Made by a program: the position numbers and the translations under genes
The notes under the pieces: model-generated
Databases searched by the model: none
The model's input: only the letters and a program-made list of their open reading frames with translations
What the model was told of the DNA's origin: nothing
Part shown: positions 1 through 34,979 of the stretch, one piece after another
Numbering within the stretch: position 1 is the first letter of the stretch
How the letters are laid out: each line of letters begins with the position of its first letter
Assembly: GCA_001797815.1 (NCBI GenBank)
Contig: MGQK01000092.1
Span: 1-34,979, forward strand
Direction of reading: 5' to 3'
DNA: 34,979 bases
From: Deltaproteobacteria bacterium RBG_13_61_14
GTDB lineage: Bacteria; RBG-13-61-14

Positions 1-64
1 CTTGCTTCTTCCCGTAGCCGGCCTCCAGGTCTTTTGCCTGAAGAAGGTTTGTTTCAGTCGCCAT
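1..64 (-). CDS. livF: LivF-like branched-chain amino acid ABC transporter ATPase (N-terminal fragment)
   Basis: Only the first 21 codons lie inside the window; the gene continues beyond base 1. The translated start reads MATETNLLQAKDLEAGYGKK, and the stretch 'L-x-A-x-D-L-E-A-G-Y-G' is the usual beginning of LivF, the second ATP-binding subunit of the Liv-type importer. It follows livG by about 47 bases on the same strand, which is the standard livG-livF order. The call rests mostly on position and this short N-terminus; the Walker motifs are outside the window. Confidence 0.8.
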   Translation of the reverse strand, partial: MATETNLLQAKDLEAGYGKKQ

Positions 65-111
65 TGTTCAGCCAGGATTGAGGGCCGTGCCCTGGGGCTG
101 GAACACCGTCC

Positions 112-864
112 TCAATCAAGATAAGCCTCGATCACCCGGGGATCGTTCTTCACTTCCTCCATCGTCCCCTCGCACACCTTTTCCCCCGCGTCCATGAAAA
201 TCACCCGGTCGCACACCCGCCCAATTGCCTCCATGTTGTGCTCGATCAGGATCACGGTCTTTCCCTGGCCGGGCAAGCCCTTGATCACCTCCAGAATCTT
301 CTCGATCATCTCCGGCGCGATCCCGGCCACTGGCTCATCCAGCAGAATCAGGTCCGCGCCTGCCGCCAGGCAACAGACCAGACTCAGAAGCTTTTGCTGG
401 CCGTAGGAAAGGGCATCGGCCAAGTCGTGGAGCTTGTCGCCCAGGCCGTATTGTTTAAGAAGCGCCACCGCCTTTTCCCGGTTCGCGGCCTCCTGCTTTG
501 CGCTTTGCCTTGAGCGGAAGAAGATGCTCCCCAGACGCTCGCCCGGCTGGTCCTGGAAACAGAGGAGTGCGTTCTCCAGCACGCTGAGCCGCTTGATGAG
601 TCGCAGAATCTGGAAGGTCCGGGCAATCCCCATCCGGGCAATCCGGTAGGGCGCTTTCCCGGTTATACCCTTGCCCTGGAAATGGACCGCGCCGCCGTCC
701 GCCGGGATGAAGCCGGTGAGCACATTGAAGAGGGTGGTCTTGCCCGCGCCGTTCGGGCCGATCAAGCCGATGGTCTCGCCTTCCTTCACGGCGCAGGAGA
801 ACTCCGAGAGGGCCTTTATCCCGTCGAAGCGCTTCGTCAGACCCTCGCAGGAAAGCAAAGTCAA
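112..864 (-). CDS. livG: LivG-like ABC transporter ATP-binding protein
   Basis: ATPase subunit of a branched-chain amino acid-type (HAAT) importer, acting on the cytoplasmic face of the inner membrane. The 250-residue length is normal for LivG. Visible motifs are Walker A GPNGAGKT (about residues 36-43), the LivG-typical segment 'ARTFQILRLIKRLSVLENALL' region (about 82-101), the signature LSYGQQKLL (about 152-160), Walker B LILLDEP (about 173-179) and the switch region LIEHNMEAI. The start codon overlaps the livM stop by four bases (ATGA), so the two are translationally coupled. The actual substrate of this importer is not readable from the ATPase. Confidence 0.93.
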   Translation of the reverse strand: MTLLSCEGLTKRFDGIKALSEFSCAVKEGETIGLIGPNGAGKTTLFNVLTGFIPADGGAVHFQGKGITGKAPYRIARMGIARTFQILRLIKRLSVLENALLCFQDQPGERLGSIFFRSRQSAKQEAANREKAVALLKQYGLGDKLHDLADALSYGQQKLLSLVCCLAAGADLILLDEPVAGIAPEMIEKILEVIKGLPGQGKTVILIEHNMEAIGRVCDRVIFMDAGEKVCEGTMEEVKNDPRVIEAYLD

Positions 865-1745
865 CCCTGGTCACCTTTCTTAAAAGCATATTCGCCGAGA
901 AAGCCCTGGGGTCGCCACATCATGAAGGCCACGAGCAGGGCGCCGTAGATGATCTGGCGCACGTTCGCGGCCACTGAGCTTGGCAGGCCGATGAAGCGGA
1001 GCGCCTCCGGTAGGATAACAAGCACCGTTGCGCCTAGGACCGAGCCCCATAGGTTCCCGGCCCCGCCGATGATCACTATAGAAATAATGAAGATGGACTC
1101 CATGACCGTGAAGCTGGTCGGGTCAATGTAGGTGATGTAGCTGGCGTAGAGGCTGCCGGCGACCGAGGCCATTGCCGCGCCGATCACGAACACCAGCACC
1201 TTGTAAGCCGCCACATTCTTGCCTGCGGCCAGTGCAAAAACCTCGTCCTCCCGGATCGCCTTCAGCACCCGGCCAAAGGGCGACTCCACGATCCGGCGCG
1301 CCACCAGGAAGACAATGACCGCGCATATCCCGACCAGGATCAGGAATTGCCAGTGCGAGGAAACCTGCAAGCCGAATATATTGGGCTGAGGGATGCCCGG
1401 CAGGCCCATCGGCCCGCTGGTGAAGGAGACCCAGTTATTGAGCACACTGAAGGTGATTACCTGGAATGCAAAGGTGGCGATGACAAAGTAATCGTCCCGT
1501 ATTCGTAGCGACGGCATGCCTACCAGCGCGCCGAAAAGCCCGGCAAGGACGATGGCGCAGATGACATTAGCCAAGAACGGTGTGCCCAACTTGAGCGCCA
1601 TGAGCGCTGCCACGTAAGCCCCAACACCGTAGAAGGCCGCGTGAGCAATGGAGAGGATGCCGGTATATCCGGCGATCAGGTTAAGGGAGATCGACAGGAT
1701 AACATAGATACCGATGAGGATGATAATATGGAGTAGGTATTCCAT
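861..1745 (-). CDS. livM: LivM-like ABC transporter permease
   Basis: Integral membrane permease of the Liv/HAAT importer, pairing with LivH. The chain is strongly hydrophobic, with about eight membrane segments, and contains the family landmarks N-L-I-A-G-Y-T-G near residue 22, SIAHAAFYGVGAY, and the cytoplasmic ATPase-coupling loop around 'GRVLKAIREDEVFA' (about residues 176-190). The ATG at 1745 (MEYLLH) is chosen because LivM proteins usually begin just before this helix; an in-frame GTG at 1766 would add seven residues encoded by a GTGCAC-rich repeat. No good Shine-Dalgarno sequence is visible. Its stop overlaps the livG start. Confidence 0.92.
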   Translation of the reverse strand: MEYLLHIIILIGIYVILSISLNLIAGYTGILSIAHAAFYGVGAYVAALMALKLGTPFLANVICAIVLAGLFGALVGMPSLRIRDDYFVIATFAFQVITFSVLNNWVSFTSGPMGLPGIPQPNIFGLQVSSHWQFLILVGICAVIVFLVARRIVESPFGRVLKAIREDEVFALAAGKNVAAYKVLVFVIGAAMASVAGSLYASYITYIDPTSFTVMESIFIISIVIIGGAGNLWGSVLGATVLVILPEALRFIGLPSSVAANVRQIIYGALLVAFMMWRPQGFLGEYAFKKGDQG

Positions 1746-1746
1746 T

Positions 1747-1859
1747 CTAGTCAGTGGACCGTGCACGGTGCACAGTGCATAGAATCAGTAAATAGTATAT
1801 CGGGAAATCCTCAAAGGTCAAAAGCCTCTTCCCTCGCGCCTCATGCAGAATGCCTTTCC
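1747..1859. repeat. livH-livM spacer with GTGCAC repeats
   Basis: The 113-base gap between livH and livM is the only sizeable gap among the transporter genes. At about 1755-1780 it holds near-tandem copies of a 7-8 base unit (GTGCACG, GTGCACA, GTGCATA) that form self-complementary dyads. It looks like a small dispersed-repeat insertion rather than a promoter; no convincing -10/-35 pair is seen on the minus strand. Confidence 0.5.
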
Positions 1860-2738
1860 TCAAACCGTGGCCTTTTTCATCTTCTTGCCCAGAAAGCCTT
1901 GAGGGCGGAAAAGAAGAAAGATAAGGAGAATTAGGAACGTGATTGCATCCTGCCACTGTGAGCCTATTTCCCAAACACCAAAGTGGCGGGCCATGCCCAG
2001 AAGTAGAGCTCCCAATACGATCCCGGGGATGCTGTTTACTCCGCCAATAATGACGGCCACGATGCCCATCATCAACGCCTGCAAACCCATTGTCGGTGTC
2101 ATGTCTGTGTCGAGCGCGATTAATATTCCTGCAACACCCGCTAGCGACGAGCCCAGGACAGTGGCCCACAAGTATATGCGGTCGCTTTCCAAGCCTATCA
2201 CGTTCGCGAGCTCGGGATCGTTAGCTACGGCAATCAGTGCTAGTCCAGCCCTCGTTCGTTTTAGATAAATTGCTGTAGAGATTGCCAGCAAAGCACTCGT
2301 GCCGATGGTTACTAACTGAATAGGTGTTATGCTTGCACCTAGGATCTTAGTCCCATCCGTAACTATCCCTGATCTAATGGACTTGGTATCATCACCAAAA
2401 ATCAAAGAAATCAGATTCTGCAGTGTTACATAGACGCCAAGCGAGGCTAGAAATAGGACTAGGGGGTCCGCCCTCTTTATTCTAAGTTGTTTATATACAC
2501 TTAGTTCGATAACAACTCCCATTATGGCGATTCCCATAATACTCGCAAGTATAGACCAAATTAAGGCAGTAGCACTGAATTTCTGGAAGGCAAATGTCAA
2601 ATAAGCGCCTAGCGTAACTATCACGCCTAGACTGAAATTGAAGAAACGCCCACATCTATAGATAATTGCGAAGCCGAGTGCGACCAAAAGAATAGTCGAA
2701 GCCGAGATAAAAGAATTAGCCAATAATTGGTAAAACAT
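1860..2738 (-). CDS. livH: LivH-like ABC transporter permease
   Basis: The other membrane subunit of the Liv/HAAT importer. The 292 residues are nearly all hydrophobic helices. Family landmarks include the N-terminal 'A-L-G-F-A-I-I-Y' helix, FNFSLGVIVTLGAY (LivH usually has 'N-x-A-x-G-x-x-x-x-x-G-A-Y'), the coupling loop 'RAGLALIAVANDPELANVIG' (about residues 175-194) with the E-A/D-P type turn, and GGVNSIPGIVLGALLLGMA near the end. The start lies six bases downstream of the preceding unknown gene, so co-translation is likely. The 5' part of the gene is visibly more AT-rich than livM and livG, suggesting a recombination boundary within the operon. Confidence 0.92.
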   Translation of the reverse strand: MFYQLLANSFISASTILLVALGFAIIYRCGRFFNFSLGVIVTLGAYLTFAFQKFSATALIWSILASIMGIAIMGVVIELSVYKQLRIKRADPLVLFLASLGVYVTLQNLISLIFGDDTKSIRSGIVTDGTKILGASITPIQLVTIGTSALLAISTAIYLKRTRAGLALIAVANDPELANVIGLESDRIYLWATVLGSSLAGVAGILIALDTDMTPTMGLQALMMGIVAVIIGGVNSIPGIVLGALLLGMARHFGVWEIGSQWQDAITFLILLIFLLFRPQGFLGKKMKKATV

Positions 2739-2744
2739 AATAGT

Positions 2745-3728
2745 TTAATATAATTCCTTTTGGAGCATTAAAAGGAGCTTATTCATAATTTTCTTTTGTT
2801 GATCATTTATATATGCTATGCCTACTGGATTATATTCATTCTTAAAGTAAAATCTATTACTTATTGACCATAGGGCGTTAAACCCGTCTTCTAATTTCTT
2901 TTTCAATGCATCTGGACTATTGGGGTTAATCATTCTTTCGTTTAGGTGGATACTGGCACCAAATTTTTCGCCGTTGGTAGGAGCTTGGAAGGCTATGCAA
3001 GAATTGCTACGGGATGTTATATGAATATCAATATTTGAGTGAAAAACTTTAGCAGCTTGTTCATCTTTCACCATTCCAATTACTAGGCAATTTAGTGTAG
3101 GGTTAAGTCCCTTATTATTTTGCTCAATTACCTTTTCGAAAAGCTTTAAAATGAAACCCTCCAGTTTTTCTTTAATTTTCGAAATATTATTAGGACTCGG
3201 ATCAACGATTATAAGCCTCTGATATGTAGTCAGGGTATATGATCCAGATGAATCAGTTTGCAGAATGCGATCAATTGTTGCTGAGATGTACTCATCATAT
3301 TCCTTTTTAGCATCCTCAGAGGCAGGATCAGCAGGAGTCTGAAGAGTAAGTATTGCTCCATCTTTCTCTGTAAAAGCAAGCATTCCCTTGCATAACCTAC
3401 AATAATCTCTCAAAGTATCTGCTATTTGTACTGCAGGACCAAGTTTGCCAATTATAAGACGAAGAGTGTCAATGTTTCTTAATAGGCTTTGTTCTCCAAT
3501 AGCATCCGGATATTTAATATAACCTTTGCATAGAAGGTGTAGAGCGTGTTCGGGGTGAGGTCTATTGCTAAGTAAATAAGAAATGGCAAATAAAATGAAA
3601 CCTAAGCAAAATGGTATGATAATGTATTCTTGAGGAATCCTAAAAAGTGGGCGAAATATACCAATACATATCAATACGACCGAGGCAATTTCCAGCCACA
3701 TAAACTTTGGGTTAACAAAAGGCTTCAT
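2745..3728 (-). CDS. Unknown membrane-anchored protein inside the liv operon
   Basis: I do not recognise this 327-residue protein. The N-terminus has two hydrophobic segments (about residues 11-29 and 35-54), after which the chain is soluble and faces one side of the membrane. It contains three Cys in a short stretch (C-R-L-C about 111-114), many Ile/Leu/Lys residues and no motif I can name. A Shine-Dalgarno AGGAGG precedes the ATG. The coding sequence is much more AT-rich than livM/livG. It sits between the binding protein gene and livH with gaps of 24 and 6 bases, so it is co-transcribed and may be an accessory or sensory subunit of this transporter. That role is inferred only from position. 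Confidence 0.8.
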   Translation of the reverse strand: MKPFVNPKFMWLEIASVVLICIGIFRPLFRIPQEYIIIPFCLGFILFAISYLLSNRPHPEHALHLLCKGYIKYPDAIGEQSLLRNIDTLRLIIGKLGPAVQIADTLRDYCRLCKGMLAFTEKDGAILTLQTPADPASEDAKKEYDEYISATIDRILQTDSSGSYTLTTYQRLIIVDPSPNNISKIKEKLEGFILKLFEKVIEQNNKGLNPTLNCLVIGMVKDEQAAKVFHSNIDIHITSRSNSCIAFQAPTNGEKFGASIHLNERMINPNSPDALKKKLEDGFNALWSISNRFYFKNEYNPVGIAYINDQQKKIMNKLLLMLQKELY

Positions 3729-3752
3729 TGGCTTCTCGCCTCCTAAAGGTAG

Positions 3753-4859
3753 TTACTTATTTATAGAATTATATTTGCCATCCATAATCTGTTGTCTTTC
3801 AAATGGTTTGGTATTGCAATCACCATTCCCGTCAAATTTTGTCTCACCAGTAGCTCCGTAATATAGGGGCATAGTGAGAAGGTAATCACGAAGGTTTAGA
3901 TTAGAATTATAGCTTTCATTATAAGCTTTGGCAAGGATCATCGCGATATCGTAAGAGTAGCCGGCATAAATATCGGGTTCCTCATTATACTTCGCATAAA
4001 AGAAATCCCGAAAGGTCTTATAGTCAGCTCCTTGAAAAATCGCTGGTTTGACCAAGCGTACGCCTTCAGCTGCATCACCGGCAGAGGTGATTAGCTCGGG
4101 AGAACTCCAGACGTCGGAGCCAAAAACGCTCTTGTTATAGCCAAGTTCCTTGGTTTGCTTAAGTATAAGACCTCCCTCTTTACCATAAGTTGGAGAGTAA
4201 ATAGCGTCCGGGTTTGCGGCGATAAGCTTGGTCAATTGAGTGCGGAAGTCCCGGTCGCCTTCGTTACAACTCTCGATACCAGCGATCTGCCCCCCGAGCG
4301 CACCGAATTCCTTGACGAATTGATCTTTCAGACTTACTCCCCAACTGTTATTGACGTACAGAATGCCGACATTATTGATGTTAAGTTCACGCATCCACTT
4401 GGCGAGTATTACGGCTTGGTAGGCATCCGAGGGACACACACGGAAGAAGTAATCGCCGCCCTTGGTCGTGAGTTCAGGTGAAGAAGAAATGGGTGAAATT
4501 TGAACGACCTGATAACGGTTGGCGATGGGAGCAATAGCCAGGGAGACTGAACTTGCAGCTTCACCGATTACAGCAGGGTAACGGTTGATAGAGCAGAACT
4601 TATTCATGATCGTTACGGCTTCCTTGGCGTTCCCTTTGCTGTCCTGATATTCGACCGCTATCTTAACCTTGAAATCGTTAGAAGCATTGATCTGCTCCAG
4701 CGCAAGATCAATACCTTTCTTGGCGTTATTGCCGTAAGAGGCAATATCACCAGTCAGGGGAAGAACTGCGCCAATTTTTATTTCGCGGCGGTCCTGCTTG
4801 TTGCAGCTAACAACCAAGCTAATTGCTATCAAAGCTAACACAATCTTCCTGATTCCCAT
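3753..4859 (-). CDS. Liv-type periplasmic solute-binding lipoprotein
   Basis: Type-1 periplasmic binding protein of the LivJ/LivK family that captures the substrate and delivers it to the LivHM permease. The first 19 residues form a lipoprotein signal ending in the lipobox L-V-V-S-C, so Cys19 is the predicted lipid anchor. The mature protein starts with the hallmark IKIGAVLPLTGDIASYG, followed by G-x-x-x-A-x-E-x-I-N-A; the ligand-contacting regions 'GEAASSVSLAIAPIANRYQV' and 'ISPISSSPELT' are present. The length of 368 is normal. A strong GGAG-type ribosome site supports the ATG at 4859, which makes the gene overlap the 3' end of the radical-SAM gene upstream by 41 bases. Specificity (branched-chain amino acid, amide, urea or other) cannot be set. 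Confidence 0.9.
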   Translation of the reverse strand: MGIRKIVLALIAISLVVSCNKQDRREIKIGAVLPLTGDIASYGNNAKKGIDLALEQINASNDFKVKIAVEYQDSKGNAKEAVTIMNKFCSINRYPAVIGEAASSVSLAIAPIANRYQVVQISPISSSPELTTKGGDYFFRVCPSDAYQAVILAKWMRELNINNVGILYVNNSWGVSLKDQFVKEFGALGGQIAGIESCNEGDRDFRTQLTKLIAANPDAIYSPTYGKEGGLILKQTKELGYNKSVFGSDVWSSPELITSAGDAAEGVRLVKPAIFQGADYKTFRDFFYAKYNEEPDIYAGYSYDIAMILAKAYNESYNSNLNLRDYLLTMPLYYGATGETKFDGNGDCNTKPFERQQIMDGKYNSINK

Positions 4860-6033
4860 GACACTCTCTCCTTCCTAATTGAAGCAATGCGGTTTGATCA
4901 TTAAGGACCCTGTCCAGGACGCGACTATAGATGCCTTCTGGCAGAGTTACACCGTCCTTGAATGGACAGTGGCAATTGAACATCCCGGCAAAGCGCCATT
5001 GCTTGTTAGCCTCCCAGATTTCCGTAATTGTCTGTTCGTGAATATTGCCCAATGGATTTCCACTGTCACCGGGACATCTGATGACAGTTCCGTTGCAGGT
5101 GAGATAGACACCGGCAGCAATTTGGTTGCATGGATGGATGCCAACAAGGCACGAAATGCCCTCAGTGAGCATTTGTCCCTTACTTTGGATACCGTGCTCA
5201 AGGTTATAACGATAAACTCGAATGAAGAATAGCTCCTTTTCTTCGGCAGAGACGTCGTTTGCGGCCAAGAAATGAGTGTCGATCTGCTTTCCACTGACCA
5301 TGAGGGCCGCATTCACGGGAAGGATGTTCCTTCGGCGAGCGTAGACATAAATGTTAAAAAGCTCGCCATAGTTCATGGACATGATCGGGTTAGCACAGAT
5401 AGCGAGACGAGTGGGCGAAGTTTTGTTAAACCCGATATCAGCCAGTATCTCCAACGCTCGATTGCGTTTCAGAGTATACCCTTTGACATCACCAACAAGC
5501 TTGTCCTGAATCTCAGGGTGCGCAGACTGGAAGCCAACCAGGAAGCTCGTCTTGAATCGAAAAAACTCCTCGCATAGCGAAACTGCATTATCAATACCGT
5601 ATTTGCCATAAATGCTTGTCACATGATTGTCATCTCCCAGAACATGGCCCTTCGTGAAAATAGATAATCCGAGACCCATTGCCGTTAGGTCTCTGGCAAA
5701 CGGTAGGAGGCGGGAGTCCTCCAGTGGTTCCCCTGCACCGCATATTTTGATCTCACGAAGACCAAGAGTCTTAGCTTCTTCCAGCACGGCCATTATCTGT
5801 TCGTACTTAAGATCAGGGTAGTTATAATCATCAACGGGGTTGCTCTTTCGGAAGCAAGAGGGACAACGGAGAGAGCATTTCCTGCCCAAATCTATATCCA
5901 TCATAAGCAGCGCGTGTTGGTTCCGTGCGAGTTCATCGGCGCTGAAGAAACCCCAGTACTGGACAAGATTGCCTTTATCTAAAGGCCGATGGAGGACATC
6001 TACCTTAGGAATGTTCGGGTACATAGGAGTCAT
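4819..6033 (-). CDS. Radical SAM protein with Cys-rich C-terminus (second of a pair)
   Basis: Radical S-adenosylmethionine enzyme. The cluster-binding motif C-x3-C-x2-C is CSLRCPSC at residues 53-60 of the 404-residue protein, and a GAGEP-like SAM-contact segment (ICGAGEPLED) follows about 45 residues later. The last 100 residues carry several Cys (C-N-Q, T-C-N-G-T-V-I-R-C-P-G, N-C-H-C-P), the layout of a SPASM or Twitch auxiliary [4Fe-4S] domain. The ATG at 6033 is chosen because it overlaps the stop of the upstream radical-SAM gene (ATGA); a longer frame to 6111 exists but would overlap that gene by 82 bases. SPASM-type enzymes mostly modify peptides or proteins, but no precursor gene is evident; a small-molecule substrate handled by the adjacent importer is equally possible. 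Confidence 0.85.
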   Translation of the reverse strand: MTPMYPNIPKVDVLHRPLDKGNLVQYWGFFSADELARNQHALLMMDIDLGRKCSLRCPSCFRKSNPVDDYNYPDLKYEQIMAVLEEAKTLGLREIKICGAGEPLEDSRLLPFARDLTAMGLGLSIFTKGHVLGDDNHVTSIYGKYGIDNAVSLCEEFFRFKTSFLVGFQSAHPEIQDKLVGDVKGYTLKRNRALEILADIGFNKTSPTRLAICANPIMSMNYGELFNIYVYARRRNILPVNAALMVSGKQIDTHFLAANDVSAEEKELFFIRVYRYNLEHGIQSKGQMLTEGISCLVGIHPCNQIAAGVYLTCNGTVIRCPGDSGNPLGNIHEQTITEIWEANKQWRFAGMFNCHCPFKDGVTLPEGIYSRVLDRVLNDQTALLQLGRRECHGNQEDCVSFDSN

Positions 6034-7361
6034 CTCAGAATCTCTAAGTGCTCTGGCAAGTATGAAGGAACTTCTGCGTCTGTTTCGGTGTAGAATACAG
6101 AGCAAGCGCACAACTTGAAATCAAAGAGAGCCTTACGAAAGAGAGCGGAGTAGATAACATCATGTATAGAGATTTTCTTGAAGTTCCCGTACCAAGTGCT
6201 ATGGCTGGGGCAGTCCATGATGTCGCCGTTTGGGTATACCGCAAAGGAATACAACGGTCTCCTACACTGGGGCTGGCCAACCATGCGCTGTCCGAACTTC
6301 AGTGAATAGTCGAGGCCCAGGTTGTAATCCGCTTTCCGTACTCGCTGAAAAAAGGTTCTTGCCTCAGCGAACGTATGGCAACGGCTTTTCTCCTCATGGG
6401 AACTGAGGATCTGGATATACTCTTCTATCATTGGCACGATATGCAAAGCACGCATAATTGGCAGAAAGTCATTGATGATACGGTCTTCATTCTCCTTCGT
6501 AACCGGCACCTCCACTGCCAGCCGATTTGAATAGTGCATGCCCTCCTGCATGCAGCGCTCTATGGTTGCAATCGTCCTTCGGAAACCATTAATCTGAACC
6601 TCCGAGTTGTGGTACTGCTCAACGGTGTCGCGTAAAGATATGATCAGAACGGTGCCCAGCGAATTGAGCCGTGATATATCCCTAGCCGATAATAGAGTTC
6701 CATTCGTAAACACAACGGGTGAAAGCCCATGCTCGACAATTAGCTCAAGAAACCCAAAAGCTCCCTCCCAAGTGAATAATTCCCCACCCCCGCCGTAAAC
6801 AACAGCTTGCACGCCGTGGTCTCTAAGGAAGGAGAGAATCTCATGAAGCTCATCAGTAGAGTAAAATGGACCGGACAAATGGGGAGGCAACCTGTTCTTG
6901 TCCTGGCCGGTGAAACAACCTCTGCACCTCTGGTTACAGAGCGTCGGAAGCATCAGGTAAGCGAACTGGAAGAGGGGATGCTCTACCTTATTGGATATCC
7001 ACTTGATATTATGATTGATGATCTTTGTCGTTTCTTCATCAGCGTAATAGTATTTTAGTAGCGGGCGCGCTGACCATAGATAATCTAATGTCCTAATCTT
7101 GGAACTGTCCAATACCAGACCGAGGTTGGAATCCTCCCTTAGGAATCCTGCCAATCCAGACAGATATTGGATTCGACTGGTGCTTTGATGCTCTACGATG
7201 CCAACTGCGGGGCGTTCAATGTCCTGCTGGTGTTCGGGGTGACCGACTCTCGCGGTAGGTACGCGAGTTGGCCCACATGGTGGCGGAACTGAACAATTAC
7301 GGGGGCGCTCAAGAGCATCACCGGGCCGGTTTATTGACCTCTCACTATTCCTTTTCAACAT
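6030..7361 (-). CDS. Radical SAM protein with Cys-rich C-terminus (first of a pair)
   Basis: Radical S-adenosylmethionine enzyme with the cluster motif CNQRCRGC (C-x3-C-x2-C), then YGGGGELF, which corresponds to the GGE SAM-binding motif, and VFTNGTLL on the next strand. The C-terminal part has PQCRRP, DIMDCPSH and LCAC, suggesting an auxiliary Fe-S cluster. It is only loosely similar to its neighbour, with which it overlaps by four bases. The start is uncertain: ATG 7361 is taken because it would couple to the DUF499 stop at 7345, but roughly the first 55 residues from there are Pro/Arg-rich, GC-rich and unlike the AT-richer rest. Conserved-looking sequence begins only near base 7170, where non-ATG starts exist. 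The 5' end may therefore be a recombination junction. Confidence 0.78.
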   Translation of the reverse strand: MLKRNSERSINRPGDALERPRNCSVPPPCGPTRVPTARVGHPEHQQDIERPAVGIVEHQSTSRIQYLSGLAGFLREDSNLGLVLDSSKIRTLDYLWSARPLLKYYYADEETTKIINHNIKWISNKVEHPLFQFAYLMLPTLCNQRCRGCFTGQDKNRLPPHLSGPFYSTDELHEILSFLRDHGVQAVVYGGGGELFTWEGAFGFLELIVEHGLSPVVFTNGTLLSARDISRLNSLGTVLIISLRDTVEQYHNSEVQINGFRRTIATIERCMQEGMHYSNRLAVEVPVTKENEDRIINDFLPIMRALHIVPMIEEYIQILSSHEEKSRCHTFAEARTFFQRVRKADYNLGLDYSLKFGQRMVGQPQCRRPLYSFAVYPNGDIMDCPSHSTWYGNFKKISIHDVIYSALFRKALFDFKLCACSVFYTETDAEVPSYLPEHLEILR

Positions 7362-10300
7362 CCGCCTCATCCAACGGCTCCTCCACCGCATTTCGGAGCC
7401 AAGCAGAATCGTAGCCCTTTTCTGAGATTCCGTCAACCTGAATCGTCACCTTCCCCTCATCCGACCTATCCGCCAAATTGGCAATGGCCTGGAAAGCCTT
7501 AAAGACTTGATCCCTGGTTGCCCGAAACCGGATACTGACCGAGTTCCGAAAACCGCCTATCGGCCTGGCAGGCTCATCAGGAGCTCCAGGCACAGGCCCT
7601 GCCGGAGGCATCCCCGGCTCTTCAAATGGCTTCCCAGGCTGTCCTGAGACGAGCGGTTCCGGCAGCGCACTCGGCCAGATCAACCACCCCGCTTCCAAGT
7701 CAATCTCATCCTCCGAGACCTGCCGCCCAATTACCACCTTCTCCCGGCTCACCTGGGCCTTGCCGTCCCCCATGACGGCGGGAACATTTCCACTGCCGTA
7801 TCCAAACATCCCCTCGCCAACACCTTTGGCAATAGCAGAGCAGATAGCCTTCATCGACTCCAGCCTCGGCGGCGCAATGTCCCGGTAAAACGCCTCCACC
7901 ACCTCCGCCGTCTTGATGCACACCACCCCCCCCTCTCCCAGCCTCACCCTGTCCGCCACCTTCCTCGCCGTCACCGTGCTGTGCACCTTGGGCGTCCCCG
8001 CCTTGGTCAACAATTCCATGATCCGCTCATGCACCCCGGTCGCCTGCAGCGGCCTCCCCCCGACCTCCACCGCCTCGATACCCAGGCCGCCGTTCTCAAC
8101 CCTCGGCAACCACACCGCGTTATACAAACTCCGAAACCCCGACTCCGCTGCCGCCTCCCAGGTCCGCCGCTGTTCCTTGAGCTGGTCCTGCTGCTCCTTG
8201 GACAATCGGTGCTGGCTCTTCTTGCTGTCCACCCTCTCCACGGCCATGATGTAGCGCACCGCCCGCCGCAGGCTTTCGATCTGCTTTTTATCGGGAATCG
8301 CCAGGCCAATCCCATTCCTGAACTTCCGGGGCTTGTTCCCGTAGTTGGAAAAAATCTCGACCGCCTGCTTTTCCTGATCGGCCCTGGTCCCCCTGGCAAA
8401 TTCCAGCGGCAGATACCCCACCAGAAAGCGCGGCTCCTCGTCCGATACCGCGCGCGAGTCCGTTGGCCATACCACCGCGTCGTGATGGCCCGCCAAGCGC
8501 TGAGTTAGCATCTCCTTGATCCTGACCGTGACCTCCTCTTGATGTCGCGCCACTTCTTTCTCCGCGTCCTCGATCAGCTTGGTCACGTTGGGGTCTTTCT
8601 TGAAGCAATAGTGCACCCCGTCATAGTGGAGATATAAGCACGCGTTCTTGAGTTCCCCCAGCACCGCCCGGGCTGTGGTGCTATCCAGGTCCGGGCCAAC
8701 ACACGCCGCCAGAAGTTCGCCTTCGGTTACACCTGGCGGCAGAGTTTCGCTGTCCTTGTCTCCCCCGCGCTTGAGTCCGCCGAACGAGAAAATGAAGATG
8801 GCCGTGGCCAGCCGGGTCGCAGGCTTCACCCCGGACATAGCCGGCGTCTCCTGCGCCATCCGGTCGTCAATCCGCTTGGCCCTCGCATTCGGCCCCACCA
8901 CGTCCGCCAAGATCACCGCATCAAAGTCGTTCTGCGCCCCCAGCTCCTTGAGCATCTTCACGCGCACTTCCGCATTCTTGAGCGGCACCTCGCCCGGCCC
9001 CAAGAGCGCCCTGGCCCCTCCCTCCTTTTTCAAGGCATGAAGGCATGAGGCCAGGAACCGGAGCGCGCCCCGGGTCCGCTGGAACTCATCCAGCGAACAC
9101 CACCGCTCCTTCATCGCGTCAATCAGCGCTGGATGGAATGGATAAGCAACCCTCATCCGGTTCCGAAGCGCCAGCCCGTCCTCATCCGCCTGTTTACGGG
9201 CGGACGAGGTCTCGGCCAGAGCGCACATCATATTAGTCACGATCTCGGAATAGGCTTCGCTCACTTCCCTGCAAGCGTCCTCCGGCGGGGCCGCGCTCAG
9301 GAGCCGCTTTTGGAGAACGTAAAGAATCTCGTCCCCGCTCACCGGCTCGCGCGATTGGTCCACCCGCGAGGCCAGGTGGTCTATCTCCTGCAGCAGGGCC
9401 ACGTTGCCCAGCGCCTCCCGCGAACTCCAGGTCAGAGAGTAAACCAGGGCGCAATTCTTGCTCCCCGAAACCTCCACGGTCAGGTTCTGGAAAAAGTCCT
9501 TGGTCTGGCGCTGCAGGGTCGAATCCAAAACCGCCACGGCCGCCGACCGCTCCATGTATTTCAAAACCTCGTCCAGCAGGATCAGCTTGGGACCCCCCTT
9601 GAGCAACTCCTTGATTTCGTCTCCACCCAGCGACACCCGCTTCCGGTCATGATCCTCGACCAGCTTGAATTTTTCCTCGCCAAACTGCCACGCAATCCAG
9701 CCCCACATGGTCTGAATGGTTTTCTCATCGCCCGACGAGGTCTTAACCTTCTTGCCGGTGGCGCTGAACTTTTCCCCGTCAAATACCGCCACCTTGACAG
9801 TTCCAGGGTCGGCAAAGCCCTTGGCCTCCGGGATGGTTTTTAACGCCTTCCTGGAGCAAGCCGCATGAAGAAGCGCGGCCAGGGTGTGCGACTTGCCGCC
9901 GCCGAAAGGGGTCCGGAGCTTGAGCACCCGATTATACCCCGCCTTGCCGGCCAGCGATGCCAGCACTTCTTCTAGAAGCCGCCGCATGTCTGCCGTGAGA
10001 TAAGTGGCCTTGAAGAACGCCTCCGGGTCCCGATACACCACCGGCACGTTCGGGTCCTTCTCCGCAATCGCTCCCAGGTCAATGGCAAATACCGCCTCGG
10101 TGAGCGCTCCCGCTTCCACATCCGGGTGGAGCTTCACCAACTCGGTCCAGGGCCTGATGCCTTTTTGAGCTATTGAAACCACCGCTTTCCCTTTCTTGGC
10201 AGGCTCGGTTATGAATCCTGCTTCCTTGACGAATAACCTAAGCTGCGCTGCAAAGAATTTCGCTTCCTCTTGACTTACCTCTTCCCTTTCGTGGGTTGCT

Positions 10301-10638
10301 TTGTTCCGAATATCAACGAAGGCATTGTAATTGGCCGTCTTCATATGAGTGAGCTTCTTGTCAAGCACTTTTTCAACATGTTCAAAAAGCTTTGCCTCGC
10401 GAAATAAACCTACCAACTGTCCAAGGGTAAAGTCATGTACAGCTTTGCCCTTACCAATAGCTTCTGCCTTCTCTGTAACTTTCTTTTGATCATCGGTTGA
10501 TAAATGGCCTGTGGCTTGGTTGTATAACTCTCTTAATAATTCCTCCAATACACCACCAGCCTCTTGAATGGACTGTTTATAATGGCCATCGGCGATCAAC
10601 CGGTCAACGGTTTCCAAACTGTTTGCCCAATTGCTCAT
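7345..10638 (-). CDS. DUF499-family ATPase with HEPN-like N-terminal domain (defence cluster)
   Basis: Large AAA-type ATPase (1097 residues) of the DUF499/COG1483 family, which is repeatedly found next to DUF1156 methylases in bacterial and archaeal defence islands. The Walker A motif is in RTPFGGGKSHT at about residues 238-248, and Walker B is LILLDEVLKYMER near 350-360. The first 140 residues form a separate helical domain containing D-I-R-N-K-A-T-H, an R-x4-H signature as in HEPN domains, so an RNase or nucleotide-transferring toxin-like activity is possible. The C-terminus is Pro-rich followed by a small alpha/beta tail. ATG 10638 is chosen over an earlier frame start because it has GGAG eight bases upstream and matches a normal N-terminus. 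It lies 40 bases after the methylase stop. Confidence 0.9.
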   Translation of the reverse strand: MSNWANSLETVDRLIADGHYKQSIQEAGGVLEELLRELYNQATGHLSTDDQKKVTEKAEAIGKGKAVHDFTLGQLVGLFREAKLFEHVEKVLDKKLTHMKTANYNAFVDIRNKATHEREEVSQEEAKFFAAQLRLFVKEAGFITEPAKKGKAVVSIAQKGIRPWTELVKLHPDVEAGALTEAVFAIDLGAIAEKDPNVPVVYRDPEAFFKATYLTADMRRLLEEVLASLAGKAGYNRVLKLRTPFGGGKSHTLAALLHAACSRKALKTIPEAKGFADPGTVKVAVFDGEKFSATGKKVKTSSGDEKTIQTMWGWIAWQFGEEKFKLVEDHDRKRVSLGGDEIKELLKGGPKLILLDEVLKYMERSAAVAVLDSTLQRQTKDFFQNLTVEVSGSKNCALVYSLTWSSREALGNVALLQEIDHLASRVDQSREPVSGDEILYVLQKRLLSAAPPEDACREVSEAYSEIVTNMMCALAETSSARKQADEDGLALRNRMRVAYPFHPALIDAMKERWCSLDEFQRTRGALRFLASCLHALKKEGGARALLGPGEVPLKNAEVRVKMLKELGAQNDFDAVILADVVGPNARAKRIDDRMAQETPAMSGVKPATRLATAIFIFSFGGLKRGGDKDSETLPPGVTEGELLAACVGPDLDSTTARAVLGELKNACLYLHYDGVHYCFKKDPNVTKLIEDAEKEVARHQEEVTVRIKEMLTQRLAGHHDAVVWPTDSRAVSDEEPRFLVGYLPLEFARGTRADQEKQAVEIFSNYGNKPRKFRNGIGLAIPDKKQIESLRRAVRYIMAVERVDSKKSQHRLSKEQQDQLKEQRRTWEAAAESGFRSLYNAVWLPRVENGGLGIEAVEVGGRPLQATGVHERIMELLTKAGTPKVHSTVTARKVADRVRLGEGGVVCIKTAEVVEAFYRDIAPPRLESMKAICSAIAKGVGEGMFGYGSGNVPAVMGDGKAQVSREKVVIGRQVSEDEIDLEAGWLIWPSALPEPLVSGQPGKPFEEPGMPPAGPVPGAPDEPARPIGGFRNSVSIRFRATRDQVFKAFQAIANLADRSDEGKVTIQVDGISEKGYDSAWLRNAVEEPLDEADVEKE

Positions 10639-10660
10639 CCCTGTAACTCCTTCTTCATGC

Positions 10661-10678
10661 TCTTGGTGTCTTGGTGGT
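10661..10678. repeat. Dispersed repeat CTTGGTGTCTTGGTGGT
   Basis: A 17-base sequence between the methylase stop and the DUF499 gene matches, with one difference, a copy inside the methylase gene at 12992-13008. It belongs to a kind of short C-T-T-G-G-T-G-periodic repeat that is commonly scattered in intergenic DNA of environmental bacteria. Confidence 0.6.
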
Positions 10679-13600
10679 TTATTTCTTCCTCTCCTCAAAC
10701 AAAGGCCCTGGCCCGGCCAGGCGGCCTTCGATCAGGGACTTCCAGTTGGCCAGGAGCTTTTGGAGCGCGGATTGTTCGGGCGCGGTGGTATGGATCAAGC
10801 GGGCCGCGTCTTCGGCGCTTTTGCCGGAAAGGGCGGTGCCGGCCAGGGCCTGGGCCACCATCCGCAGACGCTCGGAGTCAGGCCGGGCCTCGTCCAGAAA
10901 CTTGTTCAGTTTTCGGGGCTGGTTCTCGATGAGCCAGAGGATGCGGTGCAGGGTGTCAATCAGCGGCGCAGACATTCCTGTCTGCGAGTCGGGCAGGCCC
11001 AGATTGTCATTATCTCCTCGCTCCTCAAAATCCAACAGGCGATATTTGCCTTTCTTCTTGGCGATCAGGGCGCGGCTGCCAGCCGAGAGTCCGTGCTGGC
11101 CGTCCAGCTCCACGTTTTGGCCATAGGTGAACACGATGGCCTCGCCAGCGTCCATCTCCGCCGCCTTGTAGGTGTAGCGCCAGAGCACGTAGAACCGGCT
11201 CGGCCCGTCCACTGCCGCCATGCGGCTTCCTGCCTGCGCCGCAGAGCCCCGCGTCGTGGCAGGCCGGCCGGCCACGCCAAAGATTTTCTCCAGGAGCGTC
11301 TCCAGCACGACTCCTTCCACCTCAGCCAGGAACTTCTTGGCCGGGACCTCCTCGCCGTTGGCGTATTCCACGCGAGAAAAGCGGGTGAAGGCGCGCAGTC
11401 CCGCGCCCACGGCCGCGATCACCAGATCCGCGCCGGTGATGCCCATCTTCCAGAGCGTGTCCACCCGCTCGCGGACGATCTTTTCCAGATCAGGGCGGAC
11501 GTCGTCTTCGTAGGAGCCGGTCAAGGAGCCTTCCCGCTTTCGGGCGATCAGGAAGATGCTGGAGGAGAGAGAGGCCGCCTCCATCGCAATCAGACGAGTG
11601 TCCATCTCGGTGTCAAGTGGCCAAGCTTCTGTGACTACGAAGCCAGCATTTCTTAGTGCGTCAACGAGAGTCGCCCAACCAAGTGTCGTCTTATGAGCAT
11701 AGACGATCATGAGCGGGGCTTCGTCTTTCATGGATCGGAATGCCTCTCGGAAAGATTGAGCCATCATATTTTCATAGGCCAGCTTGGCATTCTGCATGTT
11801 CCCGCCATATCTGCTGGCAAGCGCCGTAGCTTCGCCCTTCTTTGGTGTCAATGCACCGGCGAAATGCTCAGAAAACCTCGGCCCTATCGCTTGGCGCAAC
11901 CAAATATAGAAGAAATCCGAGATATCGGCATACGGTATATTGTCGTAATATGGAGGATCGGTGATAATTGCATCCAAGGCTTTGCCTGCAAATCCGGTTG
12001 CAGTGGCCGTTCCCCGTGAAACCTTGCCTGGCTCTGTTACACAACTGTCATGAATCACCTCCAAGACAGGAAGGAAGTTATTCCAGGCATCATTGGACAG
12101 TCCCCCGAAAGGGTTGATCTCAGGAAAGTCCCAAACCATTGTTAGCGCATGACGACCAAATGCACCTTCGACGCGACCAGCTTTATCGCCACGCCATCTG
12201 GCCATCGTCGTGCTTATCAATGCATTGCGGTCAAGGAACACACCAAGATACGCCAGTAACGCGTCGACACGTTCTTGGTCTATGCTTTGTGCCTCAAGGA
12301 CCGTTTCAGCAGATCGAATCGTCTTAACACAGCTAAGGAGAAATAGTAGTTGTCGCCGCGTGAACAAATCCGAAAAGCGCGAGAGGCCATAGCGCGTTAC
12401 TGCAGTTAAGCCGCGAGCATTTGGAGACGGTCGGGTTGGATCGATGTCGACATCAGGAACTGTAACGCCTGATTCGGCCAGGAGACATTTTAAACGCGCA
12501 TCGATCATCCCTGGATCGATTCTCGGAAATACGTCGCTTTCTGGTTGCAAGTACTTAATTTCTCCTGGTGATTGACTGCGATATGCAACAGCCATCAATT
12601 GCTCTCGAAAACCATGCTGGATACCTTCAAGCATAACATATTCGGTGTCCGCCACGGTACCGCAGAACGGGCACGTTGCGTTTCCGCCTTTTGATCCCGC
12701 CGCTGGATCAAACCCCAATCCCTTTTCCGTTTTCGCTTCGACCACCTCAAACCGGACATGTTTATGCTTTTTATCCGGGACCATTTTCATGGCCACGTAG
12801 CGGTCTTTCTTTTTACAAAGCCAGGTCTGCCTGACCAGCGGCACAGTGGCTCCGCATTTGGGGTTCTTGCACCGAACGGTCCGGGTCCAGAGGTATGCGA
12901 CAGGAGTTAAGAAACCTTCTTGATCCGCAGATGACGCAGATTTCGCAGATTCTTCAAATAATTTCTTCTGCTTCTTTCTGCCCTTGGTGCCCTTGGCGTC
13001 TTGGTGGTCATATTCCGGATCTGGGATCAAAGGGTAAAGATCGCCGATCTCGGCCTTGACCTTCTCCAAAACACAGATGCCCCAAAATCGGACTTCTTCG
13101 GCCAGTCCGCCCCAGGTCTTTTCGCCTGGCTGCGCCTGTCCTTCTAGACAGGCAGGCAGCCCCTTTCCATTCGCCGGCCCTGCCTGCCGCGACGCGAGAC
13201 GGCCAGCCTCCCATTCGCGTTTAAGCCATTTTCGGCCAAACCCGGTTTTTAATTCTTTTTCGCGTGCAACCGCTTCCTCACGATTTTGAAACTCCTCCCA
13301 GTGGATCAGTTCGACAGGCTTATGAGTGGCGGTCCACTCCGCTTTCCCGTTCAGGTGATCTTGGTAACGCCGAACGATATTATCGGTTTGGCCGATGTAG
13401 AAAGAATCATCCTCGCATCGGATGACGTAAGCCCAGAAGCGTCGCGGCGCAGGCAAGCCGGTCATACCCCGTTCATTCGGGTCGGGCTTGCCATATTTTT
13501 GCGGATAGACCAGGGTGCAGAGTTCGATGATGTGCGCCACCGGGTTCAAGTCCAGGGCATAGGCCTCACAGCCCAGGCGCAAAGCTTCCAGCGGGATGGC

Positions 13601-14125
13601 CCCGCCCCCGGCAAACATGTCGAGCACGCGGGGCCGGGGAGCGCGGCCCGCCTCGATGTCTTTAATTGTTACCTTCTCCCCCTTGAATTGAAATTCCTCT
13701 ATCCAAGGGGGACAGGCATTCTTGCCTGTCTTACATTCCTTGATTTCTTCAGTTAGTCTTTCCGCATGAGCTTCCAGGATGTGCTTTTGTGCCTCGGCAA
13801 TGACCTGGGGGTCGCCCGGATACTTGCACAGCTCGGTAATGAACTTGGCGGCATTGGCTCGGCCCAGAGATTTTCCATTACTGTGAAGACCGTTCTCCCT
13901 GCCTGCGCCGCGTTCCTCGTCGCGGCAGGCAGGCGGCACAAACCTCGACGCCGGCACCAGCGCCCCATACACCGCCGCCCGACACGCCACCAGCGGCCTC
14001 CGCGCCCACCACAAATGCAGGGTCGAGATATGCCCCTTCCGAACCGACTTTTCCCGCGAAGCCTCCTTGGAGATCGCCTCGATGGGGAGGTAGTCTTCGA
14101 TGAGTCTTTTATTTTCTTTTGTCAT
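10679..14125 (-). CDS. DUF1156 adenine-specific DNA methylase with in-frame GIY-YIG domain and repeat insertions
   Basis: N6-adenine DNA methyltransferase of the DUF1156/COG1743 type. The N-terminus has the family hallmark E-A-I-S-K-E-A-S-R-E-K-S-V-R-K-G-H, then L-H-L-W-W-A-R-R-P-L. The SAM pocket is VLDMFAGGGAIPLEA (about residues 166-180) and the catalytic motif is DPPYYDN near 722-728; a zinc ribbon (C-K-N-P-K-C ... C-P-F-C) lies near 415-490. The protein has 1148 residues. The excess comes from an inserted GIY-YIG nuclease-like domain at about 228-305 (A-Y-V-I-R-C ... F-Y-I-G-Q-T-D-N, then E-E-F and R-E-K-E-L-K-T-G) and several short repeat-encoded peptides. It probably modifies self DNA or acts with the DUF499 ATPase and SNF2 helicase in defence. 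The frame is intact throughout. Confidence 0.92.
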   Translation of the reverse strand: MTKENKRLIEDYLPIEAISKEASREKSVRKGHISTLHLWWARRPLVACRAAVYGALVPASRFVPPACRDEERGAGRENGLHSNGKSLGRANAAKFITELCKYPGDPQVIAEAQKHILEAHAERLTEEIKECKTGKNACPPWIEEFQFKGEKVTIKDIEAGRAPRPRVLDMFAGGGAIPLEALRLGCEAYALDLNPVAHIIELCTLVYPQKYGKPDPNERGMTGLPAPRRFWAYVIRCEDDSFYIGQTDNIVRRYQDHLNGKAEWTATHKPVELIHWEEFQNREEAVAREKELKTGFGRKWLKREWEAGRLASRQAGPANGKGLPACLEGQAQPGEKTWGGLAEEVRFWGICVLEKVKAEIGDLYPLIPDPEYDHQDAKGTKGRKKQKKLFEESAKSASSADQEGFLTPVAYLWTRTVRCKNPKCGATVPLVRQTWLCKKKDRYVAMKMVPDKKHKHVRFEVVEAKTEKGLGFDPAAGSKGGNATCPFCGTVADTEYVMLEGIQHGFREQLMAVAYRSQSPGEIKYLQPESDVFPRIDPGMIDARLKCLLAESGVTVPDVDIDPTRPSPNARGLTAVTRYGLSRFSDLFTRRQLLFLLSCVKTIRSAETVLEAQSIDQERVDALLAYLGVFLDRNALISTTMARWRGDKAGRVEGAFGRHALTMVWDFPEINPFGGLSNDAWNNFLPVLEVIHDSCVTEPGKVSRGTATATGFAGKALDAIITDPPYYDNIPYADISDFFYIWLRQAIGPRFSEHFAGALTPKKGEATALASRYGGNMQNAKLAYENMMAQSFREAFRSMKDEAPLMIVYAHKTTLGWATLVDALRNAGFVVTEAWPLDTEMDTRLIAMEAASLSSSIFLIARKREGSLTGSYEDDVRPDLEKIVRERVDTLWKMGITGADLVIAAVGAGLRAFTRFSRVEYANGEEVPAKKFLAEVEGVVLETLLEKIFGVAGRPATTRGSAAQAGSRMAAVDGPSRFYVLWRYTYKAAEMDAGEAIVFTYGQNVELDGQHGLSAGSRALIAKKKGKYRLLDFEERGDNDNLGLPDSQTGMSAPLIDTLHRILWLIENQPRKLNKFLDEARPDSERLRMVAQALAGTALSGKSAEDAARLIHTTAPEQSALQKLLANWKSLIEGRLAGPGPLFEERKK
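10967..10986. repeat. Short palindrome inside methylase gene (family 1)
   Basis: Perfect 8-bp inverted repeat CGCAGACA / TGTCTGCG around the loop TTCC, read in frame as part of D-S-Q-T-G-M-S-A. It shares its loop and half its stem with the palindrome at 13711-13730, with compensating differences between the arms. Confidence 0.7.
11229..11263. repeat. GC-rich palindrome inside methylase gene (family 2, copy 1)
   Basis: Left arm CCTGCCTGCGCCGC and right arm GTCGTGGCAGG form an imperfect inverted repeat. The left arm is identical over 14 bases to the copy at 13898-13911. The in-frame product is the Gly/Ala/Arg-rich peptide around 'RGSAAQAGSR', which interrupts otherwise family-like sequence. 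Confidence 0.7.
12922..13011. repeat. Two periodic dispersed repeats inserted in frame in the methylase gene
   Basis: Bases 12922-12951 contain a roughly 10-base periodic unit (ATCCGCAGATG, ACGCAGATT, TCGCAGATT). Bases 12981-13011 contain the CTTGGTGCC / CTTGGCGTC / TTGGTGGTC repeat, of which a second copy lies at 10661-10678. Both are read through in frame, giving S-A-K-S-A-S-S-A-D-Q-E and D-H-Q-D-A-K-G-T-K-G. Related GCAGAT-type repeats also occur in the intergenic DNA at 33510-33594. Confidence 0.7.
13151..13194. repeat. GC-rich palindrome inside methylase gene (family 2, copy 2)
   Basis: Inverted repeat GGCAGGCAG (13151-13159) and CTGCCTGCC (13180-13188). The 16 bases CCTGCCTGCCGCGACG at 13179-13194 are the exact reverse complement of bases 13918-13933. 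The repeat directly follows, on the protein level, the GIY-YIG domain and supplies the linker A-S-R-Q-A-G-P-A-N-G-K-G-L-P-A-C-L back to methylase sequence. Confidence 0.75.
13711..13730. repeat. Short palindrome inside methylase gene (family 1)
   Basis: Perfect 8-bp inverted repeat GACAGGCA / TGCCTGTC with the loop TTCT, encoding the in-frame peptide C-K-T-G-K-N-A-C-P. Confidence 0.72.
13898..13933. repeat. GC-rich palindrome inside methylase gene (family 2, copy 3)
   Basis: Arms CCTGCCTGCGCCGCG and CGCGGCAGGCAGG pair with a two-base bulge around the loop TTCCTCGT. It encodes the in-frame peptide P-P-A-C-R-D-E-E-R-G-A-G-R-E-N near methylase residues 64-78, a place where family members normally continue straight on. 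Confidence 0.75.
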
Positions 14126-14132
14126 TCAAAAA

Positions 14133-15005
14133 CTAATCCTTGCTCATAATTTGTTCCCAACAATCTGGGCAAGGATCTTCTTCCTCCAACTTCAAATTTT
14201 GGCACCTCGAACAGATTGAATAGTCTCCTCTTTCTCCGCACGAGGTACAAACATACTCACCATAATCATTATTATAAAGAACCCAGGTACACGTCATTTG
14301 TTCACAGTGGGGACAATTTTGTAGAATACCATCTTCTGAAATATCCATCGCTAATGATTCTGAATCAAGTTCATATCTACAAAATAGGCAATAAGGCTTG
14401 CCATTTTGTAATGCTATGGTTCTATTCAAGCATCTATTACAATCGAATAGATATTTCTCTATTTCTATTTGTGGCTTAATAGCCTTTAATCTTTCATCTA
14501 CGAAACTTTGGAAATGTCGTAAGTCTAAATATATATCTCCTATAATACTCTCTCCAATAGATTGATCTTTAATATTTTCATGATAAAATTCCAAAAGAAT
14601 ATTAAAGCCAATAGCCATCATTGATTGAGCCTGTTCAAGTTCAACATTAACAGCGAAATGTTGAATCCGATTTCTTAAATCTCTAATTTTTCTAATATTA
14701 TCAATCGCTAATTTACTCAATTTTACCCCTACTATTCCTTCAAGCCTTTTTATTGTTTTATCTAAATCTATGCCCTTAAAATCGCCAGTCTCAAGAGCTA
14801 CACGATTCGCATTATCTATATCATTAAAAATCAGAGACCAATGCTCCTGAGCAAGTCTCTCCTTAAAAAGCAGTTCGATTCCTGCGACCAGATGAAGCAA
14901 AGCATACTTGTTATCCCTTGGCGTTCCCTTCTTAACGCACTCTGCCGCGCTCAAGAGGTAATCAAAAGCATTTTCGAGGAGATTAAACTTTATTCGATCA
15001 GACAT
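14133..15005 (-). CDS. HEPN-like / multiple zinc-ribbon protein in defence cluster
   Basis: A 290-residue protein in two parts. The first 180 residues are helical and contain R-D-L-R-N-R-I-Q-H-F-A-V (about residues 110-121), an R-x4-H signature typical of HEPN ribonuclease domains, preceded by K-Y-A-L-L-H-L-V-A-G-I-E-L-L-F-K-E-R, a helix type also usual for HEPN proteins. The last 110 residues hold six CxxC knuckles (C-N-R-C, C-L-F-C, C-P-H-C, C-T-S-C, C-S-R-C, C-P-D-C), enough for about three zinc ribbons. It starts 120 bases after the preceding gene and ends seven bases before the methylase start. The coding sequence is strongly AT-rich compared with both flanking core genes, a sign of separate origin. 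A toxin- or effector-like RNase role is inferred. Confidence 0.82.
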   Translation of the reverse strand: MSDRIKFNLLENAFDYLLSAAECVKKGTPRDNKYALLHLVAGIELLFKERLAQEHWSLIFNDIDNANRVALETGDFKGIDLDKTIKRLEGIVGVKLSKLAIDNIRKIRDLRNRIQHFAVNVELEQAQSMMAIGFNILLEFYHENIKDQSIGESIIGDIYLDLRHFQSFVDERLKAIKPQIEIEKYLFDCNRCLNRTIALQNGKPYCLFCRYELDSESLAMDISEDGILQNCPHCEQMTCTWVLYNNDYGEYVCTSCGERGDYSICSRCQNLKLEEEDPCPDCWEQIMSKD

Positions 15006-15125
15006 GCTGTTGTTCCTTTGCTTGCCTGAGAGAAGGTTTCAAGGTACAATCCTTACGCATCGCCTTCTCCCACAAAGTTCCTATTTTCAAATAAATTCGA
15101 CACGTAAGCCGTCTCCTTGAGTCAA

Positions 15126-15767
15126 TTAGCCCGGCACCATTATTGCTACCCTCAGTCCTCTCGCAAACCAAGGACTTCTTCTTGGCATATCAGGCTCTTG
15201 CAATTCTTTAAATTTACTATACCACTGCTTAAACTTCTCCATCGAAATACCATCAGGAATTGTAAGTTTATGATCTACATCAAAGACAAATTTAGTGATT
15301 TTGAAAGTAGGATTTATATGCGCCAATCCTGGCTCACATTCGATTGTTCGGGTTTTGAAGCCATTAAATGCCCTGTGAGTTGGCATATCATTGACTCTGA
15401 GAAACCAGGTATCTTGAAGAAGAGTCGGGATGTTCCTTCTAAGTTTACCGACTGTAGTATAGAATGGAAACACATAAAAAACACTATTCGGCTCCGATAG
15501 CGATAAATCAAATAAAGCCTCATGTTGATAACGCACAAGTTTAAAATAATAAGGCGATGAATCAGAGTTACCTCTTGGAGCTTTAAATTGGAATGCGAAA
15601 AGCCGTGCACCTGAGTCTAAGAGAGCTTCAAAATCAGGACCTTCGTCATGTTCCTCTTGTTGAGTTAAGCCTCTCAAATAGACTCTCCTATATCCCCATA
15701 CATCTCTTATTAACCAAAGCAACTCCGCACCTACATTCAGTTCCAGAGATTTTTCAGAAATTGGCAT
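15126..15767 (-). CDS. Candidate PD-QxK (Mrr-like) nuclease
   Basis: A 213-residue protein with no family I can name with certainty. Near the N-terminus it shows the order expected of a PD-(D/E)xK nuclease core: an early helix with Glu (S-L-E-L-N-V-G-A-E-L-L, residues 7-17), then G-P-D-F-E (about 43-47), a beta strand, and A-F-Q-F-K-A-P (about 58-64). The Q-x-K variant is the form seen in Mrr-type restriction enzymes. The rest is a mixed alpha/beta domain without clear motifs. Its start lies three bases after the stop of the SNF2 helicase gene, so it is co-translated with it. It is AT-rich relative to the helicase. The nuclease assignment is motif-based. Confidence 0.7.
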   Translation of the reverse strand: MPISEKSLELNVGAELLWLIRDVWGYRRVYLRGLTQQEEHDEGPDFEALLDSGARLFAFQFKAPRGNSDSSPYYFKLVRYQHEALFDLSLSEPNSVFYVFPFYTTVGKLRRNIPTLLQDTWFLRVNDMPTHRAFNGFKTRTIECEPGLAHINPTFKITKFVFDVDHKLTIPDGISMEKFKQWYSKFKELQEPDMPRRSPWFARGLRVAIMVPG

Positions 15768-15770
15768 ATG

Positions 15771-18700
15771 TTAGTTCCCTCTCACTGCCTCTGCTGGTAT
15801 CTCAAAGAACCTCGCCGCCACTATTTCCTTCTTGGCGTGGTCAAGCTTTTCCGCAGGGTTCTGGATGGTGATGAGTTCGGAGTTGTCGGTCAAGGGGTCC
15901 CAGACCACGGCCAGCCAGTAAGTATGGGCAAGTTGCTGGGCCTTGAACCATTCGTTCACGGTGAGGCGGATGGGCAGGCACTTGGAGCGGCCTTTGACCT
16001 CGATGCGGCGCACCTCGATCTCTCCAGTAGCAGAATCTATCACGCGGTGAGCGCGGATGTCAAAGCCGAGCTTGAGGTGGCCCACGCGCTGGATGCAATC
16101 CTGGGCGAAGCCCTCCTTGACCAGGGCGGCAATGACCTGATCCTCAGCGGCAAGCTCGCTCTTGCGCTGGAGGGCAATGTCGCCCTCTTCCGCCAAAGCC
16201 AGAAGCTGAGCATCAGCACCCGGAGGCAGGACGATGGCACTGGCCACGTGGCGGACCGGGCCGGTGCGGGCGATCTCCAGGCGGGAGAGGCCGGAGAGGC
16301 GCTCCTCTCTTGCCCTGGTCAGTTCTTCCACTTCTTTGTGGGCCTCGTCCGCGACCAGTTGATAGTTGGGGTTCCTGGCGGCCTCGGCGGACCATTTCAT
16401 AGCCTGGACCTGAGCGCGGTCGGTGCGGACGCGGAAGGACTTTTCCAGGTAGTCCCGGACAATGGTCGTGTGTTTCTTTCGCTCTTCCTGGCAGAGGGAT
16501 CGGCGCTCAAGCTGGTAAGTGCTTTTTAGAAAATCACAGGCGGGTTGGGCATCCGCCGGGTCTATCTGAGAGGGCGGATTGGGATAAGGAGGGAGGTTGA
16601 GGATATGGTCAGCGGGGACTTGTTCAAAAACCGCAGGCGTGACGCCTGTCCTCCCTCCTTCCCCCGCTTCTTCTCTGACTGCCACCAATTCTCGATAGAG
16701 GTCGGTATCGTTGCCATTGGACTTTTTGCCCTTGATGGCGATTTCAAAAAAGTGGAGGCGATAGGGAGATTCGGCAAGGGGGTCGAGGTAGAGGGCCATG
16801 CCGCCGTTCAAGGGTTCGAGGTTCGAGTTGAGTTTCTCGTCCACGGCGGCGTAAAGGGCATGGCCGGGGCCGAGGAGGACGGCGTCCAGGTGTTGGTCCT
16901 GTTCCAGGTGATGCTTGTGGAAGGTGATCTTCCGATAGGATGGCTCAGCTTTGCCAAGTTTGCCCACGGCTGCCAGCCGTTCGGAGCGGAGGTCGGCCAG
17001 GACGTGCTCGATGCGGTAGAGGCCGTCGGCGCGCGTTTCGACGCGGAGGCCGACCTCTTTGGCGGCGGCCAGGAACTGCTCTTCCACGTAGCGGGGCATG
17101 AGGCGCTTTTCCTCGATTTCGAGGTTGCGGTGCTGGAAGGCGGAGAAGTCCACGTGGCTGCGGGCGAGCGCGAGGCCGGTGGCTTCCTCATATTCCTTGA
17201 GCTTCTTGGGATCAATCTTTTCGATCTGGTCCTCATACTCTTCCAGGCGGCGCGGGTCGTAGGCGGCCTCACGGAGCATTTCCGGGAGGTTGATGTCATT
17301 GAGGGCCAGGATCTCGCCGATAACATCAAAGACGCGACCGGCAAGGGCCTCGCGCATGGCGTCCATCTTTTCGAGGAGGCGGCTCAGGATGCGGCCCTCG
17401 ATCACCGGGTCGCCGCTATCGGAAGAGACTGCGACAAAGTTGAAGACGTAAACATCGCGCTCCTGGCCGATGCGGTGGATGCGGCCCATGCGCTGTTCGA
17501 GGCGGGTCGGGTTCCAGGGCAGGTCGTAGTTGACCATGAGGTGGCAGAACTGGAGGTTGATGCCCTCGCCGGCGGCCTCGGTGGCAACGCAGACCTGGGA
17601 TTGGGTGCGGAAGTCGTCCTGGGCCTTTTTACGCTGGTGAGGGTTCATGCCGCCGTGGATTTCGCAAGTGGAATAACCCCATCGCTGGATGTGGTCGCGG
17701 AGGTAGTTCATGGTGTCGCGGTGCTCGGTGAAGACGAGGAGCTTGCCGCGCCCGTCTTTGAGCTCGGCGAACTCGGCCCGGGCCAGGCATTCTTTGAGGG
17801 CGGAGAGCTTAGAGTCGTTGGCCTGCTCGCGGACGCGGCCAGCCTGGGCGGTGAGGTCTTTGATGACGGCGATTTCAGTGCGGAGCTGGTCCAACTCCTC
17901 GGCGGCGGTGAACTCATCAATGAGCTGGTCAGTGGCCGTCTCGTCGAGGTCGTCGTCCTCCTGCTCGCTGTCCGGGAGGTTGCCCTGGAGCTGTCCCAGG
18001 CGTTTGGCCCTTGCCGCCAGAGGCAAAGATGCCAGCTCATCCAGCAGATCCTGCTGTTTCTGGAGCCGGCGCTTGAGGGACTCGTGGATGGCGCAGGTGG
18101 AACTGGCGAGCCGGCGCTGGATTACGGTGCGGGCCAGGGCCGCAGAAGCGCGGCGCTTGCCCACCTGCTGGGGGATAAACTCATTGATGTAGTTGGTTAC
18201 GGCTTTGTAAAGGGCGAACTCATCGCCGTTCAGGGTGAAGGACACGGTCAAAGCGTGCCGATCCGGGAAGAGACGGCGGCCATCGGTGTCTTTGAGGTCT
18301 TCCTTGAGGCGACGGAGCGCCCAGAGGCAATCTTGACCGAGCTTGAAGATGGCTTTGCGGACTTCTTTGGCCTGTTTGCCGAGGCGGTGCGGCTCGGGGA
18401 AGAGGTCCGGGTCGAGGAGCCGGAGGAAGTGGGAGAACCTTTCGTCATCACCGTGATGCGGGGTGGCGGTGAGGAGGAGGACGTGGTCGGCCTTGGGAGT
18501 GAGCCGCCAGGCGAGGTCGTAGCGCTTGGTGGTGGCAACTTTCAGGTCGCGGCCCCGACCGCCGGACTTGGTGTAGGCGGAACACTTGTGGGCCTCGTCA
18601 ATAATGATAAAGTCCCAGCGTTGTTGCCAAACGCGCTCGCGGACATCGTCCTGCTTGGCGTAGTCAATCGAGGCGATCACCTGGGAGCATCGTTGCCATT

Positions 18701-19286
18701 GGTCGGTGAGCTGTTGCTGGTCCACAGCGGCATTGATAATGTCAAAGGACTCGTTGAACCACTGGAGCATTTCGTCTTGCCACTGGATGGTGAGAGGGGC
18801 CGGACAGAGGATGAGGATGCGCTCGATAGCCTCGCGGAGTTTCATCTCCTTGATGAGGAGGCCAGCCATGATGGTCTTGCCCGCACCAGGGTCGTCGGCC
18901 AGGAGGAAACGGAGGCGGGGCTGGGGGAGCATCTTCTGATAGACGGCTTCAATCTGGTGGGGCAGGGTGCGGATGCCGGAGAGGCTGACGGCGAACTGCT
19001 GGTCGTGGGCATAGGCCAGGCGGATGTGGGTGGACTCGATGAGGAGGCGGAGTTTTTCGGCGTCAACCGGCTTGATGACAGGGGATGGCGCGGCGGCTTC
19101 ACCCGCGAGAGTCTTGGCCTCTTCGACGGAGATTACGACCTCATCTAGGGAACCATCGGAAAGGCGGACGCGGCATTCGTAGCCGTTGCCCAGGGTGCGC
19201 ACCTCTTCCAGGGTCACGGGGAAATCAAAGTGGCCGGGCAATGAGATGCGCTGGCCGAGAGGGAATGTGAACTCCGGAGATGCCAT
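15771..19286 (-). CDS. SNF2-family helicase with C-terminal DUF3883-like domain
   Basis: Superfamily 2 DNA translocase of 1171 residues, first gene of the defence cluster. Motif I is DDPGAGKT (about residues 128-135), motif II DEAHK near 229, motif III LLTATPHHG, and the SNF2-type motif VI is QRMGRIHRIGQ near 598. A long coiled-coil-like segment lies between the two RecA lobes. The C-terminal 100 residues contain L-G-F-D-I-R-A then R-R-I-E-V-K-G-R (about 1090), the core of a DUF3883 domain that resembles PD-(D/E)xK nucleases. ATG 19286 (MASPEF) is chosen; a longer frame to 19382 adds a low-complexity start without family character. It likely translocates on foreign DNA with the methylase and DUF499 ATPase. 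A short palindrome at 16632-16650 is inserted in frame. Confidence 0.93.
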   Translation of the reverse strand: MASPEFTFPLGQRISLPGHFDFPVTLEEVRTLGNGYECRVRLSDGSLDEVVISVEEAKTLAGEAAAPSPVIKPVDAEKLRLLIESTHIRLAYAHDQQFAVSLSGIRTLPHQIEAVYQKMLPQPRLRFLLADDPGAGKTIMAGLLIKEMKLREAIERILILCPAPLTIQWQDEMLQWFNESFDIINAAVDQQQLTDQWQRCSQVIASIDYAKQDDVRERVWQQRWDFIIIDEAHKCSAYTKSGGRGRDLKVATTKRYDLAWRLTPKADHVLLLTATPHHGDDERFSHFLRLLDPDLFPEPHRLGKQAKEVRKAIFKLGQDCLWALRRLKEDLKDTDGRRLFPDRHALTVSFTLNGDEFALYKAVTNYINEFIPQQVGKRRASAALARTVIQRRLASSTCAIHESLKRRLQKQQDLLDELASLPLAARAKRLGQLQGNLPDSEQEDDDLDETATDQLIDEFTAAEELDQLRTEIAVIKDLTAQAGRVREQANDSKLSALKECLARAEFAELKDGRGKLLVFTEHRDTMNYLRDHIQRWGYSTCEIHGGMNPHQRKKAQDDFRTQSQVCVATEAAGEGINLQFCHLMVNYDLPWNPTRLEQRMGRIHRIGQERDVYVFNFVAVSSDSGDPVIEGRILSRLLEKMDAMREALAGRVFDVIGEILALNDINLPEMLREAAYDPRRLEEYEDQIEKIDPKKLKEYEEATGLALARSHVDFSAFQHRNLEIEEKRLMPRYVEEQFLAAAKEVGLRVETRADGLYRIEHVLADLRSERLAAVGKLGKAEPSYRKITFHKHHLEQDQHLDAVLLGPGHALYAAVDEKLNSNLEPLNGGMALYLDPLAESPYRLHFFEIAIKGKKSNGNDTDLYRELVAVREEAGEGGRTGVTPAVFEQVPADHILNLPPYPNPPSQIDPADAQPACDFLKSTYQLERRSLCQEERKKHTTIVRDYLEKSFRVRTDRAQVQAMKWSAEAARNPNYQLVADEAHKEVEELTRAREERLSGLSRLEIARTGPVRHVASAIVLPPGADAQLLALAEEGDIALQRKSELAAEDQVIAALVKEGFAQDCIQRVGHLKLGFDIRAHRVIDSATGEIEVRRIEVKGRSKCLPIRLTVNEWFKAQQLAHTYWLAVVWDPLTDNSELITIQNPAEKLDHAKKEIVAARFFEIPAEAVRGN
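16632..16650. repeat. Short palindrome inside the SNF2 helicase gene
   Basis: GCAGGCG-TGA-CGCCTGT forms a 6-7 bp hairpin and is read in frame as part of E-G-G-R-T-G-V-T-P-A-V. It resembles in style, not in exact sequence, the ACAGGC-type palindromes in the methylase gene. Confidence 0.6.
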
Positions 19287-19726
19287 TGGCTTTAACCTCT
19301 GCCGGATTCGACTCCTTGCCCTTTTTCCGCCTCCGTTAGTGCCTGCTAAGGCCCCCTGGACGCATGCGCACCCGGAATCCAACTTCAGGCAGGGCAGCAG
19401 GGAATCTTCTGTATTCCTTACAAGTCCGCCTTTCTATTCCGCTTGATTTTGAATGGCTAAGGTATATCTAAGTTTGAGGAGTTCGTCAAGTGAGGGAGGC
19501 GGGATAAAGTCAACGGTTAACGATGGTGGGATCGCAAGAACCTGAAGTTAGTTACTACGGTTCCAATTTTAGCCCAAGAAGTTGGCTCGGGATTACTTTA
19601 CTTTCATGGCCCTAAGAAGGTTACTGGGGGAGTCAACAAAGGGGGGACCCTTTAATACTGCCCCTAAACTTCCCCTCTGTTCGGCCCACGTTGCGCCATA
19701 GGTGGCTTTTCAAAAATGGTTCGGGG
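19287..19726. other. Region upstream of the defence cluster without recognisable gene
   Basis: About 440 bases upstream of the helicase. I see no convincing gene on either strand and no strong promoter for the cluster. Base composition is intermediate and stops are frequent from about 19440 onward. It probably contains the promoter of the helicase gene, but I cannot place it. Confidence 0.4.
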
Positions 19727-19867
19727 TCAGCAGCTGGCTTTGACCATCGCCAAGATTCCGGCCCGAACCGCTTTGGGGAGCTTTGGCCAAGCGTCCACCA
19801 CGGCCTGAAGGTCAGGTGGCAATCGGTTCTTTGGTTTTCGATAGTCCACCGTTCTCCATGTTTTACC
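19727..19867 (-). pseudogene. Remnant of a small integrase-associated protein (copy 1)
   Basis: The minus-strand frame ending at TGA 19727 reads about 46 codons with the segment P-P-D-L-Q-A-V-V-D-A-W-P-K-L-P-K-A-V-R-A-G-I-L-A-M-V-K-A-S-C before the stop. The 'DL...AWP-LP-AVR-GI-MVKA' pattern recurs in the second copy at 20020-20364. I associate this short module with the region downstream of, or at the end of, tyrosine-recombinase genes in many bacteria (from memory). Upstream the frame runs into a stop and no start codon is seen, so this copy is a decayed remnant. Confidence 0.5.
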
Positions 19868-20019
19868 TCATACGGTCTAGCATCGGCCAGGATACTCAAA
19901 AGAATAACCCCCAGGCCGCCCCAGGCCGCCGTAGGCTTGCGAAATCGGCCTGGCCTTAGTCAACCCTTCCCCAGTCGCTTCCGTGCCTTTACAGGCCGAA
20001 ACTTGCGCGTGGCCCCCGC

Positions 20020-20364
20020 TCATTTGACCTTCCTTGCGGCCTTCACCATCCGCACGATCCCGTCCCGGACCGCAACCGGAAGCTCAGGCCAGGCCAACCC
20101 CCAGGCTTCGCGCTGGACGTGCTCCGGGGCGGACGCCAGTTGGGCCAGGTCGGGGTCAAGATTCTGTTGCACGCTGGTAGCACATTTTTCGTGCAAAAGA
20201 GTGTGTTTTTTATGTTCGGGGAGTGTTGCACTTTTGCACAAGCAGGCTTTGGCCGGGTCGGGGCAGGGGCTTGATTTATCGCGGTTTTGCGGGGTTTCTG
20301 TATCGGAGTTGCTATGCTTTTGTGAATCGGCCCGGACGGGTTCGAATCCAGTATCGCCCTCCAT
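20020..20364 (-). CDS. Small integrase-associated-type protein (copy 2), possibly a remnant
   Basis: An open frame of 114 codons whose C-terminal third reads D-P-D-L-A-Q-L ... A-W-P-E-L-P-V-A-V-R-D-G-I-V-R-M-V-K-A, matching the copy 1 module. The N-terminal part, beginning M-E-G-D-T-G-F-E-P-V, is merely the translation of the reversed tRNA T-arm and acceptor at 20336-20363, as happens for annotation of genes that abut a tRNA attachment site. The central part is Cys/Lys/Thr-rich and unlike anything I know. Either it is the terminal gene of an integrated element or only its 3' third is biologically meaningful; no integrase gene is nearby. Confidence 0.4.
   Translation of the reverse strand: MEGDTGFEPVRADSQKHSNSDTETPQNRDKSSPCPDPAKACLCKSATLPEHKKHTLLHEKCATSVQQNLDPDLAQLASAPEHVQREAWGLAWPELPVAVRDGIVRMVKAARKVK
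20336..20363 (+). pseudogene. Displaced tRNA 3' end (T-arm, acceptor strand, CCA)
   Basis: The plus strand shows a tRNA T-arm of correct geometry: stem ACGGG / CCAGT around loop TTCGAAT with four of five pairs, then seven acceptor bases ATCGCCC, discriminator T and CCA at 20361-20363. Nothing upstream resembles a D-arm, anticodon arm or the partner strand GGGCGAT, so this is a 3' fragment and not a gene. The single mismatch in the T-stem is what a crossover within the T-loop would leave. It is the expected scar at the far end of an element integrated into a tRNA 3' end, with the element to the left. Confidence 0.6.
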
Positions 20365-20498
20365 TTTTCTTTCTCCTGGTCCTGATTCCTTCCGGGCTCG
20401 TTTACGGGCGGGAGCCGCCCGGCCCTCCTGCTCGGAAAAAAGCCCGTCGGAGGGAAAAAATCGGCCCGAAAAAAATTTTCATTTTGTGCATTTTTTTC

Positions 20499-20527
20499 TT
20501 TACAAATTTTTTGAAGTGTGCCACAAT
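20499..20527 (+). promoter_or_regulatory. Sigma-70-type promoter for structured RNA / small basic peptide
   Basis: TTTACA (20499-20504) and CACAAT (20522-20527) are separated by exactly 17 bases, inside an unusually A/T-rich stretch in otherwise GC-rich DNA. The predicted start is near 20534. Confidence 0.65.
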
Positions 20528-20533
20528 AGCTCT

Positions 20534-20683
20534 CGGTTCCATAGGGTGGTGGTAAGCGACACAGGTTGTGGAGCTGATGGAACTAAAAAGTTTTAGATCG
20601 AAACGCTTGGTCTCGCAGCCAGAGAAACTCCCGACGAAAACCTACGAAGGATTTTCGAGCAGGAGAAGTTTCTCTGGCTTTTT
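20534..20683 (+). ncRNA. Candidate structured RNA between promoter and hairpin-T-tract
   Basis: A roughly 150-base transcript is bounded by a promoter and a terminator-like hairpin. At the 5' side AGCTC and GTTCCAT pair with GAGCT and ATGGAAC in the order 1-2-1'-2', a pseudoknot arrangement. CTAAAA-AG-TTTTAG forms a perfect small hairpin. At the 3' side AGCCAGAGAAACT (20617-20629) pairs fully with AGTTTCTCTGGCT (20667-20679) around an inner CGAAAACC/GG-A-TTTTCG hairpin, and five T follow. I do not recognise an Rfam family. It may be an independent small RNA or a regulatory leader of the peptide gene at 20768, with the hairpin acting as attenuator. Confidence 0.5.
20617..20683 (+). terminator. 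Intrinsic terminator or attenuator with long composite hairpin
   Basis: A perfect 13-bp stem (20617-20629 with 20667-20679) encloses a second hairpin and is followed by TTTTT. Its position 85 bases before the ATG of a small gene fits either the end of a small RNA or conditional termination. Confidence 0.6.
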
Positions 20684-20767
20684 CATTTCTGCGGCAGACT
20701 CCGGCCGCCGCCGGAGATTTACTTTCACGCCCGAACGGGCAATCCCATTCCAAGAAAGGAGAAGCTG

Positions 20768-20827
20768 ATGGCGAAGAAAGCCAAAAAGAAACCGGCCAAA
20801 AAAGCTGCCAAAAAGAAAAAGAGATAA
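20768..20827 (+). CDS. Lys/Ala-rich basic micropeptide (19 residues)
   Basis: An ATG preceded by AAAGGAG with six bases of spacing opens a 19-codon frame made only of Met, Ala, Lys, Pro and Arg, thirteen of the residues being basic, in A-K-K and A-K-K-K-P-A-K-K patterns that resemble the tails of histone H1-like bacterial proteins. The strong ribosome site, the promoter upstream and the terminator downstream support real expression. The likely role is nucleic acid binding, inferred from composition alone. It may also be the remnant tail of a longer H1-like protein, although no upstream part is in frame. Confidence 0.55.
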   Translation: MAKKAKKKPAKKAAKKKKR

Positions 20828-20832
20828 CTAAC

Positions 20833-20892
20833 TGAGGGAGAGGGGAGTTGGATCCCTCACCATTAATCCAACTTCGTTAACATTCCTCTCCC
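20833..20892 (+). promoter_or_regulatory. Competing hairpins downstream of the micropeptide gene
   Basis: GGGAGAGG (20836-20843) can pair with CCTCTCCC (20885-20892) enclosing GTTGGAT/ATCCAAC (20847-20853 with 20866-20872). Alternatively TGAGGGA (20833-20839) can pair with TCCCTCA (20853-20859). The two folds exclude each other, as in a switch, and precede a clear terminator at 20924. Confidence 0.45.
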
Positions 20893-20923
20893 GGCGGCGG
20901 ATACGCAGTCTGTCCCTTATACT

Positions 20924-20963
20924 GACGGGCACGGCCCCCGACGTGCCCGTCATTATTTTTTCC
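20924..20963 (+). terminator. Intrinsic terminator after micropeptide unit
   Basis: Perfect 10-bp stem GACGGGCACG (20924-20933) / CGTGCCCGTC (20942-20951) followed by ATTATTTTTT. Confidence 0.85.
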
Positions 20964-20969
20964 GGAGTT

Positions 20970-21075
20970 AAACGCAGAGACCACAGAGATCACGGAGAAA
21001 AAGCCTGAAGTTCAAAGTCTAAAAACCTGAAGCATCCTCTTTCTCCTCTCTGTGTTCTCTGTGCGCTCTGCGTTT
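20970..21075. repeat. Inverted periodic repeat (GCAGAG / CTCTGC type)
   Basis: AAACGCAGAGACCACAGAG at the left and CTCTGTGCGCTCTGCGTTT at the right are reverse-complement arms made of 8-9 base units, enclosing about 50 bases. It is a common style of intergenic dispersed repeat in environmental genomes and would fold as one long hairpin. Confidence 0.75.
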
Positions 21076-21086
21076 TATTCTGGCCT

Positions 21087-21126
21087 GAAAAAAGCAAACC
21101 CCGGAAGGCTTGGCGGCCTTCCGGGG
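21087..21126 (-). terminator. Intrinsic terminator on the minus strand
   Basis: Read on the minus strand, CCCCGGAAGGC (arm 21116-21126) pairs with GCCTTCCGGGG (arm 21099-21109) and is followed by TTTGCTTTTTTC. It closes the small minus-strand unit that begins near 21261. Confidence 0.8.
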
Positions 21127-21195
21127 CCGGTGAACTGTGGGGATTGACCCAGGTTCGACACCCGCGAACCTGGCAACGCAAGGAAGGTGTCTCCC

Positions 21196-21237
21196 CTAAG
21201 TCTCAGCCACCTCGCTGATCCATAAATTTATTTCCAA
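21196..21237 (-). CDS. 13-residue ORF with extended Shine-Dalgarno
   Basis: TTG at 21237 stands eight bases after GGAGG, the ideal spacing, and opens M-E-I-N-L-W-I-S-E-V-A-E-T followed by TAG. The alternative ATG at 21223 gives only M-D-Q-R-G-G before TGA and lies 22 bases from the ribosome site. The peptide has no known homologue that I recognise; the coding may simply serve to place a ribosome on the RNA. Confidence 0.4.
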   Translation of the reverse strand: MEINLWISEVAET

Positions 21238-21267
21238 TTGGACCACCTCCTTTCCCAGCGTAACCCC

Positions 21268-21296
21268 AGTATCCCGCATCACCAGGCCCTTGTCAA
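21268..21296 (-). promoter_or_regulatory. Sigma-70-type promoter on the minus strand
   Basis: On the minus strand, a perfect -35 TTGACA (21291-21296) and -10 GATACT (21268-21273) are separated by 17 bases. The start would be near 21261, just before the extended Shine-Dalgarno. Confidence 0.75.
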
Positions 21297-21339
21297 GAAA
21301 AAAAATACGAGTGAAGCTGCGCGGCCCGGCAGCTATCGC

Positions 21340-22887
21340 TTAGGCTTCCGGGACCAATTCATAGCCCATGGCGTCGGCCAGGGCCAAGACCGGCTCTTTC
21401 AGGTCGCCGTAAACCGTGACCCGGTGCCAGCCCCATTGGTCCCACTGGGTGAAAAGTTTCTCGATGTCGCCCACCGGTTCCGCCACCAGCTTGGTCCGGC
21501 AGGCGCGGTCGTCCGGATCGTTGGCCAGGGCCTTGGCCTGGTGGAAGAGGATCTGTTTGCGGCCGGAGGCGAATTCGAGCGTGCTGGTCATGTAGCCGGA
21601 GGGCAGGATCGAGCGCACCGAGGCTCCCTGGCGGTCTTCGGAGTGGGTGAGGATCTGGAACGGGTTCGCCGGGCCCTGCGGCCCGAAGGGGCGGTTTGAG
21701 GCCACGCAGTGCGCATAGATGATCCGCCGGGTGGTCGTGTCCAGCACCGGGTCGGAAATGTAGCCCGGCCGGCCCCGGGTCATTGCGTTGATCGCAAGCA
21801 TGGTCGCGGTCGAGCGCACGTCGCACTCGCAGGCTCCCACCAGGCCCTCGTTGCACAGCTCATGGAAGCCCAGGCACGGGTAGGCGTGGATGAACCCGCC
21901 GTAGAACCCGACCAGGCAGTTGATGGTGATGGCGTTGGCCCCGTTTTCTTGCAGTAGCTTTTTCATGCCCAGGTACATGGCGGCCGAACTCGCCAGCGTC
22001 TCGTCCGAAACGCCTTCCACCGCGGCGGCGGATTGCCGCCAGCCTTCGGCAATGGCGGCCGCCTGGTCTCGGTCCGCGGCTTTCCAGGCGGCGTTCAGCT
22101 TGCCGAAGGACAGCATTCTCATCGGAATGATCGGAAGGCCCCTTAAGGAAACCCCGGGATAACCCACGGCCAGGATCTTCGATTCCCGCATCTTCCGCAA
22201 GGTTTCTTCAGGGCTGAGCGCCGAGAGCGGATCCGCCAGGCAGGCGAGATCACCCGGGCCGGGCGTCCGTTCCCGGCGGACCAGGGCGACGGCCGCGGCG
22301 AAATCAGCCGCGGCCCCGGTTGGTTTCACCCGCTCGAAGCACTTCACCGCGGCGATCAGGTCGTCGAGATTAGAGGAGCTGATAAAACCCACCTGGGACC
22401 TGTTTTGACGGAGGAAGCGTGAGTTGAAAACCAAAAACCCGCCGGTGCCGCCGTAGAGGAAATGGACAAAGAGCACGGGTTTACCCGTGGCCGCGAAGGG
22501 CTGCACCACCAGGTTCCAGTTGTTCATCTGCACCACGATGTAGCCGTCAATCCCGGAGGCAACGTCGCCCAGGATGATTTTTTCGGCTTGGATCGGTCCG
22601 CTCGCGGTGGCGGGGCGGAACTCGTAGTCCGGGAACGCCTGGGCCAGAGCGTGGTTGATCCGCTCCATCACCGGCGCAAAATCAAAACCCCGATTGGGCC
22701 AGTCGGCCGTGTGCTGCTTCACCGCGTGCAGCGCATACACCACGCGCAGGCGCATCTTGCCGGACCTGGCCGCGGCTGCGGGGCCGGGACCTGCAAGCCC
22801 GGCTGCGGCCGCGCCGGTGGTCAGCAGGAATAGCCGGCGGTTGACCGCGCGGTCCACCAAACAAGAAATCTCTTGCCGTCTCTTCAT
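21340..22887 (-). CDS. Tat-exported L-fucose-isomerase-like protein
   Basis: A 515-residue protein of the FucI/AraA-like fold (COG2407 type). The N-terminus M-K-R-R ... V-N-R-R-L-F-L-L-T-T-G-A-A-A-A-G-L-A is a twin-arginine signal (N-R-R-L-F-L), ending near A-A-A-A-R, so the protein should be exported folded, probably with a metal bound. In the C-terminal half, P-C-L-G-F-H-E-L-C-N-E-G-L-V-G-A-C-E-C-D carries the Glu and Asp expected as metal/catalytic residues, and I-I-Y-A-H-C-V-A supplies the usual His. ATG 22887 is chosen for the AGGA nine bases upstream and the compact signal. Export is odd for a sugar isomerase; it may act on extracellular sugars, or it may have lost isomerase activity. 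It ends without a close downstream neighbour. Confidence 0.83.
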   Translation of the reverse strand: MKRRQEISCLVDRAVNRRLFLLTTGAAAAGLAGPGPAAAARSGKMRLRVVYALHAVKQHTADWPNRGFDFAPVMERINHALAQAFPDYEFRPATASGPIQAEKIILGDVASGIDGYIVVQMNNWNLVVQPFAATGKPVLFVHFLYGGTGGFLVFNSRFLRQNRSQVGFISSSNLDDLIAAVKCFERVKPTGAAADFAAAVALVRRERTPGPGDLACLADPLSALSPEETLRKMRESKILAVGYPGVSLRGLPIIPMRMLSFGKLNAAWKAADRDQAAAIAEGWRQSAAAVEGVSDETLASSAAMYLGMKKLLQENGANAITINCLVGFYGGFIHAYPCLGFHELCNEGLVGACECDVRSTATMLAINAMTRGRPGYISDPVLDTTTRRIIYAHCVASNRPFGPQGPANPFQILTHSEDRQGASVRSILPSGYMTSTLEFASGRKQILFHQAKALANDPDDRACRTKLVAEPVGDIEKLFTQWDQWGWHRVTVYGDLKEPVLALADAMGYELVPEA

Positions 22888-23053
22888 GAGCTGGTCCTTT
22901 CTCATCAGCCCCAATCCCCGGTCGCCGATCCTGAATTTATCATCTCTCCAGGGGTCTTTTCAAGCGCGCTATCCACCCGGGCCGGCGACTGCAATGAGCG
23001 GCCACGCCACCCAAAGCCGCTTCGATGGGGTAGGCCCGGCGACTGGAGATTCC

Positions 23054-23082
23054 TTGACTTCGCCCGGGCTTGCTGTTACAAA
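23054..23082 (+). promoter_or_regulatory. Sigma-70-type promoter for argH
   Basis: TTGACT (23054-23059), a 17-base spacer and TACAAA (23077-23082) lie 32 bases before the argH start codon. Confidence 0.65.
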
Positions 23083-23113
23083 TGGAGCACGATCTCAAAC
23101 CGCGAGGACCCGC

Positions 23114-24493
23114 ATGAGCAAAAAAACCTGGGCCGGCCGCTTTCGGAAAAAGACCCATCCCCTCTTCGAAGCGTTCAGCGCCAGCATCGCCTTCGACTGC
23201 CGGCTGGCCGAATACGATCTCCTGGGCAGCATCGTGCACGCCGAAGCGCTCTTCCGGGCCAAGCTGCTCAGCCGGAGAGAGGCCCTGGCCATCAAGCGCG
23301 CCCTGGCCGAGATGCTCACGGAATGGCGCGAAGGCCGCTTCCGCCTGGACCCCGGCCTGGAAGACATCCACCTGAACGTCGAGCGCCGACTCACCCAAAA
23401 GCTGGGACCGCTCGGGGGCAAGCTCCACACCGGCCGCTCGCGCAACGACCAGGTGGCCCTGGACATGCGCCTGTATTTCCGCAACCAGACCCGGCTCGCC
23501 ATCCAGAAACTCGAAGCCCTCGCCCGCGTCGTCCTCGACCTTGCCGAAAAACACCAATCGGTCATTATGCCCGGCTACACCCACACCCGCCGCGCCCAGC
23601 CGGTGCTCTTCGCCCATCACCTCCTGGCTTACGTGGAAATGTTCCTGCGCGACCGCGAGCGTTTCCAGGATTTGCTCAAGCGGCTCAACTTCTGCCCGCT
23701 CGGGGCCGGCGCGCTCGCCGGGACCGCTTATCCCCTGGACCGGGAATTCGTGGCCCGCGCCCTCGGTTTTGCCGGGGTCTGCCGCAACAGCCTCGACGCG
23801 GTCGCGGACCGGGATTACCTCTTGGAGTTCGCCGCCGCCGCGGCCATCGCCATGGTCCACCTCTCCCGCCTGATGGAAGAGCTCATCCTCTGGAGCGGCG
23901 AGGAGTTCGGATTCCTCGAGATCGGCGACGAGTTCGCCACCGGCTCGAGCATGATGCCCAACAAAAAGAACCCCGACGCCTGCGAGCTGATCCGGGGCAA
24001 GACCGGCCGGGTAGTCGGCGCGCTCATGGCGCTCCTCACCGTGATGAAAGCGACGCCGCTCGCCTACAACCGCGACTTCCAGGAGGACAAGGAGGGCCTG
24101 TTCGACGCGGCGGACACGCTCTGCCACTGCCTCGAAATCACCGCGGCCATGCTCCCCGGCCTGACCGTGCACCCCGACCGGATGCGGCAAGCCGCAGAGC
24201 AGGGATTCATCCTCGCCACCGACCTCGCCGACTACCTGGTCAAAAAGGGCCTGCCCTTCCGCCAGGCGCACGAGCTGGTCGGCCGGATCGTCCGCCATTG
24301 CCTGGACCGGGGCCTGCTTCTGCCCGACCTCGCGCTCGCCGACTTGAAAAAATTCTCGCCCAAGTTCCAGAAAGACGTGGCCAGGGTGCTTAAGCTCGAG
24401 ACCTCGCTGCAAGCGCGGTCCGTCATCGGCGGCACCGCGCCCCGCCGCGTGCGCCAGGAAATCGCGCGACTGCGCCGCCGGCTCCGGACATGA
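23114..24493 (+). CDS. argH: Argininosuccinate lyase
   Basis: Splits argininosuccinate into arginine and fumarate, the last step of arginine synthesis, in the cytoplasm as a homotetramer. The 459 residues are full length. Landmarks are the start W-A-G-R-F, S-A-S-I-A-F-D, the T-G-R-S-R-N-D-Q-V-A segment (about residues 110-119), Y-T-H-T-R-R-A-Q-P with the catalytic His region, and the superfamily signature GSSMMPNKKNP (about 277-287) with its mobile catalytic Ser. ATG 23114 has GAGGA seven bases upstream and matches the normal N-terminus; the frame is open further upstream but with no family sequence. It overlaps the next gene by four bases (ATGA). Confidence 0.97.
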   Translation: MSKKTWAGRFRKKTHPLFEAFSASIAFDCRLAEYDLLGSIVHAEALFRAKLLSRREALAIKRALAEMLTEWREGRFRLDPGLEDIHLNVERRLTQKLGPLGGKLHTGRSRNDQVALDMRLYFRNQTRLAIQKLEALARVVLDLAEKHQSVIMPGYTHTRRAQPVLFAHHLLAYVEMFLRDRERFQDLLKRLNFCPLGAGALAGTAYPLDREFVARALGFAGVCRNSLDAVADRDYLLEFAAAAAIAMVHLSRLMEELILWSGEEFGFLEIGDEFATGSSMMPNKKNPDACELIRGKTGRVVGALMALLTVMKATPLAYNRDFQEDKEGLFDAADTLCHCLEITAAMLPGLTVHPDRMRQAAEQGFILATDLADYLVKKGLPFRQAHELVGRIVRHCLDRGLLLPDLALADLKKFSPKFQKDVARVLKLETSLQARSVIGGTAPRRVRQEIARLRRRLRT

Positions 24494-25461
24494 GGCCGCG
24501 GCTTCTCTACTTTTTCTTCCTTGCTCTCCTCGCGGCCTGCGGAGTCAAGCAGCCGCCGATTCCCCCGTCCGCGTTCCTCATCCACCCGCCGGGCTCGCTG
24601 GACGCGAGCGTGCGCGAAGGGTGCCTGCGCCTGAGCTGGAAAGCCCCCTCGACCGAGCCCGCGGGCTACCGCGTGCTGCGCCGGCGCGCCGATGAGCCGG
24701 AATTCAAACCCCTGGCCGACCTTCCTCTCGCCGAGCGGAGTTTTACCGACTGTGAAGTTCCTGCCGGCCAGAGCGCGGCTTACCAGGTGCAAAGCCTGAA
24801 CGCCCAGGGCAAGGCCGGACCGGCCTCGCCGGCCGTGCCAGTGGTTTTTCTCCCTCCGCCGCCGGCCCCGGCCTCGCTCACGGCCGAGCCGGGCGATGGC
24901 TTCGTCCAACTTTGCTGGCTAAGCCCGCCCTCGGTGGAGTCGCCGGCCGGGTTCCGCGTCTATCGGGCGCTCCTGGGCGAGCCGTATCCGCGGCGCTCGG
25001 CCAACCTGCAACTGGCGCCCGGGCCTTGCTGGGTGGACGGCAACTTGACCAACGGGAAGACTTACCGGTATGTGGTGCGCACGGTGCTGTCCGCGGAAGG
25101 GGGGATCGAGGAGGAAGGCCCGGCCTCTTCAGAAGTGGAGGTTGTTCCCGAGGACAAGATCCCGCCCTTGCCGCCGGCCGAACTGGTGGCCGCACCCTCG
25201 GCGCAGGGCGTGATGCTGCATTGGAACCGCAACCCGGAGCCGGACCTCAAGGGCTATTACGTTTACCGCCGCTTGGCCGGCTCGGCCGGCTGGGAGCGGA
25301 TCACGCCGGAGCCGCTCTTCGAGGCGGAATACCTGGACACCGACCGTGCCCTCGTTCCCGGCCGCGAATACGACTACGCGGTGACCGCCCTGGATCACGC
25401 GCCCACGCTCAACGAAAGTCCGAAAAGCGAGCCGGCCCGGGCCCTCACCTTGCCCCGATGA
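24490..25461 (+). CDS. Fibronectin type III repeat lipoprotein
   Basis: Lipoprotein of 323 residues. The signal ends in the lipobox L-L-A-A-C (Cys17), followed by G-V-K-Q-P-P-I-P-P, as in other small lipoproteins downstream of argH. Three FN3-like beta-sandwich domains follow at about residues 36-122, 124-222 and 226-322, each with the recurring L-x-W and Y-x-V-x-R/Y-R-x-x patterns (G-Y-R-V-L-R-R, G-F-R-V-Y-R-A, G-Y-Y-V-Y-R-R). It probably sits in the outer membrane facing the periplasm. The four-base overlap with argH shows translational coupling; I recall a comparable argH-lipoprotein order in Geobacter, but a functional link to arginine synthesis is not known to me. Confidence 0.88.
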   Translation: MRPRLLYFFFLALLAACGVKQPPIPPSAFLIHPPGSLDASVREGCLRLSWKAPSTEPAGYRVLRRRADEPEFKPLADLPLAERSFTDCEVPAGQSAAYQVQSLNAQGKAGPASPAVPVVFLPPPPAPASLTAEPGDGFVQLCWLSPPSVESPAGFRVYRALLGEPYPRRSANLQLAPGPCWVDGNLTNGKTYRYVVRTVLSAEGGIEEEGPASSEVEVVPEDKIPPLPPAELVAAPSAQGVMLHWNRNPEPDLKGYYVYRRLAGSAGWERITPEPLFEAEYLDTDRALVPGREYDYAVTALDHAPTLNESPKSEPARALTLPR

Positions 25462-25480
25462 AAATGAGAGGCGGGAACGG

Positions 25481-27664
25481 ATGAGCGCCGCCACTCGCTC
25501 GAGCCGGATGCCCGTGGCTCTGGAGCTCTTGGTCCTCAGCTTCCTGTCCTTGTTTTTGGAATTGCTCCTGATCCGCTGGATCGGGGTGGAAATCCGCATC
25601 TTCGCCTACTTCCGGAACCTCACCCTGATCTCCTGTTTCCTGGGGCTGGGGATCGGCTTCAGCCTCAAACGGTTTCGCGTCGGACCCTTGTTCTCGCTGT
25701 TGTGGTTGGTCGGCCTGGCCGCCGCGGTTCATCCCGGGGCGGAGATTTTGGGCGTGGGCCTCCGGCAGATTCCCAATTACCTGACTTTTCCGGAATACAA
25801 CATCTGGTACGCGCCCTTGCACACCACCCTTTTCAAGATGGCGGCCGGCTATACCATGATCGCAGCGGTGGTGGTAGTCCTGGCCGTAACTTTTGTTCCC
25901 TTCGGCCAAATGTTAGGCGATATCTTTGCGACCTCGGATAACCGGATTCGCGATTACTCGATCAACCTGATGGGGAGTCTGGCCGGCATCTGGGTTTTTT
26001 CCTGGCTCAGTTACTTACAAACCCCTCCCTGGATCTGGTTTTTGATTGGCGCTTCCGGCATGGCGGTTTTGATCTGGCCCTGGTCCCGGAGGACGATCGC
26101 GGGGATGGCGACCGTGGCGGTTCTTCTTCTTTTGACGATCGAAAAGGATACCCCCTCCCAGCTGACCTTCTGGTCGCCATACCAGAAGCTCCAGCTCTCT
26201 AAGGTCATCAATAACACGCTGGGGGCGAAAATTCCGTATTACCAGATTCAAATCAACTCGGTGACCTATATGTTGATCCTGGATCTTTCCGAGGCCCAAC
26301 TGGAACGATTCCCGAGCGTGTTTCGAAAGGAGGATGCCCCTTATTATCCCTATGACCTCCCCTATCGCTTCCATCCCCGGCCGAAACGGGTGCTGATCGT
26401 GGGGGCGGGCGCCGGCAATGACGTGGCCGCCGCGCTGCGGAATGGCGCCACCCAGATTGATGCCGTGGAGATTGACCCCTTGATCGCCCGGCTGGGTAGC
26501 ACCTACCATCCCGAGAGGCCCTACCAGAACCCTCGGGTCCACCTTTACATTGACGATGCCAGATCCTTTTTCAAAAAGACCGACCGGCGATATGATTTGA
26601 TCATCTTCGCCCTCCTGGACTCGCATACCCTGGTTTCCAACTTCACCAACATCAACCTCGATAGCTATGTCTACACCCGCGAAAGCTTCGAGGAAGCCAA
26701 AGCCCACCTGGCCGAAGGCGGCGTGATCTCGCTCAGTTTCTTTGTCCAGCGCCATCACGAGTGGCTGGGTGCCAAGCTCTACGCCCTGAGCAAAGAAGTT
26801 TTCGGCCAGCCGTCGCTGATCCTTGACAATTATGGCCGCGAAAAAGTGTGCGGCACCGGCGGGATATTGTTCCTGTCCGGCGACAAGGAAAGCCTTCGGA
26901 GCCAAGTCGAGAAGGATCCTGCTCTGGCCCGCGCCATCTCCGGTCGTCTCCTCCCTAAGGAATACTTCGAAAAATTTCGTCCCGGAGTTGAGATCGCCGT
27001 GCCCACCGACGACTGGCCCTTCCTCTACCTGAAACAGCGCCAGATCCCCTCCCTTTACTACATTCTGATCGCGGTCCTGTGCGCCTTCATGGTCTTGGTC
27101 ATCCGCTTTTTATTCCCGGCCGGCCGGATCGGCCCCAGCCACTTCCTGTTTCTGGGCGCCGGGTTCATGTTGGTGGAGGTCCATTCGATCTCCAAGGCGG
27201 CGTTGCTATTCGGCTCCACCTGGATCGTCAACGTCGTCATCATCTCGGCCATCCTGGTGATGATCCTGCTCGCCAACTTGATTGCGCTCCGCGGTCAGCT
27301 TGAAAAAATGCGCTGGTGGTATCTCGGACTTCTCGCCAGCCTCTTCTTGTCTTACCTGGTCCCGGTGGATAAGCTGTTCCTAGGAAGCTACTTGACCCGC
27401 GGCATTCTGGTCGGCGCCTTTTACTCTTTGCCCCTGTTTTTCGCGGGGGTGATCTTCGCCAGCTCGATCCGGAGGGTAAGAGGAGTGGAGGCGGCCTTTG
27501 CCGCCAATATGCTGGGAGCCACCATCGGCGGCATGGTCGAGAGCGTTTCCTATCTCTACGGGCTCCGGGCGGTGGTGCTGATCGCTCTGTTCCTTTACGC
27601 TGCTTCGGCCTGGGCTCTGGGCCGCCTGCCGCTGCTGGAGCAAGCTGCGGGAAGGAAACAATAG
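25481..27664 (+). CDS. Multi-spanning membrane protein with spermidine-synthase-like domain
   Basis: A 727-residue protein in three parts: five or six membrane helices at about residues 12-205, a soluble methyltransferase-fold domain of the spermidine-synthase type (V-L-I-V-G-A-G-A-G-N-D at about 303-313, A-V-E-I-D-P near 328-333, and Y-I-D-D-A-R-S-F-F near 358-366), and a further six or so helices at the C-terminus. The D-D-A-R motif corresponds to the aminopropyltransferase active-site Asp pair. The family is widespread but its substrate is generally unknown. It starts 20 bases after the lipoprotein gene and belongs to the same operon. The exact reaction (aminopropyl transfer or methylation of a lipid-linked substrate) is not readable. 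Confidence 0.85.
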   Translation: MSAATRSSRMPVALELLVLSFLSLFLELLLIRWIGVEIRIFAYFRNLTLISCFLGLGIGFSLKRFRVGPLFSLLWLVGLAAAVHPGAEILGVGLRQIPNYLTFPEYNIWYAPLHTTLFKMAAGYTMIAAVVVVLAVTFVPFGQMLGDIFATSDNRIRDYSINLMGSLAGIWVFSWLSYLQTPPWIWFLIGASGMAVLIWPWSRRTIAGMATVAVLLLLTIEKDTPSQLTFWSPYQKLQLSKVINNTLGAKIPYYQIQINSVTYMLILDLSEAQLERFPSVFRKEDAPYYPYDLPYRFHPRPKRVLIVGAGAGNDVAAALRNGATQIDAVEIDPLIARLGSTYHPERPYQNPRVHLYIDDARSFFKKTDRRYDLIIFALLDSHTLVSNFTNINLDSYVYTRESFEEAKAHLAEGGVISLSFFVQRHHEWLGAKLYALSKEVFGQPSLILDNYGREKVCGTGGILFLSGDKESLRSQVEKDPALARAISGRLLPKEYFEKFRPGVEIAVPTDDWPFLYLKQRQIPSLYYILIAVLCAFMVLVIRFLFPAGRIGPSHFLFLGAGFMLVEVHSISKAALLFGSTWIVNVVIISAILVMILLANLIALRGQLEKMRWWYLGLLASLFLSYLVPVDKLFLGSYLTRGILVGAFYSLPLFFAGVIFASSIRRVRGVEAAFAANMLGATIGGMVESVSYLYGLRAVVLIALFLYAASAWALGRLPLLEQAAGRKQ

Positions 27665-27706
27665 CCCAGGGGCATCGGTCCGGCGGTTGGCGCGGTCAGA
27701 ATGGAG

Positions 27707-27728
27707 CGGGCCGCCGAAAGGCGGCCCG
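27707..27728. terminator. GC hairpin with GAAA tetraloop between convergent genes
   Basis: CGGGCCGCC (27707-27715), loop GAAA and GGCGGCCCG (27720-27728) form a perfect 9-bp hairpin 42 bases past the stop of the membrane protein gene. No T-tract follows, so termination is plausible but not typical. Confidence 0.5.
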
Positions 27729-27739
27729 TTCCCGTCGCT

Positions 27740-27770
27740 ACTTAACATGGGGTCAGGCCCCATGTTAAGT
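27740..27770. repeat. Perfect 13-bp palindrome (REP-like) at the end of the coiled-coil gene
   Basis: ACTTAACATGGGG and CCCCATGTTAAGT flank the loop TCAGG. It lies two bases from the stop codon of the minus-strand gene at 27773. The GGGGTCAGGCCCC core resembles the palindromes that are spread by REP-associated transposases in other genomes. Confidence 0.7.
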
Positions 27771-27772
27771 AA

Positions 27773-28399
27773 TTATTTCCACGGTCCCAGGGGCAGGTTC
27801 CGGTAGTCGTCCTTGCCGGTGATCCGGTTGAACTGGTAATCCCGGTAGGCGTCCCAGTTCTGCTCCCGCTCCTTCTGCTTGCGCTTCTCCTCGTCCAGCC
27901 GCTTCTCCAGCTCCTCGATCTTCTTCTGGTTGTCCGCCTGGATCGCTTTCAACTCCGTATCGAGCAGGGGCCGCAGCTCCTTCTCGATCCTCTTCTTCTC
28001 CGCCGCTTCCGTGGTCGCCCGGTACCGATCCGCCAACTCCCGGATCTTGCTGATCCGCTGGTAACGCTCCGGGTTCTCGGTCTTCATCCGCTCCAGCGCC
28101 TCGCCCCAGCGCCGGCCGCCGCCCTGGCCCATGCCCGGTCCAGTGCCCGGCCCCATGCCTGGCCCCATGCCCTGCTGGTCGCGGATCGGCCGGTCCGCCG
28201 GCTGGTGCACGCGCGCGCCCCGCGGCCCCGGCCGGCCCGGACCAGGCGGAGGCGGCGGAGCCAGGGGCCCTTCCGTCTCGAATGCCGGCTGCTCTTTCTG
28301 CTGCGCCGGCGCCGCCAGCGGCGTTATCCAGATCAAACCCGCCGCCAACACGGTGATCAGGGCCAGCCATCCATACCGGTTCCATTTTCTCGCTCGCAT
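27773..28399 (-). CDS. Exported Pro/Gly-rich coiled-coil protein downstream of anti-sigma factor
   Basis: I do not recognise a named family. The 208 residues begin with a signal peptide (R-A-R-K-W-N-R then a hydrophobic core ending L-A-A-P-A-Q). A Pro/Gly/Met-rich linker follows (repeats of M-G-P-G, about residues 40-90). Then comes a long charged coiled coil (E-A-L-E-R-M-K ... E-R-E-Q-N-W, about 92-180) with the sequence I-R-E-L-A-D-R-Y-R. ATG 28399 is chosen for GAGGA seven bases upstream and because it gives a clean signal. Being third behind an ECF sigma and its anti-sigma factor, it could be the periplasmic stress sensor or an output of that system; both are inferences. Confidence 0.8.
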   Translation of the reverse strand: MRARKWNRYGWLALITVLAAGLIWITPLAAPAQQKEQPAFETEGPLAPPPPPGPGRPGPRGARVHQPADRPIRDQQGMGPGMGPGTGPGMGQGGGRRWGEALERMKTENPERYQRISKIRELADRYRATTEAAEKKRIEKELRPLLDTELKAIQADNQKKIEELEKRLDEEKRKQKEREQNWDAYRDYQFNRITGKDDYRNLPLGPWK

Positions 28400-28422
28400 G
28401 ATCTTTCCTCCTCTTCCCTTCA

Positions 28423-28454
28423 CCCGGGTCCGCTCTTTCGGTCCCGGACCCGGG
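28423..28454. repeat. Inverted repeat between anti-sigma and coiled-coil genes
   Basis: CCCGGGTCC (28423-28431) and GGACCCGGG (28446-28454) form a 9-bp stem in the 60-base gap. It could reduce expression of the third gene of the unit by folding in the mRNA. Confidence 0.55.
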
Positions 28455-28459
28455 CAGGT

Positions 28460-29095
28460 TTATAAATAGCGGACACTTGCATCCAACTCTTCCAGCCCGC
28501 GCTCGATCTTGTCCAGGCCGCTCTCCGGCGTCGGCCAATACCAAGGCTCCGCCGCGGCCTCGTCGCCCGGAGAGATGACCTCCGGCTCTTGCTCAACTTC
28601 CTCGAAGAGCGGCGTCGCCGGCTCCAATTCCAGGAACGCCAAGGGCGGGCTATCCCAGGAGTCCACCTCCTCGACCAGCGCTGCCAGCCCGTCGCTCGTG
28701 AAATCCTCGGGCCGGGCGCGATGTGATTCCCAGGAGCGATAGCCCAAGCCCGCCACCATCACCACCACCGCTGCGGCCACGGCCGCATACCAGAACCTGG
28801 GCTGCCGAAGCCATCCGGGAATCCTCTCCCGCAGTCCCGGCCGGGCCGAGAGCGCCTCCCGCGCCGCAATCCGCAGCCTGGCCTCCAGCGCCGACGGCGG
28901 ATTCTCCTGCAGACCCGGCGCCGAGGCCGCGGCCCGCACCGCGGCGATCGCCTCCACCTCGGCCCGACAGCTCGCGCAACCCGCCAGGTGCAGGCGGATC
29001 ACCTCCGCCTCGCCGGCGGGAAGCTCGCCGTAGGCATAGAGCAAGAGCCGTTCCCGGCGAAATTTCCGGCAGGCCGGAGAGGGTTCCTTGTCCAT
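28460..29095 (-). CDS. Membrane anti-sigma factor with zinc-finger domain
   Basis: A 211-residue protein that should hold the adjacent ECF sigma factor inactive at the membrane. The N-terminal anti-sigma (zf-HC2) domain has C9 and the signature H-L-A-G-C-A-S-C (about residues 36-43) for zinc binding. A single membrane segment F-W-Y-A-A-V-A-A-A-V-V-V-M-V-A-G-L lies at about 101-118. The periplasmic part is acidic and Pro/Glu-rich. The start codon is two bases from the sigma stop, the normal sigma/anti-sigma coupling. What is sensed is not visible. Confidence 0.88.
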   Translation of the reverse strand: MDKEPSPACRKFRRERLLLYAYGELPAGEAEVIRLHLAGCASCRAEVEAIAAVRAAASAPGLQENPPSALEARLRIAAREALSARPGLRERIPGWLRQPRFWYAAVAAAVVVMVAGLGYRSWESHRARPEDFTSDGLAALVEEVDSWDSPPLAFLELEPATPLFEEVEQEPEVISPGDEAAAEPWYWPTPESGLDKIERGLEELDASVRYL

Positions 29096-29096
29096 C

Positions 29097-29639
29097 TTAT
29101 GCCTCCGCGTGTTCGGCCAGGCTGGCCCGCAGTTTCTTGACCGCCAGGTGCATGCGGCCGAGCACAGTGTTGAGCGGGCTTTCCGTAACTTCCGCGATCT
29201 CCTTGAAGCTCAGGCCCGCCCATTCCCGCATCAAGAAGACCTCGCGCTGCTCCAGGGGCAAAAGCTCGAGCGCCCGGCTGATGGCCTCACCCTGCTCGGC
29301 CCGGGCCAGGGCCCGGTCCGGACCGCCGGCCGGGTCATGGTGCTCATCGTCCAGTTCCTCTTCCCGGCGGACGCCCCGCTGGCGGAGCGCATCCACGGCC
29401 AGGTTGCGCGCGATCCGAAAGACCCAGCCGGAAAATTTCCGGCCGGCATCGTAACGGCCGGCATGTTGGATCACGCGCAGGAACGTCTCCTGGAACAGGT
29501 CTTCGGCCAGGGCCCGGTCGCCGACCAGGCGCCGGAGCGTGCTGAACAGCGGGGTCCGGTAGCGGAGCAGCAGCTCGTCAAAGGCTTTTGCCTCGCCCCG
29601 GCGATAAGCGATCATTAACGCTTCATCCGAAGAGACCAT
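29097..29639 (-). CDS. ECF-type RNA polymerase sigma factor
   Basis: A 180-residue alternative sigma factor. Region 2 runs from about residue 19 to 88 and includes L-A-E-D-L-F-Q-E-T-F-L-R-V, then F-S-G-W-V-F-R-I-A-R-N-L-A-V-D-A-L-R. Region 4 is at about 123-170 with L-P-L-E-Q-R-E-V-F-L-M and the helix-turn-helix L-S-F-K-E-I-A-E-V-T-E-S-P-L-N-T-V. It heads a three-gene unit with its anti-sigma factor and an exported protein. An internal ATG eight codons further in is an alternative start. A plausible ECF-type promoter upstream suggests that it transcribes itself. Confidence 0.93.
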   Translation of the reverse strand: MVSSDEALMIAYRRGEAKAFDELLLRYRTPLFSTLRRLVGDRALAEDLFQETFLRVIQHAGRYDAGRKFSGWVFRIARNLAVDALRQRGVRREEELDDEHHDPAGGPDRALARAEQGEAISRALELLPLEQREVFLMREWAGLSFKEIAEVTESPLNTVLGRMHLAVKKLRASLAEHAEA

Positions 29640-29955
29640 CGAAGCTCGCTTTCGGCTTCATCCGGGAATACGCGCCAGCCCCGGATTTATTGTCCGTTAT
29701 GACCTGATCCATCGAAAGAAAGTTCCGGGGCAATTGCTCCTCCCGTCGGTTCGGCGTGCTCCCCGAGAAGCGGGGGCGACCATTTCGGGTTCGGGGCGAT
29801 ATCCAGGTCAGACGGCGTCGCCGGCTTCGGACGCTCCCCAGAGCAACGACCTTCTTCCCCGACCCCTTCATGATATCAGGAGTGGAAGCCCTTTTCATAT
29901 TTTCAGGGCGCCACGCCTCGCGCGGCATGAATGACTGTGTTAGAATCCTCTCTTA
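29640..29955. other. Divergent intergenic region between ECF sigma and GH2 genes
   Basis: A 316-base region without a convincing gene. It holds the probable ECF promoter of the sigma unit (29697-29726) and, at its right end, a TAGAAT box at 29941-29946 preceded by TGTG (extended -10 style), only ten bases from the GH2 start codon, so that mRNA would be almost leaderless. No -35 is evident there. Confidence 0.45.
29697..29726 (-). promoter_or_regulatory. Probable ECF-sigma autoregulated promoter
   Basis: Reading the minus strand, GGAACTTTC (29718-29726) and GTCATAA (29697-29703) match the general ECF pattern of GGAAC and GTC elements; 18 bases lie between GGAAC and GTC. It is 58 bases before the sigma start codon. 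Confidence 0.6.
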
Positions 29956-32154
29956 ATGGCTGCCACTTTTCTCAACAGCGGCCTGGCCCGCCACTCGCTG
30001 GTGGAGACGCCCTGGCGGGTGAAGGCGGTCTCCCAGTTTGCGGCCGATTACCACGACCCCGGCTTCAACGACAGGGACTGGCTCGAGCAAAAGCTGCCCG
30101 GCCAGTGGCAGATGCTCCCGGAGCTCCAGGACCATGCCGGCCGGGTCGTTTACCGCACCCGCTTCCCCTTCAGCCGGCAGGCCGAGCGGCTCTACCGGCT
30201 CCGCTGCCATGGCGTGTTTTACGGGGCCGACGTTTACCTCAACAGCCACCACCTCGGCCACCACGCCGGCTACTTCGATCCCTTCGACTTCCCGATCAAC
30301 GATGTGCTGGAGTCCGACAACCTCTTGGTGGTGGAGGTCGAGTCCTGCCAGGAAGAAAACCGGGCGGCCAAGAAGCAGATCACCGGCGTGTTCGGCCACT
30401 GGGACGTGATCTCCTTTTGCCACAACCCCGGCGGGATCTGGCTGCCGGTGGAGATCGTGGAGACCGGCCCGGCCTGCCTGGACCGCGTGCAGTTCCAGGT
30501 GCTGGAGCTGGCCGCGGAAAACGCGCGGGTCCGCTTCAACGTGGACCTTACCACCCTGGAGCCCTGCGACCTGGACCTATGGTTCGAGCTCGTTCCCCAA
30601 AATTTCGAAGGCGCGGGATACAAGTTCCGCCGCCAGGTGCGGGCGCCGGTCGGCCCGGTCCGGCTGTCGGAGGAATCCACCTTGACCAAGCCCGAACTCT
30701 GGTGGTGCCACGACCGCGGCTTGCCCCATCTCTACCGGGCCAGCATCACCATGCTCTGCCACGGCCGGACCCTCGACCGCCAAACCTTCAACGTCGGGCT
30801 CCGGACCGTCTCCGCCGACGACCGGCTCCGCTTCCGGCTCAACGGCCAGGGCCTTTACATCAAGGGCAACAATTACGCCCCCTCGGACGTCTATCTCGCC
30901 CGCACCTCCCCCGCGGACCTGGTTAAGGACGTGGCCATGATGGCCGAGGCCGGCTACAACATGGTCCGGGTGCACGCCCACGTGGACCGGCCCGAGTTTT
31001 ACGACGAGTGCGACCGCCAGGGCATCTTGGTCTGGCAGGACTTTCCCTTGCAATGGGGCTACCACCGCTCGGTCTTCCCCGAGGCAAGGCGCCAGGTCCG
31101 CGCCATGGTCCGGCTTTTGGAGAACCATCCCGCGATCGCGCTCTGGTGCTGCCACAACGAGCCTTCGGAAGTGGGCATCACTCTGCACGACTTTCGTTTC
31201 CAGGACGTGGTCCGGAGCCTCCCGGGTTTCTACCATTTGGCCCGGGGCGGGGGCTGGAACTTGCGGGTTCTGGACCCGGCGCTGGCCGCGGCGGCGGCGG
31301 AGGAAGACTCGAGCCGGCCGATCAACCTGGCCTCGGGCAATGCCGGCACGGACAAGCACTACTACTGCGGCTGGTATTATCCGATCATGGGGGACGCGGA
31401 CCGGTTCCGGAAATTCTTCCTCAACTCGGACATCGAAAGCCTGGGATTCATCACCGAGTTCGGCGCCCAGGCTTTTCCCGGACTGGAAAGCAGCCTGCGC
31501 TTCATCCCCGCCGAGCTTTCCCGGATAGACTGGACGAAGCTGCGGCGAGACCACCTCTACCAGGACCGCTTCCTGCGCCGCTACGTGGACCGCCGGGGTT
31601 ACACCTGGCTCTCCGAGTTGGTGGACGCTTCCCAGGATTACCAGGCCCGGCTGCTCAAGTTCCACGTGGAATGGCTGCGCTCGGTCAAATACCATCTCAA
31701 TTTCGGCATCATCGCCTTCCTGCACAACGACTCCCAGCCCGCGGTCACCTGGTCCGTGGTGGACTACTGGCGCCAGCCCAAAAAGGCCTACCATGCGCTC
31801 CTCGAATGCTTCCGCCCGATCTGGGCCTTTGCCACGCCCCGCTTTTCCCCTTACCCGGCAGGACGAACCGCCCGGATTCCTCTCTTTGCGGCCAACGACA
31901 CGCTGGAGGCGATCCGGCAGGTCTCTTTCCGCGCCGAGTTGCGCCGCGATCACGAGACCATCGCCCAACTGGTCACCGAAGTGGACCTGCAGCCGGACAT
32001 GCCCAGCCGGCGGGTGGGAGAGCTGACCTTTACTCCTTCTCAGCCCGGCACCTTAAGCCTGGAGGTCTCCATGAGCAAGCCGCCCCGGGTCGAGGTGAAA
32101 AACCTCTACGAAATTCGCGTGGCGGCAACGAAGCGCTCAGGGAGTAAAGCATGA
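29956..32154 (+). CDS. Glycoside hydrolase family 2-type protein (cytoplasmic)
   Basis: A 732-residue beta-glycosidase of the GH2 type. A jelly-roll sugar-binding domain lies at about residues 15-185 (W-x-x-x-x-L-P-G-Q-W, V-Y-R-T-R-F, G-V-F-Y-G-A-D-V-Y-L-N), an immunoglobulin-like domain at about 190-285, then the TIM barrel beginning L-Y-I-K-G-N-N-Y. The acid/base Glu is in C-C-H-N-E-P (about residues 394-399) and the nucleophile is probably the Glu of G-F-I-T-E-F-G-A-Q-A-F-P (about 496-507). There is no signal peptide, so it acts inside the cell. The layout is closest to beta-mannosidase-like members; the substrate cannot be named. Its stop overlaps the next gene by four bases (ATGA). Confidence 0.87.
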   Translation: MAATFLNSGLARHSLVETPWRVKAVSQFAADYHDPGFNDRDWLEQKLPGQWQMLPELQDHAGRVVYRTRFPFSRQAERLYRLRCHGVFYGADVYLNSHHLGHHAGYFDPFDFPINDVLESDNLLVVEVESCQEENRAAKKQITGVFGHWDVISFCHNPGGIWLPVEIVETGPACLDRVQFQVLELAAENARVRFNVDLTTLEPCDLDLWFELVPQNFEGAGYKFRRQVRAPVGPVRLSEESTLTKPELWWCHDRGLPHLYRASITMLCHGRTLDRQTFNVGLRTVSADDRLRFRLNGQGLYIKGNNYAPSDVYLARTSPADLVKDVAMMAEAGYNMVRVHAHVDRPEFYDECDRQGILVWQDFPLQWGYHRSVFPEARRQVRAMVRLLENHPAIALWCCHNEPSEVGITLHDFRFQDVVRSLPGFYHLARGGGWNLRVLDPALAAAAAEEDSSRPINLASGNAGTDKHYYCGWYYPIMGDADRFRKFFLNSDIESLGFITEFGAQAFPGLESSLRFIPAELSRIDWTKLRRDHLYQDRFLRRYVDRRGYTWLSELVDASQDYQARLLKFHVEWLRSVKYHLNFGIIAFLHNDSQPAVTWSVVDYWRQPKKAYHALLECFRPIWAFATPRFSPYPAGRTARIPLFAANDTLEAIRQVSFRAELRRDHETIAQLVTEVDLQPDMPSRRVGELTFTPSQPGTLSLEVSMSKPPRVEVKNLYEIRVAATKRSGSKA

Positions 32155-33293
32155 TCCGGCTTTCCGCGGAACTCTTGGACTTTCAGCGCACCGCCCGCCG
32201 CTTTGCCGAGCGGGAAATCGCGCCCTCGGCCCTGGAATGGGACGACCATCCCGACCGCTTTCCCTGGGAAGCTATGCGCAAAGGCGGCGAGGCGGGACTC
32301 CTCAGCTTTCATCTGCCCGCGGCCGGCGAGACCGAGCCGGCCTTTCCCGGCCTGCTCCCCCCCGCCATCCTGATCGAAGAGCTGGCCGCGGCTTGCGCCG
32401 GCACGGCCATGATCTTCGCCGGCCATCTCCTCGCCACCTGGACCCTGTTCCAGGCCGAGGGGTCCGGCGCTTCCAGGTTCCTGGCCCCCTTGCTCGAATC
32501 GCCGGCTGCGGAGCGGCCCGCCCTCGCCGGCCTGGCCTGGCAGGAGACCGAGCCCGGACGGATCATGACCATTGCCACCGCGACCGCTCAAGGCTGGGTC
32601 GTCAACGGCCGCAAGCGCCTGGTCCGAAGCGGCAACCTCGCCGGCCTGGTGCTGGTCATGGTCCAGGTTGCTTCGGAGCCGGAACCAAAAGGGCTGGGCC
32701 TGGCCGTGGTGCCGGCCGGGAGCCCGGGCTTTTCGGTGGAAAAGGTCGAGCGCATGCTCGGGAACCGGATCTGCCCGATGGCGGAGCTACTCTTTGAGGA
32801 CTGCCGGATTCCCCCGGAGAACCTGATCGGCCGGGGACGGGCCGAGGAGATCCTGGAGGGCGCGCTGGCTTATGCCTCGGGCTTGAGCGCGGCCGCGGCC
32901 ATCGGCGCTACCCGGGGCGCTTTCGAGACCGCGCTCCGCTATGCCGGCGAGCGCTACCAGGGCGGCAGAATCATCATCGAGCACGACGCGGTGGCCGAGA
33001 TGCTGGCGAACATGGAGGTGCGCCTGCACGCGGCCCGGGCCGGGCTGTGGCAGGCCTGCGCCGAGGCCAAGCCGTCCCGCGCCGAGCTGGCCAAGGCCAA
33101 GATCTTCGCCTCCGAGGCGGGCGTGGACACCTGCCTGGACGCGGTGCAGGTGCTGGGCGGCTACGGCTACATGCATGAATCCGGCCAGGAGAAGCGGCTG
33201 CGCGACGTGCAGATGGCCTGCCACTATGAAGAAACTAATCAAGCGCTCCGCCGTCTGATTCTCCGGGAAAGCCGGAAGGGTAGAGAGATTTGA
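32151..33293 (+). CDS. Acyl-CoA dehydrogenase family flavoprotein
   Basis: A 380-residue FAD enzyme of the acyl-CoA dehydrogenase fold. N-terminal helices contain R-R-F-A-E-R-E-I-A-P; the middle domain has W-Q-E-T-E-P-G (the usual T-E-P-x-x-G-S is modified); the C-terminal part contains Q-V-L-G-G-Y-G-Y-M-H-E (about residues 341-351) and C-H-Y-E-E-T-N-Q (about 363-370), whose Glu occupies the place of the catalytic base in medium-chain enzymes. It would oxidise an acyl-CoA to the enoyl-CoA and pass electrons to ETF. The four-base overlap with the glycosidase gene implies one transcript, an unusual pairing. The lost Ser after T-E-P-G and other changes suggest a divergent substrate. Confidence 0.88.
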   Translation: MIRLSAELLDFQRTARRFAEREIAPSALEWDDHPDRFPWEAMRKGGEAGLLSFHLPAAGETEPAFPGLLPPAILIEELAAACAGTAMIFAGHLLATWTLFQAEGSGASRFLAPLLESPAAERPALAGLAWQETEPGRIMTIATATAQGWVVNGRKRLVRSGNLAGLVLVMVQVASEPEPKGLGLAVVPAGSPGFSVEKVERMLGNRICPMAELLFEDCRIPPENLIGRGRAEEILEGALAYASGLSAAAAIGATRGAFETALRYAGERYQGGRIIIEHDAVAEMLANMEVRLHAARAGLWQACAEAKPSRAELAKAKIFASEAGVDTCLDAVQVLGGYGYMHESGQEKRLRDVQMACHYEETNQALRRLILRESRKGREI

Positions 33294-33342
33294 AACCAAT
33301 CTGCAATCATTATTTTATTCGTCCTGATTACCACATTCAAAG

Positions 33343-33370
33343 GTCGGGGCGCGGCAGGCCGCGCCCCGAC
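33343..33370. repeat. Perfect GC palindrome after the dehydrogenase gene
   Basis: GTCGGGGCGCGGC (33343-33355) and GCCGCGCCCCGAC (33358-33370) pair completely around two loop bases. It could end transcription of the GH2-dehydrogenase operon although no T run follows; a REP-like element is the alternative. Confidence 0.6.
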
Positions 33371-33509
33371 GCGCCTTAATCGGAAACACTTCAAACCCGG
33401 ACCTGGCCGTGACGGACCAGGTAGATTTTCGGCGTCAGAGTCTTCTCTCACGCGATCGGAAAACCGTCTTTCATGCCGCGTTGCGGCACCCAGGAAACAT
33501 GAAAATCGC

Positions 33510-33594
33510 AACCGCAGATGCACGCAGATCAACGCCAATAGAAAAAGAATTGAACCCCTCCCTGATCCGCGTCCATCCGCGTTCATCCGCGGTT
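33510..33594. repeat. Inverted periodic repeat (CGCAGAT / ATCCGCG type)
   Basis: Left units CCGCAGATG, CACGCAGATC and AACGCC face right units ATCCGCGTCC, ATCCGCGTTC and ATCCGCGGTT, with outer arms AACCGC/GCGGTT. The same style of unit is found inside the methylase gene at 12922-12951. Confidence 0.75.
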
Positions 33595-33633
33595 AAAAAT
33601 ATTTTCTGAACAGACGCTCAATATTTCCTCATC

Positions 33634-34047
33634 TCAGATCTTGGCCGTGGTGCCGGTGAGGGTGCCGTGCTTGACGCCCCGGAGCGCGATCAGGCGGTCG
33701 GCAAAGGCTTTGATCGCATTAGCCTTGCCCCGGGTCACGATCACCTCCATGCAGGCGTGATGGCCCAGGTGCACGTGCAGGGCGGCCACCACCTGGCCGG
33801 GAAAGTCGTGCTGGAAGCGGGTCAGCTTCTCGGTCAGCCCGGGCACGTGATGGTCGTAAACCAGGGTGAGCGCGGCCACCGTCTCCCGGTTCTCCTTCCA
33901 CTCTTCCTCGATCAACGCCTTGCGGATCAGGTCCCGGATCGCCTCGCTGCGGTTGCTGTAGCCGTGCCCCCGGCAGTAGCCGTCAAATTGCTCGAGCAGG
34001 CCCTCCTCCATGGAAACCCCGAACCGGCTCAACCTTTCCTCCCCCAT
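33634..34047 (-). CDS. nikR: Nickel-responsive transcriptional regulator NikR
   Basis: Ribbon-helix-helix repressor of 137 residues that binds DNA when loaded with nickel and usually represses nickel uptake genes. The N-terminal RHH domain is R-F-G-V-S-M-E-E-G-L-L-E-Q-F and S-N-R-S-E-A-I-R-D-L-I-R (residues 8-43). The ACT-like nickel domain has L-H-V-H-L-G-H-H-A-C (about residues 90-99), giving the His, His and Cys ligands of the high-affinity site; the further His ligand is in the nearby V-Y-D-H-H / F-Q-H-D-F segments. ATG 34047 has GGAGG seven bases upstream. No nickel transporter or nickel enzyme gene is in the window, so its targets lie elsewhere or include itself. Confidence 0.95.
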   Translation of the reverse strand: MGEERLSRFGVSMEEGLLEQFDGYCRGHGYSNRSEAIRDLIRKALIEEEWKENRETVAALTLVYDHHVPGLTEKLTRFQHDFPGQVVAALHVHLGHHACMEVIVTRGKANAIKAFADRLIALRGVKHGTLTGTTAKI

Positions 34048-34067
34048 TGCTCCACCTCCTGCGTCCC

Positions 34068-34109
34068 ATTATAGCAGAGCCGGATGCACTTGCACGGGTG
34101 AGATTCACC
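34068..34109 (-). promoter_or_regulatory. nikR promoter and possible operator dyad
   Basis: On the minus strand a perfect TATAAT (34068-34073) lies 20 bases before the nikR ATG; the -35 region is poor, suggesting regulation. Upstream is the dyad GGTGAGATTCACC (34097-34109) and a TGCACTTGCAC direct repeat. These may be an operator for NikR itself, though they do not match the E. coli GTATGA-type box. Confidence 0.45.
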
Positions 34110-34182
34110 TTTCCGCCGGCTGAAAGCGGCGGTTGCGCATCAAGCAGGGCCATAGTAAGATGTCTCCCCGGGTTTTTCGCCC

Positions 34183-34979
34183 ATGCAAACTCTGCAACTG
34201 GAAGCACGTTTTACCCGGCTGCGCCGCAACCTGCTGATCAGCCTGGCCGTGGCCGACCTGCTCGTTCTGGCCATGATGCTCTTTTTCGCGGGGACGCTGA
34301 TTCCCTTCGCCTATTGGGGAGCACTCCTGCTTTTGCTTCCCCTCCATCTCGCTGTCTTCCTCCTTCTCCGCAGCCTCCGCCGGCGTCTCCAGGCGTTTCA
34401 CGCCTGGCTCGAAGCCTCCCAGGCCAAAGGCTTCGATTCCGATGAACTGAACTCTTACTGGAAGCGCCTCACCCGCCTGCCGGTAGCCGTGAGCCTGGCC
34501 GTCACCGCCGGCCTGGTCCTGGCCGCGATCACCATCCAAATCATCCTGGTCTCCCAGCACGCCATTTTTGGATTTCAGTTTCTCACCGGCCTCTTGGCCA
34601 TGAGCTGGTTCTCCACCCTGGCCGGCCTGGTCCTCTATTCCCTGATCCGTTCCTTTATTCTGCCCTACTTAAGCCTCCTCGCCCGCTTCCAACTGCATTC
34701 CTGGGCCGGGCCGAAAGTGAGCATCACCGTCAAGCTGGTGCTGATGGTCTTTATCCTCACCGTGCTTCCCGGCCTCTACCTGGTCCGGGTGGGAGCCCGG
34801 CAGGCCATCCTGGGGGTCCGCTCCCTGGAACGGACCGAGGCTTCCCGCCGCCTGGAACAGGCCCTCGGCCGTCTGGCCTCCGCGGAGAGCCTCTCCCCCT
34901 CTCCAGACCTGTGGAGCGATCCGCCCCAGGAGTGGTTCTGGCTGGATCCCAGCGGCCGGCGTCGCGCGGGAAACGCTCA
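34183..34979 (+). CDS. Multi-spanning membrane sensor (probable signalling kinase or cyclase), N-terminal part
   Basis: The gene is open to the window edge: 265 codons without a stop. Five predicted membrane helices are visible (about residues 16-38, 42-62, 107-128, 137-163 and 187-204), with basic loops such as L-R-S-L-R-R-R-L-Q. A soluble, probably periplasmic, segment then starts: V-G-A-R-Q-A-I-L-G-V-R-S-L-E-R-T-E. The layout of four helices, a fifth helix and an outward loop is typical of the N-termini of sensor histidine kinases or nucleotide cyclases, but no catalytic domain lies in the window. It is divergent from nikR with a 135-base gap. No good ribosome site is seen before the ATG; the start is chosen as the first one giving the hydrophobic N-terminus. 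Confidence 0.7.
   Translation, partial: MQTLQLEARFTRLRRNLLISLAVADLLVLAMMLFFAGTLIPFAYWGALLLLLPLHLAVFLLLRSLRRRLQAFHAWLEASQAKGFDSDELNSYWKRLTRLPVAVSLAVTAGLVLAAITIQIILVSQHAIFGFQFLTGLLAMSWFSTLAGLVLYSLIRSFILPYLSLLARFQLHSWAGPKVSITVKLVLMVFILTVLPGLYLVRVGARQAILGVRSLERTEASRRLEQALGRLASAESLSPSPDLWSDPPQEWFWLDPSGRRRAGNA

What the first reader, a model, noticed from the sequence alone, without database searches (positions are those of the whole stretch)
13117..13467. GIY-YIG nuclease domain inserted in frame inside a DNA methylase
Between N-E-R-G and K-T-W-G-G-L-A-E-E-V-R-F-W-G, which are contiguous methylase sequence as I remember the family, lies a whole GIY-YIG domain: A-Y-V-I-R-C, F-Y-I-G-Q-T-D-N, R-Y-Q-D-H, E-E-F and R-E-K-E-L-K-T-G, then a repeat-encoded linker. 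The frame stays open. Either a stand-alone mobile GIY-YIG gene jumped into the methylase without killing it, or this is a fused methylase-nuclease. A nuclease inside the modification enzyme of a defence system would be a striking arrangement.
Basis: partly seen in the sequence, partly recalled or inferred. Interest (0 to 1): 0.82.

Follow-up and report, generated by a model that had tools for sequence, protein, structure and literature searches.

The report
Mobile nuclease embedded in phage-defence genes
A small DNA-cutting enzyme sits, in frame, inside a bacterial defence methylase; the same cassette, bounded by short mirror-image repeats, recurs inside many kinds of phage-defence genes across distant bacteria, which points to a mobile element that lives within the immune genes of its hosts.

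Summary
The 1148-aa DUF1156 methylase (HmaB of an Hma defence operon) carries a complete GIY-YIG nuclease domain, in frame, that uninterrupted relatives lack. I found 19 copies of this GIY-YIG subfamily in at least six phyla. All 19 lie inside methylation-based defence genes: HsdS 6, HsdM 5, HsdR 5, Type IIG 1, HmaA 1, HmaB 1. Most are bounded by CCTGCCTGCGCCGCG ... CGCGGCAGGCAGG and have no start codon of their own. Joining the two ends gives a ~30-33 bp palindrome that also occurs alone: two copies lie elsewhere in this same methylase, and others occupy the HsdM and HsdR sites that hold the nuclease in other genomes. The nuclease is under purifying selection (dN/dS 0.09-0.23 where measurable). 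Best explanation: a mobile nuclease-palindrome cassette that invades methylation-based defence genes in frame, probably by homing at the palindrome; the mobility step is inferred. One HsdR case was published in 2006 as a unique insertion; in the papers searched, the family, its ends, its solo derivatives and its restriction to defence genes are undescribed.

The parts
10679..14125 (-). HmaB: DUF1156 DNA-adenine methylase, interrupted in frame but open over 1148 aa; FAGGGA and DPPY motifs intact
13106..13486 (-). whole stretch absent from uninterrupted DUF1156 relatives (residues 214-340)
13178..13457 (-). GIY-YIG cassette from left arm to right arm (residues ~224-316); nuclease core 231-296
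13443..13457 (-). left arm CTTGCCTGCGCCGCG
   Evidence: consensus
13179..13194 (-). right arm CGTCGCGGCAGGCAGG
13128..13161 (-). second, different palindrome (ggctgcctgcctgtctagaaggacaggcgcagcc) just after the cassette
   Evidence: sequence
13898..13933 (+). solo palindrome = left arm + 5 bp + right arm, inserted opposite to the gene, read in frame as PPACRDEERGAGR
11229..11267 (+). second solo palindrome of the same family, in frame near the C-terminus (PATTRGSAAQAG)
13711..13730 (.). another palindrome (gacaggcaagaatgcctgtc) in an in-frame extra stretch (ECKTGKNACP)
7345..10698 (-). HmaC, DUF499 AAA+ ATPase of the same operon
15771..19382 (-). HmaA, SNF2 helicase of the same operon

Best explanation
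The insert is a copy of a mobile element made of one GIY-YIG nuclease domain between the two arms of a palindromic repeat (CCTGCCTGCGCCGCG ... CGCGGCAGGCAGG). It sits in frame in methylation-based defence genes and is translated as an internal domain of the host protein; usually it has no start codon of its own, and no splicing domain was found. The same palindrome without the nuclease is its short, non-autonomous form. Most likely mechanism (inferred): the nuclease cuts the palindrome, or the same site in an allele that lacks the cassette, and repair from the filled copy copies the cassette in, so the element interrupts and protects its own site, as an intron or intein homing endonuclease does, but without splicing because it is tolerated at permissive loops. 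Defence genes that move between bacteria and are hard to lose would carry it between lineages. Shown: insertion, shared ends, solo form at the same sites, selection on the nuclease, restriction to defence genes. Not shown: cleavage, transfer, or any effect on defence.
For: 19 of 19 copies in defence genes. One copy of the subfamily per genome in the 11 genomes tested. Shared arms left and right. Solo palindrome at the site of the nuclease: HsdM before G.PF (L047 against L013, L020, L131) and HsdR before GF(D/N) (L058 against L045). Within one HsdS (L012) the first half has QDPND|EPAS empty and the second QDHTD-[cassette]-EPAS. Solo copies: element length a multiple of 3 in 50 of 52, no hit for the reversed control pattern. 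dN/dS 0.09-0.23 in the three pairs where dS is measurable; in the rest dS is saturated and the ratio is at most 0.13 under an assumed dS of 3. Fold confident (pLDDT 88), nearest UPF0213 and Slx1. Copies group by host-gene site rather than by phylum: 10 changes against 14.9 shuffled. Free-standing GIY-YIG relatives are flanked by inverted repeats above the 99th percentile of controls in 58% of 33.
Against: No recent presence/absence pair was available here, so movement is not seen directly. At the main HsdR site insert and host have diverged equally, i.e. old co-inheritance. No target duplication or strict target motif was found. The HsdR1 and HsdS2 copies lack the standard arms. Three flanked copies carry a possible internal start codon (L013, L019, L045); in the window an ATG lies just outside the arm.
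Confidence: 0.6

Rival explanations
1. Useful fusion: the domain is kept because it gives methylation-based defence systems an additional nuclease activity; the position does not matter as long as it is part of the complex.
For: Purifying selection; only defence genes; found in S, M and R subunits, which form one complex; equal divergence with the host gene at the HsdR1 site across phyla.
Against: HsdR already has a nuclease; the sites are many and unrelated; palindromic ends and nuclease-free solo copies at the same sites look like a mobile element; it is sporadic, about 1% of genomes drawn by phylum (12 of 1113, centre genomes included); a published HsdR 80% identical to one with a GIY-YIG insert lacks it (PMC1564403).
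Confidence: 0.2
2. Passive hitch-hiking: the palindromes and the nuclease insert anywhere, but survive best in defence genes because these are often transferred, variable and tolerant.
For: Solo palindromes also occur in other genes: polyprenyl synthetase, trypsin-like protease, phage portal and capsid, ParB.
Against: The nuclease form is 19/19 in defence genes while solo copies in cellular genomes are there in about 9 of 29, so some filter acts on the nuclease form.
Confidence: 0.15
3. Ancestral domain of DUF1156 methylases, or an assembly chimera.
For: None found.
Against: Relatives align straight through the site; the same arrangement recurs in independent assemblies with the same borders.
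Confidence: 0.01

Closest known systems
GIY-YIG domain inserted in HsdR MCA0838 of Methylococcus capsulatus (Dunin-Horkawicz 2006, PMC1564403)
   Same: GIY-YIG inserted in a restriction subunit at position ~800 and absent from an 80% identical homologue; L045 is in the corresponding region by my reckoning
   Different: Described as a unique and possibly irrelevant insertion; no palindromes, no family, no other host genes. I could not fetch that sequence to test whether it is the same subfamily.
GIY-YIG homing endonucleases of introns and inteins (I-TevI type)
   Same: Nuclease inside a host gene, at recurrent sites; at HsdS and HsdM sites the insert is more alike than the hosts
   Different: No intron or intein found, no splicing residues, no Rfam match; domain stays in the host protein
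UPF0213-type small GIY-YIG proteins (1zg2)
   Same: Fold and closest sequence match among solved structures
   Different: UPF0213 proteins are free-standing; this subfamily carries KELKTGFGRKWLKRE and is embedded
Rickettsia palindromic elements and REP/RAYT systems (from general knowledge, not tested)
   Same: Short palindromes inserted in frame in coding genes; short repeats linked to a larger coding form
   Different: Different sequence; here linked to a GIY-YIG nuclease rather than to no gene (RPE) or a tyrosine transposase (RAYT)

Membership tests
GIY-YIG nuclease superfamily | GIY-YIG domain above the Pfam gathering score with catalytic Tyr, Tyr, Arg, Glu | tested here: met
   55.1 bits against 22.6; Y23, G25, R33, H37, E69 and E71 invariant, Y13 nearly invariant in 12 sequences
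GIY-YIG nuclease superfamily | GIY-YIG alpha/beta fold | tested here: met
   pLDDT 88; Foldseek hits 1zg2 and Slx1
Homing endonuclease element | recurrent occupancy of the same site, with empty alleles | tested here: met
   same HsdM, HsdR and HsdS sites with cassette, solo palindrome or empty
Homing endonuclease element | cleaves the empty allele and copies itself in | not testable with these tools
   needs biochemistry or a strain series
Intein or group I intron | self-splicing domain or RNA | tested here: not met
   no Hint domain, no Rfam match, residue after the insert is usually G, E or A rather than C, S or T
Hma defence system | HmaA helicase, HmaB methylase, HmaC ATPase together | tested here: met
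   2.4e-187, 8.3e-113, 1.7e-105
DNA transposon with transposase | terminal inverted repeats and target-site duplication | tested here: inconclusive
   inverted arms present but no target duplication seen

The most novel reading that the evidence does not exclude
A previously unrecognised class of mobile element: a palindrome whose loop can carry a nuclease domain, spreading in frame through the methylation-based immune genes of bacteria by cutting uninterrupted copies, with each GIY-YIG clade paired to its own palindrome family, and possibly with an analogous DUF559 nuclease and palindrome pair.
Probability: 0.4. Interest if true: 0.9.

Novelty: new variant of a known kind. Interest (0 to 1): 0.77.

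Why it matters
Short palindromic repeats read in frame in proteins, and small GIY-YIG genes of unknown role, are common in bacterial genomes. These data tie the two together and show a nuclease cassette confined to anti-phage genes. If mobile, it is a parasite of bacterial immunity that rides on restriction-modification and Hma systems between phyla, and it makes the origin of these repeats testable.

Tried and rejected
Phage and plasmid collections: only distant GIY-YIG proteins, none covering 80% of the query. Stand-alone donor gene in the same genome: best other match only 36% identical. Spread of the repeat in the own genome: seven matches with up to two mismatches, of which three, including the only two perfect ones, are in this gene. 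Target-site motif or duplication in 52 solo copies: none. A simple gapped test of inverted repeats around embedded copies did not exceed controls, the arms being short and offset; the arm consensus is the evidence used instead. Intein or intron: no domain or RNA found. Literature searches gave only the 2006 HsdR case.

Full report
What is there. The gene at 14125..10679 (-) is an unbroken 1148-aa frame with DUF1156 at its start and a GIY-YIG domain at residues 231-296. PADLOC names it HmaB; the neighbours are HmaA (15771-19382) and HmaC (7345-10698), so this is an Hma anti-phage operon. Uninterrupted DUF1156 proteins from cyanobacterial plasmids align straight through the site (YPQKYGK|LA), so residues 214-340 are an insertion; the methylase motifs FAGGGA and DPPY survive. 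The same alignment shows other in-frame extras: two copies of one palindrome (13898-13933 and 11229-11267) and a different palindrome at 13711-13730; one more lies at 13128-13161, inside the extra stretch after the nuclease.

The ends. The nuclease lies between a left arm (C)CTGCCTGCGCCGCG and a right arm CGCGGCAGGCAGG. Read on the + strand, the solo copy at 13898 is left arm, five bases, right arm: the cassette without its nuclease. In this genome the only two perfect copies of the arm are in this gene, and three of the seven matches with up to two mismatches, so the repeats probably arrived with the gene.

Relatives. One scan of public genomes with the domain found 11 relatives; profile searches of further genomes found 7 more. 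With the window that makes 19. Every one is part of a methylation-based defence gene: HsdS (L012, L017, L019, L021, L022, L046), HsdM (L013, L020, L131 at one site; L044, L132 at another), HsdR (L014, L015, L018, L043 at one site; L045 at another), a Type IIG enzyme (L016), HmaA (L130) and the window's HmaB. Host names rest on PADLOC for L016, L130 and the window and on my reading of conserved HsdS, HsdM and HsdR sequence for the rest. Two hosts look damaged: L020 has a stop upstream and L046 a stop in a neighbouring palindrome. In the 11 genomes tested each has one copy, while the ordinary GIY-YIG genes of the same genomes are free-standing frames of 79-114 aa, which serves as a control. Frequency was 3/396, 4/388, 2/247 and 3/82 genomes in four phyla, the centre genomes included.

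Same sites, with or without the nuclease. In HsdM the cassette sits before G.PF in L013, L020 and L131; in L047 the solo palindrome sits there (NN-LPAPRLRQAG-GIPF). In HsdR, L045 has the cassette and L058 the solo palindrome before GF(D/N). In one HsdS (L012) the first half is empty (QDPND EPAS) and the second filled.

Solo palindromes at large. An exact pattern found 31 copies in viral contigs and copies in 11 of 388 and 4 of 396 genomes, with no hit for the reversed control. In 52 distinct copies the element length is a multiple of three in 50, as selection on reading frame would give. Hosts are mixed (polyprenyl synthetase, trypsin-like protease, phage portal and capsid proteins), but defence genes are over-represented in cellular genomes: HsdR, HsdS, HsdM, HmaC, BrxF twice, BrxC, a PglX-like methylase and PglZ, about 9 of 29.

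Function of the domain. Catalytic positions are invariant or nearly so, the model is confident and resembles UPF0213 and Slx1 nucleases. dN/dS is 0.09-0.23 in the three pairs where dS can be measured and is bounded low where dS is saturated. Most copies checked have no start codon between the arm and the first catalytic tyrosine; L013, L019 and L045 have a possible one. No splicing domain or catalytic RNA was found. So the nuclease is most simply read as an internal domain of the defence protein.

Spread. On a tree the copies group by host site rather than by phylum (10 changes against 14.9 in shuffles, few well-supported branches). At the HsdR1 site insert and host have diverged about equally, i.e. 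old co-inheritance; at the HsdS and HsdM sites the inserts (64-74%) are more alike than most of their host sequence (30-58%), apart from the short conserved edge of HsdS, which suggests homing or slower change of the domain.

Wider pattern. Other GIY-YIG clades are flanked by their own inverted repeats: 58% of 33 loci lie above the 99th percentile of 2000 controls. One of these (L149) is also in frame in an HsdR-like protein, with PEPVEG-coding repeats on both sides. DUF559-like nuclease sequences with CCCTCTCC-type repeats interrupt a DUF1156 gene (L074) and an HsdR (L043); the DUF559 name there is my reading plus the record's 'endonuclease domain' label.

Prior knowledge. A 2006 survey (PMC1564403) reported one HsdR with a GIY-YIG insert missing from an 80% identical homologue and called it unique. 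No paper found here describes a family, its ends or its link to defence genes; the library holds open-licence papers only.

Verdict. The in-frame insertion, the family and its restriction to methylation-based defence genes are well supported. Mobility by cutting and copying is the best reading but is inferred. A useful fusion remains the main rival.

Noticed in passing
L133, L135, L136, L137, L143, L154: Free-standing GIY-YIG genes, some in tandem, directly beside what looks like a tRNA 3' half (GGTTCGATTCC...), as if the tRNA end were their insertion site.
   Followed up: partly
L036, L039, L138, L140, L146, L155, L156, L159: A GIY-YIG clade bounded by TTTACCCCGTGAGATA-like inverted repeats that also encode its C-terminal end (NYLTG).
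   Followed up: partly
L074; L043: DUF559-like nuclease with CCCTCTCC palindromes interrupting a DUF1156 gene and an HsdR gene, a parallel case to the one studied.
   Followed up: partly
L149: A different GIY-YIG clade (REKQVQGWSR) in frame in an HsdR-like protein between two CCTGAGCCTGTCGAAGG repeats.
   Followed up: partly
L161, L162, L165, L166, L167: Two genomes of one phylum carry solo palindromes in several BREX genes (BrxF, BrxC, PglX-like, PglZ).
   Followed up: partly
12925-13010: Two other short repeats of widespread look (caccaagacgccaagggcaccaagg and aatctgcgaaatctgcgtcatctgcggat) read in frame in the same methylase.
   Followed up: no
14133-15005: A DUF3644-like protein (PDC-S64, HEC-08 hits) between HmaA and HmaB.
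   Followed up: no
4819-7436: Two overlapping radical SAM frames next to HmaC.
   Followed up: no
whole window: The source genome belongs to a phylum with only three genomes held, and its G+C steps from 49% to 63% across the window.
   Followed up: no
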